Source: Candidatus Gemmiger stercorigallinarum
GTDB lineage: Bacteria > Bacillota > Clostridia > Oscillospirales > Ruminococcaceae
DNA: 54,067 nt
Assembly (NCBI GenBank): GCA_019119495.1
Contig: DWWX01000009.1
Location: forward strand, 1-54,067
Direction: 5' to 3'
A program made the translations under genes and the position numbers. A model generated the notes under the pieces. The model made no database searches. It saw only the letters and a list, made by a program, of their open reading frames with translations, and was not told the DNA's origin. The first letter of the stretch is position 1; each line of letters opens with the position of its first letter. This document shows, piece by piece, positions 1 to 54,067 of the stretch.

Positions 1-1
1 G

Positions 2-454
<453 letters not shown>

Positions 455-484
455 TCGGTCTGCGTAAGCACAACTGAACCAGCG

Positions 485-527
485 GCGGCCGCCGCATCGG
501 GCTTTCCGGTGCGGCGGCCGCTTTTTT
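485..527 (+). terminator. Intrinsic terminator of gap
   Basis: A 12-bp perfect stem (485-496 with 510-521) of GC-rich sequence is followed directly by six T residues. It ends the gap transcript and separates it from the next gene, which has its own promoter. Confidence 0.93.
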
Positions 528-546
528 GCGCTGTACCCCTGTGCCG

Positions 547-576
547 TTGCAATGGGCGGGGAGGCGGTGTTATAAT
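547..576 (+). promoter_or_regulatory. Sigma-A-type promoter of the S41-like lipoprotein gene
   Basis: TTGCAA (547-552), an 18-base spacer and a perfect TATAAT (571-576) lie 46 bases before the ATG at 622. The position just after the gap terminator fits a new transcription unit. Confidence 0.7.
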
Positions 577-621
577 TCTATAAGAAAGCATCTACCAAAA
601 AGCAGGGAGGTCACAACGCAA

Positions 622-1926
622 ATGCAAGATCGGAATGGTTCCGGGTTGCGCCGCCCCGCCAGGGCCGCCGCAGCCCTGACGCTGGCGGCAGCCCTTTTGG
701 CCGGCTGCGCGGCGTCCCCGGCGCAAAGCCCGGCCACCGGCGAGACCGGCGCGCAGGCGACGGCCCGGCCAGTCAAGACCGAGTTCACCCGCGAGGAGCT
801 GCTGGAGGATTTTGACGCTGCCTGGCAGATCATCCAGGAGGATTATATCTTTATGAGCGTCCTGGAAGAGCGTGGTATGGACCCACAGCAATACTACGAG
901 GCGGCGCGGGGCGTGATGGAAGAGCGCGCCGAAACTCTGGAGGACCTGTCGGAATGGATGACCTATCTGTTCGGGAACATGGAACGGAGAGCCTTTTCCC
1001 ATCTGTCTGTGGCAAGCCTGAGCACCTATCAGGTTTATGCCGAAACTTACACCGCCACCCCGGAGGCGGGCGCCTGGGACGCGGCCATCCATGATGTAGT
1101 CACCGCGCCGCAGACGGTGGCCATCTACGACTGGATCGCGTCCAACAGCGAAACGCTGCCCAATATGCTCAGTGGTCCGACCTCTTATCCCGTAGCGACC
1201 GTGTCGTATGACGAGGCGCACAAGGCGGCCTGCTTTTATTTCCCTACCTTTAACAATGCGACCGTCGAGCGGGATGCGGGCATCGTGCAGGATGCTCTGA
1301 TGGAGCTGTACGGCCAGGGCAAAGCGGTGGAGAACATCGTCTTTGACATCACCGGCAACGGCGGTGGGGACACGGCCTATTGGGCCAACAATATTGTGGC
1401 CCCCTTTGGCGGAACGTATGAGTTCAGGGAGCCGCGCTTTATCCGGGACACGCCGCGGACCCGCTGGTGGTACCAAAACGCCGACCTGCACCCGGTGGAG
1501 GAGTATGCCGCCGAGTATCCGCTGCCGGATTTTGTGGAGGAGATGGGCCTGGACCTGTATGACTGGAGCGTGCAGCACTTCCGGTGTGGAGACTCCACGC
1601 TGCCGCAGGAACTGCTGCAGGCAAAACGCTGGCTGCTGGTGGACGATACGGTGGCGTCCGCGTCGGCGGTCTTTACCAGCTTTTGTCTGAACACAGGCTG
1701 GGCCACCGTGGTGGGCACGCCCACCGGCAGCTACCGGCCGTCTGGCAACCCGGCCATGTTTGCGCTGCCCAACACCGGGCTGATCATCCGCCTGGATCTG
1801 TGCGCTACCCCCAACCGGGAAGGTCAGCTGGGCTGCATATACGGCCTGAACCCGGACATCCTGTGCGAAGGGGACGAGACCCCCCAGGAAGCCTGGCAGC
1901 GCGCGGTGGAAAGCGGTGCGTCTTGA
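622..1926 (+). CDS. S41-family peptidase-like lipoprotein
   Basis: A 434-residue secreted lipoprotein. The ATG at 622 follows an AGGGAGG ribosome binding site; upstream in-frame codons would only add a non-signal extension. A positively charged start, a hydrophobic stretch and the lipobox LLAGC give a lipidated Cys29. The C-terminal half looks like the tail-specific protease (S41) fold: VFDITGNGGGDTAYW resembles the glycine-rich strand-loop, and the segment around residues 344-350 (TVASASAV) matches the region that holds the catalytic serine. No PDZ domain is evident. It probably sits on the outer face of the membrane. The substrate is unknown, and full catalytic competence cannot be judged by eye. 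Confidence 0.8.
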   Translation: MQDRNGSGLRRPARAAAALTLAAALLAGCAASPAQSPATGETGAQATARPVKTEFTREELLEDFDAAWQIIQEDYIFMSVLEERGMDPQQYYEAARGVMEERAETLEDLSEWMTYLFGNMERRAFSHLSVASLSTYQVYAETYTATPEAGAWDAAIHDVVTAPQTVAIYDWIASNSETLPNMLSGPTSYPVATVSYDEAHKAACFYFPTFNNATVERDAGIVQDALMELYGQGKAVENIVFDITGNGGGDTAYWANNIVAPFGGTYEFREPRFIRDTPRTRWWYQNADLHPVEEYAAEYPLPDFVEEMGLDLYDWSVQHFRCGDSTLPQELLQAKRWLLVDDTVASASAVFTSFCLNTGWATVVGTPTGSYRPSGNPAMFALPNTGLIIRLDLCATPNREGQLGCIYGLNPDILCEGDETPQEAWQRAVESGAS

Positions 1927-1969
1927 CGGCGGAAATCCGACGTTCCACCGCCGTTCTACCGCCAGTCGG

Positions 1970-1998
1970 TTGCCTTTTTTGCCCGCCCGGCGTATGCT
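1970..1998 (+). promoter_or_regulatory. Possible promoter of the XRE-type regulator gene
   Basis: TTGCCT (1970-1975), exactly 17 bases, then TATGCT (1993-1998). Each hexamer matches consensus at four of six positions. It lies 90 bases before the ATG at 2088. Confidence 0.4.
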
Positions 1999-2087
1999 GA
2001 AAGCAGAAACCGGGGGCGGCAGGGCCTTTTGCGGCAGACGCTGCGGGGCAAAGCCGCCGCCTGACAAAAAGGGGGCGACCGACCCGA

Positions 2088-2876
2088 ATGGACAAAACAA
2101 AATTTGCGGCCCTTGTGGCCGCGCGGCGCAAGGCAAAGGGCCTGACCCAGAAACAGCTGGCCGACCGGCTGCATGTATCGGACAAGGCGGTCAGCAAGTG
2201 GGAGCGGGCGCTGAGCCTGCCGGACATCGAGCTGCTGGAACCGCTGGCCGCCGCGCTGGACGTGACGGTGACCGAGCTTTTGCGGGGCGAACAGCTGCCG
2301 CCGGAGACTGCCCTGCCGCTGAATGAGGTGGAAACGCTGGTGTCCGACTCGCTCAAGCTGGGCGGCGAGGAACAGGCGGCGCGGGAGCGCCAGGCGCGTT
2401 ACCGGTATTTTCTGCGCTGGGTGGTCTGCGCGGTGGCGGTGGGGCTGGAGGTCGCGGCGGTCTCGCTGCTGAAAGGCGTCCCGCTGTGGACGTACCTGCT
2501 TGCCGCCGCCGGCAGCGGCCCCATGCTGGCGGTGGGCCTGGGGCTGGGGTTCAGCCTGGCGGTGGGGCTTGCCTTCCCGCAGCGCCTGCCCGCCTACTAC
2601 GACGAGTACAGGGTCTACGGCTACAACACCGGCCTGGTGCGGATGAACCTGCCGGTCCGGCTTTGCAACCGCAACTGGCGTGCGGTAAAGGCGGCCATGT
2701 TCTGGGGCTGCCTGGGCGTGGCGGCAGGCGCACCGCTGGCCGACCTGGCTGTCTGGCGGCTGGCGCCGCCGGAGTTTTACCAGGCGGTCTGGCCGTTTGC
2801 CATGCTGGCCCTGACGCTGGGCGGCATTTTCCTGCCCGCGATGCTGGCCGCCTGCCTGGCCGGCCGCCGCGCCTGA
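2088..2876 (+). CDS. XRE-type HTH regulator with C-terminal membrane domain
   Basis: A 262-residue protein. Residues 1-65 form a classic helix-turn-helix of the Cro/C1 type (GLTQKQLADRLHVSDKAVSK, then a conserved W). After a linker come about four hydrophobic segments (roughly residues 105-125, 130-165, 205-225 and 235-258). Membrane-anchored XRE proteins of this layout are common in Clostridia and often control neighbouring transport or stress genes, but no target is evident here. The ATG follows a purine-rich AAGGGGGCG at a rather long distance. It converges with the kinase gene on the other strand. Confidence 0.85.
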   Translation: MDKTKFAALVAARRKAKGLTQKQLADRLHVSDKAVSKWERALSLPDIELLEPLAAALDVTVTELLRGEQLPPETALPLNEVETLVSDSLKLGGEEQAARERQARYRYFLRWVVCAVAVGLEVAAVSLLKGVPLWTYLLAAAGSGPMLAVGLGLGFSLAVGLAFPQRLPAYYDEYRVYGYNTGLVRMNLPVRLCNRNWRAVKAAMFWGCLGVAAGAPLADLAVWRLAPPEFYQAVWPFAMLALTLGGIFLPAMLAACLAGRRA

Positions 2877-2938
2877 CGCTGCCGGCCCGTGCCGCTCCCG
2901 CAGAGCGTGCCGTATCCCGCTGCAAAAACAAAACAGAC

Positions 2939-2990
2939 AAAAACCGCCCCCGCGGCCTGTGCAATGTGCGCAGGGCTGCGGGGGCGGTTG
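2939..2990 (-). terminator. Terminator of the histidine kinase operon
   Basis: On the minus strand, a 12-bp perfect GC-rich stem (2979-2990 with 2943-2954) runs into a T tract (A residues 2939-2944 on the plus strand), 47 bases after the kinase stop codon. Confidence 0.8.
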
Positions 2991-3037
2991 GCTTTGGGTT
3001 GGGCGCTTTTGGGGGCTTTGCAGCGGCCCGGCGGGGG

Positions 3038-4450
3038 TCAGGGCTGGCCGACCGTCCCGGCTGGCAGGCGCAATACCGCCAGCGCGCCGCCGCCGGCCGG
3101 GTTGGCCAGTGCCAGGCTGCCGCCGTGGCTTTCGGCCGCGGTGCGGGCAAACCACAGCCCCAGGCCCTGGTGGCCGTCGGTGCGGGCGGCGTCGCCGGTG
3201 GCAAGCATCTGCCCGCCGCTGCGCAAAATCTCCGGCGGGAAGCCGGGCCCATCGTCCCGCACCGCAAACAGGGCGTCGCCACCCTCCAGCCGGCAGGTCA
3301 GCGTCACAGCGCCGCCTTTGGGGGCAAAGCGGGCGGCGTTGGCCAGCAGGTTTTCCACCGCGCGGCCCAGGTTCTGCCGCCGGGCATGCAGGCAGAGGCC
3401 GGGGGCAAAGCCGTTTTCCAGCCGGAAATCCACCCCCGCCGGCGCGCACAGCGCCTGGCCGGTCTGGCCCAGCGCGGCGGCAAAGGCGGCGGCGTCAAGA
3501 TCCTCCGGCGGGGCGGGGGAAAGCTGCGCCCCGGCGGCGTCCCGCAGGGCGGCCAGGTACTGCCCGGCCCGGTCGGCCCCGCGCAGGATGGCCTCCACCG
3601 GCTGGCGCTGGGCGTCGGGCAGGTCGTCCTCGGCCAGCAGCTCGGCGTTGCCCTGGATGATGGCCAGCGGCGTTTTCAGGTCGTGGGCCAGCGCGGCGAT
3701 GTGCTCCGACCGCTGCTGCTCCATCGCCCACTGCGCTTTCAGCGAGTCCGCCAGCCCGTCCCGCAGGCGCTCCATCGTGCGCAGCGCCTGCTCAAACTCC
3801 CGCACGCGGGCGTGGCCCAGCGGCTGGCCGGACAGGTCCCCGCCCGCCAGCCGGCGGCAGGCGTCGGTCAGGCGGGCGGTCTCGGCCTGCAGGCGGCGGC
3901 CGGTGCGGCGGGTCATGGCAAGCACCGTTCCGGCCAGCGCCAGCACCAGCAACACGGCCCACAGCGTCTGGAAATCCGGCAGCACCCGCCGCAGCGCCGG
4001 GTCGGCGTAGGGGGCCACAAAGTCATATTGCAGCCGGCACAGCGTGCCGTCGATCAGCGGCACGTCCAGGTAATACTGTCCGCCCAGGGCGGGGCTGTCC
4101 AGTGTCAGCGCCAGCTGCAGCTGGGCGTCGGTCATGTTGGTGGCCAGCACGTCCCCGGCTGCGGCAAGGCTGCTGGGGGCGGTGCCGGCGTCCAGCAGGA
4201 CCCAGCGGCACAGGTCGGGCAGAGCGCCGGCGTCAAAATGGTCGGCGGACATGGCGGGCAAAAGCTCAGCGGCCTGCTGGGCCGCGCGGGCGGCGCTGTT
4301 GGCCGGCAGGATGAACCCCGCCTCGATCAGCACCAGCACCAGCGCGAACCATACCACGGCCACCGCCGCGCAGGCCAGCCCGGTGCGCAGCAGGTAGCCG
4401 GCCAGCAGCCCGCCCAGCGTGCGGGTGCGGTGTTTCACTCGTTTTTCCAT
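3038..4450 (-). CDS. Sensor histidine kinase
   Basis: A 470-residue membrane sensor. Transmembrane segments at about residues 13-48 and 161-180 flank an extracellular sensor region. A HAMP-like linker follows, then the phosphoacceptor box HIAALAHDLKTPLA with His256, and an ATP-binding domain with the N box (LLANAARFAP), G1 (DDGPGFPPE) and G2 (GLGLWFA). I chose the ATG at 4450, whose ORF overlaps the 3' end of the response regulator by 16 bases; a longer start at 4468 is possible but starts further inside the regulator gene. The overlap implies translational coupling with the regulator. The signal sensed is unknown. Confidence 0.93.
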   Translation of the reverse strand: MEKRVKHRTRTLGGLLAGYLLRTGLACAAVAVVWFALVLVLIEAGFILPANSAARAAQQAAELLPAMSADHFDAGALPDLCRWVLLDAGTAPSSLAAAGDVLATNMTDAQLQLALTLDSPALGGQYYLDVPLIDGTLCRLQYDFVAPYADPALRRVLPDFQTLWAVLLVLALAGTVLAMTRRTGRRLQAETARLTDACRRLAGGDLSGQPLGHARVREFEQALRTMERLRDGLADSLKAQWAMEQQRSEHIAALAHDLKTPLAIIQGNAELLAEDDLPDAQRQPVEAILRGADRAGQYLAALRDAAGAQLSPAPPEDLDAAAFAAALGQTGQALCAPAGVDFRLENGFAPGLCLHARRQNLGRAVENLLANAARFAPKGGAVTLTCRLEGGDALFAVRDDGPGFPPEILRSGGQMLATGDAARTDGHQGLGLWFARTAAESHGGSLALANPAGGGALAVLRLPAGTVGQP

Positions 4451-5100
4451 CGGTATCCGATCCCCCATACTGTCTCGATGGGCTGCAGGCCGTGGGCGCG
4501 CAGCTTGGCGCGGATGTTCTTGACGTGCTCGGTCACGGCCGAGTCGTCCGCCGTGCCCTCAAAGCCGAACACCGCCTCGTAGATCTGCTCTTTCGAGAAG
4601 GTGCGCCCCGCGTGCAGGGCCAGATGCTCGCAGATGGCGTACTCGGCGCGGGTCAGGCGCAGCGGGGTCTCGCCCGCAAAAGCCTCGCCGGCGGCCAGAT
4701 CAAAGGTGACGCCGCCCCGCAGGATGCGGCGGGCCGGGGCGCGGTTCTGCCGCCGCAGATGGGCGTTGACGCGGGCCCGCAGCTCGGCGATGCGGAAAGG
4801 CTTGGCCAGGTAATCGTCGCCGCCCAGGCCCAGCCCGCGCAGGATGTCGGCCTCGGCGGTGCGGGCGGTCAAAAACAGGATAGGGCAGCCGGCCAGCGCG
4901 CGGATGCGCCGGCAGGTGGCAAAGCCGTCCTCGCCGGGCATCATCACGTCCAGCAGGATGCAGTCCGCCCAGGCGCAGTGCTGTTCGGTCACCTCGGCGC
5001 CGCTGTGCAGCAGCCGCACCGTGTGGCCGTCCCGCTCCAGCGCCGTGCGCAGCAGCGCGCACAGGTCGCGGTCGTCGTCCACCGCAAGGATATGTGCCAT
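4435..5100 (-). CDS. OmpR-family response regulator
   Basis: A 221-residue two-domain regulator. The receiver domain shows the acidic pair VDDD, phosphoacceptor Asp51 in LLDVMMPGEDG, a conserved Thr (FLTARTAEAD) and the Lys of YLAKPF. The C-terminal winged helix ends in the usual VWGIGYRW. An AAAGGAGG five bases before the ATG at 5100 decides the start. It is co-transcribed with the kinase that overlaps its end and is preceded by the TraX-like gene in the same direction. Confidence 0.95.
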   Translation of the reverse strand: MAHILAVDDDRDLCALLRTALERDGHTVRLLHSGAEVTEQHCAWADCILLDVMMPGEDGFATCRRIRALAGCPILFLTARTAEADILRGLGLGGDDYLAKPFRIAELRARVNAHLRRQNRAPARRILRGGVTFDLAAGEAFAGETPLRLTRAEYAICEHLALHAGRTFSKEQIYEAVFGFEGTADDSAVTEHVKNIRAKLRAHGLQPIETVWGIGYRWKNE

Positions 5101-5154
5101 GGGTTCCTCCTTTTGCCGCAAAAGCCCGCCGCGGCGGCGCGGCAGGCAGGGCGG

Positions 5155-6051
5155 TCATTGCGTCAATAACAGCACGCCCCAGCTCAGGGCATACAGCAGG
5201 TAGACGTGGGCGGGGTAGAAGACGTAAAACAGCTGTTTCATGCCCCGGCCGCGCTGTCCATTATACAACAGCATGGGCACCACGGCAAACACGCCCATCC
5301 ACTCGAAGGCGGTGTCAAACAGCAGGCCGGGGGCAAAGCTGCCGGAGGCCATCAGGTAGCGCATGGGCAGCGCCAGGTAGAACAGAAGCCCCAGCGCAAC
5401 AAAGGCTGCCGCCTGCCAGCCGCGGTGCCGCCGCAGCAGGTACAGTACGATGCCCTCCAAAATATAGGTGATGCCGCCGTCCATGATAAAGGTCCAGCTG
5501 GGCAGCACGGTGTAGACGATACCCGCCAAAATCGAGTCCAGCAGCCAGGCCAGCGGCGTTTTGTCCGCCGCATAGTACAGCCCGATGAACAGCGCCGGCC
5601 AGCCGATCAGCGGGATCAGCACCGCGGCCAGGCCCCGCGCGATGCGCCGCTGCCGCAGCCAGTCGATGCCCTGCCAGATGGGGATGAGGATGACGAAGTT
5701 CATAAAGATGGCGTTCATCGGCACAAAGCCGTCCGGGCGGTTGGCAAAGCCGGCGTACATCATCAAAAACTGCAAAAGGCCCATGCCCGCCGAGATGCGC
5801 CAGATGCGCCAGAAATATTTGCGCCGGTCATGGGTGTGGGCAAAGCCCTCCACCGTGCAGAACAGAAACAGCGGCGCGGACAGCCGCCCCAGCTGGGTGA
5901 ACCAGAGCGGCACCAGGCCGGTAAACTCGAAGAAATAGTGGATGTGGTCCAGCACCATCAGCACCAGCGCGATGGTCTTGAGGGCGGTGCCGGAAAGCCC
6001 CGGCCGGGCGGACAGCGCCCGCGGCGCGGCGGCAGCGGAAAGATGTGACAT
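5155..6051 (-). CDS. TraX-family membrane protein
   Basis: A 298-residue polytopic protein with about eight hydrophobic helices. It starts its core with TALKTIALVLMVLDHIHYF, the hallmark of TraX-like proteins (a conserved LK..A...M..DH..). Members are membrane proteins related to acyltransferases; TraX acetylates F-pilin in Escherichia coli, but chromosomal relatives in Firmicutes have no proven role and no pilin gene is nearby. The start at 6051 follows CACAGGAGG at good spacing. Its stop is 54 bases upstream of the response regulator, so the three genes are probably one unit. Confidence 0.82.
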   Translation of the reverse strand: MSHLSAAAAPRALSARPGLSGTALKTIALVLMVLDHIHYFFEFTGLVPLWFTQLGRLSAPLFLFCTVEGFAHTHDRRKYFWRIWRISAGMGLLQFLMMYAGFANRPDGFVPMNAIFMNFVILIPIWQGIDWLRQRRIARGLAAVLIPLIGWPALFIGLYYAADKTPLAWLLDSILAGIVYTVLPSWTFIMDGGITYILEGIVLYLLRRHRGWQAAAFVALGLLFYLALPMRYLMASGSFAPGLLFDTAFEWMGVFAVVPMLLYNGQRGRGMKQLFYVFYPAHVYLLYALSWGVLLLTQ

Positions 6052-6190
6052 GATAAAAACCTCCTGTGATGTTTGGTACGGGACCAGCATAACAGGAGAT
6101 TCTAAGGAATTTATAAGGATGGGGGAGAATGTTTGGGGGAGAGCAACCAGGCGGCAGGGCATGGCGGGAGACTGTCGATTTTGTGTTGCC

Positions 6191-6289
6191 GCCCGTTCAC
6201 GGCTGCAATGTAGGGCGGGCGATCTCGCCCGCCGCGGGGGCTTGCGGCTGCAAGAGCCTTGCGGAGTAATGCTTGCCGAAACCCGCAAG
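6191..6289. repeat. Intergenic repeat, copy 1 (about 99 bp)
   Basis: Bases 6191-6289 recur at 6462-6560 in the same direction with only a few differences. The unit holds the palindrome GGCGGGCGA-TC-TCGCCCGCC. Between the copies lie further short palindromes, for example GCCCGGCGG...CCGCCGGGC near 6320-6350 and GCCGATGC-TTT-GCATCGGC near 6401-6419. The whole 6052-6635 gap carries no convincing gene. Confidence 0.8.
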
Positions 6290-6461
6290 GTTTCCGCTTT
6301 CGCAGACCTTGCCCGGCGGGCATGAACGTCCGCCGGGCAATACAAGGCAAACGGACAGAGGAACCGGGGAACGACAGACCGCCATCTCGCCTGCGTAGGG
6401 GCCGATGCTTTGCATCGGCTCGCCGCCGGGTCTGGCGGGCGGCAGCGTTTCATGCGAAACT

Positions 6462-6560
6462 GCCCGTTCACGGCTGCAATGTAGGGCGGGCGATCTCGCC
6501 CGCCGCGGGGGCTTACGGCTGCAAGAGCCTTGCGGAGCGATGCCTGCTGAAAACCGCAAG
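6462..6560. repeat. Intergenic repeat, copy 2 (about 99 bp)
   Basis: Second copy of the 6191-6289 unit, offset by 271 bases, with the same central palindrome. A further short imperfect inverted repeat follows near 6593-6616, before the acetyltransferase stop codon. Confidence 0.8.
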
Positions 6561-6635
6561 ATTTAGTTGGCCGCCATCTTCAGGGGGCGATACGGGCTTC
6601 GTCCCCTACACCATGCATGGCGTATGGCGCGGCCT

Positions 6636-7220
6636 TTACAGGCCGCTTTCCACCCAGTGCTCCGCCGAGGCGTCCCAGTACCGGCGGCAGACACGGCGGA
6701 GATCGCCGTCCAGATTCAGCTGGTAGAGCCGGAAGCTGACCGGGATGTTTTTGGGCTGCCACTGTTCCCGGTAGGTGTAGCAGTAGCGCATGCCCAGCTT
6801 TTGCATCACCCGGCCGCTGCGGGGATTGTTCACGTCGTGGGTGGCGGTCAGCCAGGGCAGGCCGTCCCGGCGGGCCTGCGCCACAAGGGCGGCGGCAGCC
6901 TCGGCCGCGTAGCCCCGGCCCCAGCAGTCGCTGCGCAGGCCGTAGCCCAGGTCGTGGCAGTCCCCGCCCAGGTCCAGGTAGCCGATGGGCAGGTCGTCCT
7001 CCCGCCGGCAGACGGCGTAGTGGTATTCCCACGCCGCGGCGGGGCCGGCGTGGCGGCTGGCGTAAAATTCCAGCGCCTGCTCCCGGCTTTGCAGCGGGAA
7101 CCAGGGCAGAAAGGTGTTGGTGCGCGGGTCCGAAAAAATGGCGAACAGCGCGTCCCGGTCGGCGGGGGCAAAGCGGCGCAGGGTCAGCCGCGGGGTGTGC
7201 AGGGTGGGATGTTCCGGCAT
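6636..7220 (-). CDS. GNAT acetyltransferase, RimJ/RimL type
   Basis: A 194-residue cytoplasmic protein. The opening TPRLTLRRFAPADRDALF, the middle GYGLRSDCWGRGYAAEA (acetyl-CoA pyrophosphate loop) and the following NPRSGRVMQKLGM are typical of the RimJ/RimL branch, which acetylates protein N-termini, antibiotics or small amines. The substrate cannot be inferred. The start at 7220 is fixed by AAAGGAGC seven bases upstream. It lies downstream of the small gene at 7299-7532, with a terminator-like hairpin between them. Confidence 0.92.
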   Translation of the reverse strand: MPEHPTLHTPRLTLRRFAPADRDALFAIFSDPRTNTFLPWFPLQSREQALEFYASRHAGPAAAWEYHYAVCRREDDLPIGYLDLGGDCHDLGYGLRSDCWGRGYAAEAAAALVAQARRDGLPWLTATHDVNNPRSGRVMQKLGMRYCYTYREQWQPKNIPVSFRLYQLNLDGDLRRVCRRYWDASAEHWVESGL

Positions 7221-7259
7221 GGCAGGCTCCTTTGAAAGAAAGGCTCGGCGCGCGGCGCG

Positions 7260-7294
7260 CAAAAATGCCGGGCGGCGCTGCGGCTGCCCGGCAT
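7260..7294 (-). terminator. Terminator after the 77-residue protein gene
   Basis: Perfect 9-bp stem ATGCCGGGC/GCCCGGCAT (7286-7294 with 7265-7273), followed on the minus strand by five T. It sits between the small gene and the acetyltransferase and may reduce expression of the latter. Confidence 0.75.
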
Positions 7295-7298
7295 GGGA

Positions 7299-7532
7299 TC
7301 ACTTGGTTTCCTGGATGGTGTAGGTGAAGCCGTACTCTTTTTGCAGCTCCTTGACGGCGGGCTCGCAGTCCTCGATGAAGGTGGGGGAGTAGACCGACTG
7401 GCCGTTGTGGCTCTTTTTGTAGTCCTCCACAATGGCCATCAGCTTGTCCCAGCCCTCGTTGGCCTTGGCTTCGGGGACTTCCTTGGGGAAGTCGATGATA
7501 AATTCGCGGTGCTTGGGGATGCGTGCTTTCAT
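7299..7532 (-). CDS. Small protein of unknown function (77 aa)
   Basis: A 77-residue, charged, cytoplasmic-looking protein with no membrane segment. It is rich in Lys and Glu, with aromatic residues (FIIDFPKEVPEAKANEGW) and ends in FTYTIQETK. I do not recognise a family. The ATG at 7532 has CAGGAGTG at normal spacing, and a consensus-like promoter lies just upstream, so the gene is very likely real. Confidence 0.75.
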   Translation of the reverse strand: MKARIPKHREFIIDFPKEVPEAKANEGWDKLMAIVEDYKKSHNGQSVYSPTFIEDCEPAVKELQKEYGFTYTIQETK

Positions 7533-7597
7533 ATTAAGACACTCCTGAATCAATATTTGACAGTGGGCAGGGCCGGCAGACGGCCTGCGGTATCTTC

Positions 7598-7626
7598 ATT
7601 GTATCGTGTGGCGGCGGCCAGGTCAA
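7598..7626 (-). promoter_or_regulatory. Promoter of the 77-residue protein gene
   Basis: On the minus strand TTGACC (7626-7621), a 17-base spacer, then TACAAT (7603-7598), 66 bases upstream of the ATG. Both hexamers match consensus at five of six positions. Confidence 0.75.
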
Positions 7627-7671
7627 GGGCTGCGGGCGGCTTTTTGCGGCGATGCCCAGGGGGCGGGCCCA

Positions 7672-9405
7672 TCAGTAGGGCAGGCTGCTCAGGTCGATGC
7701 CGCCGTCGGCGCAGTAATAGACGTTGTAGGGCTGCGGGTCGTTGGTGCTGTAGCCGGTGGCGTCCATGTACAGCCAGAACTGGGGCAGGTCGGTCTTTTC
7801 AAACCGGGCGGCCAGTTCCGGGTCCATGGCGGCGTACTGCTTGTCAGTGGCAAGCAGCAGGCTGCCGTTTTCCAGCCCGGCACCGTCCTGGTAATAGGTG
7901 TAGTCGCCGGGGTTGTAGCTGCTGCTGACCATGCGGTAGACTTTGCTCTGGTCGGCCAGGCGCAGCACCTTGCGGTCGTGGTCGTTGGACACCATGTAGA
8001 CCACCCGGACATCGGGATAGGCTTCGTCCAGCGCGGTGGTCACGGCCTGGGCTGTGGAAAAATCATAGGTGGGGCTGGCGATATACCCGGCGTCGCACAG
8101 GAAAGCGTTGGCGGCGGCGACCCCGGCCAGCAGCACCACCGCGGGGGCATACAGCCCGCCGGCACGTTTCAGCCAGGGCAGGCAGAGCGCCAGAAGCAGC
8201 ACCCCCGCCGCAAACAGGAAGATCAGGTAACGGCTCTCGTACACCTGTTCGCCGTAGGCCAGCGACGCGCCGGTCAAGATCAGCGTATCCACGCCCACGA
8301 TGCCCAGCAGGCAGGCGAACAGCAGCCCGCGCACGCCGCCGGCTGCCCGGCAGGCGGCGGCAGGCCGGTGGGCGATGCGCCACAGGCAGACAAGTACCCC
8401 GGCCGGCACCGCCATGGCCGCCACAAAAGCGATGCCGAAGACAATGCCCTGCCCGCTGAGCACCGTCACGCCGCCCTCGGCGGGCAGGGCGTTTGTCAGC
8501 TTGAAATAGCCCTGCACCACCTTGGAAAGGTTGGGCAGAAACTCGGTGTAGCTGTTCCAGGCGATGACCGCGTCGCGGGAAGCAAAATGGATGACGTACC
8601 GCTGCACAAAGTATCCCGCGCCGAAGCCCAGCAGGTTGAGTACCAAAAACGCCGCGCCCGGCCCCAGCAGCAGGCGGGGGCGGTTGGCGGCAAAGGCGCG
8701 CAGCACAAACCCGGCGATCACCGGCAGCAAAACCAGCAGCAGAAGAAACAGCCCGCTGGACAGCGCGATCCATGCCCCAAGTCCCAGCGTGAACAGCCAG
8801 GTGACCAGATGGCCGAAGCCTTTTTCGCGCTGTTCCAGCTGCACCAGCGCATAGAGCAGGTAGACCATGTAAAGCGCCCGCATCAGGTAATGGGCGCTTT
8901 GCACCACCATACAGTTGGCGTAGCCCAGCACCTCTGTGTAGCTGTACGGGGTCAGCAGCAGAAAAAGCGCAGTCAGACGCAGCGGCAGCGGGCAGGACGC
9001 CCGGCGCAGCAGCTGCCACAGGGCATAGACAAAGGCGGCCAGCAGCAGAATGTTGCCGGCACCGTAGGCGGTGAAAGCGTTGCCGAACAGCGGCATCAGC
9101 AAAGCGGCAAGCATCAGCGGGGTGTCCAGCAGGAGCGATGTGGTATCGTTCCAGTTGGGCAGCGAAAGCGACCCGGCCTTGGCCATCTCCATCACTTTCA
9201 AGATCTGGGTGGAACTGTCGCCGTCCAGATGGTTCGTCCACTGGGTCAGGTTGCACCAGCACAAAAAGGCAAGCTGCGCCGCCAGCAGCACCGCCAGTGC
9301 CGCCGTGCCGAACCTGGCCGGGCGGCCCATGGCGGAAAGCTCGCTCCGTTCGGCGGCAAACCAGCTGCGGGGGCGCGGGGCGTGAGGCAAAAAGTCGTGC
9401 AGCAT
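7672..9405 (-). CDS. Polytopic membrane protein, possibly GT-C-type glycosyltransferase
   Basis: A 577-residue protein with about eleven hydrophobic helices, a short loop early on holding an acidic cluster (HLDGDSSTQ) and a soluble C-terminal domain of about 150 residues ending in GGIDLSSLPY. The layout (many helices, first extracytoplasmic loop with DGD, soluble tail) resembles lipid-linked-sugar glycosyltransferases of the GT-C fold, but I see no diagnostic motif, so this is only a suggestion. The start at 9405 follows CAGGAAGTG. It is the third gene of a minus-strand set with the EamA transporter and tatD. Confidence 0.75.
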   Translation of the reverse strand: MLHDFLPHAPRPRSWFAAERSELSAMGRPARFGTAALAVLLAAQLAFLCWCNLTQWTNHLDGDSSTQILKVMEMAKAGSLSLPNWNDTTSLLLDTPLMLAALLMPLFGNAFTAYGAGNILLLAAFVYALWQLLRRASCPLPLRLTALFLLLTPYSYTEVLGYANCMVVQSAHYLMRALYMVYLLYALVQLEQREKGFGHLVTWLFTLGLGAWIALSSGLFLLLLVLLPVIAGFVLRAFAANRPRLLLGPGAAFLVLNLLGFGAGYFVQRYVIHFASRDAVIAWNSYTEFLPNLSKVVQGYFKLTNALPAEGGVTVLSGQGIVFGIAFVAAMAVPAGVLVCLWRIAHRPAAACRAAGGVRGLLFACLLGIVGVDTLILTGASLAYGEQVYESRYLIFLFAAGVLLLALCLPWLKRAGGLYAPAVVLLAGVAAANAFLCDAGYIASPTYDFSTAQAVTTALDEAYPDVRVVYMVSNDHDRKVLRLADQSKVYRMVSSSYNPGDYTYYQDGAGLENGSLLLATDKQYAAMDPELAARFEKTDLPQFWLYMDATGYSTNDPQPYNVYYCADGGIDLSSLPY

Positions 9406-9451
9406 GGAAATCACTTCCTGTCAGGGATTTTTGGTTGGGCGGGCGGCGCCC

Positions 9452-10243
9452 TTACACCCCAAACACCCGGCGGGCGTTGGCGGCGGTCAGGGTCAGCACC
9501 TGCTGGGCAGGCATCTCCCACAGTGTGCCGATGTACTCGGCCACATGGGCGATGTTGCGGCTGTCGTTGCGCTTGCCCCGCACCGGGGTGGGGGACATGT
9601 AGGGGCAGTCGGTCTCCAGCACGGCGGCCTCGTGCGGGATGGCGGCCAGCACTTTGGCCGCCCGCTTGGCCCCCTTGTAGGTCACCGCGCCGCCAAAGCC
9701 CAGGCACATGCCCTGGTCCACCAGCCAGGCGGCGTCCTCGGCGCTGCCGCTGTAACAGTGCAGCACGCCGCGGGGCTTGTACTTTTTCAGCAGCTCGTAG
9801 GTCTCGGCGTGGGCTTCCCGGTCGTGGACGGAAACCGGCAGGTCCAGCTCGGCGGCCAGCCGCAGCTGCGCTTCAAACAGGTCGTATTGCTCCTGCGCGG
9901 GCAGCGGCCAGTGGTGGTCCAGGCCGATCTCGCCCACGGCGGCCACGGCCGGGTCATCGAACAGCGGGCGCATCGCGGCCAGCTCGGCCCGCCAGTCGCC
10001 GTGGTAGACGGCCACGGTGGGGGCGTTTTCCTCGCCCAGGCTTTCGGGATGGATGCCCAGCGCCGCGTGGACAAACGGGTACTTGTGCGCCAGCGCCAGC
10101 ACGCGGGGCGCGTCGCCGGAATGGGTGGCGCACTCCAGCACGCCGGTCACGCCGGCGGCGGGCAGCGCCTGCATCAGCGCGTCCCGGTCCGGCTCAAACT
10201 GGCGGGAGCAGTAATGGGCGTGGGTGTCAAAAATGTCCGTCAT
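9452..10243 (-). CDS. tatD: TatD-family metal-dependent hydrolase
   Basis: A 263-residue TIM-barrel amidohydrolase. Metal ligands are visible in order: FDTHAH, GEIGLDHHW, SVHDREAH, LHCYSG and LETDCPYMSP. TatD enzymes are metal-dependent DNases linked to DNA repair. The ATG at 10243 follows AAAGGAG. It starts only two bases after the stop of the EamA transporter, so the pair is translationally linked, although the functions are unrelated. Confidence 0.95.
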   Translation of the reverse strand: MTDIFDTHAHYCSRQFEPDRDALMQALPAAGVTGVLECATHSGDAPRVLALAHKYPFVHAALGIHPESLGEENAPTVAVYHGDWRAELAAMRPLFDDPAVAAVGEIGLDHHWPLPAQEQYDLFEAQLRLAAELDLPVSVHDREAHAETYELLKKYKPRGVLHCYSGSAEDAAWLVDQGMCLGFGGAVTYKGAKRAAKVLAAIPHEAAVLETDCPYMSPTPVRGKRNDSRNIAHVAEYIGTLWEMPAQQVLTLTAANARRVFGV

Positions 10244-10245
10244 GT

Positions 10246-11211
10246 TCAGTCTCCTTTGTGCGGGGCGGGGCGCAGGTTGACCAGCCAGATGCCGGCGCAG
10301 ACCAGCGCCAGCGCAGCCAGGTAGCGCCAGTCGGCCAGTGTTTCGCCGTTCAGCAGCGCCGACAGCAGCACCGTCACCACCGGGATCAGCAGCCCGAACA
10401 CCGCGATGCGGGATACGGGGTTGTTTTTCATCAGCAGCGCCCACAGCACATAGCCGGCGCCGGAGATGAAGGCAAGGAACAAGAGCACCGGCAGCGCGCC
10501 GGCGGCCTGGGGGCGCAGCCTGCCGCCCATGGCAAGGCCCAGCAGCGCCAGCGCGCCGCCGCCAGCGCCCAGGTTCAGGCAGCAGACGGCAAAGCTGTCG
10601 GCCTTGCGGGTGACGCGCTTGTTCCACGGCCCTGCCGCGGCAAACACCGCGGCGGCCCCCAGCATGGCAAGCATGCCGGGCAGGCTGCCGCCCTCGCTGC
10701 CGGTGACGCTGGCGGCCAGCACCCCGGCAAAGCCCAGCGCGCAGCCCAGCAGCTTGCGGGGCGTCAGGCGGTCGCTGCCGCCGCAGAGAAAATGGGCCAG
10801 GATCACACCCCAAAAGCTCTGGGTGCTGTTCAGGATGCTGCCCAGCGCGCCGGTCAGCACCGCGGCGGCGCTGTAATACAGCGCATACTGCAGGCCGGTC
10901 TGCCACAGGCCCAGGGCGCAGCACTCAGCCAGCAGCCGGCCGCAGGGGAACCGGGGCGGCCGCCGGTTGACCAGCAGGCCGCACAGCCAGACCAGCGCCG
11001 CCGCCAGCACGAACCGCACCCCGGCAAAGACCAGGATGGAGGCGGTGTCGCCGCTGCCGATGGCGTACAGCCGGTAGCCCAGTTTGATAAAGGGGAACGC
11101 CGCGCCCCACAGGCAGTTGCACAGCACCGCCAGGGCCACCGCGGCGGCGGGCCTGGCAAACAGCGCGTCCAGCCGGGCGGGCCGGCTTGCGGGCAAATCG
11201 GGTCGGGACAA
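10246..11211 (-). CDS. EamA/DMT-family transporter
   Basis: A 321-residue membrane protein with about ten hydrophobic segments in two repeated halves, opening with NCLWGAAFPFIKLGY, typical of drug/metabolite exporters of the EamA type. Substrate unknown; relatives export amino acids or metabolites. The best start is TTG at 11211, because GGGAGG lies seven bases upstream; longer in-frame starts lack a ribosome site. tatD follows after two bases. Confidence 0.88.
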   Translation of the reverse strand: MSRPDLPASRPARLDALFARPAAAVALAVLCNCLWGAAFPFIKLGYRLYAIGSGDTASILVFAGVRFVLAAALVWLCGLLVNRRPPRFPCGRLLAECCALGLWQTGLQYALYYSAAAVLTGALGSILNSTQSFWGVILAHFLCGGSDRLTPRKLLGCALGFAGVLAASVTGSEGGSLPGMLAMLGAAAVFAAAGPWNKRVTRKADSFAVCCLNLGAGGGALALLGLAMGGRLRPQAAGALPVLLFLAFISGAGYVLWALLMKNNPVSRIAVFGLLIPVVTVLLSALLNGETLADWRYLAALALVCAGIWLVNLRPAPHKGD

Positions 11212-11474
11212 AAGGCAGACCTCCCGGCAAAAGCGGAGCAAGCATAAGGACGCTTTGGGGTTGCCGCGCGAGCGGCAAAACTGCAAAGCAGCAAAATCGC
11301 AAAAACAGGTTGGCGGCAAGGCGCCGGAACGCCGGCGTCCTTTGGGGACACCAGGCGGCGGCAACGCAGCCAACGGCCTGCTTTTGGCAAATCGAGCGGC
11401 AATGCTTCCCTGTGCGCACTCCGCTCAGGGCGCAGCCGCGGCGGACGCCGGGCGCGCCCGAGATCGGGCGACAG
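11212..11474. other. Gene-free interval upstream of the EamA transporter
   Basis: About 260 bases without a supportable gene. It holds short inverted repeats (for example GCCGC-TCGC-GCGGC on the minus strand near 11261-11274, and CGCCGGAACGCCGGCG near 11321-11336) resembling the palindromic repeats seen elsewhere in the window. No clear promoter was found. Confidence 0.4.
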
Positions 11475-11515
11475 AAAACTGCCGCCGCCGGCGCGATCCC
11501 GGCCGGCAGCGGCAG
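11475..11515 (-). terminator. Terminator of metG
   Basis: Minus-strand 14-base stem with one mismatch (11502-11515 with 11479-11492) followed by four T, seven bases after the metG stop. Confidence 0.8.
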
Positions 11516-11521
11516 AAAAAC

Positions 11522-13528
11522 TCAGTGGATGCGGCTGCCGGCCTTGACCTCGGCAGGGAAGAAGGGGATGACGCAGCCGCCGTCCTCGGTGTCGGCGGCA
11601 ACGACCATGCCCTCGCTGACGTACTTGCCCTTCATCATCGGGCGGGGGGCCAGGTTTGCCACGATGGCGACTTTTTTGCCCACCAGGTCCTCCGGCTTGT
11701 ACCACTTGGCAATGCCGGACAGGATGCAGCGTTCCCGCTCGCCGTCAAAGACGGTCAGGTGCAAAAGCTTTTTGCTCTCCTTCATGGCCTCGCAGGCGCG
11801 GATCTCGGCCACCCGCAGCTCGGTTTTCATAAAGTCGTCAAAGCTGATCTCCGGCTCGTGGTCGGTGATCTCGGCGGGGGCGTCGGCGGGCCGGGCCGAT
11901 GCCTGCTCCGGCTGGGCGGCCTGGGCGGCGGCCTTCTGGGCGGCCTCCAGGGCTTCCAGCTCGGCCAGCTCCTTCTTGGCGTCGATGCGGGGGAAGATGT
12001 TCTCGCCCTTGTGCAGCGTGCAGGCGGCGGGCAGCGCGCCGAACGCGGCGGCGCTGTCCCAGCTGCGCAGGCTGCTGTCGGTCACGCCCAGCTGGGCAAA
12101 GATCTTGTCGCAGGCGGCAGGCATAAAGGGCTGCAGCAGCGTGGCACAGATGCGCAGCGTTTCGGCCAGGTTGTACAGCACGCGGGCCAGGCGGGGGCGG
12201 TTGGCCTCGTCCTTGGCCAGCACCCAGGGCGCGGTCTCGTCGATGTACTTGTTGGCGCGGGCAATGACGGCGAATACGTCGGCCAGCGCGTTCTGGAAGG
12301 CGTATTTCTCCATCTGGGCCTCGTACTTGCCGCGCAGGCCGTTTGCCATGGCCAGCAGCTCGGCATCCTCCGGGCCTTCGGCCTGTTCGGCGGGCAGCGT
12401 GCCGCCGAAATACTTGTCCGCCATGGCGGTGGTGCGGGACAGCAGGTTGCCCAGGTCGTTGGCCAGGTCCATGTTGATGCGGTTGATCAGCAGCTCGTTG
12501 GAGAAGTTGCCGTCGGTGCCAAAGGGGAAGTCCCGCAGCAGGAAGTAGCGCAGCGCGTCGGCGCTGTACCGCTCGGCCAGGATGTAGGGGTCCACCACGT
12601 TGCCCTTGGACTTGGACATCTTGCCGCCGTCCAGCAGCAGCCAGCCGTGGCCGAACACCTGCTTGGGCAGGGGCATCTCCATGCTCATCAGCATGGCGGG
12701 CCAGATGATGGAGTGGAACCGCACGATCTCCTTGCCCACAAAGTGGACGTCGGCGGGCCAGAAGGTCTGGTAGTCGCTGTCGGGGTAGCGGTCGTTCATA
12801 AAGCCCAGGGCGGTGGTGTAGTTGAACAGCGCGTCGATCCACACATAGACCACGTGCTTGGGGTCAAAGTCCACCGGCACGCCCCAGTTGAAGCTGGTGC
12901 GGCTGACGCACAGGTCCTCCAGCCCCTTGTCGATGAAGTTGTTGACCATCTCGTTGACGCGGGAGCGGGGCTGCAAAAAGTCGGTGTTCACCAAAAGGTC
13001 GCGCACCCGGTCGGCGTACTTGGACAGGCGGAAGAAGTAGGCTTCCTCCTCGGCGTCCACCACGGGGCGGCCGCAGTCGGGGCAGCAGCCGTTGACCAGC
13101 TGGCTCTCGGTCCAGAAGCTCTCGCAGGGGGTGCAGTACTTGCCCTTGTAGGTGCCCTTGTAGATGTCGCCCTTGTCGTACATCTTTTTGAAGATCTTCT
13201 GGATGGCGGCCACGTGGTAGTCGTCGGTGGTGCGGATGAACCGGTCGTAGCTGATCTCCATCAGCTTCCACAGGTCCTTGACGCCGCGGGGGCCTTCGAC
13301 GATATTGTCCACAAACTGCTGGGGGGTGACGCCGGCTTCCCTCGCTTTCAGCTCGATCTTCTGGCCGTGCTCGTCGGTGCCGGTCAGGAACATGACCTTG
13401 CAGCCCTGCAGCCGCTTGTAGCGGGCCATGGCGTCGGTGGCGACGGTGCAGTAGGTGTGGCCGATGTGCAGCTTGTCGCTGGGGTAATAGATCGGCGTGG
13501 TGATGTAGAATTTCTTCTGGTTCTCCAT
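11522..13528 (-). CDS. metG: Methionyl-tRNA synthetase with C-terminal tRNA-binding domain
   Basis: A 668-residue class I synthetase that charges tRNA-Met for initiation and elongation. Near the start KLHIGHTYC carries the HIGH motif. A zinc-knuckle segment (CTPCESFW...CCPDCGRP) follows, then KMSKSKGN. The last 110 residues form an EMAP-II/Trbp111-like domain (FMKTELRVAEIRACEAMKES) that binds tRNA and helps dimerise. The ATG at 13528 has GAAGGAGAG upstream. The gene has its own promoter and a leader with a short ORF and a terminator-like hairpin, so attenuation is likely. Confidence 0.98.
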   Translation of the reverse strand: MENQKKFYITTPIYYPSDKLHIGHTYCTVATDAMARYKRLQGCKVMFLTGTDEHGQKIELKAREAGVTPQQFVDNIVEGPRGVKDLWKLMEISYDRFIRTTDDYHVAAIQKIFKKMYDKGDIYKGTYKGKYCTPCESFWTESQLVNGCCPDCGRPVVDAEEEAYFFRLSKYADRVRDLLVNTDFLQPRSRVNEMVNNFIDKGLEDLCVSRTSFNWGVPVDFDPKHVVYVWIDALFNYTTALGFMNDRYPDSDYQTFWPADVHFVGKEIVRFHSIIWPAMLMSMEMPLPKQVFGHGWLLLDGGKMSKSKGNVVDPYILAERYSADALRYFLLRDFPFGTDGNFSNELLINRINMDLANDLGNLLSRTTAMADKYFGGTLPAEQAEGPEDAELLAMANGLRGKYEAQMEKYAFQNALADVFAVIARANKYIDETAPWVLAKDEANRPRLARVLYNLAETLRICATLLQPFMPAACDKIFAQLGVTDSSLRSWDSAAAFGALPAACTLHKGENIFPRIDAKKELAELEALEAAQKAAAQAAQPEQASARPADAPAEITDHEPEISFDDFMKTELRVAEIRACEAMKESKKLLHLTVFDGERERCILSGIAKWYKPEDLVGKKVAIVANLAPRPMMKGKYVSEGMVVAADTEDGGCVIPFFPAEVKAGSRIH

Positions 13529-13558
13529 GGGCGCATCTCTCCTTCTCGCAGTGGGGAC

Positions 13559-13596
13559 AAAACAAAACGGCAGCGGCGCGTTCGGCGCCCTGCCGT
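13559..13596 (-). terminator. Attenuator-like terminator in the metG leader
   Basis: On the minus strand a GC-rich stem with one bulge (13596 down to 13567) closes on a GAAC-type loop and is followed by TTTTGTTTT. It lies between the metG promoter and metG, 30 bases before the ATG. It can therefore stop metG transcription or serve as the end of the upstream racemase transcript. No canonical T-box sequence (AGGGTGG.ACCGCG) is present. Confidence 0.7.
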
Positions 13597-13618
13597 CGTT
13601 GCTTTCAATTTCACCCTG

Positions 13619-13699
13619 TTACAGGCAGGGGAAAGCAGGCGCAGGCTGCCGAAGCGAACTGCACATGCGCACCATTCCATCACGGCGTTCAAAATCCAT
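13619..13699 (-). CDS. Putative 26-residue leader peptide of metG
   Basis: A short frame starting at ATG 13699 with AAAGGAG nine bases upstream and ending in TAA at 13621-13619. It encodes 26 residues, starting MDFERRDGMVRMCSS and ending FPCL, with methionines at positions 1, 9 and 12. It lies just downstream of the metG promoter and 22 bases upstream of the terminator-like hairpin. This geometry matches amino-acid-biosynthesis leader peptides, where ribosome stalling controls the hairpin. That reading is inferred; three Met codons is a modest enrichment. Confidence 0.5.
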   Translation of the reverse strand: MDFERRDGMVRMCSSLRQPAPAFPCL

Positions 13700-13735
13700 G
13701 ACAGCACGCTCCTTTCCCCCGTTGATAATATCTTC

Positions 13736-13764
13736 AGTATACCGGCGCAGGCCCGGCATGTCAA
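13736..13764 (-). promoter_or_regulatory. metG promoter
   Basis: Minus-strand perfect TTGACA (13764-13759), 17 bases, TATACT (13741-13736). The -35 box overlaps the stop codon of the upstream racemase gene. The start would be near 13729, giving a leader of about 200 bases to metG. Confidence 0.85.
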
Positions 13765-14489
13765 GCAAAATCGTCAAAGCCCACCGGCTCCACGCCGCAG
13801 GCCCGCAGCGCCGCCCGGCACAGGATCTCGGTGCTGTCGATGAAAAACGGGCCCAGGTGCTCGTCCCGCTTGATCAGGCTCAGCTCGGTGCAGCCCAGGA
13901 CCGCCATGTCGCAGCCCTGCTGTTCCAGGTCGGCCACCACGGCGCCGAACTGCGCCATGTCCGCCCGGCGGCCCTGCTTGATCTGGCCGTAGATCAGGCT
14001 GGTCACGTCCTGCTGGCGGGCGGGGCAGGGGGCGGCCCAGTCCAGGCCGGCCTCGCCGCACATCAGCTGGTAGGTGCCGGCCAGCAGGGTGCCCTCGGTG
14101 GCCAGGATGCCCAGCTTTTTGCAGCCGCGGGCTTTGGCCTCGGCCACGGTCAGCCGGGGCATGTTCAGCACCGGCACCGGCAGCGCGGCGGCCAGCCGGT
14201 CATAAAAGTAGTGGGCGGTGTTGCAGGGGATGGCCAGCACGGTGGCGCCGTAGGCCACCAGGCTGCGGCCGTCCTGTTCCATCACCGCAAAGGGATCGTC
14301 GGTGCTTTCGCCCTTGATGTAGGCGGTGCGGTCCGGCGTGGATGCCCGCGAGGAGATCACCACGTCGATGTGGTCCTGGTCCCGGCTGGCCGGTGTGTGG
14401 TCAATGAGCATCTGGTACAGGTAGCAGCTTGCCGCCGGGCCCAGCCCGCCCAACACGCCCAGCACCGGGCGCTTTTCTGTCTGTGCCAT
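13761..14489 (-). CDS. Aspartate/glutamate racemase family protein
   Basis: A 242-residue cofactor-independent racemase. The two catalytic cysteines are in VLAIPCNTAHYF and AVLGCTELSLI, and the N-terminus GVLGGLGPAAS is typical of aspartate racemases (RacD/YgeA). It would interconvert L- and D-aspartate or a related amino acid. It is distinct from murI at 18504-19364, which is the likely wall-specific glutamate racemase. The ATG at 14489 is preceded by AGAGGAGGT. The gene has its own promoter at 14529-14557. Confidence 0.92.
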   Translation of the reverse strand: MAQTEKRPVLGVLGGLGPAASCYLYQMLIDHTPASRDQDHIDVVISSRASTPDRTAYIKGESTDDPFAVMEQDGRSLVAYGATVLAIPCNTAHYFYDRLAAALPVPVLNMPRLTVAEAKARGCKKLGILATEGTLLAGTYQLMCGEAGLDWAAPCPARQQDVTSLIYGQIKQGRRADMAQFGAVVADLEQQGCDMAVLGCTELSLIKRDEHLGPFFIDSTEILCRAALRACGVEPVGFDDFA

Positions 14490-14528
14490 GCCGCACCTCC
14501 TCTGGCTTTCGCCCTGCAAGATAACCTT

Positions 14529-14557
14529 ATTATAAGGCGGAGGGGAAAAATATGCAA
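14529..14557 (-). promoter_or_regulatory. Promoter of the racemase gene
   Basis: Minus-strand TTGCAT (14557-14552), 17 bases, perfect TATAAT (14534-14529), about 40 bases upstream of the ATG. It lies just after the terminator of the large RNA. Confidence 0.8.
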
Positions 14558-14617
14558 GGCGGGCCCTGTTCCGGGGCCTGTTTGCGGTGATGCGGGCAAA
14601 GCGGGCAGGCGGGCAGC

Positions 14618-14652
14618 AAAAAGGTGGGGCGCACAGAAATGTGCGCCCCACC
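14618..14652 (-). terminator. Strong terminator of the large noncoding RNA
   Basis: Perfect 13-bp stem (14640-14652 with 14623-14635), four-base loop, then five T on the minus strand. No protein gene ends near it, so it marks the 3' end of the noncoding transcript. Confidence 0.93.
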
Positions 14653-15461
14653 GGTCTTACATCTTCGGAGTCATAGCCTCTTACCTGTGATTCACTGGTT
14701 TACGGATCGCTCATTTCTGAGCTTCAGATTCCGAATAGCTTGTGAGTCATTATCCGTTTTGGAAACCTGCTGAAATTTTGTTTGCTCCAGAGCTTTTGTT
14801 TGGAAGGTCCCGTGCTTTCGATTCAACTTGGCTGTCAACGATGCTTTTTGTGGAAGCTGTCTTTTCAAACCTGAGATCGGAAACTTAACTGAGATAATAT
14901 GGCAGGTATGCCATTTGTTTCAGTGTATCGTGAACTTTCGCTGTGATCCGGAGTATTCAGCGCCCTTTTGCCGATATGCTGCCGGGTTTTGCGGCATATC
15001 GTTTGTATTTGACTGATATACCAAGAAACTCTGTACCCTGCGGTGTCTTTGAAACTATCTCGGATAACCTGGGAGTGGTTCCGGCCTGAAATCAGGAACC
15101 AGCCAACGACGGAAACCGTTTACCGGCCGTTCATACGGCGGGACTTTCCTTTGGTTGGGATAACGTACAAGGTTCGATGCCGAGGAAATATTCCTCTTAC
15201 TCTAGTACATTGGAGTAACTCCTTGTTCGGTTAGATGAACCCCTTTGAACATATCTCAAAGCTGAGAATTTTCTGTTTTATGGGGCGGCGGATACGATTT
15301 GGTTTTGCCTTTTTTGTCCGTCACCATCTAATCTATATCAAAGCTGTCTTTCTTTGACAGGCCCTGGGATTGCATTTTGATCGATTTTCTGAACCGATGC
15401 ATCATTATCTTTGCTTCTGTACAGGTTATGACCTGCGGCTCTTGATGTGGTCCAGTTCGTC

Positions 15462-15512
15462 TCAGCAAGCCCAGGCCTGCCGGTGATGAATGGGATCTTT
15501 AAAGTTTGCCAT
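15462..15512 (-). CDS. Possible 16-residue micro-ORF inside the large RNA
   Basis: A perfect AAAGGAGG lies nine bases before an ATG at 15512 that opens a frame of 16 codons (MANFKDPIHHRQAWAC) ended by TGA. A perfect Shine-Dalgarno is unexpected in a purely structural RNA, but purine-rich sequence makes chance occurrence plausible. The peptide has no known relative that I can name. Confidence 0.25.
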   Translation of the reverse strand: MANFKDPIHHRQAWAC

Positions 15513-16063
15513 TGGCCTGAGCCTCCTTTCTTACGAATCCTGCCGGCACGCCTCTTTGTTACAACTTGTCAAAAACCCTCGGCGTTTTGTCTTTCTTTTC
15601 TGGATCTTTTAAGGTGTTTCTCTGTCGTCTCTTTCCGGTATATCCAATATTTCTTTTTTTGCCTTTTCTTTCTTTTCCGGTTTTTCTGCCGGCAGGGAAC
15701 TCTTACTTTCGTATTCTTCAGATCCTCTTACCATTTGGGGTTCCATCTGCCTTATCCGGGAAAGATTTTCTTCGTTCCTTTTTGGGGAACAATGTCGATC
15801 TTTTTTCCGTTTTGGCTTTTGGTCTGCCTTTTCCAGAGGGGAAGAGATTTGATTTCGGAACTTTGCCTGCTGCTTGAAACTGGTTTTGAAAAGTAAGGTT
15901 TGGAAGAAAACGGGATATGCTTTTGTGGAAAGAAACCGTTGGTCAGGAAATTGACCTTAAGCCTTTAGAAAAGATGTTCAAAACTCTCTGCCGAACCTTT
16001 TGAGAAGTGGGCTCTTGGAGTTTCTGTACTCCTTGTCTCCGGCTGTTTTCTTTCTGTGACTAT

Positions 16064-16092
16064 ACTATACCACGGCCCAAAGGCAGTGTCTA
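16064..16092 (-). promoter_or_regulatory. Proximal promoter of the large RNA
   Basis: Minus-strand TAGACA (16092-16087), 17-base spacer, TATAGT (16069-16064). Predicted start near 16057. Confidence 0.72.
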
Positions 16093-16140
16093 TTCGCAAA
16101 CCCGACAAGGTTGGAGTGATTTATTTGTGCAAATCACGGG

Positions 16141-16197
16141 TTGAAAATCCATATTTGATTGTGCTATACTATATTTGTTGCGGTGTATCCGTTTCAA
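16141..16197. promoter_or_regulatory. Overlapping promoter-like elements on both strands
   Basis: Minus strand: TTGAAA (16197-16192), 18 bases, TATAGT (16173-16168), a possible distal promoter of the large RNA. Plus strand: TTGAAA (16141-16146), 18 bases, TATACT (16165-16170), pointing toward the hairpin at 16203-16232, which would yield an RNA of only about 60 bases. The two -10 boxes overlap within CTATACTATAT. A 7-bp hairpin (16116-16137) follows on the minus transcript. Confidence 0.5.
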
Positions 16198-16202
16198 CAG
16201 CA

Positions 16203-16232
16203 AGGCCCGCCAGTTTTTCGACTGGCGGGCCT
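16203..16232 (-). terminator. Hairpin at the 3' end of argS
   Basis: Perfect 12-bp stem (16203-16214 with 16221-16232) 24 bases after the argS stop. The T tract is weak on both strands, so it may act as a modest or bidirectional terminator. Confidence 0.6.
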
Positions 16233-16256
16233 TTGTCTGTGCCGGGAAAAGCGGCG

Positions 16257-18017
16257 TTACATGCTTTCGGGCACGTTGATCTTGAACATGGTCAGCGCGT
16301 TGCGGATGACGTCCCGCACGCCCAGGCACAGCGCGATGCGGGCCTGCTGGACGCTGTCCTCGGCGCCCAGGATGCGGCAGGCGCCGTAGAAGCGGTGGAA
16401 GGCGCCCGCCACGTCGATGACAAAGCGGGTGATGCGGGCGGGGTCGTACTTTTCGGCCGCGGCGGCGATCTCGGCGGGGAAGGCGGCCAGCAGCCGCAGC
16501 AGCGCCAGCTCGGACGGGTCGGTCAGCGCGGCGGCGTCGGCGGCGTCCAGGCCGCGGAAGGCCACGCCCTCGCTCTCCAGCTTTTTCAAAATGGAGCAGA
16601 TGCGGGCGTGGGCGTACTGCACGTAGTAGACCGGGTTCTCGCTGTCGTTTTTGACGGCCAGGTCCAGGTCAAAGTCCAGCGTGGAGCTGGATTCCCGCTG
16701 GTTGAAGAAGAACCGGGCGGAATCAATGGGCACATCGTCCAAAAGGTCGGTCAGGGTGATGGCCTTGCCGGTGCGCTTGCTCATGCGGACGGGCTTGCCG
16801 TCGCGGATCAGGTTGACCATCTGCATCAGCACCACGTCCAGGCGGCTGCCGTCCAGGCCCACCGCGTCCATGGCGCCCTTCATGCGGGCCACGTGGCCGT
16901 GGTGGTCGGCGCCCCACACGTCGATGGCCTTGTCAAAGCCGCGCACCGCCAGCTTGTTGTAGTGGTAGGCGATGTCGGCGGCAAAGTAGGTGGGCACGCC
17001 GTTGGCGCGAACCAGGACCTCGTCCTTGGCCTCCTCCTCGCTGCCGTCGTCCGACTTCTTTTTGTTGGCGACGCCGTACTTGGAGCTGTACTGGGCGCTT
17101 TTGTACATGATGGCGCCGTCCTCGGCCTTGTAGCAGGCGCCCTTGTCCAGCAGCAGCTGGATGATGTCATTCACCGCGCCGCTGTCGTGCAGGGTGCTTT
17201 CGGGGAACCAGACGTCGTACTCGATGCGGTACTTGCCCAGGTCGCGCTTGAGCCCGGCAATGTTTTTGGGCAGGGCGTCGGCGGTGATGGCGGATTTCAG
17301 CTCTTCAAAGTCGGCGTTCACGTAGCGGTCGCCGTGGACGTCGGCAAACTCTTTGGCGCGCTGGATGATGTCGGCGCCCTGGTAGCACTCCTCCGGCAGG
17401 GGGCAGGCCTCCTCGCCCTTGTACAGCTGCAGGTAGCGGATGGCCAGGCTCTTGCCGAATTTCTGGATCTGGTTGCCCGCGTCGTTGATGTAGAACTCGC
17501 GGGTCACGTCGTAGCCGGCCCAGTCCAGGCAGGCGGCCAGGCAGTCGCCCAAAGCGCCGCCGCGGGCGTTGCCCATGTGCATGGGGCCGGTGGGGTTGGC
17601 CGAGACGAATTCCACGTTGTAGCGTTTGCCCTGGCCGGCGTTGGTGCGGCCGTAGTCCTGGCCGGCGCAGGCCGCCCGCAGCACCGAGGTGAACCACCCG
17701 CTGCCCAGATACAGGTTGATAAAGCCGGGGCCGGCGATCTCCACCCGGTCAAAGGGGCTGCCGGTCAAATCCAGCGCGCCGACGACCGCCTCGGCGATCT
17801 GGCGGGGCGCTTTGCGGAACACCCGCGCGCCGGCCATGGCCAGGTTGGCGGCCACATCACCGTTTTTGGGGTCGGCGGGGATCTCAACGATAAAGGCGGG
17901 CAGCTCGGTTTTGGGCAGCGCGCCGGCGTCCATCGCGGCGTTGGCGGCGGCGGTCAGCAGCGCGCGGGCCGCCTCCAGCGCCGACTGGCGGGGGTTGTAG
18001 TTGCGGTAATCGGTCAT
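16257..18017 (-). CDS. argS: Arginyl-tRNA synthetase
   Basis: A 586-residue class I synthetase charging tRNA-Arg. It shows SANPTGPMHMGNARGGALGD with the HIGH-type signature, VWGADHHGHVARMK, VRMSKRTG in the KMSKS position, and a DALR anticodon-binding domain at the C-terminus (YVQYAHARICSILKKLE onward). The ATG at 18017 follows AAAGGAGAG. It is the last gene of ddl-murI-DUF1934-argS; the DUF1934-argS pairing resembles ywiB-argS of Bacillus subtilis. Confidence 0.98.
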   Translation of the reverse strand: MTDYRNYNPRQSALEAARALLTAAANAAMDAGALPKTELPAFIVEIPADPKNGDVAANLAMAGARVFRKAPRQIAEAVVGALDLTGSPFDRVEIAGPGFINLYLGSGWFTSVLRAACAGQDYGRTNAGQGKRYNVEFVSANPTGPMHMGNARGGALGDCLAACLDWAGYDVTREFYINDAGNQIQKFGKSLAIRYLQLYKGEEACPLPEECYQGADIIQRAKEFADVHGDRYVNADFEELKSAITADALPKNIAGLKRDLGKYRIEYDVWFPESTLHDSGAVNDIIQLLLDKGACYKAEDGAIMYKSAQYSSKYGVANKKKSDDGSEEEAKDEVLVRANGVPTYFAADIAYHYNKLAVRGFDKAIDVWGADHHGHVARMKGAMDAVGLDGSRLDVVLMQMVNLIRDGKPVRMSKRTGKAITLTDLLDDVPIDSARFFFNQRESSSTLDFDLDLAVKNDSENPVYYVQYAHARICSILKKLESEGVAFRGLDAADAAALTDPSELALLRLLAAFPAEIAAAAEKYDPARITRFVIDVAGAFHRFYGACRILGAEDSVQQARIALCLGVRDVIRNALTMFKINVPESM

Positions 18018-18067
18018 GGGGATACGCTCTCCTTTTTTATAGTCGGGAATTTTGGTGCGGCCCGCTC

Positions 18068-18511
18068 TCACTGCGCCGGTTCGGGCAGCGGCGTCACGGT
18101 GATGTCCACCAGGTTGCGGCTGATAAAATCCTCGCTGCCGGAGTCCAGCGTGTAGCTGAACTGCACCCGGCCGCCCTCGTCGGTCAGCTGGTGTTCGATC
18201 ACGTCGGCGGCCACCCCCAGCGAGATGGCGCCGTAGCCGGTCTCGTAGTGGCACAGGTGGCGGGTGCCTTTTTCAATGATCAGCTGGCTGGCGGCCTTGC
18301 CGTAGCGCAGCATCGCCACCCGGCGGGCGTCCTCGGCGATCTTGACCGTGGTGGTGCTGCCCTCGTAGCCGGTGGCCTCGGTCTCGCGGTACACGATAAA
18401 GAAACAGCCGTCCCGGTGGGTGAACCCGCCGTGGGTCATCAGCTCGACGGTCTCGCTGCGGCCGTCCTGCTCCATGGTGCCTTTGATGGTGATCAGATAT
18501 TTTTCATCCAT
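18068..18511 (-). CDS. DUF1934 (YwiB-like) beta-barrel protein
   Basis: A 147-residue protein of the DUF1934 family, small cytoplasmic proteins with a calycin-like barrel and no proven function. Typical features are the opening KYLITIKGTMEQDG, the central Y.E....G and the end ISRNLVDITVTP. The start at 18511 is chosen because AGGGA lies at good spacing; an ATG six bases upstream would be too close to it. The start overlaps the murI stop by eight bases, implying coupling. Confidence 0.88.
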   Translation of the reverse strand: MDEKYLITIKGTMEQDGRSETVELMTHGGFTHRDGCFFIVYRETEATGYEGSTTTVKIAEDARRVAMLRYGKAASQLIIEKGTRHLCHYETGYGAISLGVAADVIEHQLTDEGGRVQFSYTLDSGSEDFISRNLVDITVTPLPEPAQ

Positions 18512-19364
18512 TTGCATTTCCCTGCCTGTTTTGGCCGGCCGGCGGCCAGCCGTACTGTTCAATGGCGATCTGCTCCACCGGGCCGCCGCCGTACCGGCCC
18601 AGGAACAGGGTCTCCAGCTCGGCAAAGCCCTCGGTGGAATCGCTGACGTAAAACTGCACGCTGCCGCCGGCGGTGCGGTCGTTTTTCAGCTCCAGCGCGT
18701 CCAGCGCGTCGTCCAGCGCGTTGGCGGTGGCCTTGCCGGGGTCGATCAGCGCCACCTCCGGGCCCATAAATTCGCCGATCAGCCGCTCCAGCAGCGGGTA
18801 ATGGGTGCAGCCCAAAATCAGCGTGTCGATGCCGGTGTCCCGCAGCTCGGTCAGATAATCGGCAATGACCAGTTTGGTCACCGGGTTGCCGTCGTTCACG
18901 TAGCCGTTTTCCACCAGCGGCACAAACAGCGGGCAGGCTTTGGCAAACAGCTGCGCATCCGGCACCAGCTGGCGCAGAAGCGCCTGGTAGCTGCCCGAAC
19001 GGATGGTAGCCTGGGTGCCGATGATGCCGATGCGCCCGGTGCGGGTGGCAGCGGCGGCGCAGCGGGCGGCGGCCCCCACCACGCCGGTAAAGGGCACCGG
19101 CAGATGGGCGGCCTCGGCGGGCGGATAGGTGGAGCTGACGGTGCCGCAGGCCGCCACGATGAATTTGACGTTTTTGGACAGCAGGAACCCGATGTCCTGC
19201 CGGGCGTACTGGATGATGGTCTCCCGCCCGCGGGAACCGTAGGGCACCCGGCCGGTGTCGCCGAAATAGACGATGTCCTCGCCGGGCAGTACCCGGCGCA
19301 GCTGGCGCACGGCGGTCAGGCCGCCCAGGCCGCTGTCAAACACGCCGATGGGACGGGTATCCAT
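18504..19364 (-). CDS. murI: Glutamate racemase
   Basis: A 286-residue racemase producing D-glutamate for peptidoglycan. The N-terminus PIGVFDSGLGGLTAVRQL holds the conserved Asp-Ser. The two catalytic cysteines lie in VAACGTVSS and LGCTHYPLL; the first carries Gly where the textbook motif has Asn (CNT). The start at 19364 lies one base after the ddl stop. Pairing with ddl in one operon links two D-amino-acid steps of wall synthesis. Confidence 0.95.
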   Translation of the reverse strand: MDTRPIGVFDSGLGGLTAVRQLRRVLPGEDIVYFGDTGRVPYGSRGRETIIQYARQDIGFLLSKNVKFIVAACGTVSSTYPPAEAAHLPVPFTGVVGAAARCAAAATRTGRIGIIGTQATIRSGSYQALLRQLVPDAQLFAKACPLFVPLVENGYVNDGNPVTKLVIADYLTELRDTGIDTLILGCTHYPLLERLIGEFMGPEVALIDPGKATANALDDALDALELKNDRTAGGSVQFYVSDSTEGFAELETLFLGRYGGGPVEQIAIEQYGWPPAGQNRQGNANG

Positions 19365-19365
19365 A

Positions 19366-20481
19366 TCAGTAACGACCCTTTCTCCTGCCCAGGGCAAGGC
19401 CGATCAGTTTGTCCGCCAGGGCGGAAAAGCTCAGCCCCCGGCAGGCTTCCATCAGCTTGGGATACATGCTGATGGCGGTAAAGCCCGGCATGGTGTTCAG
19501 CTCGTTGCACAGCACCCGGCCGGTGCCGCGCTCCACAAAAAAGTCGCAGCGGGCCAGGCCGGTGCAGCCCAGCGCCAGGTAGGCCGCCTTGGCTGCATCC
19601 CGCACCTCGTCCAGCTTTTCGTCGGACAGGTGCGCCGGGATGACCACCTGAGACACGCCGTTTTTGTATTTGTCGTCGTAGGTGTAAAACTCGGCGCCGG
19701 CCAAAATCTCGCCGGGGCGGGTGACGGACACGCCGGTCTCCGGGTTGCCGATGGCGGCGCATTCCACCTCCTGCCCGTCGATGAACTCCTCAAATATCAC
19801 CTTGGCGTCCTCGGCCAGGGCCACGTCCACGGCGGCGCGCAGCTCGGTGCGGGTGTGGGCCTTGCTGATGCCCACGCTGGACCCGGCGTTGGCGGGCTTG
19901 ACAAAGATGGGGTAGACAAGCCGGCTCTCCACCCGGTCTGCCAGCGCGTCAAAATCGGCGGCTTCCTCGGCGGCGGCCCAGGTCCAGCGGCAGTGGGGCA
20001 CGCCGGAAGCGTCCATCAGGGTGTTGGCCACGGCCTTGTCCATGCAGACGGCGCTGCCCAGCACGCCGCAGCCCACATAGGGGATGCCGGCGATCTCGAA
20101 CAGGCCCTGGATGGTGCCGTCCTCGCCGTTTTTGCCGTGCAGCATGGGCACGGCAACGTCAACGGGCAGCGTCTGCCAGCTGCCGTCGGGCTGCTGCTCC
20201 ATCAGGCCGTGGACGCTGCGGTCGGGGCTGAGGATGCAGGGCCGGCAGGCGGGGTCGTTCTGCCAGCTGCCGTCGGCCATGGCGGCGGTGCCGCCGTCGT
20301 AGCGCAGCCAGCGGCCGTCTTTGGTGATGCCCACGCGGACGACCTGGTATTTTTCCCGGCAAGGGGGCTCGTTCAGCGCCCCGGCCCAGGCAGCTGCCGA
20401 AATGCAGCTGATCTCGTGCTCGCTGGACACGCCGCCGAAAAACAGCGCGACGCGCAGCGGATTTGCAGTTTCGTTGGACAT
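19366..20481 (-). CDS. ddl: D-alanine--D-alanine ligase
   Basis: A 371-residue ATP-grasp enzyme that joins two D-alanines for the peptidoglycan precursor. Seen: VALFFGGVSSEHEISC at the N-terminus, MLHGKNGEDGTIQGLFE, the ATP-grasp segment IFVKPANAGSSVGISK, and NELNTMPGFT at the C-terminus. The ATG at 20481 follows AAAGGAGA. First gene of the ddl-murI-DUF1934-argS operon, with a promoter at 20546-20574. Confidence 0.97.
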   Translation of the reverse strand: MSNETANPLRVALFFGGVSSEHEISCISAAAWAGALNEPPCREKYQVVRVGITKDGRWLRYDGGTAAMADGSWQNDPACRPCILSPDRSVHGLMEQQPDGSWQTLPVDVAVPMLHGKNGEDGTIQGLFEIAGIPYVGCGVLGSAVCMDKAVANTLMDASGVPHCRWTWAAAEEAADFDALADRVESRLVYPIFVKPANAGSSVGISKAHTRTELRAAVDVALAEDAKVIFEEFIDGQEVECAAIGNPETGVSVTRPGEILAGAEFYTYDDKYKNGVSQVVIPAHLSDEKLDEVRDAAKAAYLALGCTGLARCDFFVERGTGRVLCNELNTMPGFTAISMYPKLMEACRGLSFSALADKLIGLALGRRKGRY

Positions 20482-20545
20482 GATGCAGGGTCTCCTTTCC
20501 CGCCCTGCGCCCGCCCGGCGGGGCGGATGCAGGCATGTACGCTTT

Positions 20546-20574
20546 ATCATACCATACTTATGCGCCCGTTGCCA
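20546..20574 (-). promoter_or_regulatory. Probable promoter of the ddl operon
   Basis: Minus-strand extended -10 TGG-TATGAT (20554-20546) with TGGCAA 17 bases upstream (20574-20569). The -35 is poor but the TGn extension compensates. The rest of 20575-20790 shows A-rich sequence and GC-rich inverted repeats without a gene. Confidence 0.5.
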
Positions 20575-20792
20575 TAGATTTTCAAAGAAAAAATCATTCT
20601 TTCAGCGGGGAAAAGGGCTTTTCCCGGCCCGGCCGCCGTCCCCGCGCCCGCCCGGCAAGGCGGCGGCCTGCACGCCGGGAGCAAAAAGAGCAAACCGCAT
20701 AAAAAGCGCCGAAAAAGTGAAAAAATAACAGGACGAAATGCCGAAAAAGTACGGCGGAAGCGCAAAAAATCGAAAAAAGCACCTTCTTTCCA

Positions 20793-20821
20793 TTGACAAA
20801 ACCTTAACGAAATAGTAAAAC
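20793..20821 (+). promoter_or_regulatory. Probable promoter of coaD
   Basis: Perfect TTGACA (20793-20798), 17 bases, TAAAAC (20816-20821). It would give a leader of about 280 bases before coaD. I recognise no riboswitch in that leader. Confidence 0.6.
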
Positions 20822-21107
20822 TATAAGTGAGGATGTGCGGGCCTGCCGTAGGGCGCCATGCCGTCCCCTGACGGCACCCCGACAGATCGCACGGAACAAC
20901 AATGCGCACACACTGGCTGCGGTGCCTTCCCTTTTGCCCAAACTTGTTATGATTTTAACAACTTGCTGCGGGCAGCACGGGGCCGGTCTGTGACCGCCAA
21001 ACCTTTGTATCACCCGCCGGGACCGGCGGGGGCGGGGCGTTGGAGGCGGCGGGCGCAGCCCCGGAACACGGGGCGCAGGACGCGCCCGACTGTGAGGTTT
21101 TGTTTCC

Positions 21108-21596
21108 ATGCCCATTGCCATGTATCCCGGCAGTTTTGACCCGGTGACCAAAGGTCACCTGGATATTATCCATCGTTCTGCCCGCATGTTCGACAAGCTG
21201 ATCGTCGCGGTGCTGATCAACAGCGCCAAGCGGCCGCTGTTCACCGTGGAGGAGCGGGTGGCCCTGCTGCGGGAATGCTGCAGGGACCTGCCCAACGTGG
21301 AGGTCAAGAGCTTTGACGGCCTGACCGTCGAGTTTGCCAGGTCCAACGGCGCCAGCGTCATGGTGCGGGGCCTGCGGGCCGTCACCGACTTTGAGGACGA
21401 GATCCAGCTGGCCCACACCAACCACGCCATCCTGCCCGGCGTCGAGACCATCTTCCTGGCCACCGCCATCCAGTGGAGCTACCTGTCCAGCACGGTGGTC
21501 AAGGAGGCCGCCCACTACCACGTGGACGTATCCCAGTTTGTGGAGCCCTGCGTGGCCGAGGCCCTGCGCAAAAAAGCCGAGCAGGGCAATGTGTAA
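21108..21596 (+). CDS. coaD: Phosphopantetheine adenylyltransferase
   Basis: A 162-residue nucleotidyltransferase that makes dephospho-CoA from 4'-phosphopantetheine and ATP, the penultimate step of CoA synthesis. The signature YPGSFDPVTKGHLDII carries the HxGH-type site (KGHL), followed by MVRGLRAVTDFE and the C-terminal YLSSTVVKE. Length is normal. Placement directly upstream of the CoA-thioester operon is functionally apt. Confidence 0.97.
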   Translation: MPIAMYPGSFDPVTKGHLDIIHRSARMFDKLIVAVLINSAKRPLFTVEERVALLRECCRDLPNVEVKSFDGLTVEFARSNGASVMVRGLRAVTDFEDEIQLAHTNHAILPGVETIFLATAIQWSYLSSTVVKEAAHYHVDVSQFVEPCVAEALRKKAEQGNV

Positions 21597-21627
21597 AGCG
21601 CCGCGCCGGGCGCCCGCTCAAAATTGG

Positions 21628-21656
21628 TTCACGCCGTGCAAACGGCCTGACATAAA
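21628..21656 (+). promoter_or_regulatory. Weak candidate promoter of the butyryl-CoA operon
   Basis: TTCACG (21628-21633), 17 bases, CATAAA (21651-21656), each four of six to consensus, 57 bases before thlA. Read-through from coaD is the alternative, since no terminator lies between. Confidence 0.35.
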
Positions 21657-21712
21657 GCTGCTTTTCTGAGAGGCATTTCGCGAAACATCGAACCATCAAG
21701 GAGGCTATTTTC

Positions 21713-22900
21713 ATGAAGAAGATCGTCATCGCCAGCGCCTGCCGTACCGCCATCGGTAAGTTCGGCGGCACGCTGTCCAACGTCCCCGCCGCCGAGCTGG
21801 GCTCCATCGTCATCAAGGAGGCCATCAACCGCGCCGGCATCACCCCGGAGCAGGTCGACCATGTCTACATGGGCTGCGTCATCCAGGCGGGCCTGGGCCA
21901 GAACGTCGCCCGTCAGGCCAGCATCAAGGCCGGCCTGCCCGTCACCACCCCGGCGGTCACCGTCAACGTGGTCTGCGGCTCCGGCCTGAACTGCGTCAAC
22001 ATGGCCGCCCAGATGATCGAGGCCGGCGACGCCGACATCGTGGTCGCCGGCGGCACCGAGAACATGGATATGGCCCCCTTTGCCATGATGAAGGGCCGCT
22101 ACGGCTACCGCATGGGCTCCCCCATGGGCAAGAGCGAGCTGGTGGACACCATGGTCAACGACGCGCTGTGGGATGCTTTCAATAACTACCACATGGGCAT
22201 CACCGCCGAGAACGTGGCCGACCAGTGGAACCTGAGCCGCGAGGATCTGGACAACTTTGCCTACAACAGCCAGCTGAAGGCGGACGCCGCCATCAGGAAC
22301 GGTGCGTTCAAGGACGAGATCGTCCCCGTCGTCATCAAGAACAAGAAGGGCGACATCGTCTTTGACACCGACGAAGGCCCCCGTCTCAGCCCGCCGGAAG
22401 TCCTGGCCAAGCTGAAGCCCGCCTTCAAGAAGGACGGCAAGGTCACCGCCGGCAACGCCTCCGCCATCAACGACGGCGCCGCCGCTCTGGTTATCATGAG
22501 CGAGGACAAGGCCAAGGAGCTGGGCATCACCCCCATGGCCACCTGGGTCGCCGGCGCGCTGGGCGGCGTCGATCCCTCCATCATGGGCGTTGGCCCCGTG
22601 GCCGCCACCCGCAAGGTCATGGCCAAGACCGGCCTGACCGTTGCCGACATGGACCTGATCGAGGCCAACGAGGCGTTCGCTTCCCAGAGCCTGGCGGTCG
22701 CCCATGACCTGGAGTTCGACATGAGCAAGGTCAACGTCAACGGCGGCGCCATCGCCCTGGGCCACCCGGTCGGCGCTTCCGGCGCCCGCATCCTGGTCAC
22801 CCTGCTGTACGCCATGAAGCACCGCGGCGCCAAGAAGGGCCTGGCCACCCTGTGCATCGGCGGCGGCATGGGCTGCGCCACCATCGTGGAGATGGACTAA
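21713..22900 (+). CDS. thlA: Acetyl-CoA acetyltransferase (thiolase)
   Basis: A 395-residue thiolase condensing two acetyl-CoA to acetoacetyl-CoA, the entry step of butyrate synthesis. The acylated nucleophile is Cys88 in VNVVCGSGL; the other catalytic residues are in [14 protein letters not shown] and CIGGGMG (Cys381). AAGGAGG precedes the ATG. Codon bias is extreme, as for the whole operon, pointing to high expression. Two stable hairpins separate it from crt. Confidence 0.97.
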
Positions 22901-22966
22901 ACGCGCAGCGCAGCTGCGCGTTCCGACCGGTGTCATCCCCGGCGGCGCATCTTCGCCGGGGATGAC
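22901..22966 (+). other. Two stable hairpins between thlA and crt
   Basis: ACGCGCAG/CTGCGCGT (22901-22908 with 22914-22921) and a 13-bp perfect stem (22932-22944 with 22954-22966). Neither is followed by a T run, so they are more likely mRNA-stabilising or processing elements than terminators. Confidence 0.6.
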
Positions 22967-22994
22967 GGATTTGTGAATTTGGAGGAAACATCCA

Positions 22995-23780
<786 letters not shown>

Positions 23781-23876
23781 GCGCGCTTGCGGCAGCGGCT
23801 TTTGAACCGCGGCGCAGGGGGCGGCCCGCCAGGATACCGGCCAGGCAAGGCGGCAATGCATATTTCTGTCACCTGC

Positions 23877-23985
23877 GGTGACACCTCCCCTTGCAGGGGC
23901 GGCGTTTGGGTGGCAGCCGCCTGGAAGCCTCCCCTGCAAGGGGAGGTGGATGCGCCGTCAGGCGCAGACGGAGGGGTGCGGCACA
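23877..23985. repeat. Composite palindromic repeat inside the butyryl-CoA operon
   Basis: Two copies of the CTCCCCT-TGC-AGGGGAG-type core (23885-23900, degenerate at its end, and 23929-23945) spaced 44 bases apart, followed by a GATGCGCCGTCAGGCGCAGAC palindromic arm. The same composite occurs at 46276-46336 with identical 44-base spacing, and its arms reappear inverted near 28595-28660. It looks like a non-coding MITE- or REP-like element inserted between crt and hbd. Confidence 0.8.
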
Positions 23986-24144
23986 TTGCCTTACCGGTAT
24001 TCTTCCGCGGCGGCACCCCTTCCCGTTTGGCCGGTCAAAAGGCGGGAAGTACCCTGCCGGATGCCGCTGGCCGCCGCGCATGATCCCGTTTTCCAACCGC
24101 TTATCCACAGCATAAATTATCAATACTACCAGGAGGTTACAACT

Positions 24145-25017
24145 ATGAAAGTTGGCGTTATTGGCGCTGGCACCATGGGCCAGGGCATCGCGAAGGCATT
24201 TGCACAGTGCGAGGGCTACACCGTCGCCCTCTGCGACATCAAGCAGGAGTGGGCCGAGAACGGCAAGGCGAAGATCGCCAAGGGCTACGAGCGCCTGGTC
24301 GCCAAGGGCAAGCTGACCCAGGAGAAGGTGGACGCCATCCTGGCCGCCATCACCCCCGGCCTGAAAGAGGATCTGTGCGCCGACTGCGACCTGATCGTTG
24401 AGGCCGCCTTTGAGGATATGAAGGTCAAGCAGACCACCTTCGGCGAGCTGGACAAGATCTGCAAGCCGGAGTGCATCTTCGCTTCCAACACCTCCAGCCT
24501 GTCCATCACTGAGATCGGCAAGGGCCTGTCCCGTCCCATGATCGGCATGCACTTCTTCAACCCCGCCGACCGTATGAAGCTGATCGAGGTCATCGCCGGC
24601 GGCTCCACCCCCGTCGAGACCGTCGACGCCATCAAGAAGATCTCTGCCGACATCGGCAAGACCCCGGTGCAGGTCAACGAGGCCGCCGGCTTTGTCGTCA
24701 ACCGCATCCTGATCCCCATGATCAACGAGGCCGCCTTCATCAAGATGGAGGGCGTTTCTGACATCGAGGGCATCGACACCGCCATGAAGCTGGGCGCCAA
24801 CCATCCCATGGGCCCCCTGGAGCTGGGCGACTACGTCGGCCTGGACATCTGCCTGGCCATCATGGACGTGCTGTACAAGGAGACCGGCGACGGCAAGTAC
24901 CGCGCCTGCCCGCTGCTGCGCAAGATGGTCCGTGCCGGCCATCTGGGCTGCAAGTCCGGCCGCGGCTTCTACGTCTACAACGCTGACCGCACCAAGACCC
25001 CGGTGGACCAGCTGTAA
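24145..25017 (+). CDS. hbd: 3-hydroxybutyryl-CoA dehydrogenase
   Basis: A 290-residue NAD(P)-dependent dehydrogenase reducing acetoacetyl-CoA to 3-hydroxybutyryl-CoA. The dinucleotide-binding loop GVIGAGTMGQGIAKA starts at residue 4. The catalytic His is in GMHFFNP, with NEAAGFVVNR and HPMGPLELGDYVGLD further on. The ATG at 24145 follows CAGGAGG; the upstream open frame runs through the repeat element and is not coding. Confidence 0.97.
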   Translation: MKVGVIGAGTMGQGIAKAFAQCEGYTVALCDIKQEWAENGKAKIAKGYERLVAKGKLTQEKVDAILAAITPGLKEDLCADCDLIVEAAFEDMKVKQTTFGELDKICKPECIFASNTSSLSITEIGKGLSRPMIGMHFFNPADRMKLIEVIAGGSTPVETVDAIKKISADIGKTPVQVNEAAGFVVNRILIPMINEAAFIKMEGVSDIEGIDTAMKLGANHPMGPLELGDYVGLDICLAIMDVLYKETGDGKYRACPLLRKMVRAGHLGCKSGRGFYVYNADRTKTPVDQL

Positions 25018-25135
25018 CACACGGATATAAGTTTCTCCTGCTGCCGGCATGGCTGCCGGCGGCGGGAGGACTTTGTTTGAGAAGCGCCGGCCGGGCCGCG
25101 GCCCCCGCCGCTTCGATCACATAGGAGGTTGCATT

Positions 25136-26305
<1,170 letters not shown>

Positions 26306-26321
26306 GGAGGCAAAACGTACA

Positions 26322-27107
26322 ATGAAAGCTATCGTTTGTGTCAAACAGGTCCCTGATACCCAGGGCAAAGTGGCCGTCAAGCCGGACGGCACGATGGACC
26401 GCGCCGCCATGGCCACCATCACCAACCCCGATGACCTGAACGCCGTCGAGGCCGCCCTGCAGCTGAAAGAGGAGACCGGCTGCGAGGTCGTCGTCGTCAC
26501 CATGGGCCCGCCCCCGGCCGAGGGCATGCTGCGCGAGCTGATCGCCCGCGGCGCTGACCGCGGCGTGCTGGTGTCCGGCCGCGAGTTCGGCGGTTCCGAC
26601 ACCTTCGCCACCAGCCAGATCCTGGCTGCCGCCGTCAACAAGATCGGCGTCGGCCCCGACGATATCGTTTTCTGCGGCCGCCAGGCCATTGACGGCGATA
26701 CCGCCCAGGTCGGCCCCCAGATCGCTGAGAAGCTGCACCTGCCCCAGGTCACCTATGTTACCGACATCCAGAAGAACGGCAACGACCTGGTGGTCAAGCG
26801 CCAGCTGGAGGACGGCTACATGGAGCTGAAGGTCCACACCCCCTGCCTGCTGACCTGCATCAAGGAGCTGAACCAGCCCCGCTACATGAGCGTGTCCGGC
26901 ATCTTCGAGTGCTTTGACAAGCCCATCGAGGTCTTTGACTACAACGCCCTCAAGGACGACCCGCTGATCGAGACCGACACCATCGGCCTGAAGGGCTCGC
27001 CCACCAACGTCTACAAGTCTTTCGCTCCCCCGGTCAAGGGCGCCGGCATGATGGTCGAGAGCGTCGACCAGCTCGTCGGTATCCTGAACGACAAGCACCT
27101 GATTTGA
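26322..27107 (+). CDS. etfB: Electron transfer flavoprotein, beta subunit
   Basis: A 261-residue protein opening MKAIVCVKQVPDTQG. The beta-type signature near the middle reads VFCGRQAIDGDTAQVGPQIA. It binds the FAD (bifurcating type) or AMP and receives NADH electrons. It starts 16 bases after bcd with AAGGAGG. Confidence 0.96.
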   Translation: MKAIVCVKQVPDTQGKVAVKPDGTMDRAAMATITNPDDLNAVEAALQLKEETGCEVVVVTMGPPPAEGMLRELIARGADRGVLVSGREFGGSDTFATSQILAAAVNKIGVGPDDIVFCGRQAIDGDTAQVGPQIAEKLHLPQVTYVTDIQKNGNDLVVKRQLEDGYMELKVHTPCLLTCIKELNQPRYMSVSGIFECFDKPIEVFDYNALKDDPLIETDTIGLKGSPTNVYKSFAPPVKGAGMMVESVDQLVGILNDKHLI

Positions 27108-27125
27108 GAGAGGAGAGAAGTACAA

Positions 27126-28232
27126 ATGGCTGAATACAATGCTATGGACACCGCCGCCTTCAAGGGCGTTTGGGTCTTCTGCGAGCAGCGCGAGGGTCAG
27201 ATCCAGACCATCAGCTATCAGCTGCTGAGCGAGGGCCGCAAGCTGGCCAACGACCTGGGCGTCGAGCTGTGCGGTGTGGTCATGGGCAGCAATGTCAACC
27301 CCGACTACATCAAGGCTCTGGGCGGCTACGGCGCCGACCGCGTCTACAACATCGACAGCCCGCTGCTGAAGGACTACACCACCGACGGCTACGCCAAGGC
27401 GCTGTGCGACATCATCATGGACAAAAAGCCGGAGATCGTGCTGATCGGCGCCACCAACCTGGGCCGCGACCTGGGCCCCCGCTGCGCCGCCCGCCTGCAC
27501 ACCGGCCTGACCGCCGACTGCACCCACCTGGATGTGGATGTGGAGAAGTACAAGGACTTCCTGCGCACCACCTCCAACATCGACGTGGACAACACCAAGT
27601 TTGAGGAAAACACCAACCTGAAGATGACCCGTCCGGCCTTCGGCGGCCACCTGATGGCCACCATCATCTGCCCGCGCTTCCGCCCGCAGATGTCCACCGT
27701 CCGCCCCGGCGTCATGCAGACCCAGCCCTTTGACGAGGCCGGTGCCGCCAAGGTCGTGGTGGAGAACATCACCCCCGAACTGACCGCCGAGGACATCCAT
27801 GTGGAGATCCTGGACATCAAGAAGAGCGCCAAGAAGCTGGTCGACCTGATCGGCGCCGACGTGGTCGTGGCCGTGGGCCGCGGCATCAGCGCCGACCCCG
27901 AGAAGGGCATCGCCCTGGCCGAGGAGCTGGCCGGCGTTCTGGGCGGCGTTGTGGGCGCTTCCCGCGCTGTCACCGACGCAGGCTGGCTGTCCGCCGACCA
28001 CCAGGTGGGCCAGACCGGCAAGACCGTCCATCCCCGCATCTACGTGGCCCTGGGCATCTCCGGCGCCATCCAGCACCTGGCCGGCATGCAGGACTCCGAG
28101 ACCATCATCGCTGTGAACAAGAACGAGGGCGCCCCCATCTTCGAGGCCGCCACCTACGGCGTCGTGGGCGACCTGTTCAAGGTCGTGCCGGAGCTGATCA
28201 AGCAGATCCGCGCCATCAAGGCCGCTCAGTAA
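27126..28232 (+). CDS. etfA: Electron transfer flavoprotein, alpha subunit
   Basis: A 368-residue subunit. The N-terminal half is the alpha/beta domain, and the C-terminal FAD domain carries VGQTGKTVHPRIYVALGISG and GAIQHLAGM. It passes electrons between EtfB, Bcd and ferredoxin. There is no N-terminal ferredoxin domain, unlike some EtfA proteins. Last gene of the operon. Confidence 0.97.
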   Translation: MAEYNAMDTAAFKGVWVFCEQREGQIQTISYQLLSEGRKLANDLGVELCGVVMGSNVNPDYIKALGGYGADRVYNIDSPLLKDYTTDGYAKALCDIIMDKKPEIVLIGATNLGRDLGPRCAARLHTGLTADCTHLDVDVEKYKDFLRTTSNIDVDNTKFEENTNLKMTRPAFGGHLMATIICPRFRPQMSTVRPGVMQTQPFDEAGAAKVVVENITPELTAEDIHVEILDIKKSAKKLVDLIGADVVVAVGRGISADPEKGIALAEELAGVLGGVVGASRAVTDAGWLSADHQVGQTGKTVHPRIYVALGISGAIQHLAGMQDSETIIAVNKNEGAPIFEAATYGVVGDLFKVVPELIKQIRAIKAAQ

Positions 28233-28282
28233 GCGCCTGACCGTGCGGGAAAAACGCCCCGTACCCAAAAGCATACACAGCC

Positions 28283-28323
28283 CCGCCCCCGGCAAGGCAC
28301 GCGCCTGCCGGGGGCGGCTTTTT
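28283..28323 (+). terminator. Terminator of the butyryl-CoA operon
   Basis: Perfect 12-bp stem (28283-28294 with 28306-28317) followed by CTTTTT, 50 bases after etfA. Confidence 0.92.
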
Positions 28324-28344
28324 GCTGTATTTGGGGGCCGGCCG

Positions 28345-28490
28345 GCGCCCAAAGGCTCCCCTGCAAGGGGAGCTGGCGGCAAGGCCGACTGAGGGGTGCA
28401 TTGCCGCTTTGCGCAGGGAGTATCCTGCAAAATCCAGCAGAGCCTTGATCCGTGCTGCGCAGGGGACGATGCTTGCATCGTCCCCTGGAC
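28345..28490. repeat. Palindromic repeat, unit 1
   Basis: Contains the core CTCCCCTGCAAGGGGAG (28356-28372), an arm ending GAGGGGTGCATTGCCGC, a stretch repeated at 28639-28765 (around GCGCAGGGAGTATCCTGC) and a 12-bp perfect inverted repeat AGGGGACGATGC-TT-GCATCGTCCCCT (28461-28486). No gene is supported between 28324 and 28923. Confidence 0.8.
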
Positions 28491-28594
28491 CTTGCGCCGG
28501 CGCAAACCTTGCGGGCAGACGAAAATCATCGGCCCCCCGGCGCAGGGGCGTGCGGCGGTCTGACGCCCCCGGCGACCCGGAAAGATATTTGCGG

Positions 28595-28765
28595 GGCAAG
28601 GCGCCGCACCCCTCCGTCTGCGCCTGCGGCGCATCCACCTCCCCTTGCAGGGGAGCTGGCGGCGAAGCCGACTGGAGGGGTGCATTGCCGCTTTGCGCAG
28701 GGAGTGTCCTGCAAAATCTGGCAGAGCCCTGCCCCAAGCTGCGCAGGGGGCGGTGCTCCGCAACC
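28595..28765. repeat. Palindromic repeat, unit 2
   Basis: Left arm (28595-28640) is the reverse complement of the right arm of the 23877-23985 element. Core at 28639-28655. The right part repeats 28356-28460 with few changes. The remaining bases to 28923 show nothing recognisable. Confidence 0.8.
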
Positions 28766-28923
28766 ATCATCCGCTTGCCGTGCCCGCCGCACGCAAAACC
28801 ATGCTCCCGGCCCCGGCCCGCAGCAAAAAATCCCCTGCCATGCGCCGGGTAGGGCATGGCAGGGGAGAGGGCTGCTCACAAACGCGGCCGCGGCAGGCAG
28901 GGCGTGCCGCAGGGCGGCCGGCG

Positions 28924-30786
28924 TTACAGCGCCATGCCGCCGTTTTTCAGGCTGCGCAGGTCGGCGCTCTCGCGGAAATCCTCGTAATCCAGCGAGAGGT
29001 TGGGGTTGTAATACGGGTCGTGCAGGATCTTCTCACGGCCGTGGCGGGCATACAGGCGGGCGCGCTCGGCGTCAAAACGGGCCTTTTTGGCCGGGTCCTG
29101 CTCGTCGCTGCCGCGGCTTTTGCTCTCAAAGTGGTACAGCTCGGCGTAGGGCGTCCAGGCGATGCGCCAGCCGGCTTCCCGGATGCGCAGGCAGAAGTCC
29201 ACATCGTTGAAGGCAACGGTAAACGCCTCGTCCAGGCCGCCCAGCGCGTCGTAGACCTCGGCGCGCACCAGCAGGCAGGCGGCGGTCACGGCGCTGTAAT
29301 CCTGCACCGCGGCCAGCCGGAACAGATAGCCGCTGGCCCCGCGGCGGTGGTACTTGTGGCTGTGGCCCGCGTACCCGCCCAGCCCGGTGATGACCCCGGC
29401 GTGCTGGATGGTGTCGTCCGGGTAGTACAGCATCGCGCCGCAGGCGGCCACGCCGGGCTGGCTGGCCTCGGCCAGCAGCTCGCCCAGCCAGTCGTGGCTG
29501 AGCACCTCCACGTCGTTGTTCAAGAGCAGCAGGTACTGCCCCTTTGCCGCTTTTCGGCCAAAATTGTTGATGGCCGAAAAGTTGAACCCGCCCCGGTAAG
29601 TGACCACCCGGCAGCCCTCGTACCGCTGGGGCAGCGTTTTGTAGCAGTCAAAGGTGGCGGGGTCTGTGGAGTTGTTCTCGATGACCAGCACCTCGTAGTT
29701 GTCGTAGTTGGTGCGGGCGTAAATGCTGTGCAGGCATTTTTCCAGGTCGTCTGCATGGTCTTTGCTGGGGATCAGGATGCTGACCAGCGGCGGCGGGTCG
29801 GGCAGAGCCCACCGTACATGGCATAGGCCGGGGAATTTGCCCGGTTCCACCACGCCCTTGCGGCCGGTGGCGGCCAGGTGGTCGGCCACCGCTTTCTGTG
29901 CGGCGGCCTGCACATAGGGCTTGGCCCCGGTGCCGCCGCTGGTGGACGCCGCATGCACCCGCCAGTAGTACAGCACCTGGGGGATGTGCACCGGCGCGGC
30001 GGCGGGGTCATCGGCCTGCATCCGGTCGATCATGCGCAAAAACAGGTCGTGGTCCTGCGCGCCGTCACATTCGGGACGCTCGCCGCCCACCGCCTCAAAC
30101 AGCGCCCGCGAGAACACCGCCAGGTGGCAGATATAGTTGCAGGCCATCAGGTACTCGGGGGCGTAGTCGGGCTTGAAGTGGGCCACATGGGCGTCTTTGG
30201 GGGTGCGGCGGAACAGAGCCTCGTCGCTGTACAAAAACTGCGGCTTTGCGCCGTCTTTTGCCCCGGCCAGGATGGCTTTGCCCACGGTGTAGACGGCGTG
30301 GGGGGCCAGCTCGTCATCGTGGTCGGCCAGGGCAAGGTACTCGCCTTCGGCCAGCGCCGCCGCTCGGTTGGTGTTGGCGGCGATGCCCCCGTTTTCGATC
30401 TTGACATAGCGGATGCGCGGGTCGTCCCCGGCCAGGCGGCGCACCGTCTGCCCCACATAGGCGTGGGCTTCGTCCGAGGCGTCCGCCAGGCAGAGCTGCC
30501 AGGCCCCGCAGGTCTGGCCCTGCACACTGGCCAGAAACCGCTCCAGGTAGTGCTGCGGCGTGTTGTACAGCGGCGTCAGGATGCTGATGACGGGGAAACC
30601 GCTGGTATCCTCCGCCCGCTGGGCCGCCAGCGCCTTTTTGCCGGGCAGATACCGCCCCGGCCGGGGCAGCAGCCGCCGCCGGGCAAAGCCCGCCGCCCGG
30701 CCCAGCATGACGCCCAGCCCCTGCTCCTTTGCCAGGGTGCGGGCGTAGCCGAATAGTTCCTTGATGCGTTTGAGCTGCTGATTCAT
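28924..30786 (-). CDS. Two-domain family 2 glycosyltransferase
   Basis: A 620-residue protein with two GT-A (GT2) domains. The first starts about residue 64 (FPVISILTPLYNTPQHYLER) with ALADHDDELAP as the DxD-like site. The second starts about residue 345 (PLVSILIPSKDHADDLEKC) with LLLNNDVEVLSHDW and VAFNDVDFCLR. No membrane helix is seen. Such double transferases extend rhamnan- or O-antigen-like chains by alternating linkages on the inner membrane face. The ATG at 30786 overlaps the stop of the membrane-protein gene by four bases (ATGA). It closely resembles the 625-residue paralogue at 31665-33542. Confidence 0.93.
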   Translation of the reverse strand: MNQQLKRIKELFGYARTLAKEQGLGVMLGRAAGFARRRLLPRPGRYLPGKKALAAQRAEDTSGFPVISILTPLYNTPQHYLERFLASVQGQTCGAWQLCLADASDEAHAYVGQTVRRLAGDDPRIRYVKIENGGIAANTNRAAALAEGEYLALADHDDELAPHAVYTVGKAILAGAKDGAKPQFLYSDEALFRRTPKDAHVAHFKPDYAPEYLMACNYICHLAVFSRALFEAVGGERPECDGAQDHDLFLRMIDRMQADDPAAAPVHIPQVLYYWRVHAASTSGGTGAKPYVQAAAQKAVADHLAATGRKGVVEPGKFPGLCHVRWALPDPPPLVSILIPSKDHADDLEKCLHSIYARTNYDNYEVLVIENNSTDPATFDCYKTLPQRYEGCRVVTYRGGFNFSAINNFGRKAAKGQYLLLLNNDVEVLSHDWLGELLAEASQPGVAACGAMLYYPDDTIQHAGVITGLGGYAGHSHKYHRRGASGYLFRLAAVQDYSAVTAACLLVRAEVYDALGGLDEAFTVAFNDVDFCLRIREAGWRIAWTPYAELYHFESKSRGSDEQDPAKKARFDAERARLYARHGREKILHDPYYNPNLSLDYEDFRESADLRSLKNGGMAL

Positions 30787-31619
30787 ACAAGCCCCCCGGC
30801 GGACGCAAATTCCTTGTCCGCCCCACCAAAGTAGCAGGCCGAGAAGGCCAGCCCCGTTAAATCCAGGAACGGCTGGGCAAACACCATGACCATCATGCCG
30901 GCAGAGCTGAGGAACGCCGCCGCCTGTGCCTGGCTGCCCATGCCGCCGGCCAGCCCGGACAAAGCCAGCACCGGCAGCAGATTGCAGGCCAGCCGCAGCA
31001 GCGTGTATACCACAAACCAGACGGCCCAAAACCACAGCGTTCCCCTGGTACGGTCCAAAGAAAGCCCTGCCGCACCGGGCAGCGCCTTTGCCCGCCCGGT
31101 CAGCCAGATATAATCCAAATGCCCCAGCCGATACGGGTACCAGAAGGTCCAGGCCAGCTGCAATGCCAGCAGCAGCGCCTGCACCGACATCCCGGCGGCA
31201 GACTGCCCCCGGCCGGCGGCCTCCAACCCTGCGGCGGCGTAGGAACAGGCCGACGCCAGCAGCTGGTACAGGCCCGCAGGCAGGCCCAGTGTCAGCGCGC
31301 CGGCCCAGCCCTTGATGCTTTTGCAGGCGCACAGCATCTGACGGAACCGGGGCCGGCCGCCGCACAGCATTTCGAGATACATCCGCCGGATGCCCAGCGT
31401 GAACACCGGCCCCAGCACCAGCGCGCTGAGCGCCGCGCCCCACCCCGGCAGAAGGGCCAGCCCGTTCTGGATGGCGGCGGTCAACGCGCCGCAGGCCATC
31501 ACCCAGGGCAGGCCCGCGCCGTAGGCCGCCGCGGCAAGGCGGAAGCTGTCGCTCCACCGGCCGCGGGGCGGCAGGCCGGTGCAGGGGTCACGGGCCGGCT
31601 GAGTCTGTTGTTGCTGCAT
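30783..31619 (-). CDS. Polytopic membrane protein of the polysaccharide cluster
   Basis: A 278-residue protein with about six hydrophobic segments and conserved-looking FWYPYRLGHLDYIWL. It resembles DUF975-type integral membrane proteins in layout, but I would not assign it firmly. It lies between two glycosyltransferase genes and overlaps the next by four bases, so a role in surface glycan assembly is likely by context. The ATG at 31619 is preferred over a TTG six bases upstream; the ribosome site is weak. Confidence 0.75.
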   Translation of the reverse strand: MQQQQTQPARDPCTGLPPRGRWSDSFRLAAAAYGAGLPWVMACGALTAAIQNGLALLPGWGAALSALVLGPVFTLGIRRMYLEMLCGGRPRFRQMLCACKSIKGWAGALTLGLPAGLYQLLASACSYAAAGLEAAGRGQSAAGMSVQALLLALQLAWTFWYPYRLGHLDYIWLTGRAKALPGAAGLSLDRTRGTLWFWAVWFVVYTLLRLACNLLPVLALSGLAGGMGSQAQAAAFLSSAGMMVMVFAQPFLDLTGLAFSACYFGGADKEFASAGGLV

Positions 31620-31664
31620 GGTCAAAGGCCTGCCTTTCCGACCGGGCTGACAGCGTGATCCGCT

Positions 31665-33542
31665 TTATTTCAGCCCGAAATTCTCGTACAAATTGTTGAA
31701 GTGCGGATTATAATACGGGTCGTAATTATCGATCCACGGGTGGTACTTGGCGTAGAAAGCCGCCTTCTCCCGCTCATACCGGCGGGCGTTCTCGCCGGTG
31801 GTGTCAAGCCCGCGGCTCTTGCTCTCGTAGTGGTAAGCCTCGGCGCGGGGGGTGTAGACGTTGAGATACCCCTTCTGCCACAGTTTCAGGCAGTAGTCCA
31901 CGTCGTTGTAGGCCACGGCAAAGTCCTGCTCGTCCAGGCCGCCCATCTGCCGGTAAAGGCTGGCGCGGGTCATCAGGCAGGCGCCGGTGACGGCCATGTA
32001 GTTCTGCGTCGTCACCAGCCGGTACATATCGCCCACGGCGGTGCGGGGGTAGCTTTTGTGGCTGTGGCCTGCGCTGCCGTTGATGCCCATCAGCACGCCG
32101 GCGTGCTGGATGGTGTCGTCCGGGTAGTAGAGCTTGGCCCCCACCGCGCCCACGTCGGGCCGCTGGGCGTAGCTGAGCAGCTCCCGCAGAAAGTCGCCGC
32201 TCAGCACCTCAATGTCGTTGTTGAGCAGCAGCAGATACTCGCCCCTTGCCGCCCTGGCGCCAAAATTGTTGATGGCCGAAAAGTTGAACCCGCCTTTGTA
32301 GGTCAGCACCCGGCAGTTGGGCTTTGCCGGGTCGCCGGCCAGCTTTTGATAATAGTCAAAGGTGGCGGGGTCGGCGGAGTTGTTCTCAATGACCAGCACC
32401 TCGAAGTTGTCGTACCCCGCATTTTTGTACAGGCTTTGCAGGCAGCGGTCCAGGTCGTCGATGTGGTCCTTGTTGGGGATCAGCACGCTGACGAGGGGGC
32501 GCCCGGTCAGCTCGTACCGCACCTGGAAAGCCCCCGGCGCGCCGGGCACCTGCATGGCCCTGCCGGGCAGGCCCAGCCGTTTCAGCTGGGCGTCGATGGC
32601 GCGGACGCCGGCCTCCAGCGCGTAGGGCTTGGCCTCAATGCCGGCGGCGGTGGAGCCGGCGTGCCCCCGCCAGACATACAACACCTGCTTGATGTGGGTG
32701 ATCTTTTTCGCTTTCTCGGTCAAACGCAGGAACAGCTCGTGGTCCTGCGCACCGTCAAATTCCGGGTACTCGGCGGCGCCGGCGGCGTCCAGCAGCGGCC
32801 GGGCGAACACCGCCAAATGGGTGATATAGTTGCACCCCCGCAGGTAGTCGGGGGCAAAATCCGGCTTAAAGTGGTAGCCGCCCAGCTGCTTCAGGTCGGC
32901 CGAGAGCACGATCTCGTCCGAATAGACAAAGTCTGCCCCGGCGTTCAGCGCCCTGGCACACTCGTACAGGGCGTTGGGGTAGAGCAGGTCGTCGTGGTCC
33001 AGCAGTGCGATGGCGTCGCCGTTGGCTGCCGCAAAGCCCGCGGTGGTGTTGCCGGCAATGCCCCGGTTGTCGATCTTTTGGTAAAGGATGCGGCTGTCTT
33101 TGTCCGCCAGCTTTCGGGCGTAAGCACCGGGCCGGGGGTGGGCATCGTCGGAGGCGTCCATCAAAACCAGCTGCCAGTGGCGGTAGGTCTGGCGGCGGAC
33201 GCTGTCCACCATCTGGCGGAAAAATTTCATGGGGGTGTTGTACACCGGCACCACCACCGAGATGGTCGGCCCGGCCAGATCCTCGGCCCGCTGGGCTTTC
33301 AGCGTGCGGCGCAGCGGGATGTCCGCCCGGTGCCGCCAGCCGTCGTGGTGGAAGGCAAGCCCCACCCGGAAGGTCACGTCCCGCCACAGCTGCTCGACGC
33401 CCTGCTCTTTCAGCGTGGCGGCGCTGCGGGCGGCCAGGTCCCGCAGATGGGCGGGGTCCATCAGCCGCCGCGCCATGCCGGATACGCTGTCCGGCGCCGC
33501 CACGTCCGCCGGGCGGTTCTGGTCCTCAGGGACTGGTTTCAT
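31665..33542 (-). CDS. Two-domain family 2 glycosyltransferase
   Basis: A 625-residue paralogue of the downstream enzyme. Domain 1 begins with TISVVVPVYNTPMKFFRQMV and has ALLDHDDLLYP; domain 2 begins with PLVSVLIPNKDHIDDLDRC and has LLLNNDIEVLSGDF and VAYNDVDYCLK. ATAAGGAGG precedes the ATG at 33542. It follows the ABC exporter ATPase gene after 16 bases. It probably polymerises the exported glycan together with its paralogue; donor and acceptor sugars are unknown. Confidence 0.93.
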   Translation of the reverse strand: MKPVPEDQNRPADVAAPDSVSGMARRLMDPAHLRDLAARSAATLKEQGVEQLWRDVTFRVGLAFHHDGWRHRADIPLRRTLKAQRAEDLAGPTISVVVPVYNTPMKFFRQMVDSVRRQTYRHWQLVLMDASDDAHPRPGAYARKLADKDSRILYQKIDNRGIAGNTTAGFAAANGDAIALLDHDDLLYPNALYECARALNAGADFVYSDEIVLSADLKQLGGYHFKPDFAPDYLRGCNYITHLAVFARPLLDAAGAAEYPEFDGAQDHELFLRLTEKAKKITHIKQVLYVWRGHAGSTAAGIEAKPYALEAGVRAIDAQLKRLGLPGRAMQVPGAPGAFQVRYELTGRPLVSVLIPNKDHIDDLDRCLQSLYKNAGYDNFEVLVIENNSADPATFDYYQKLAGDPAKPNCRVLTYKGGFNFSAINNFGARAARGEYLLLLNNDIEVLSGDFLRELLSYAQRPDVGAVGAKLYYPDDTIQHAGVLMGINGSAGHSHKSYPRTAVGDMYRLVTTQNYMAVTGACLMTRASLYRQMGGLDEQDFAVAYNDVDYCLKLWQKGYLNVYTPRAEAYHYESKSRGLDTTGENARRYEREKAAFYAKYHPWIDNYDPYYNPHFNNLYENFGLK

Positions 33543-33558
33543 AAGCGGGGAAGCCTCC

Positions 33559-34344
33559 TTATTTTGTTTCCGCGCCGGTTTTCTCCGCCGGGATGCTGTC
33601 CTGCTTTTTGAACTGGCGGTACTCGGCGGCGATCTCGGCGGTGGGGCCGTTGCGGCGCAGGTGGCCGTGGTCCAGCCAGGCCACCTTGTTGCACATGCGC
33701 TCGATCTGCTCGATGGAATGGCTGACCAAAATCACCGTGGTGCCGCCGCTCATCAGCTCGGCCATGCGCTTCTCGCACTTTTGCTGGAACAAAAAGTCGC
33801 CCACCGACAAGATCTCGTCGGCGATCAGGATGTCCGGCTTGGTCATGGTGGCGATGGCAAAGGCCAGCCGGGCCACCATGCCGCTGGAATAGTTTTTCAG
33901 CGGCACATCCAAAAAGTCCTTCAGCTCGCTGAACTCGACGATCTCGTCGAATTTGGAGTCAAGGTATTTGGGGGTATAGCCCAGCACGGTGCCGTTCAGG
34001 TAGATATTCTCCCGCGCGGTCAGGTCCATGTCAAAGCCGGCGCCCAGCTCGATCAGCGGGGCGATAGTGCCCCGCACCGTCACCTTGCCGGAGGAGGGCT
34101 TGTACACGCCGGAGATGATCTTGAGCAGCGTGGACTTGCCGCTGCCGTTTAAGCCGATCAGGCCGTAAAAATCGCCGGGCATGATATCGAAGCTGACGTC
34201 CTTCAGCGCAAAGAACTCGTCAAAGCGGATGCCGCCGTGGGTCAGCGCGATGAAATATTCCTTCAGGCTCTCGTGCTTTTCTTTGGCCAGGTTGAACCGC
34301 ATCGAGACGTGGTCGATGGAGATGATGGGTGTGTTTTTGTCCAT
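33559..34344 (-). CDS. ABC exporter ATPase, TagH/Wzt type
   Basis: A 261-residue ATP-binding subunit for polysaccharide export. Walker A GLNGSGKSTLLK, signature YSSGMVARLAFA, Walker B DILIADEILSVGD, then H-loop VSHS. The GAGFDMDLTARENIYLNG segment is characteristic of teichoic acid and O-antigen exporters. It lacks a long C-terminal glycan-binding domain, which suggests export independent of chain capping. AAAGGAGG fixes the start at 34344. Pairs with the permease 13 bases upstream. Confidence 0.95.
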   Translation of the reverse strand: MDKNTPIISIDHVSMRFNLAKEKHESLKEYFIALTHGGIRFDEFFALKDVSFDIMPGDFYGLIGLNGSGKSTLLKIISGVYKPSSGKVTVRGTIAPLIELGAGFDMDLTARENIYLNGTVLGYTPKYLDSKFDEIVEFSELKDFLDVPLKNYSSGMVARLAFAIATMTKPDILIADEILSVGDFLFQQKCEKRMAELMSGGTTVILVSHSIEQIERMCNKVAWLDHGHLRRNGPTAEIAAEYRQFKKQDSIPAEKTGAETK

Positions 34345-34357
34345 GCCGCGCCTCCTT

Positions 34358-35155
34358 TTACATGTACAGGACAAATTTGTCCTGGTTTTTCTTGAACACA
34401 AACAGCCCCAGCCCCATGCTGACGGCGGCGCAGAGGAAATCCACCAGCAGCATGTTGGCGGTCAGCCCCTCGCCCCACATGACGCAGCTGCGGAAGGAGG
34501 TGATATACCAGTAGATGGGGTTTAAGTTGATGACCGCCTGCACCCAGCCCACCATCTGGCGGGGGTCGTAAAAGATGGCGCTGCCGTAGACAAGCAGCGT
34601 GCAGAACACTTCCCAAATGTGCATGATGTCCCGCACAAACACGTACAAAGCCGACAAAAGCAGCCCGATGCCCAGGCTGAAAAAGAACAGCATCACCAGC
34701 GGGTAGAGGGCCAAAAGCGCGGTGGAAAAGCTGATGGGCGACCAGGTGACCACCACGACGATCAGCAGCGCCACAAAGCTGAACAGGCAGTTGACCAGCG
34801 CAAAACAGGTTTTTTCCAGCGGGAACACATACTTGGGGATGTAGACCTTGCGCAAAAGCGGCGCGTTTTTCAAAACGCTCTCCATGGCCATGGTGGTGGA
34901 TTCCCGGAAAAAGTTGAACAGCAGCTGGCCGATGATCAAAAAGACCGGAAAATTTTCGATGCCCTGGCCGCGGGCGTTGAACAGCGAGCCGAACACCGCC
35001 CACATGACCAGGCAGGTCAGCAGCGGGTTGAGCACGCTCCAGGCCACGCCCAGCACGCTGCGGCGGTATTTCAGCTTGAAATCGCGGGTGATCAGGTTTT
35101 GCAGCAGGTACCGGTATTTCCAAAAACCTGCAAAATAATTCTTGATGGTCTGCAA
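34358..35155 (-). CDS. ABC-2 polysaccharide export permease, TagG/Wzm type
   Basis: A 265-residue permease with six transmembrane helices, an N-terminal amphipathic segment (LITRDFKLKYRRSVLGVAWS) and the C-terminal NLNPIYWYITSFRSC, both typical of the family. It moves lipid-linked glycan across the membrane with the adjoining ATPase. The start is most likely TTG at 35155, because AAAGGCGG lies seven bases upstream and no better ATG aligns with the family N-terminus. Confidence 0.92.
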   Translation of the reverse strand: MQTIKNYFAGFWKYRYLLQNLITRDFKLKYRRSVLGVAWSVLNPLLTCLVMWAVFGSLFNARGQGIENFPVFLIIGQLLFNFFRESTTMAMESVLKNAPLLRKVYIPKYVFPLEKTCFALVNCLFSFVALLIVVVVTWSPISFSTALLALYPLVMLFFFSLGIGLLLSALYVFVRDIMHIWEVFCTLLVYGSAIFYDPRQMVGWVQAVINLNPIYWYITSFRSCVMWGEGLTANMLLVDFLCAAVSMGLGLFVFKKNQDKFVLYM

Positions 35156-35215
35156 ACGGGTTCCGCCTTTCGGTGTGATAACAGATTTTTCGCTTTCCGA
35201 CAGTCTGCGGCGCTG

Positions 35216-35782
35216 TCAGTACTTTTCAAACCACTCGAACTTCTGTTCGGCAAAGGGGGCGTGCTGCTTGTCCTTGGCGCTGGTCTTGTGCGGGCAGCCG
35301 CAGTCCGGCCAGACCACGCCCACGGCGGGGTCGTCGTAGGGGATGCCGCCCTCGGAGGTCGGGTCATAGAAATCGGTGCACTTGTAGGTGAATTCCGCCG
35401 CGTCGGACAAGACCAGAAAGCCGTGGGCAAAGCCCTCGGGGATATAGAACATCCGCTTGTTCTCGGCCGACAGCGTCACCCCCACCCACTTGCCGAAGGT
35501 GGGACTGTGGGGGCGGCAGTCCACCGCCACGTCGTACACCTCGCCCAGCGTTACCCGCACCAGCTTGCCCTGGGTGTGCTCTTTCTGGAAATGCAGGCCC
35601 CGCAGCACACCTTTGGTGCTGCGGCTCTGGTTGTCCTGCACAAAGGGGCGGTCGATGCCGGCGGCGGCAAACTCGTCCGCCTGGTAGGTCTCCATAAAAT
35701 AACCGCGGTCGTCGCCGTAGACGGTGGGTTCGATCACGACGACGCCGGGGATCTCGGTGGGAATAAAATTGAACTTGCCCAT
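35216..35782 (-). CDS. rfbC: dTDP-4-dehydrorhamnose 3,5-epimerase
   Basis: A 188-residue cupin epimerase of dTDP-L-rhamnose synthesis. Catalytic His in GVLRGLHFQ, Tyr/Asp region VYDVAVDCR and IPEGFAHGFLVLSD are all present. The other three rhamnose genes (rfbA, rfbB, rfbD) are not in this window. AGAGGAGC precedes the ATG. First gene of the six-gene polysaccharide cluster. Confidence 0.96.
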   Translation of the reverse strand: MGKFNFIPTEIPGVVVIEPTVYGDDRGYFMETYQADEFAAAGIDRPFVQDNQSRSTKGVLRGLHFQKEHTQGKLVRVTLGEVYDVAVDCRPHSPTFGKWVGVTLSAENKRMFYIPEGFAHGFLVLSDAAEFTYKCTDFYDPTSEGGIPYDDPAVGVVWPDCGCPHKTSAKDKQHAPFAEQKFEWFEKY

Positions 35783-35955
35783 GGTATGCTCCTCTTGCTT
35801 GTTTCTGCGCCGGCGCTGCGGCGTCCGGGCCGCGGCAGGGGAACGGGCGGCAGGCGGATGCGGCGCAGCATCTTATAACCCCGCCGGCGGCGGGGCATAC
35901 TTACTCTGGGAGTCTCTGACCAGTCCGTGCCGGGGAGCTTGTCAGGGACGCCCTG

Positions 35956-36010
35956 CTGTATAGATCTTGCAGTATACAGGTATTGTACTCTGTTTTGCCT
36001 GTGTTCGCAA
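35956..36010 (-). promoter_or_regulatory. Promoter of the polysaccharide cluster with an inverted repeat
   Basis: Minus-strand TTGCGA (36010-36005), 17 bases, TACAAT (35987-35982). Immediately downstream, at the expected start, lies the inverted repeat CTGTATA-N10-TATACAG (35956-35979), which may be an operator or a 5' mRNA hairpin. The leader of about 190 bases also holds CCCCGCCGGCGGCGGGG (35879-35895). Confidence 0.7.
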
Positions 36011-36112
36011 GACAAAGCGGGGAATTTGGGCAGGGCGTGTAACATTTTACCGGCTTTGCCGTTATTACCCGGCGTAGGCAGATCCTCAGCCGGCCGCGCC
36101 GCAAAGTCCCGG

Positions 36113-36141
36113 TTGTGCGCCGGGGCGCAGTGTGCTACAAT
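36113..36141 (+). promoter_or_regulatory. Promoter of the formyl-THF cyclo-ligase gene
   Basis: TTGTGC (36113-36118), 17 bases, TACAAT (36136-36141), 50 bases before the ATG; divergent from the rfbC promoter. Confidence 0.7.
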
Positions 36142-36191
36142 AGGCGCCGGAACCCCCGCCGCCAGCCCCGCAGCTTTGAAAGGAGACCGCC

Positions 36192-36755
36192 ATGCCGTCC
36201 ACAGCCGATGCCAAGCGCGCCGCCCGCGCCGACGCCAAAGCCCGCCTGCGGGCGCTGGGCCCCGCCGCCCTGGCCGCCGCCGGGCAGGCCATTGCCGGGC
36301 AGCTGTTTGCCCGGCCGGAATGGCGGCAGGCGGGCACGGTGTTCTGCTTTGCCTCCCTGCCGTCGGAACCGGACACCGCGCCGGTGCTGGCCCGCGCTTT
36401 GGCCGAAGGCCGGCGCCTGTGCCTGCCGCGGATGCTGGGCGGCGGCCGGATGGAGCTGGTGGAGGTGCAGGACCTTGCCGCCCTGAGCCCCAATGCCATC
36501 GGCATCCGGGAGCCTGCGCAGGGCGCGGTGCTGGACCCGGCGGCGCTGGGGCCGGACGCCCTGGCGCTGGTGCCCTGCCTGGCGGCGTCGCGGGACGGCG
36601 TGCGGCTGGGCCGGGGCGGCGGCTATTACGACCGCTTTCTGGCCGGGTTTGCCGGCCGGGCGCTGCTGGCCTGCCCGGCGGCGCTGGTGTTTGACACGCT
36701 GCCCGCCGACCCCTGGGACGCCCGCTTTGCCCCCGGCGACATCCTGACCGGCTGA
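36192..36755 (+). CDS. 5-formyltetrahydrofolate cyclo-ligase
   Basis: A 187-residue enzyme that converts 5-formyl-THF to 5,10-methenyl-THF with ATP. Signature features: basic N-terminus AKRAARADAKARLRAL, VFCFASLPSEPDT, and the C-terminal GVRLGRGGGYYDRFLA for ATP binding. GAAAGGAG precedes the ATG. Cytoplasmic, one-carbon metabolism; a lipoprotein gene follows in the same direction. Confidence 0.94.
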   Translation: MPSTADAKRAARADAKARLRALGPAALAAAGQAIAGQLFARPEWRQAGTVFCFASLPSEPDTAPVLARALAEGRRLCLPRMLGGGRMELVEVQDLAALSPNAIGIREPAQGAVLDPAALGPDALALVPCLAASRDGVRLGRGGGYYDRFLAGFAGRALLACPAALVFDTLPADPWDARFAPGDILTG

Positions 36756-36810
36756 GAGATCTGCCCCATCGCTGCGGCGAAACCACCCCCTGAAAGGAGA
36801 AACCCCAACC

Positions 36811-37497
36811 ATGAAAAAACTTACCGCCCTGCTGTGCGCGGCCGCCCTGGCCGCGACCCTGGCCGCCTGCGGCAGCCAGACTTCCAGCGCCGCCCCCACC
36901 GCCACGCCGTCGCCCACGCCGGATGCAAGCGCCGAGCAGCCCGCCACGCCGGAGGACGGCACGGACGCCGCCGGCACCGGCGAGAGCGGCACCCCCGCCG
37001 TGACCGAGCCGGACGCCGAGCTGAGCGCCCTGGTGGACAGCATCTACGAAAAATATACCCCGGAGCTGATGCTGATGACCAACGCCATTGACCTGAGCGA
37101 CGCCAGCTGGGTCAGCTACTACACCGGCCTGACCGACACCACCGGCATCGAGGCCGCCATCGCCAGCGAGACCGCCATCAGCGCCCAGGCGTACAGCCTG
37201 GTGCTGGTGCGCGTCGCCGAGGGCACTGACGCCGCCGAGGTGGCCGACCGGATGGCCGCCGGCATCAACCCCGGCAAGTGGATCTGCGCCCAGGCCGACC
37301 AGGTCATGGTGGGTGCGGCCGGCAACATCGCCATGCTGGTAATGGCGGACAGCGGTCTGTCCGTCTCGGCCCAGGACGTGGCCGACGCCTTTGTGGCAGC
37401 CGCCGGCGAGGGCGCTTCCGCCTGGGTGCCGGAGACGGTGGGCGAGGCCCAGGGCATCCCCACCGGCGACGACACGGCCGTCCAGCCCGTGGAGTAA
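36811..37497 (+). CDS. DUF4358-type lipoprotein
   Basis: A 228-residue lipoprotein with lipobox LAAC (Cys20) and a Pro/Thr/Ala-rich linker to about residue 70. The C-terminal domain (LMLMTNAIDLSDASWVSYYT onward) matches the DUF4358 pattern, a Clostridial family of unknown function. AAAGGAGA precedes the ATG. Probably co-transcribed with the cyclo-ligase and ended by the terminator at 37540. Confidence 0.85.
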   Translation: MKKLTALLCAAALAATLAACGSQTSSAAPTATPSPTPDASAEQPATPEDGTDAAGTGESGTPAVTEPDAELSALVDSIYEKYTPELMLMTNAIDLSDASWVSYYTGLTDTTGIEAAIASETAISAQAYSLVLVRVAEGTDAAEVADRMAAGINPGKWICAQADQVMVGAAGNIAMLVMADSGLSVSAQDVADAFVAAAGEGASAWVPETVGEAQGIPTGDDTAVQPVE

Positions 37498-37539
37498 GCC
37501 TGCGCCGCAAAGCCCCGCCGCAAAACCGGATGATACACC

Positions 37540-37589
37540 GCGACCCCCCCGACGCAGCCGGTCTGGCTGCATCGGGGGGATCGCTTTTT
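37540..37589 (+). terminator. Terminator after the DUF4358 lipoprotein gene
   Basis: Long stem of about 20 bp with two mismatches (37540-37559 with 37565-37584), then five T. Confidence 0.93.
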
Positions 37590-37634
37590 GCGGCGCTGCG
37601 GGCAGGGGGACCGGCGGTTGCCCGGCGGCGCGGA

Positions 37635-40244
37635 TCAGGTCAGATAGGCGCGGATCTCGGCCTCCACGGCGCGGACCTCCTCGCGGAAGGCGCGGGCGGA
37701 CACCCGCAGCGCGCCGTTGCCCAGGATGATCAGCTGCTCGGCCCCGTCGGAGCTGACCACCCGGGTGCGGTATTGTTTGGCGATCTCGTGGGTGGTCTTT
37801 TCAATGTACATGTCGGCGGTCTCGGCCTCCTTGGTGTAGACCACATACAGGTTGTGGTACTGCTCCACCTCGCGGCTGCCGCCCTTGACCTTGTAGGCGT
37901 CAAACACCAAAATCGGCACGCAGCGTTTGTAGCCGGCGTAGTTGCACAGGATGTCCATCAGCTTGCGGCGGGCGGCGTCCAGGTTGTCGGCCGCCAGGGC
38001 TTTCAGCTCGTCCCAGGCAAAGATCACATTGTAGCCGTCCACCAAAAGATGTTCGGGGCCTTCCGGCAGCGGTTTTGCCGGCGTTTTGGGCGCGGCCGGC
38101 TCCTGCGGGCGGCGCTTGACCGGCCGCATGGCCTGGCGCGGGTCCCGGCGGATGGAACCGTAGGTGCGCTCAAAAATGGCCATCAGCTCCTTGTCCTCGG
38201 CCAGGGTGCCCCGGTAGGCGCGGGCGCGGGACCGGGCGGCGTACTCGGCGCCGGTTTCCTTCTCCGCCTCGGCGGCGCTGCGGGCCATCCGCTCGTCGCG
38301 GGCCAGCACGCTGGGCAGGTGCATGTGGCCGGGCGCCTCGTCCCAGCGCACCAGATACCCCGCGCCGTGGCTGCAAAAGACCGAGTCTGCGGTGTTGTCG
38401 GTGTCGGCGTCCGCGTCGTAGCCCGCCGCGGCGATGACCTCTTCGGTGTTGTGGCAGGGCGCGTAGCCGGCGGGCAGGCAGGAAAGCTGCCCCCGGCCGC
38501 GGGTGTAGGCGGCCACCTCGCGGGCGTAACCCCGCAGGCAGGCCACCGGCGCCTTGCCGGCCAGCACCGCTTCCTCCCCCTCAGTGACGGGCGGGGCAAA
38601 CTCGGCGTTCAGGCGGGGCATGTCGGCCAATGCGCGGCCCACCGCCTCCTGCGGCAGCCGCAGCGTAAACTCGTACCAGGGTTCCAGCAGCACACAGCCG
38701 CCGCGGCTTTGGGCGGTGCGCAGCCCCTGCCGCACCGCCCGCCAGGTGGCCTGGCGGAAGTCGCCGCCCTCGGTGTGCTTGGGGTGGGCGCGGCCGGCGG
38801 CCAGCGTGATCTTCACGTCGGTCAGCGGCGCGCCGGTCAGCGGGCCCAGGTGGGTCTTTTCGGCCAGATGGGTCAAAATCAGCCGCTGCCAGTTGGCGGC
38901 CAGGTCGTCCTCGCGGCAGGCGGTCTCCAGCGTGACGCCGCTGCCCGGCTCGCCCGGCTCCAGCAAAAGGTGCACCTCGGCGTAGTGGCGCAGCGGCTCG
39001 TAATGGCCCACGCCCTCCACGCGGGTGCTGATCGTCTCCTTGTACAAAATGCCGCCCTCGTCAAAGGCGACTTTCAGCCCAAAGCGGCGCTCCAGCAGGC
39101 TCTGCAAAATTTCCAGCTGGACCTCGCCCATCAGCTGCAGGTGCACTTCGCCCAGGCGCTCGTCCCACACCACGTGCAAAAGCGGGTCCTCCTGTTCCAG
39201 CTCCCGCAGCTGGCGCAGCGCGGTGTGGACGTCGCAGCCGTCGGGCAGGATCACCCGGTAGCGCAGCACCGGCTCCAGCGCGGGCGCGGCGGCGTCCGGT
39301 TCAAAGCCAAGCCCCTCGCCGGGGTAGCTGTCCGCCAGGCCGGTCACGGCGCAGACGGCGCCGGGCAGCGCGCTGCCGATCAGCTGGAACTTCGCCCCCG
39401 AATACAGCCGCAGCTGGTCGGCCTTGCCCTGCCAGGATTTGCGGGCGTCGGGGCGGGAGGCAAGCTCTGCCTTGACCTTCAACTCGCCGCCGGTGACCTT
39501 CAGCCAGGTCAGCCGCGCGCCGGCGTCGTCCCGCGTTACCTTAAAGATGCGCGCGCCGAACTCCGCCCGCTCCGGCAGCGGCTTTGTCAGGCGGGTCAGC
39601 GCGTCCAGCAGCGCGTCCACGCCGTCCAGTTTCAGCGCCGCGCCAAAAAACACCGGGAACACCTCCCGCCGGGCCACGGCGTCCGCCAGCTGGGCGTCGG
39701 CGGGCGTTTGGCCGGAAGTGATGGTCTCAAGCAGATCTTCATTGCACAGGGCCAGGTCGTCGGCCCCGTCGGGGTCGGCCAGGTCCACGCAGTCAGGCCC
39801 AAACCGGCGGCGCAGCTCGCCCAGGCGCAGCGCCCGGTCGGCACCGGCCAGGTCCATCTTGTTGACGAACACGAACACCGGTACCCGGTAACGCTCCAAA
39901 AGCCGCCACAGCGTTTCGGTATGGCTTTGGATGCCGTCGGTGCCGCTGATGACCAGGATGGCGTAGTCCATCACCTGCAAAGCGCGCTCGGCCTCGGCGG
40001 AAAAGTCCACGTGGCCGGGGGTGTCCAGCAGCGTCAGTTCGGCGTCGGGCAGTTTTAACACCGCCTGCTTGGAAAAGATCGTGATGCCCCGCGCCCGCTC
40101 CAGCGCGTCGGTGTCGAGAAAGGCGTCCCGATGGTCCACCCGCCCCAGTTTGCGCAGCGCCCCCGCGCGGTAGAGCATCGCCTCGCTCAGGGTCGTTTTG
40201 CCCGAATCGACGTGCGCCGTTATGCCAATGACCAGCCGTTTCAT
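37635..40244 (-). CDS. TetM-like ribosomal GTPase fused to a NYN (YacP/Rae1-like) nuclease domain
   Basis: An 869-residue fusion. Residues 1 to about 650 are a translational GTPase of the TetM/EF-G class: G1 AHVDSGKTT, G2 region ARGITIFSKQ, G3 DTPGHVDF, G4 NKMD, then EF-G-like domains including YAEVHLLLEPG. After a Pro/Lys-rich linker, residues 733-869 form a NYN domain close to YacP: LLVDGYNVIFAW, PILVFDAYKVKGG, YTKEAETADMYIEK and VVSSDGAEQ. YacP (Rae1) of Bacillus subtilis cleaves mRNA in the ribosomal A site, so the fusion suggests a ribosome-directed GTPase that delivers mRNA cleavage. Tetracycline protection is possible but not implied. The start at 40244 aligns with the G1 strand. Confidence 0.92.
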   Translation of the reverse strand: MKRLVIGITAHVDSGKTTLSEAMLYRAGALRKLGRVDHRDAFLDTDALERARGITIFSKQAVLKLPDAELTLLDTPGHVDFSAEAERALQVMDYAILVISGTDGIQSHTETLWRLLERYRVPVFVFVNKMDLAGADRALRLGELRRRFGPDCVDLADPDGADDLALCNEDLLETITSGQTPADAQLADAVARREVFPVFFGAALKLDGVDALLDALTRLTKPLPERAEFGARIFKVTRDDAGARLTWLKVTGGELKVKAELASRPDARKSWQGKADQLRLYSGAKFQLIGSALPGAVCAVTGLADSYPGEGLGFEPDAAAPALEPVLRYRVILPDGCDVHTALRQLRELEQEDPLLHVVWDERLGEVHLQLMGEVQLEILQSLLERRFGLKVAFDEGGILYKETISTRVEGVGHYEPLRHYAEVHLLLEPGEPGSGVTLETACREDDLAANWQRLILTHLAEKTHLGPLTGAPLTDVKITLAAGRAHPKHTEGGDFRQATWRAVRQGLRTAQSRGGCVLLEPWYEFTLRLPQEAVGRALADMPRLNAEFAPPVTEGEEAVLAGKAPVACLRGYAREVAAYTRGRGQLSCLPAGYAPCHNTEEVIAAAGYDADADTDNTADSVFCSHGAGYLVRWDEAPGHMHLPSVLARDERMARSAAEAEKETGAEYAARSRARAYRGTLAEDKELMAIFERTYGSIRRDPRQAMRPVKRRPQEPAAPKTPAKPLPEGPEHLLVDGYNVIFAWDELKALAADNLDAARRKLMDILCNYAGYKRCVPILVFDAYKVKGGSREVEQYHNLYVVYTKEAETADMYIEKTTHEIAKQYRTRVVSSDGAEQLIILGNGALRVSARAFREEVRAVEAEIRAYLT

Positions 40245-40438
40245 CCTGTTGGTTTTCCTTCCTGTGCGCGGGCCGGGCAGGCCCGGTGATCCGCAGAATG
40301 CTGTGCCCATGATGCCGTATGCGCGGCGGGGCGCTGGTGCTATTATACCGCACGACCGCCCGCCTTGTACAGCCGCCGGGCCGCCTGCCGGCGCACCGCA
40401 GCAAAATTTGCAGCGGACCAACAAAAGCGCCGCGGTTT

Positions 40439-40448
40439 ATGCTATAAT
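40439..40448 (+). promoter_or_regulatory. Extended -10 promoter of the ABC exporter gene
   Basis: TGC-TATAAT (40440-40448) with a perfect -10 and a TGn extension; no good -35. It lies 70 bases before the GTG start and is divergent from the GTPase-NYN gene. Confidence 0.65.
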
Positions 40449-40518
40449 GGGGCAGAAAACAAATGGCTGCCGGTTTTCGCCCTGGCCCGGCGGCCGTCCG
40501 CCGGAGGGAGGACCCCGC

Positions 40519-42288
40519 GTGCTGAAAAAGCTCAACTACATTTTGGACCGCAGGCAGAAGGTGCATCTGTTCTTTCTGCTGGTCGCTTTTATCATCGGCA
40601 GCTTTCTGGAGCTGCTGGGCGTGTCGGCCATTCTGCCGCTGGTCAACGTCATCATGGACCCGTCCGTGCTGGAGACAAACAGCACCTACGCTCTGCTGGC
40701 CCGGCTGCTGCAGGCGTCGGACGTGCGGGATTTTATCGTCAAGGCCTGCGTGGCGCTGATCGTGGTGTATGTGCTCAAGGACGTCTACCTGCTGTTCATG
40801 TACAACCTGCAGTTCGGCTATACCTACAAAAACAAGGCGCGCATTGCCAACAACCTGATGGGCGTGTATATGCAGCAGGACTATCTGGAGCTGATCAACC
40901 ACAATGTGGCCGACCTGCTGCGCAGCCTTTCCACCGACATTGACTGCTGCTTTGCGCTGATCCTGGCGCTGCTGAACATCCTGTGCGAAAGCTTTACCGC
41001 CCTGGCCCTGGTGGCCTATCTGATGATCCAGTCGCCGCAGACGATGCTGTCGCTTTTGGTGATCATGGGGCTGTTTGTGCTGGTGTTCACCCACTTTTAC
41101 CGCCGGCGCCTGGCTGCCTGCGGCGCGCGGTACCGCGACCGGGACGCGGTGCGGCAGAAATGGCTGCTGCAGACCTTCCACGGCATCAAGGAGATCAAGG
41201 TGATGGGCCGGGAGCAGTTCTTTTACCAGAATTACACCGCCGCCAACTACGCCTATGCCGACGCCGACCGGGAGCAGAACCTGAACCAGATGCTGACCCG
41301 CCCCATGATCGAGATCGCCTGCATCGGCGGGCTGCTGGGCATCATTGCGGCGCAGATCGCCGGCGGCGCGCCGGTGCAGGACTACATCTCGGTGCTGTCG
41401 GTGTTTGCCATGGCGGCCATGCGGCTGCTGCCCTCCTTCAACCGTATCATGAGCAACGCCAGCAGCGTGATGGCTTCGCTGCCGGGGCTGGACGCCCTGT
41501 GCGACGATATGCGCCGCGCCAGCGCCATGCGCCGCACCCTGCCGCCCCAGACGGATGCGCCGATCCACCTGCAGCAGGCCATCCGCGTGGAGGGCGTGAC
41601 CTTTGCCTACCCCGGCACCGAGACGCCGGTCTTTTCGGACGTGGACCTGGTCATCCCCAAAAACCGCTCGGTGGCGTTTATCGGGCCGTCGGGCGCAGGC
41701 AAGACCACCATCGCCGATGTGATCCTGGGCCTGATGCAGCCCCGGAAGGGCCGCGTTACGGTGGACGGCGCCGATATCTACCGCAGCATTGCCAGCTGGC
41801 ACAGGCTGGTGGCGTATATCCCGCAGAACATCTATCTGATCGACGATACCATCCGGGCCAACGTCACCTTTGGCACCGCCGAGGGCGAGGTGGACGACGA
41901 CCGGGTGTGGCAGGCGCTGCAAAGCGCCCAGCTGGATGATTTTGTACGCAGCCTGGACCACGGGCTGGACACCATCGTGGGCGACCAGGGCGTCAAGCTG
42001 TCGGGCGGGCAGCGGCAGCGCATCGGCATTGCCAGGGCGCTGTACAACGACCCCGAAGTGCTGGTGCTGGACGAGGCCACCAGCGCCCTGGACAACGAGA
42101 CCGAAAAGGCGGTGATGGACGCCATCAACAGCCTGCAGGGCAGTAAGACGATGGTGATCATTGCCCACCGGCTGACCACCGTGCGCGGCTGCGACATCGT
42201 CTACGAGGTCAAGGGCGGCCGCATCACCCGCCTGACCGACGCCGAGTTTGCCGAGCGGCTGCAGCAGAAGGCGGGAAAGAAACAGTGA
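40519..42288 (+). CDS. ABC exporter with fused permease and ATPase (glycolipid-flippase type)
   Basis: A 589-residue half-transporter. About six transmembrane helices in residues 15-310 are followed by an ATPase domain: Walker A GPSGAGKTTIAD, Q-loop PQN, signature LSGGQRQRIGIA, Walker B VLVLDEATSALD, H-loop IIAHR. The N-terminal stretch SFLELLGVSAILPLVNVIM is typical of PglK-like lipid-oligosaccharide flippases. GTG at 40519 is chosen because GGAGGGAGG lies seven bases upstream. It converges on a GT2 gene, so a glycan role is plausible. Confidence 0.92.
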   Translation: MLKKLNYILDRRQKVHLFFLLVAFIIGSFLELLGVSAILPLVNVIMDPSVLETNSTYALLARLLQASDVRDFIVKACVALIVVYVLKDVYLLFMYNLQFGYTYKNKARIANNLMGVYMQQDYLELINHNVADLLRSLSTDIDCCFALILALLNILCESFTALALVAYLMIQSPQTMLSLLVIMGLFVLVFTHFYRRRLAACGARYRDRDAVRQKWLLQTFHGIKEIKVMGREQFFYQNYTAANYAYADADREQNLNQMLTRPMIEIACIGGLLGIIAAQIAGGAPVQDYISVLSVFAMAAMRLLPSFNRIMSNASSVMASLPGLDALCDDMRRASAMRRTLPPQTDAPIHLQQAIRVEGVTFAYPGTETPVFSDVDLVIPKNRSVAFIGPSGAGKTTIADVILGLMQPRKGRVTVDGADIYRSIASWHRLVAYIPQNIYLIDDTIRANVTFGTAEGEVDDDRVWQALQSAQLDDFVRSLDHGLDTIVGDQGVKLSGGQRQRIGIARALYNDPEVLVLDEATSALDNETEKAVMDAINSLQGSKTMVIIAHRLTTVRGCDIVYEVKGGRITRLTDAEFAERLQQKAGKKQ

Positions 42289-42297
42289 CAGAAAAAA

Positions 42298-42342
42298 CGG
42301 GCAGGCTCCCCAAACAACAGGGGAGACCTGCCCGGTCTTTTT
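42298..42342. terminator. Bidirectional terminator between convergent genes
   Basis: Stem of about 14 bp (42298-42311 with 42320-42334) with a T run on the plus side and six A on the other, serving both the ABC exporter and the GT2 gene. Confidence 0.88.
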
Positions 42343-42345
42343 GTG

Positions 42346-43320
42346 TCAGCGGCGCAGACAAAGCAGCCAGCACATGGCGGCATAACAGTGGTTGGCGTAC
42401 ATCACGGCAGCCAGCCTGGCGCGGGGGCCCACCGCCCTGGGCGGCTGCAAAAAGCAGCTTTTGGCGTGGGGTTCCCGCAGCAGATCAGAGATCAGGCGGC
42501 GGCGGATGTCCGCATTGGGGGCATAGCGGATGATATAGCGCAGGACGCTTAATATCTTGCCGTGCTGCCAGAACTGGAACGCTTCCTCCTCCCCGGCGGT
42601 CAGCGAGGCCGGGCCTTCCGGGTGGAACAGGTCATACTGGCGCTGCATCAGCAGGGCCTCGTCGCGGCAAACTGCGGCGTAGAAACGACGCATGGCGGAG
42701 CCCTCATGCTGTTCATACCAGTACAGCATGCAGGGAGTGACTGCGATGGTGCGGCATTGCAGCAGGTATTCCTGCACAAAATAGGCGTCCTCGCCGCGGT
42801 GCATCTGATCCGGGAAGCGGATATCGTGCCGGCAGATCAGATCCCGGCGGTACAGTTTGTTGAATACATAGTTGATGTACAGCAGGCCGGCATACCGGGA
42901 CGGCGTATGCCGTAAAACGTCCAGCGAAACCACCTCGGCAGGGATGGCGGCCGGATGGGGCAGGCCGTGGATGCCGCAGACCGCAAGATCGGTGCCCTCC
43001 AGTGTCTGGAACAGGATCTGCAGATAATCCGGGTCAAGGCGGTCGTCCGAATCCAAAAAGGCGAGATACTCCCCTTGAGCGGCATCCATGCCGGCATTTC
43101 GCGCGGCAGATGCGCCTGCATTCTCCTGCCGCAGCACGCGGATGCGGCTGTCGCGGGCGGCCCAGGCGCGGCAAAGGTCGGGGCTGGCGTCGGTACTGCC
43201 GTCATCCACCACAATGGCCTCCCAGTCCGGGTAAGTCTGCGCCTGCAGGCTCTGCAGGCAGGCGTCCAGATATCCCGCGGCATTGTAGACCGGGATGACG
43301 ACCGAGATCAGCGCCGACAT
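42346..43320 (-). CDS. Family 2 glycosyltransferase
   Basis: A 324-residue single-domain GT2 enzyme. ISVVIPVYNAAGYLDACLQS opens it; VVDDGSTDASP and FLDSDDRLDPDY carry the nucleotide-sugar Asp residues. The C-terminal part has amphipathic helices but no clear membrane segment. The ATG at 43320 is the one that aligns with the family start. Own promoter at 43476-43504. Confidence 0.9.
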   Translation of the reverse strand: MSALISVVIPVYNAAGYLDACLQSLQAQTYPDWEAIVVDDGSTDASPDLCRAWAARDSRIRVLRQENAGASAARNAGMDAAQGEYLAFLDSDDRLDPDYLQILFQTLEGTDLAVCGIHGLPHPAAIPAEVVSLDVLRHTPSRYAGLLYINYVFNKLYRRDLICRHDIRFPDQMHRGEDAYFVQEYLLQCRTIAVTPCMLYWYEQHEGSAMRRFYAAVCRDEALLMQRQYDLFHPEGPASLTAGEEEAFQFWQHGKILSVLRYIIRYAPNADIRRRLISDLLREPHAKSCFLQPPRAVGPRARLAAVMYANHCYAAMCWLLCLRR

Positions 43321-43475
43321 GCGCGAATCCCCGCAGACACAGGCTCCACAGCAAAACGATTCAGTTGGAAAGGGTCGTTCGGGGCCATACGTTCCTCCGT
43401 TCATGCCGGGCACGGCCGGCACCATCTTGCCCGTGCGGGAACCCTGTGCGGCAGGTCCTATACACGATTGTAGTT

Positions 43476-43504
43476 ATTATAGCATATCAGTTGCATCTTT
43501 ACAA
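43476..43504 (-). promoter_or_regulatory. Promoter of the GT2 gene
   Basis: Minus-strand TTGTAA (43504-43499), 17 bases including a TGC extension, perfect TATAAT (43481-43476). Leader of about 150 bases. Confidence 0.8.
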
Positions 43505-43539
43505 TATGGAAACATTTCTTCTTTGCCGGCTTTTGCTGC

Positions 43540-43586
43540 AAAAAGCCGGCCTCTTCCGCCCGCAAAAGCGGGGGACGGGCCGGCTT
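43540..43586 (-). terminator. Terminator of the CobW-type gene pair
   Basis: Minus-strand stem AAGCCGGCC/GGCCGGCTT (43578-43586 with 43543-43551) enclosing a smaller hairpin, followed by TTTTTG. Confidence 0.82.
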
Positions 43587-43605
43587 GCGAAACAGCGCGC
43601 CGCGG

Positions 43606-44586
43606 TCAGCTGAACATGACCACATCGTTGGCGGGGGCCTGGGCAGGCTCGACGGCCAGCGCGGTCAGCACCGGCCCGGCCGAGTCGGGCGTCTGCCCCT
43701 TGTAGATGGGGTGGAACTTGATGTTGACCTTGGCCGTCAGCGTGATCCAGTCCCGCTGCTTCAGCTGCTTGTACGCGGCGTATTTGCAGGGGAAGCCCAC
43801 AAACTGGATGTCCTGCACGCAGCAGGTCATGGCAAAGCGGCCAGGCACAAAGCTGTCCTTGCCGGCGCGCTCGGTCTGGCAGATCTGGGCCAGGAATTTC
43901 ACCGTTTTGCCGTCGTATTTCTTCATGTCGTCCATGCAGTCCATGTACCACACGCCGAAAAACTCCTCCGGGATCTCGATGACCGGGGCGTTTACGTCAA
44001 AGGGCAGCGGGTCGGGGATGTCGTCGTAAGCCACCGAGCCGTTGGCAAACTCGTAGGCGATGTCGCACCGGCGGCTGGCCTGGCGCACCAGCTTGTGGAT
44101 CAGCACCCGGCTTTCCTCGTCGTTGACCTGCTCGGCGCGGTTGACCACCAAAAGCTCGCTGACCCGCAGCTTGTCCAGCAGCAGCGACCGCATGGCGTTG
44201 TCGCCCGCGTAGGTCCTGATGGTGGTGCCGTCGGCGGTGGCCAGGCACTGATAGATCAGCCAGTTGTCCGGCATGGCGTCGGCAAACTCCTGGATCAGCC
44301 ACATGCCGTTGTATTCCACCACCACGCGGCCGCAGCCGCTTTTTTTGGTCAGCTCCTCCAGATGGGGCTTGGTCAGCTGGCTCTTGTCCTCGATGTAGGC
44401 GACGGTCACGCCGCCAAAGCCGAACTTGTCGGGGTCGTATTCTTCCTCGCCCTCCTCGCAGACAAGCAGCAGCGTCTTGTCGCCGGAGTCGAACTGGGGG
44501 TCCTCCATCGTCTCCTGGATAAAGCGGGTCTTGCCGCTCTCCAGCTGGCCGACGAACAGATAGACCGGGATCTCTCTTGCCGCCAT
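43606..44586 (-). CDS. CobW-type P-loop GTPase with C-terminal DUF1980-like domain
   Basis: A 326-residue protein. The N-terminal P-loop is VYLFVGQLESGKTRFIQE, and a degenerate G4-like VVNRAEQVND follows near residue 150. The usual CobW metal motif GCICC is absent. The C-terminal third (YDGKTVKFLAQICQTERAGK, then FAMTCCVQDIQFVGFPC) resembles the OB-fold-like DUF1980/YcgQ domain normally found in a metal-linked membrane protein that works beside a CobW GTPase. GGAGG lies four bases before the ATG at 44586. It follows the His-rich CobW gene in the same direction. Confidence 0.8.
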   Translation of the reverse strand: MAAREIPVYLFVGQLESGKTRFIQETMEDPQFDSGDKTLLLVCEEGEEEYDPDKFGFGGVTVAYIEDKSQLTKPHLEELTKKSGCGRVVVEYNGMWLIQEFADAMPDNWLIYQCLATADGTTIRTYAGDNAMRSLLLDKLRVSELLVVNRAEQVNDEESRVLIHKLVRQASRRCDIAYEFANGSVAYDDIPDPLPFDVNAPVIEIPEEFFGVWYMDCMDDMKKYDGKTVKFLAQICQTERAGKDSFVPGRFAMTCCVQDIQFVGFPCKYAAYKQLKQRDWITLTAKVNIKFHPIYKGQTPDSAGPVLTALAVEPAQAPANDVVMFS

Positions 44587-44695
44587 AGAAACCTCCAAGG
44601 CTTTTGAATTGGGAATCAGAAATGAGGGATTTTGGCGCGGCCTGTGGCCGCGATTTGGAACAAGCGGCCTGCCGGGCAGGGCGCGGGGAACGCGA

Positions 44696-45958
44696 TCATA
44701 CGTGGAACAGCTGCGCCACTGCGTCCTCTTTCAGCTCGGCGCCGATCACGCACAGCTTGCCGGTGACGTCGGGGGTGCAGGCGCGGATCTCGTGCTCGCC
44801 GGGCACCATGTCAAACTCGTACCAGGTGTCGCCGCCGTCCACGATGCCCTTGGCCCGCAGGATCTGGCCATACTCGCCGCCGTCCAGCGCGGTCAGCGCC
44901 TGCTCCAGCTCCTCACGGGTGAAGCGGCGGGCCGTCTCGCGGCCCCAGCTGGTAAAGATCTCGTCGGCGTCATGGTCATGATGATGGTGATGCCCGCAGC
45001 CGCAGTGCCCGCCGTGCTCGTGGTGATGCTCGTCATGGTCATGGTGGCAGCAGCCGTGGCCGTGCTCCTCGTCCTCATGGCCATGGTGGTGGCAGCAGCC
45101 CTCGTGGTCATGCTCCTCGTCCTCGTGATCGTGGTGGCAGCACGCATGGCCGTGCTCTTCGTCCTCATGGTCGTGATGGTGGCAGCACTCGTGCTCCTCG
45201 CCGTCCCCATCGTGATCGTGGTGATGGTGGCAGCAGTGGCCCTCGTGGTCGTGCTCCTCCCCGTCGTGGTGATGGTGGTGATGCTCGTCCTCGTCGCCGT
45301 GGGCCGCGTTGGTGGCGGCGGCCTCGGCCAGCAGCTCGGCCACCAGGTCGCGCTTGCCGTCCATCACCGAGACGATCTGCTTGCCGTTCAGCGCCATCCA
45401 GTCGGTGGTGACGATGGTGGCGGTGGGGTTTTTCTGCTGCAGCAGCTCCACCGCGGCGGCGATCTTCTCGTCCGACGCCTTGCCGGTGCGGCTGAGGATG
45501 ATGCAGCTGGCGTGGCTGACCTGGTCGTTGTAGAACTCGCCAAAGTTCTTCATGTACAGCTTGACCTTGTTCACGTCGGCCACCGTCACAAAGCTGTTCA
45601 GCTCCACCGGCAGGTGGTCGGCCACGCTCTCCACCGCGCGGGTCACGTCGCTCAGCTTGCCCACGCCGGAGGGCTCGATCAGGATGCGGTCAGGGTGGTA
45701 GGTGTCCACCACCTGCTTCAGCGCCTCGCGGAAGTCGCCCACCAGCGAGCAGCAGATGCAGCCGGAGTTCAGCTCGTTCACCTGGATGCCGGCCTCGCGC
45801 ATGAAGCCGCCGTCGATGCCGATCTCGCCGAATTCGTTCTCGATCAGCACCAGCTTTTCGCCGCCGAAAGCCTCCTGGATCAGCTTTTTGATCAGCGTCG
45901 TTTTGCCGGCGCCCAAAAAACCGGAGAAAATGTCGATCTTGGTTTTGGTCTGTGCCAT
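44696..45958 (-). CDS. CobW/ZNG1-family GTPase with long His/Cys-rich insert
   Basis: A 420-residue metallochaperone-like GTPase. P-loop SGFLGAGKTTLIKK, metal site GCICC (residues 67-70), IEPSG switch. The G4 position reads LSRTGKASD rather than NKxD. Residues about 220-331 are almost entirely His, Asp, Glu, Gly and Cys, with a roughly 15-residue repeat of the form CCHH.DHEDEEHGH. A CobW C-terminal domain follows (FTSWGRETARRFTREELEQA). Family members hand zinc or cobalt to client proteins; the insert would hold many metal ions. Extended -10 promoter at 46051-46059. Confidence 0.93.
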   Translation of the reverse strand: MAQTKTKIDIFSGFLGAGKTTLIKKLIQEAFGGEKLVLIENEFGEIGIDGGFMREAGIQVNELNSGCICCSLVGDFREALKQVVDTYHPDRILIEPSGVGKLSDVTRAVESVADHLPVELNSFVTVADVNKVKLYMKNFGEFYNDQVSHASCIILSRTGKASDEKIAAAVELLQQKNPTATIVTTDWMALNGKQIVSVMDGKRDLVAELLAEAAATNAAHGDEDEHHHHHHDGEEHDHEGHCCHHHHDHDGDGEEHECCHHHDHEDEEHGHACCHHDHEDEEHDHEGCCHHHGHEDEEHGHGCCHHDHDEHHHEHGGHCGCGHHHHHDHDADEIFTSWGRETARRFTREELEQALTALDGGEYGQILRAKGIVDGGDTWYEFDMVPGEHEIRACTPDVTGKLCVIGAELKEDAVAQLFHV

Positions 45959-46043
45959 GGTGTGTTACCTCTATTTCTATCTGAATTGGCTCTGTTCCGG
46001 TTGGAAGTGCGGGCGGGGGTTAGCAATCCGCGGCCCACACTGC

Positions 46044-46059
46044 TAATACTATTATACCA
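46044..46059 (-). promoter_or_regulatory. Promoter of the His-rich CobW gene with an overlapping palindrome
   Basis: Minus-strand TGG-TATAAT (46059-46051), a perfect -10 with TGn extension and no clear -35. The palindrome TAATA-C-TATTA (46044-46054) overlaps the -10 and could be a repressor site; a zinc regulator is only a guess. Confidence 0.6.
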
Positions 46060-46164
46060 AACCCGTCAAGGGGTTCCGGCCTGTTTTTGCACCCCAATTT
46101 TGAACTTTTTGCAAAATTTCGCCCCGCCGGCGCGTCGGAGATGATATACTGGATTATATCGGCG

Positions 46165-46500
46165 TGCAAGGGGGCGTGCCAGGCGTTCGCGCCGTCGCCA
46201 AGCCCTGCGGCCATCCCGCAGCGATAGTCCCACCGCAAAGCGGCAATACACCCCTCAGCCGGCTTGCGCCGGCAGCTCCCCTTGCAGGGGAGCCTTTGGG
46301 CGGCGCTTACCCTGAAAGTCTCCCCTGCAAGGGGAGGTGGCATCGCGCCAGCGATGACGGTGGGGTGCAGCACCTGACCGGGCGCGTACCCCTGCGGGCT
46401 GGCGATATGTTGCCACTGGTCGCAGGTGGTCTGCGCCGCCGCCAAGCCCTGCGGCCGCTCCCAGCGATAGTCCTGCCACAAGGCAGCAATGCCGGTCGCT
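46165..46500. repeat. Composite palindromic repeat block
   Basis: Two cores (46276-46292 and 46320-46336) 44 bases apart, as in the 23877 element, with arms matching the 28345 unit in inverse orientation. Outside them, a 60-base stretch near 46187-46246 (around CGCCAAGCCCTGCGGCC) recurs at about 46437-46494. No gene lies in 45959-46548. Confidence 0.8.
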
Positions 46501-46548
46501 TGCCGAAACAGTCGCCCGCCCAACTTCAGCCCTGAAAGGACCCTTGCC

Positions 46549-47226
46549 ATGCAGTACCGTATTTTCCTGATCGAGGATGACCCCGTCATTGCCCGCACGG
46601 TGCGGGACTATCTGGAACGGCTGGGCTATGCCGTGGCCTGCGGTCAAAACTTTGCCGACCTTGCGCCGGAGTTTGCCGCCTTTGACCCCCAGCTGGTGCT
46701 TTTGGACCTGTCGCTGCCCTACCGCAACGGCTACCACTGGTGCCGGGTGTTCCGGGAGCTGTCCCCGGTGCCCATCGTGTTTTTGTCCTCGGCGGCGGAT
46801 AACCTGAACATCGTCACCGCCATGGACCTGGGCGCCGAAGACTACATCGCCAAGCCCTTTGACCTGGAGGTGCTGGCCGCCAAGGTGCAGGCGATCCTGC
46901 GCCGCGCCTATGCCTACGCCCGGCCCGCCGACCTGGTGGACTGCGGCGGCGGGGTGATGCTGGACCTGGGCGCGGGCGCACTGAAAAGCGAAGCCGGCAC
47001 GGTGGAGCTGACCAAGAACGAGCTGCGCATTTTGCAGACGCTGCTGGCCCAGCGGGGCCGCACCGTCCCCCGCGACGCGCTGATGACCGCGCTGTGGGCC
47101 ACCGACTGCTTTGTGGACGAGAACACGCTGACCGTCAACGTGGCCCGCCTGCGCAAAAAGCTGGAGACCGCCGGTCTGCCCGGCCTGATCCGCACCAAAA
47201 AAGGCGAGGGGTACTGCATCGAATGA
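46549..47226 (+). CDS. OmpR-family response regulator, Bce type
   Basis: A 225-residue regulator: acidic pocket IEDDP, phosphoacceptor Asp53 in LLDLSLPYRNG, Lys in IAKPFD, and a winged helix ending LIRTKKGEGYCIE. The layout matches BceR/YxdJ regulators of peptide-antibiotic response. The start at 46549 has AAAGGAC upstream. It overlaps the kinase by four bases (ATGA). No BceAB-type transporter is adjacent. Confidence 0.94.
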   Translation: MQYRIFLIEDDPVIARTVRDYLERLGYAVACGQNFADLAPEFAAFDPQLVLLDLSLPYRNGYHWCRVFRELSPVPIVFLSSAADNLNIVTAMDLGAEDYIAKPFDLEVLAAKVQAILRRAYAYARPADLVDCGGGVMLDLGAGALKSEAGTVELTKNELRILQTLLAQRGRTVPRDALMTALWATDCFVDENTLTVNVARLRKKLETAGLPGLIRTKKGEGYCIE

Positions 47227-48221
47227 AACGATTTTTGGCGTATCTGCACACCCAGCGGCGGGCGCTGCTGGTCTGGGCGCTGACGGCGGCAATATTTGGG
47301 GCGGTCATTGCGCTGTATGACCTGCCGCTGGAACCCTTCGGCTACGCGGCGGCGCTGTCCGCGGCGATCCTGACTGCGGTGCTGGCGGCGGGCTGGCCGG
47401 CCTGGGCCCGGCGCTGCCGGGAACTGGAGCAGCTTGCCGAGACCCCGCCCGGCCGCGATCCCGCCCTGCCGGAGCCGGAGGGCGGCGAGGCCGGGCTGGA
47501 GGCCGCCTACCAGCAGGTACTGCGGGGCCAGGCCGGGCAGATGGTCGACCGGGCGGTGGAAGTCCGCGCCCGGCGGGACGATATGCTGGACTATTTTACC
47601 ATGTGGGCCCACCAGGTCAAGACGCCGCTGGCTGCCATGCGGTTGCTGCTGCAGTCGGGCGGGGAGATCCCCCGCGCCGACCTGGAGCGGGAACTGTTCC
47701 AGACCGGGCGGTACGTGGACATGGTGCTGGGCTACCTGCGCCTGGGCAGCGAGACCAACGACCTGGTTCTGGCCAAAACGCCGCTGGACCCGGTCATCCG
47801 CCAAAGCCTGCGCCGCTTTGCCCGAATGTTCATATTAAAAAAGCTGACCCTTGTCTACAACGGCACCGACGCCGCGCCGGTGACAGACGCCAAGTGGGTG
47901 GGCTTTATCCTGGAACAGCTGCTGTCCAACGCGGTCAAGTACACGCCGGCAGGCGGCACCGTCACGGTGCTGGCCGACGGCCGCATGCTGACGGTGGCGG
48001 ACACCGGCGCGGGCATCCGGCCGGAGGACCTGCCCCGCATTTTTGAAAAAGGCTACACCGGCTGCACCGGCCACGCCGAGCCGACCTCCAGCGGGCTGGG
48101 GCTTTACCTGTGCGCACGGGCGGCCAAAAAGCTGGGCTGCACCATCTTTGCCCAAAGCGAGCCGGGCCATGGCGCCGAGGTGACGCTGACCTTCCCGCCC
48201 GACGGCATCCTGTATGAGTGA
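47223..48221 (+). CDS. Intramembrane-sensing histidine kinase, BceS type
   Basis: A 332-residue kinase with two close transmembrane helices (about 13-33 and 42-60) and almost no extracellular loop, the hallmark of BceS-like sensors that listen through a partner ABC transporter. Phosphoacceptor His130 in MWAHQVKTPLA; ATP-binding N box LLSNAVKYTP and GLGLYLCARAAKKLG. Translationally coupled to the regulator. Confidence 0.94.
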   Translation: MKRFLAYLHTQRRALLVWALTAAIFGAVIALYDLPLEPFGYAAALSAAILTAVLAAGWPAWARRCRELEQLAETPPGRDPALPEPEGGEAGLEAAYQQVLRGQAGQMVDRAVEVRARRDDMLDYFTMWAHQVKTPLAAMRLLLQSGGEIPRADLERELFQTGRYVDMVLGYLRLGSETNDLVLAKTPLDPVIRQSLRRFARMFILKKLTLVYNGTDAAPVTDAKWVGFILEQLLSNAVKYTPAGGTVTVLADGRMLTVADTGAGIRPEDLPRIFEKGYTGCTGHAEPTSSGLGLYLCARAAKKLGCTIFAQSEPGHGAEVTLTFPPDGILYE

Positions 48222-48262
48222 CAGAGCCCGGCCCGGAGGCGGGAGAACCGGATGTTCCGCCG

Positions 48263-48291
48263 TTGCCAGGCCGGGGGTTTTACGGTATAAT
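48263..48291 (+). promoter_or_regulatory. Promoter of araD and probably sdaAB-sdaAA
   Basis: TTGCCA (48263-48268), 17 bases, perfect TATAAT (48286-48291). Leader of about 175 bases with GC-rich inverted repeats. Confidence 0.82.
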
Positions 48292-48474
48292 AGCCGCAAG
48301 GTACTGTGATTCGCTTTGTGCGCGGCGGCCCGCCGTTCCGGCCTGCACCGGCCCGGCAGCCGGTTTTGAATGCCCAGGGATGCCATGCCGCTGTGCGGCG
48401 CGGTATCGGGGGGACTGTGGATCGAAAAAACGCTGCGCAGGCCGGGCAGGCCCGGCGGCAGGGAGGCTTTCAAT

Positions 48475-49179
48475 ATGCTGGAGCAACTGAAACAACAGGT
48501 CTATCAGGCCAATCTGGAGCTGCCCCGCCGCGGATTGGTGCTGTACACCTGGGGCAACGTGTCGGGCATTGACCGGGAGAAAGGGCTGGTGGTCATCAAG
48601 CCTTCCGGCGTGGAGTACGGCGCGCTGACGCCCGGCGACCTGGTGGTGCTGGACCTGGACGGCCATGTGGTGGAGGGCGCGCTGAACCCCTCCTCCGACA
48701 CCGCCACCCACCTGGAGCTGTACCAGGCATTCCCCGGCATCGGGGGTGTGGTGCACACCCATTCCGCCTATGCCGCGGCCTGGGCGCAGGCCGGGCTGGA
48801 TATCCCCTGCTACGGCACCACCCACGCCGACTATTTTTACGGCCCGGTGCCCTGCACCCGCGCCCTGACCGCCGCCGAGGTGGCGGCAGACTACGAGGGC
48901 AGCACCGGCCGGGTCATTGTCGAGACCTTCCGCAAAAGAAAGCTGGACCCGGCGGCGGTGCCGGGGGTGCTGTGCCGCAGCCACGGGCCGTTTGCCTGGG
49001 GCGGCAGCCCGGCCCAGGCGGTCTACCATGCCGCCGTGCTGGAGGAAGTGGCGCGCATGGCGCTGCTGACCCGCCAGCTGGACCCCGCCGCAGCCCCCGC
49101 GCCGCAGTATGTGCAGGACAAGCACTACCTGCGCAAGCACGGCCCCAACGCCTACTACGGCCAGCACAGGGCCGAATGA
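48475..49179 (+). CDS. araD: L-ribulose-5-phosphate 4-epimerase
   Basis: A 234-residue class II aldolase-fold epimerase. [20 protein letters not shown], the zinc ligands in [12 protein letters not shown], and [14 protein letters not shown] plus [16 protein letters not shown] favour AraD over fuculose aldolase. It converts L-ribulose 5-phosphate to D-xylulose 5-phosphate. No araA or araB is nearby. GGGAGG precedes the ATG at 48475. Confidence 0.93.
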
Positions 49180-49203
49180 CCACAGCCAAAGGAGCCTTTG
49201 CCC

Positions 49204-49863
49204 ATGAATGTGTTTGATATCATCGGCCCGGTCATGATCGGGCCTTCCAGCAGCCACACCGCCGGCGCGGCGCGCATCGGCGGGGTGGCGCGGGCGCTGC
49301 TGGGGTCGCAGCCGGTGCGGGCGGACATCGGCCTGCACGGCAGCTTTGCCTGCACCGGCCGCGGCCACGGCACCGACAAGGCCATCGTGGCCGGGCTTTT
49401 GGGCTTTGCCCCCGACGACACCCGCCTGCGGGACGCACTGGTCATTGCCGAACAGCAGGGCATGCAGGTGACGATCCATCCGGTGGAGATCGACGGCGCG
49501 CACCCCAACACCGCCCGCCTGCACCTGGAAGCCGCCGACGGCGGCACGCTGGACATGCAGGGCAGCAGTGTGGGCGGCGGCAGCATCCGCATCACCGGCA
49601 TTGACGGCATGGAGGTGCAGCTGACCGGCGAGTGCCCCACCCTGATCGTGGTGCACCAGGATGTGCCCGGCACCATTGCCGCCGTTACCGAGGCGGTGGC
49701 CGACCGGCGGGTGAACATCGGCAGTTTCCGCCTGACCCGCCAAAGCCGCGGCGGCACCGCCGTGATGGCGCTGGAAATGGACGGCGCGGTGGGGCAGGAA
49801 GTGGCCGATGCCGTGGCCATGCTGCCCCATGTGCTGCACGTGACGCTGCTGCAGCCGGTGTGA
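49204..49863 (+). CDS. sdaAB: L-serine dehydratase, beta subunit
   Basis: A 219-residue subunit of the iron-sulfur serine dehydratase. GPVMIGPSSSHTAGAARIGG is the family opening; an ACT domain (LIVVHQDVPGTIAAVTEAVA) is at the C-terminus. AAAGGAGC precedes the ATG at 49204. It works with sdaAA, 61 bases downstream, to form pyruvate and ammonia. Confidence 0.96.
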   Translation: MNVFDIIGPVMIGPSSSHTAGAARIGGVARALLGSQPVRADIGLHGSFACTGRGHGTDKAIVAGLLGFAPDDTRLRDALVIAEQQGMQVTIHPVEIDGAHPNTARLHLEAADGGTLDMQGSSVGGGSIRITGIDGMEVQLTGECPTLIVVHQDVPGTIAAVTEAVADRRVNIGSFRLTRQSRGGTAVMALEMDGAVGQEVADAVAMLPHVLHVTLLQPV

Positions 49864-49924
49864 CCGCCGCGCCAAACGGACGCCCGGCGGGACCAAGACC
49901 AATCTGTGATACAAGGAGTTTCCC

Positions 49925-50818
49925 ATGCAACTGGATTATACATCGCTGGCCGGCCTGCTGGCCGCGGCCGAACAGGCCGGCCGCCCTCTGAGCGAGCTGG
50001 TGCTTGCCCAGCAGGCGGCCGAGTTGGAACAGCCGCCGGAACAGGTCTACGACCGCATGGCCCGCTGCTACCAGGTCATGGCGGACGGCGTGGCCCCCGG
50101 CTGTGACCCGGACCTGCGCAGCGCCAGCGGCCTGAGCGGCGGCAGCGCCGCCAAAATGAAAGCGGCGGTAAAGGCCGGCCGCACCCTGACCGGCCCGGTG
50201 CTGGGCGGCGCGCTGACCCGCGCGCTGGCCATCAGCGAACTGAACGCCGCCATGGGCCGCATCGTCGCCGCGCCCACCGCCGGCAGCTGCGGCATCCTGC
50301 CCGCGGCGCTGCTGACCATGGAGCAGGAAAAAGGCTGCAGCCGCCGCAGCTGCGTCATGGCCATGTTCACCGCCAGCGCGGTGGGGCTGGTCATTGCCAA
50401 AAACGCCTGCCTGGCCGGGGCGCAGGGCGGCTGCCAGGCCGAGTGCGGCAGCGCCGCCGCCATGGCCGCTGCGGCCATTGTCGAGCTGGCCGGCGGCACC
50501 CCCAAAATGATCGGCGACGCGGTGGCCATCGCCCTGAAAAATGTGCTGGGCCTGGTCTGCGACCCGGTGGCCGGCCTGGTGGAAGTGCCCTGCGTCAAGC
50601 GCAACGCTTCCGGCGTGGCCGGGGCCTTTGTGGCCGCCGAGCTGGCGCTGGCGGGCATCGGCAGCGTCATCCCGCCGGACGAGGCCATCCTGGCCATGAA
50701 GCGGGTGGGCGACGCCATGCACCCCGCCCTGAAGGAGACCGCCGAGGGCGGCCTGGCTGCCACCCCCACCGCCTGCCGCCTGCAGCACGAGCTGCTGGGC
50801 CGGGACGCCTGGCAGTGA
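49925..50818 (+). CDS. sdaAA: L-serine dehydratase, alpha subunit
   Basis: A 297-residue catalytic subunit. Cysteines for the oxygen-sensitive 4Fe-4S cluster are in PTAGSCGILPA, GGCQAECGSAAAM and CDPVAGLVEVPC. Cytoplasmic. ACAAGGAG lies upstream. Followed by a hairpin with a short T run. Confidence 0.96.
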   Translation: MQLDYTSLAGLLAAAEQAGRPLSELVLAQQAAELEQPPEQVYDRMARCYQVMADGVAPGCDPDLRSASGLSGGSAAKMKAAVKAGRTLTGPVLGGALTRALAISELNAAMGRIVAAPTAGSCGILPAALLTMEQEKGCSRRSCVMAMFTASAVGLVIAKNACLAGAQGGCQAECGSAAAMAAAAIVELAGGTPKMIGDAVAIALKNVLGLVCDPVAGLVEVPCVKRNASGVAGAFVAAELALAGIGSVIPPDEAILAMKRVGDAMHPALKETAEGGLAATPTACRLQHELLGRDAWQ

Positions 50819-50843
50819 CCCCTGCGCAAACCCCCAAAAGCGC

Positions 50844-50882
50844 CGGGCGCCGCATCCCCCTGGCGGGCGCGGCGCCCGTTTT
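50844..50882 (+). terminator. Probable terminator after sdaAA
   Basis: Perfect 10-bp stem (50844-50853 with 50869-50878) followed by four T; moderately strong. Confidence 0.6.
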
Positions 50883-50938
50883 GCAGGAGGAAAACAACGA
50901 CAAAGCGGCCTTTGCCGCCGGATAAAGGAGCGTTTCCC

Positions 50939-51181
50939 ATGCAGTACAACGACCTGCTGGACATTTTGGCTGAGCAGTTTTCCTGCGAGCCGCAGGACCT
51001 GACCCCGGAGACCGACCTGTACGAGGACCTGGGCGCCGACGAGCTGGACGCCACCGAACTTGCCTGGAACGTGGGCGAGGGCATCGGCCGGGAGGTGCCG
51101 GCGGAGGACATGGCCGCCTGCCAAACGGTGGGCGACGTGTGGCGGTATATCTGCGAGAATACCTGGCACACGGCGGAATAA
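50939..51181 (+). CDS. Acyl-carrier-protein-like protein lacking the attachment serine
   Basis: An 80-residue acidic four-helix protein with clear ACP pattern (DLTPETDLYEDLGADELDAT, then EVPAEDMAACQTVGDVWRYI). The invariant DSL serine that takes the phosphopantetheine arm is replaced by glutamate (Asp34-Glu35-Leu36, codons GAC GAG CTG). It therefore cannot be charged in the normal way. It may be a structural or regulatory ACP paralogue or a degenerated copy. AAAGGAGC lies at good spacing, so translation is likely. No fatty-acid gene is adjacent. Confidence 0.85.
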   Translation: MQYNDLLDILAEQFSCEPQDLTPETDLYEDLGADELDATELAWNVGEGIGREVPAEDMAACQTVGDVWRYICENTWHTAE

Positions 51182-51307
51182 GAACGCCCGCCGGCTTTGC
51201 CCGCACGATGAGCACGGGGCGGGGGAGGGCCTGGCCTTGCAGGGACCCTGCGCCGCCCGCCGCACCAGAGAAAAGCCCTGGCTGCGGGTAGTTTGCACTG
51301 CTTTTGC

Positions 51308-51376
51308 TGCATAAAAATACAAAATTAGTGCAAAATATAATTTTTTCTTGCAAATTGCTCCCCGATGTGCAATACT
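51308..51376 (+). promoter_or_regulatory. argF promoter region with ARG-box-like site
   Basis: TGCATAAAAATACAA (51308-51322) differs from the ArgR/AhrC box core TGAATAAAAATTCAA at two positions. TTGCAA (51348-51353), 17 bases, AATACT (51371-51376) form a candidate promoter. The AT-rich stretch 51298-51358 stands out from its GC-rich surroundings. Confidence 0.5.
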
Positions 51377-51508
51377 AAAAGGGATCTGGATCGAGCAAGA
51401 AAGGATCGGATTTTTTCAGAATGTCCCGGAGACGGACCGTTCCGCCGGGCCGCGGGACCGGGCGGCCAACGGGGCCGCTGCTACCGCAACGCAAAGGAGA
51501 GAATGACC

Positions 51509-52501
51509 ATGGACCTGAAGGGCAGAGACTTTTTGACGCTGCTGGACTATACCCCCGCCGAGATCGGGTATCTTTTGGACCTGGCTGCCGAACTGAAGGC
51601 AAAGAAAAAAGCCGGCGTCCTGCATGACGTGCTGCGGGGCAAAAATGTGGCCCTGATCTTTGAAAAGACCAGCACCCGTACCCGCTGCAGCTTTGAGGTG
51701 GCCGCCCACGATCTGGGCATGGGCACCACCTACCTGGACCCTTCCGGCAGCCAGATCGGCAAAAAGGAGAGTATTGCCGACACCGCCCAGGTGCTGGGCG
51801 GCATGTTCGACGGCATCGAGTACCGCGGCTACGGCCAGGCCATTGTGGAGGAGCTGGCGCGGTACGCGCCGGTGCCGGTGTGGAACGGTCTGACCAACGA
51901 GTTCCACCCCACCCAGATTTTGGCCGATTTCCTCACGCTGCGGGAGCAGTTCGGCCGGCTGGAGGGGCTCAAGTTCGTCTACATGGGCGACGCGCGGTAT
52001 AACATGGGCAATTCCCTGATGATCGGCTGCGCCAAGATGGGCCTGCACTTTACCGCCTGCGCCCCCAAAGCCTACTGGCCGGAGGCGCGGCTGGTGGAAA
52101 AATGCCGCGCCATCGCCGCCGGGACCGGCGCGACCATCGACTTCTCGGAGGATGTGGACGCGGTGGCCGGCGCCGACGCGGTCTACACCGACGTGTGGGT
52201 CAGCATGGGCGAGCCGGAGGAAGTCTGGGCGCAGCGCATCGCCGACCTGGCACCCTACCAGGTCAACGCCGCCCTGATGGCCAAGGCCGGCCCCCAGGCG
52301 GTTTTCATGCACTGCCTGCCCGCCTACCACGACCACAAGACCCAGGTGGGCCGCACCATGGGCGAAAAATTCGGCCGCGACGCCATGGAAGTCACCGACG
52401 AGGTGTTCACCGGGGGCCAGAGCGTGGTTTTCCGGGAAGCCGAGAACCGCATGCACACCATCAAGGCCGTTATGGCCGCCACCCTGGGCGCGGAGTTCTG
52501 A
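51509..52501 (+). CDS. argF: Ornithine carbamoyltransferase
   Basis: A 330-residue enzyme joining ornithine and carbamoyl phosphate to citrulline in arginine synthesis. Carbamoyl-phosphate loop [15 protein letters not shown], and ornithine motif [10 protein letters not shown]. The ATG at 51509 is preferred over one six bases upstream because AAAGGAGA then has normal spacing. The upstream ARG-box-like site suggests ArgR control. The rest of the arginine pathway is not in the window. Confidence 0.97.
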
Positions 52502-52518
52502 GGGTTCTCTGAAGGAGG

Positions 52519-52588
52519 CCCGGCAGGGGCTGGCCCTGCCGGGGGATCCGCGCATGGTTTTCGGCTTGCGCCCGATTTTTGGTATGAT
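52519..52588 (+). promoter_or_regulatory. Hairpin after argF and candidate promoter for the next gene
   Basis: A perfect CCCGGCAGGG/CCCTGCCGGG stem (52519-52528 with 52534-52543) without T run may end argF weakly. TGG-TATGAT (52580-52588) is an extended -10 for the small downstream gene, with a leader of nearly 290 bases. No gene is seen between 52502 and 52875. Confidence 0.45.
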
Positions 52589-52875
52589 GTCGGCATTTTT
52601 GACTTGCCGGATGCGCCCCCAAGGCCGGGACATACGGCGCGGGGAACGCTTTGCCGCGGCGTATGGCGCGTTCCCGGCGGATTCCCGGAAGGGATCTGGC
52701 CGCTCCAAAGCGCGGGAAAAATTGCCCAAAAGGTGCGGGGCGCATGGCGCGAAAACGCAGGAAGATTTGATGTGTTTTAAGGCGCCGCGGCGCGGCAGAC
52801 GCTGCTTTTTCGTGGAATCAGACAGTGTGGGGAATTTTCGGACACGCCCCAGGATCAGCAAAGGAGAGGTGCAGG

Positions 52876-53130
52876 ATGATCTCTTTGTTTCAGCGCAGGG
52901 AACTGACCGTTTGCCAGACCCAGGCCCGCAGCGACGAGGTCTGCGCCAAACTGGACCAGGCGGGCATCGAGTACCAGGTCAAGGCCCGCGACCGCAGCTC
53001 GCCGTCGGTGTTCGCCGCAGGCAGCCGGGAGCGCAGCGGCAGCTTTGGTCAGACCCCTGCCGCCAACTGGACCTATACGATCTATGTCCGTGCCGACGAG
53101 CTGGAATGCGCCCGCGCCTGCCTGCGCTGA
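52876..53130 (+). CDS. Small protein, possibly DUF2007-like (84 aa)
   Basis: An 84-residue protein with a ferredoxin-like pattern: a strand (LTVCQTQ), a helix (SDEVCAKLDQAGIEYQV), a second strand and TYTIYVRADELECARACL at the end. This order resembles the small DUF2007 'signal-transducing' proteins, but similarity is weak. AAAGGAGAGG precedes the ATG at 52876. Cytoplasmic, function unknown. Confidence 0.7.
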   Translation: MISLFQRRELTVCQTQARSDEVCAKLDQAGIEYQVKARDRSSPSVFAAGSRERSGSFGQTPAANWTYTIYVRADELECARACLR

Positions 53131-53170
53131 GGCGCCCGTCTGCCGGCCGGCCCGGCGCACGAAAAAACAT

Positions 53171-53199
53171 TTGACGTACCGCCCGGAATTTGCTATAAT
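53171..53199 (+). promoter_or_regulatory. Strong promoter upstream of the tRNA-Ser region
   Basis: TTGACG (53171-53176), 17 bases with a TGC extension, perfect TATAAT (53194-53199). It reads into the tRNA-Ser half and the intact tRNA-Ser. Confidence 0.85.
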
Positions 53200-53245
53200 A
53201 ATCAGGCACATCCGGCCGGGCTGCTGCGCCCCGCCGGCAATATCT

Positions 53246-53284
53246 GGAGCATTACTCAAGAGGTCGAAGAGGTCGCACTCGAAA
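53246..53284 (+). pseudogene. 5' half of a tRNA-Ser
   Basis: GGAGCAT (acceptor-like), TA, a D arm CTC-AAGAGGTCGAA-GAG, then a stretch ending in the anticodon-like loop CTCGAAA. All are in tRNA-Ser order and share GCACTCGAAA with the intact gene 280 bases downstream. The anticodon stem does not close, and no variable arm, T arm or 3' acceptor follows. The remnant breaks in the anticodon loop, where some tyrosine recombinases integrate. Confidence 0.55.
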
Positions 53285-53517
53285 GAGTGAGATCATCGCA
53301 GAATCGTCTTTTTTGCGATCGACGAAGGAACGATGCGTTTTGGGTGTTCGGAAAGCACCTTCAAAAATCGTTCTTTCCGGCGTTCTTCCCTTCTTCAAAA
53401 TCGCTTCTGGAACCTCGTGGAAACGGTCTTTTCCGCCACATTCCAAGCAAATTTCGTCCAAAAAGTGGCATGGATTTTTGAATCACAAAATCATCCGGGT
53501 AACCGGTTGATATAGAT
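53285..53517. other. Unexplained interval between tRNA-Ser remnant and tRNA-Ser
   Basis: About 230 bases with hairpins (ATCGCA/TGCGAT around 53294-53319; GGTG/CACC around 53343-53359) and a pyrimidine-rich middle. Short frames on both strands lack ribosome sites. Nothing recognisable. Confidence 0.4.
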
Positions 53518-53605
53518 GGAGAGTTGTCCGAGTGGTCGATGGTGCAGCACTCGAAATGCTGTGTCCCTAACGGGACCTAGGGTTCGAATCCCTAACTCTC
53601 CGCCA
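53518..53605 (+). tRNA. tRNA-Ser (anticodon CGA)
   Basis: An 88-base type II tRNA. Acceptor GGAGAGT/ACTCTCC, anticodon stem CAGCA/TGCTG with loop CTCGAAA giving anticodon CGA (reads UCG), long variable arm GTCCC-TAAC-GGGAC, T arm with GGTTCGAATCC, discriminator G and an encoded CCA end. Confidence 0.96.
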
Positions 53606-53609
53606 AATG

Positions 53610-53644
53610 AGGCAAGGATGTACAGTCCTTGCCTTATTTTTTTT
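53610..53644 (+). terminator. Terminator of tRNA-Ser
   Basis: Perfect 9-bp stem AGGCAAGGA/TCCTTGCCT (53610-53618 with 53626-53634) followed by a T-rich run of nine. Confidence 0.93.
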
Positions 53645-53748
53645 CGATATACCGCAGGAAGCTGATTTGTCTGAGCGCTTTTCAACAACCGATCATTTGG
53701 ACTGACTGCTAAACGGAGAAGCGAAAAATGGTCGGGTGGAAAGAACTT

Positions 53749-54067
53749 TCAGCTCTGTTTCTGGTCAGAATCGGCTTGTTCCGCGTCATTTGATTCGGGA
53801 TTTGCTCCGTCTGACGGAAGCTCCTGTCCAAACAGCCTGCCGCTGAGCGCAGAAGCAGAATGCAGCATGGAATCCTGCAGATCCAGGTGCGCGTACAGGT
53901 TGGCGGTGGTGCCATAGTCGCTGTGGCCCAGCCAGGCCTGGATCTCCTTCATCTGGACGCCGTTGCGCAGCAGAAGGCTGGCGCAGCTGTGGCGCGTATC
54001 ATGGAAGCGGATCTGCCGCAGCCCGTTTTTTCGCAGAAACTTGGGGAATGTCGAGGAGATGTAGTCC
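53749..54067 (-). CDS. Tyrosine recombinase (integrase), C-terminal part
   Basis: The gene runs off the right edge; 105 residues of its C-terminus are visible. The catalytic block RFHDTRHSCASLLLRNG (His-x-x-Arg), then the WLGHSDYGTTANLYAHL segment with the second His and the nucleophilic Tyr, identify a phage/ICE-type integrase. A hydrophilic tail of about 50 residues follows the tyrosine. The frame is open from 54066 downward. N-terminal arm-binding and core-binding domains lie outside the window. Confidence 0.95.
   Translation of the reverse strand, partial: DYISSTFPKFLRKNGLRQIRFHDTRHSCASLLLRNGVQMKEIQAWLGHSDYGTTANLYAHLDLQDSMLHSASALSGRLFGQELPSDGANPESNDAEQADSDQKQS

Follow-up and report, generated by a model that had tools for sequence, protein, structure and literature searches.

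A predicted large structured RNA family with conserved Shine-Dalgarno-led minigenes in Gemmiger and three related genera

Results

The window examined here comprises 54,067 nucleotides of contig DWWX01000009.1 from Candidatus Gemmiger stercorigallinarum, the host of this copy, and contains a predicted RNA gene of ca 1.44 kb on the minus strand (14618..16057). The ends of the gene are inferred from a promoter and an intrinsic terminator. The promoter (16064..16092, minus strand) is sigma-70-like, with a −35 element TAGACA, a spacer of 17 nt and a TG-extended −10 element TATAGT, and the terminator (14618..14652, minus strand) has a 13-bp stem (14652-14623) followed by T5. The initial annotation, which had read the interval as a minus-strand unit with its own promoter and terminator, is borne out on this point. 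The same is true of the setting it gave, between a racemase gene and argS: the former encodes an Asp/Glu racemase (PF01177), and argS lies on the other side. The interval is also, as described there, poorer in GC than its surroundings (44.9% for the RNA gene versus 64.8% for the window) and purine-loaded on the transcribed strand (57.4%). Its minimum free energy is 3.9 sd under 15 dinucleotide shuffles (z −3.9). That the interval is more than a chance feature follows from its conservation in relatives.

It had further been stated that the interval holds no credible ORF. This is correct for long frames, the longest minus-strand ORF entirely within the RNA gene having 58 aa, but not for short ones, since conserved mini-ORFs led by Shine-Dalgarno sequences are present at 15512-15462, 15210-15202 and 14674-14657. 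On the plus strand, ORFs of 149 aa and 103 aa are found at 15447-15896, over a stretch that is hardly common to the relatives. The region from the 5′ hairpin to the first mini-ORF (15550-15995) is purine-rich, aligns badly even in close relatives and is missing from a short copy, L050; the 149-aa ORF reads through it. No intact protein gene was found at the same place in the 34 relatives.

A scan of the whole window against Rfam 15 gave only a tRNA above the gathering threshold, namely tRNA-Ser (CGA) at 53518-53605. With E values up to 10, eight matches were obtained in 13500-17400, all far below their gathering thresholds, and ten relative loci from eight genomes yielded only a T-box, which precedes metG in L177. 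Membership in the ROOL, GOLLD, OLE or raiA families was rejected, as none of their covariance models scored above its gathering threshold in Rfam 15. A tmRNA or tRNA was likewise rejected, with no ARAGORN prediction in the interval or in six relative loci, and so was a CsrA-sequestering RNA, since csrA (PF02599) is absent from the one genome searched, the host's own, which is 86.6% complete. The absence of an obvious mobile element is consistent with the lack of matches in phage and plasmid records (distant blastn) and in viral contigs (exact core pattern). No description of the RNA was found in open-licence PMC texts, supplements apart. The text of PMC8632094 mentions neither the genera nor argS, and that of PMC8040213 neither Faecalibacterium nor Ruminococcaceae; the supplements of both may hold a candidate.

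Let us now consider the distribution of the RNA. In a blastn search of 61 genomes with the unit, 33 of the 35 genomes of the window's genus, Gemmiger, gave a match, and none of the 26 from other genera did. Among named genomes, the core pattern occurs in 33 stretches; Gemmiger accounts for 28, and three of these belong to G. formicilis ATCC 27749. It is also present in a contig labelled Candidatus Acutalibacter (L069), which matches a Gemmiger locus over 1.4 kb with 90% identity and is possibly mis-binned. The Gemmiger counts below refer to 35 elements, that is, the window copy and 34 relatives, with L044 left out because a contig end cuts it.

The search was widened by inspecting the DNA 3′ of argS and by iterating covariance models, and the RNA was found in Gemmiger and three further genera of the same bacterial family, called g33, g37 and g105 here. 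A model built from Gemmiger sequences only (R1) gave matches with E<=1 in 13 of 247 genomes of the family, four being Gemmiger genomes and the other nine having E values of 0.0015-0.7, and nothing convincing among the 247 beyond Gemmiger. The DNA 3′ of argS in ten non-Gemmiger genomes was covered by motif scans and blastn on all ten, and the stretches of L133, L134, L135, L136, L137, L138 and L140 were inspected directly. Clear relatives were found in two of the ten: G066 (g33) has one 3′ of argS, with MSNTEPVQQWQARGR, and G070 (g37) has two tandem copies there, with MFSDTTPAQNGRLGSC and MFSDTTPAQQRRLGYC. Genus g37 is represented by two genomes, each with two copies. The tandem copies of g37 lie 3′ of argS (L136 260-1600; L155), and in L136 a promoter-like box and a terminator-like end go with each of them.

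The next model, R2, was built from 14 sequences, none from g105. Among 396 genomes it recovered g33, g37 and one g105 genome, with five of the 20 matches set aside as weak (E 4.5e-4 to 0.03), and it matched 4/4 g33 genomes and 18/31 g105 genomes. With the 61 sequences of model R3, the number in g105 rose to 28/31, including all 22 near-complete genomes; three second places were set aside as weak (G454 with E 1.2e-5, G450 and G382). In 394 genomes of the order, strong matches came only from the window's genus, g33 and g105; 14 of the 20 matches, with E values of 1.7e-4 to 0.034 and thus at about the chance level for 394 genomes, were set aside. In total 68 copies were counted (35 from Gemmiger, four from g33, four from g37, 18 from g105 and seven of ten further g105 places found by R3 only), which are related and were found via the core, so that counts over them are not independent.

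The initial description of the RNA as giant fits the window copy but not the family overall, in which the length is ca 0.5-1.5 kb. In some g105 copies, with an RNA of ca 1 kb, an internal module consisting of a 12-codon ORF and an MI minigene is repeated ca 450-500 nt apart; this was seen directly in L177 and is implied by the ORF lists in L180, L181, L185 and L186.

Both ends of the unit are retained in the relatives. A GCGAAT[A/G]GAC box overlapping the −35 element is present in 34/35 Gemmiger copies, the lone miss being truncated by a contig end, and the same box with a TATA-like hexamer is present in 15 of the 17 g105 copies having enough upstream DNA. Terminators were found by scan at 31/36 loci and by eye at four more (L025, L048, L050 and L056), where the scan had missed them. 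The sequence of the terminator stem varies among copies and its pairing is retained. The 3′ end of L039 is probably placed too far 3′ (MTP at 680 of 1047), and the 3′ end of the g33 copies (L134, L151, L152, L154, L156) was not found.

Concerning the neighbourhood, argS is located upstream on the same strand, within 1.2 kb, in 28 of the 35 Gemmiger elements, among them the window with its own argS. The other seven are three extra copies elsewhere, three elements at contig ends and L053, with no argS in 0.8 kb. The extra copies away from argS are L027, L028 and L050, the latter two with a nearby ORF that we take to resemble a corrinoid adenosyltransferase. Upstream argS is also found in 4/4 g33 genomes, where the racemase gene is farther downstream and begins ca 1.4 kb past the core, and in both g37 genomes. 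The linkage is not universal, as only seven of the 25 g105 copies with available flank have argS upstream; in G382, of this genus, argS is absent from 4.2 kb upstream. The downstream neighbours differ among copies, with the terminator in between: a racemase gene or metG follows in many, metG in several of those from g105. At L177 a T-box leader (261-518) stands ahead of metG just past the RNA. The varying downstream gene and the terminator at the end suggest that the RNA is a stand-alone one.

We turn next to the structure, for which all coordinates are on the minus strand. Close to the 5′ end there is a hairpin, P0, of sequence GGAGU-ACAGAA-ACUCC (16017..16032); of the 27 representatives given to a best-stem search, every one yielded a stem, with unclear homology for some. 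The core contains a long-range helix, P1. Its 5′ strand (15470..15481) lies within the second half of ORF1, and its 3′ strand (15356..15368) is ca 100 nt downstream. Between these strands is the hairpin P2, CAGGU-CAUA-ACCUG (15422..15435). The region of the P1 5′ strand can alternatively form a local hairpin inside ORF1, CGGCAGGC-CUGG-GCUUGCUG (15463..15482).

When 14 sequences were aligned with MAFFT, 91.3% of the P1 and P2 cells were paired. The compensatory changes in homologues that the initial annotation had named as a check are present: 22 cells in 10 pairs are changed on both sides, compared to a shuffled mean of 6.4 (0/500) and to 1-7 for slid controls, the latter comparison favouring P1 because the helix was drawn by eye from the sequences and then counted. 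For 61 sequences aligned by the model, the corresponding values are 115 two-sided cells, 31.2 for shuffled and 5-28 for slid pairs. The recovery of g105 by R2, which was built without this genus, is more independent support for P1. RNAalifold on 18 g105 sequences did not recover P1 and preferred the local hairpin inside ORF1. The calculated energies for 14 representatives are ca −17 to −30 kcal/mol for the P1 duplex, and the local fold has −9 to −16 in all 14; in L174 the best P1 duplex takes a different shape. In Gemmiger the local hairpin has 99.3% of its cells paired and no two-sided change. The GAAA-tetraloop hairpin pointed out initially is present at 14709..14722, and five close relatives also have a hairpin there. 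In close relatives the start of a further short frame, ORF3, falls in a CUCAU-GAAA-AUGAG hairpin at this position.

The short frames merit a closer description. ORF1 (15462..15512, minus strand) encodes MANFKDPIHHRQAWAC-stop in 16 codons and is preceded by the Shine-Dalgarno sequence AGGAGG (15522..15527). It is intact in 67/68 copies, L179 being without the stop, a constancy that is partly due to sample selection. In all 35 Gemmiger copies, AAGG[A/G]GG is followed after 8-10 nt by an AUG that opens a frame of 15-16 codons, closed by TGA in 33 copies and by TAA in two; in L033, L039 and L051 the frame is shorter by one codon and is kept. The peptide is M[AV]NFKDPIHHR[RQ]AWAC in most Gemmiger copies, and [DET]P[IVA][HQ] recurs in most copies across genera. 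A column-permutation test for protein-like substitution gave a mixed outcome, with the real score reached in 8/2000 permutations for Gemmiger, 626/2000 for g105 and 123/2000 combined; in-frame stops as rare as observed occurred in 47/2000. Thus, the starts and stops are kept, and the peptide sequences may be held by the RNA fold. In g105, the conserved Pro and Gln codons sit in a hairpin with the pairings CCCG/CGGG and CAGY/RCUG, and the conservation of ORF1, including these codons, can largely be explained by P1 and the hairpins.

Farther 3′, ORF2 (15202..15210, minus strand) is the minigene AUG-UAC-UAG (MY-stop) with the Shine-Dalgarno sequence AAGGAG (15219..15224), and ORF4 (14657..14674, minus strand) is MTPKM-stop, with the stop 4 nt ahead of the terminator stem. 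At least one minigene of 2-4 codons with CCnAUG and a Shine-Dalgarno sequence is found in 68/68 copies. In all, the 68 copies contain 122 CCnAUG minigenes, compared to 2.1 on average and never more than 6 when all copies were shuffled 40 times, and 142 versus 25.4 if the CC is not required. Of the 122, 70 are AUG-UAC-stop, with TAG in 33, TAA in 28 and TGA in 9, and the second residue of ORF2 varies (Y, I, F, N, S, H). A count of starts preceded by a Shine-Dalgarno sequence gave 119 in 35 elements versus 40.1 after shuffling, the recurrent AUG-UAC-stop included. MTPxx-stop is present in 63/68 copies (the exceptions are L045 and four from g33), uses TAA, TAG and TGA across copies and adjoins the terminator in most Gemmiger copies. 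ORF4 of the window has a poor Shine-Dalgarno sequence, as the purine-rich box next to it stands at too short a distance, and ORF3, M[K/T]MS..SEK-stop in close relatives, is absent from the window copy; both points count against the reading favoured below. Many g105 copies have an additional ORF of 10-12 codons ending in FE, plus an ORF3 such as MKRPVQTEK. These conserved Shine-Dalgarno-led minigenes make the designation of the RNA as noncoding doubtful.

Discussion

The interpretation that we tentatively prefer is that of a stand-alone structured RNA of an undescribed family with a chain of minigenes, acting in trans as a translation-coupled switch or as a ribosome holder. The comparison of copies establishes homology, partial synteny, covariation and the conserved starts, stops and Shine-Dalgarno boxes; transcription, translation, switching and function are inferred. 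Transcription would run from ca 16057 to 14618, as placed by the promoter and terminator. The core would be built around the long-range P1, with its 5′ strand formed by the second half of the 16-codon ORF1, and the same stretch could close as a local hairpin instead; it is this competition that suggests a switch. Ribosomes would load at the start of ORF1 and at those of the minigenes of 2-5 codons located 3′ of the core (MY-stop, MTPxx-stop), translate briefly and stop, with rapid turnover on the short ones. A ribosome on ORF1 would melt both P1 and the local hairpin, such that how the RNA folds and how stable it is would be set by the ease of ribosome initiation. The action would take place in trans and not as a leader of the next gene. 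According to PMC8708949, strong Shine-Dalgarno sites with minigenes can shield transcripts. A more specific proposal, which we consider possible although doubtful, is that the RNA is neither a messenger nor noncoding: the conserved minigene series would serve to occupy ribosomes, as a sensor of initiation or a limit on it, and in this way the RNA would change its own fold, with no role for the peptides.

A number of other explanations were considered. An unlikely but serious one is that the RNA is noncoding, large and structured, like ROOL, GOLLD or OLE, and that its AUG, Shine-Dalgarno and stop triplets belong to RNA motifs or protein-binding sites and are not translated. The covariation, the non-significant coding test in g105 and the location of the ORF1 Pro and Gln codons and of the ORF3 start inside hairpins all agree with it. 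It is more difficult to reconcile with the near-constant spacing of Shine-Dalgarno sequence, AUG and stop in 67 of the 68 ORF1s, with ORF1s that are one codon shorter in frame, with the swapping of all three stop codons at ORF2 and ORF4, and with the excess of minigenes over the shuffled sequences. If instead the peptides mattered, the RNA would be a polycistronic messenger for functional micropeptides of 16, 12, 9 and 5 residues, which might for instance signal or modulate, and its structure would provide stability. Patterns do recur across genera, in ORF1, in the SEK/TEK end of ORF3 in several and in MTPKK of ORF4, but two-residue products such as MY and MI are unlikely to be active peptides, the second residue of ORF2 varies and the conserved ORF1 overlaps RNA helices, and we regard this option as rather improbable.

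Little weight can be given to a growth brake based on minigene toxicity, in which strong two-codon minigenes would hold initiating ribosomes, release peptidyl-tRNA and drain tRNA. Every copy has a minigene of the required type, and PMC8708949 discusses how such minigenes can poison E. coli via peptidyl-tRNA release; those assayed in that paper were, however, non-toxic and cis-acting, and 70 of the 122 minigenes here are AUG-UAC-stop. Very improbable is a leader-peptide attenuator, where a ribosome on ORF4, with its stop a few nt from the terminator, would permit readthrough into the next gene. The position of ORF4 and the racemase or metG genes that follow many copies would suit such a function, but the downstream neighbours are not constant, extra copies sit elsewhere, a T-box is already present ahead of metG at one g105 locus, and the RNA is far longer than the attenuators familiar to us. 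Finally, a decayed protein gene or an assembly artefact would account for the lack of a long minus-strand ORF and for the variable purine-rich stretches, and is hardly credible for an element that four genera have kept, with covarying helices and both a promoter and a terminator.

It is useful to compare the minigene-bearing RNA with known systems. ROOL, GOLLD and OLE are long structured bacterial RNAs with covarying helices and unsettled function. The present RNA resembles them in length, structure and covarying helices. It is unlike them in its conserved Shine-Dalgarno-led minigenes, its threefold length range and the lack of an Rfam match. Another stand-alone structured RNA of Bacillota is the raiA motif RNA (ModT); the new RNA is also structured and probably stand-alone, without a raiA match in the Rfam scan. 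In the leader-peptide attenuators and regulatory uORFs of erm, tna and topAI, short ORFs lie over alternative helices and control the next gene in cis. An overlap of short ORFs with alternative RNA helices may be shared, whereas the new RNA ends at a terminator and its next gene is not constant. RNAIII is a dual-function structured regulatory RNA with one 26-codon gene; the new RNA is likewise structured with small peptide ORFs, of which it has several, with 2-16 codons. Two-codon ORFs with a Shine-Dalgarno box are also known from lambda bar. The axe-txe minigene mg2 is of the same kind, according to PMC8708949. The minigenes familiar to us are single or paired and located in messenger leaders or operons, while the new RNA has a conserved series inside a structured RNA.

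Conclusions

The proposal of a new large structured RNA family made in the initial annotation is supported by the lack of an Rfam match, the covarying homologues, the retained promoter and terminator and the argS synteny in the window's genus. The family is new as a large structured RNA, and the conserved minigene series distinguishes it from ROOL, GOLLD, OLE and raiA as we know them. Absent from Rfam 15 and frequent in four gut-bacterial genera, it joins the few very large structured RNAs of bacteria. The conserved minigenes offer a direct handle, with one start-codon change for each proposed ribosome contact. If ribosomes indeed sit on the minigenes, a bacterial RNA could read out translation capacity.
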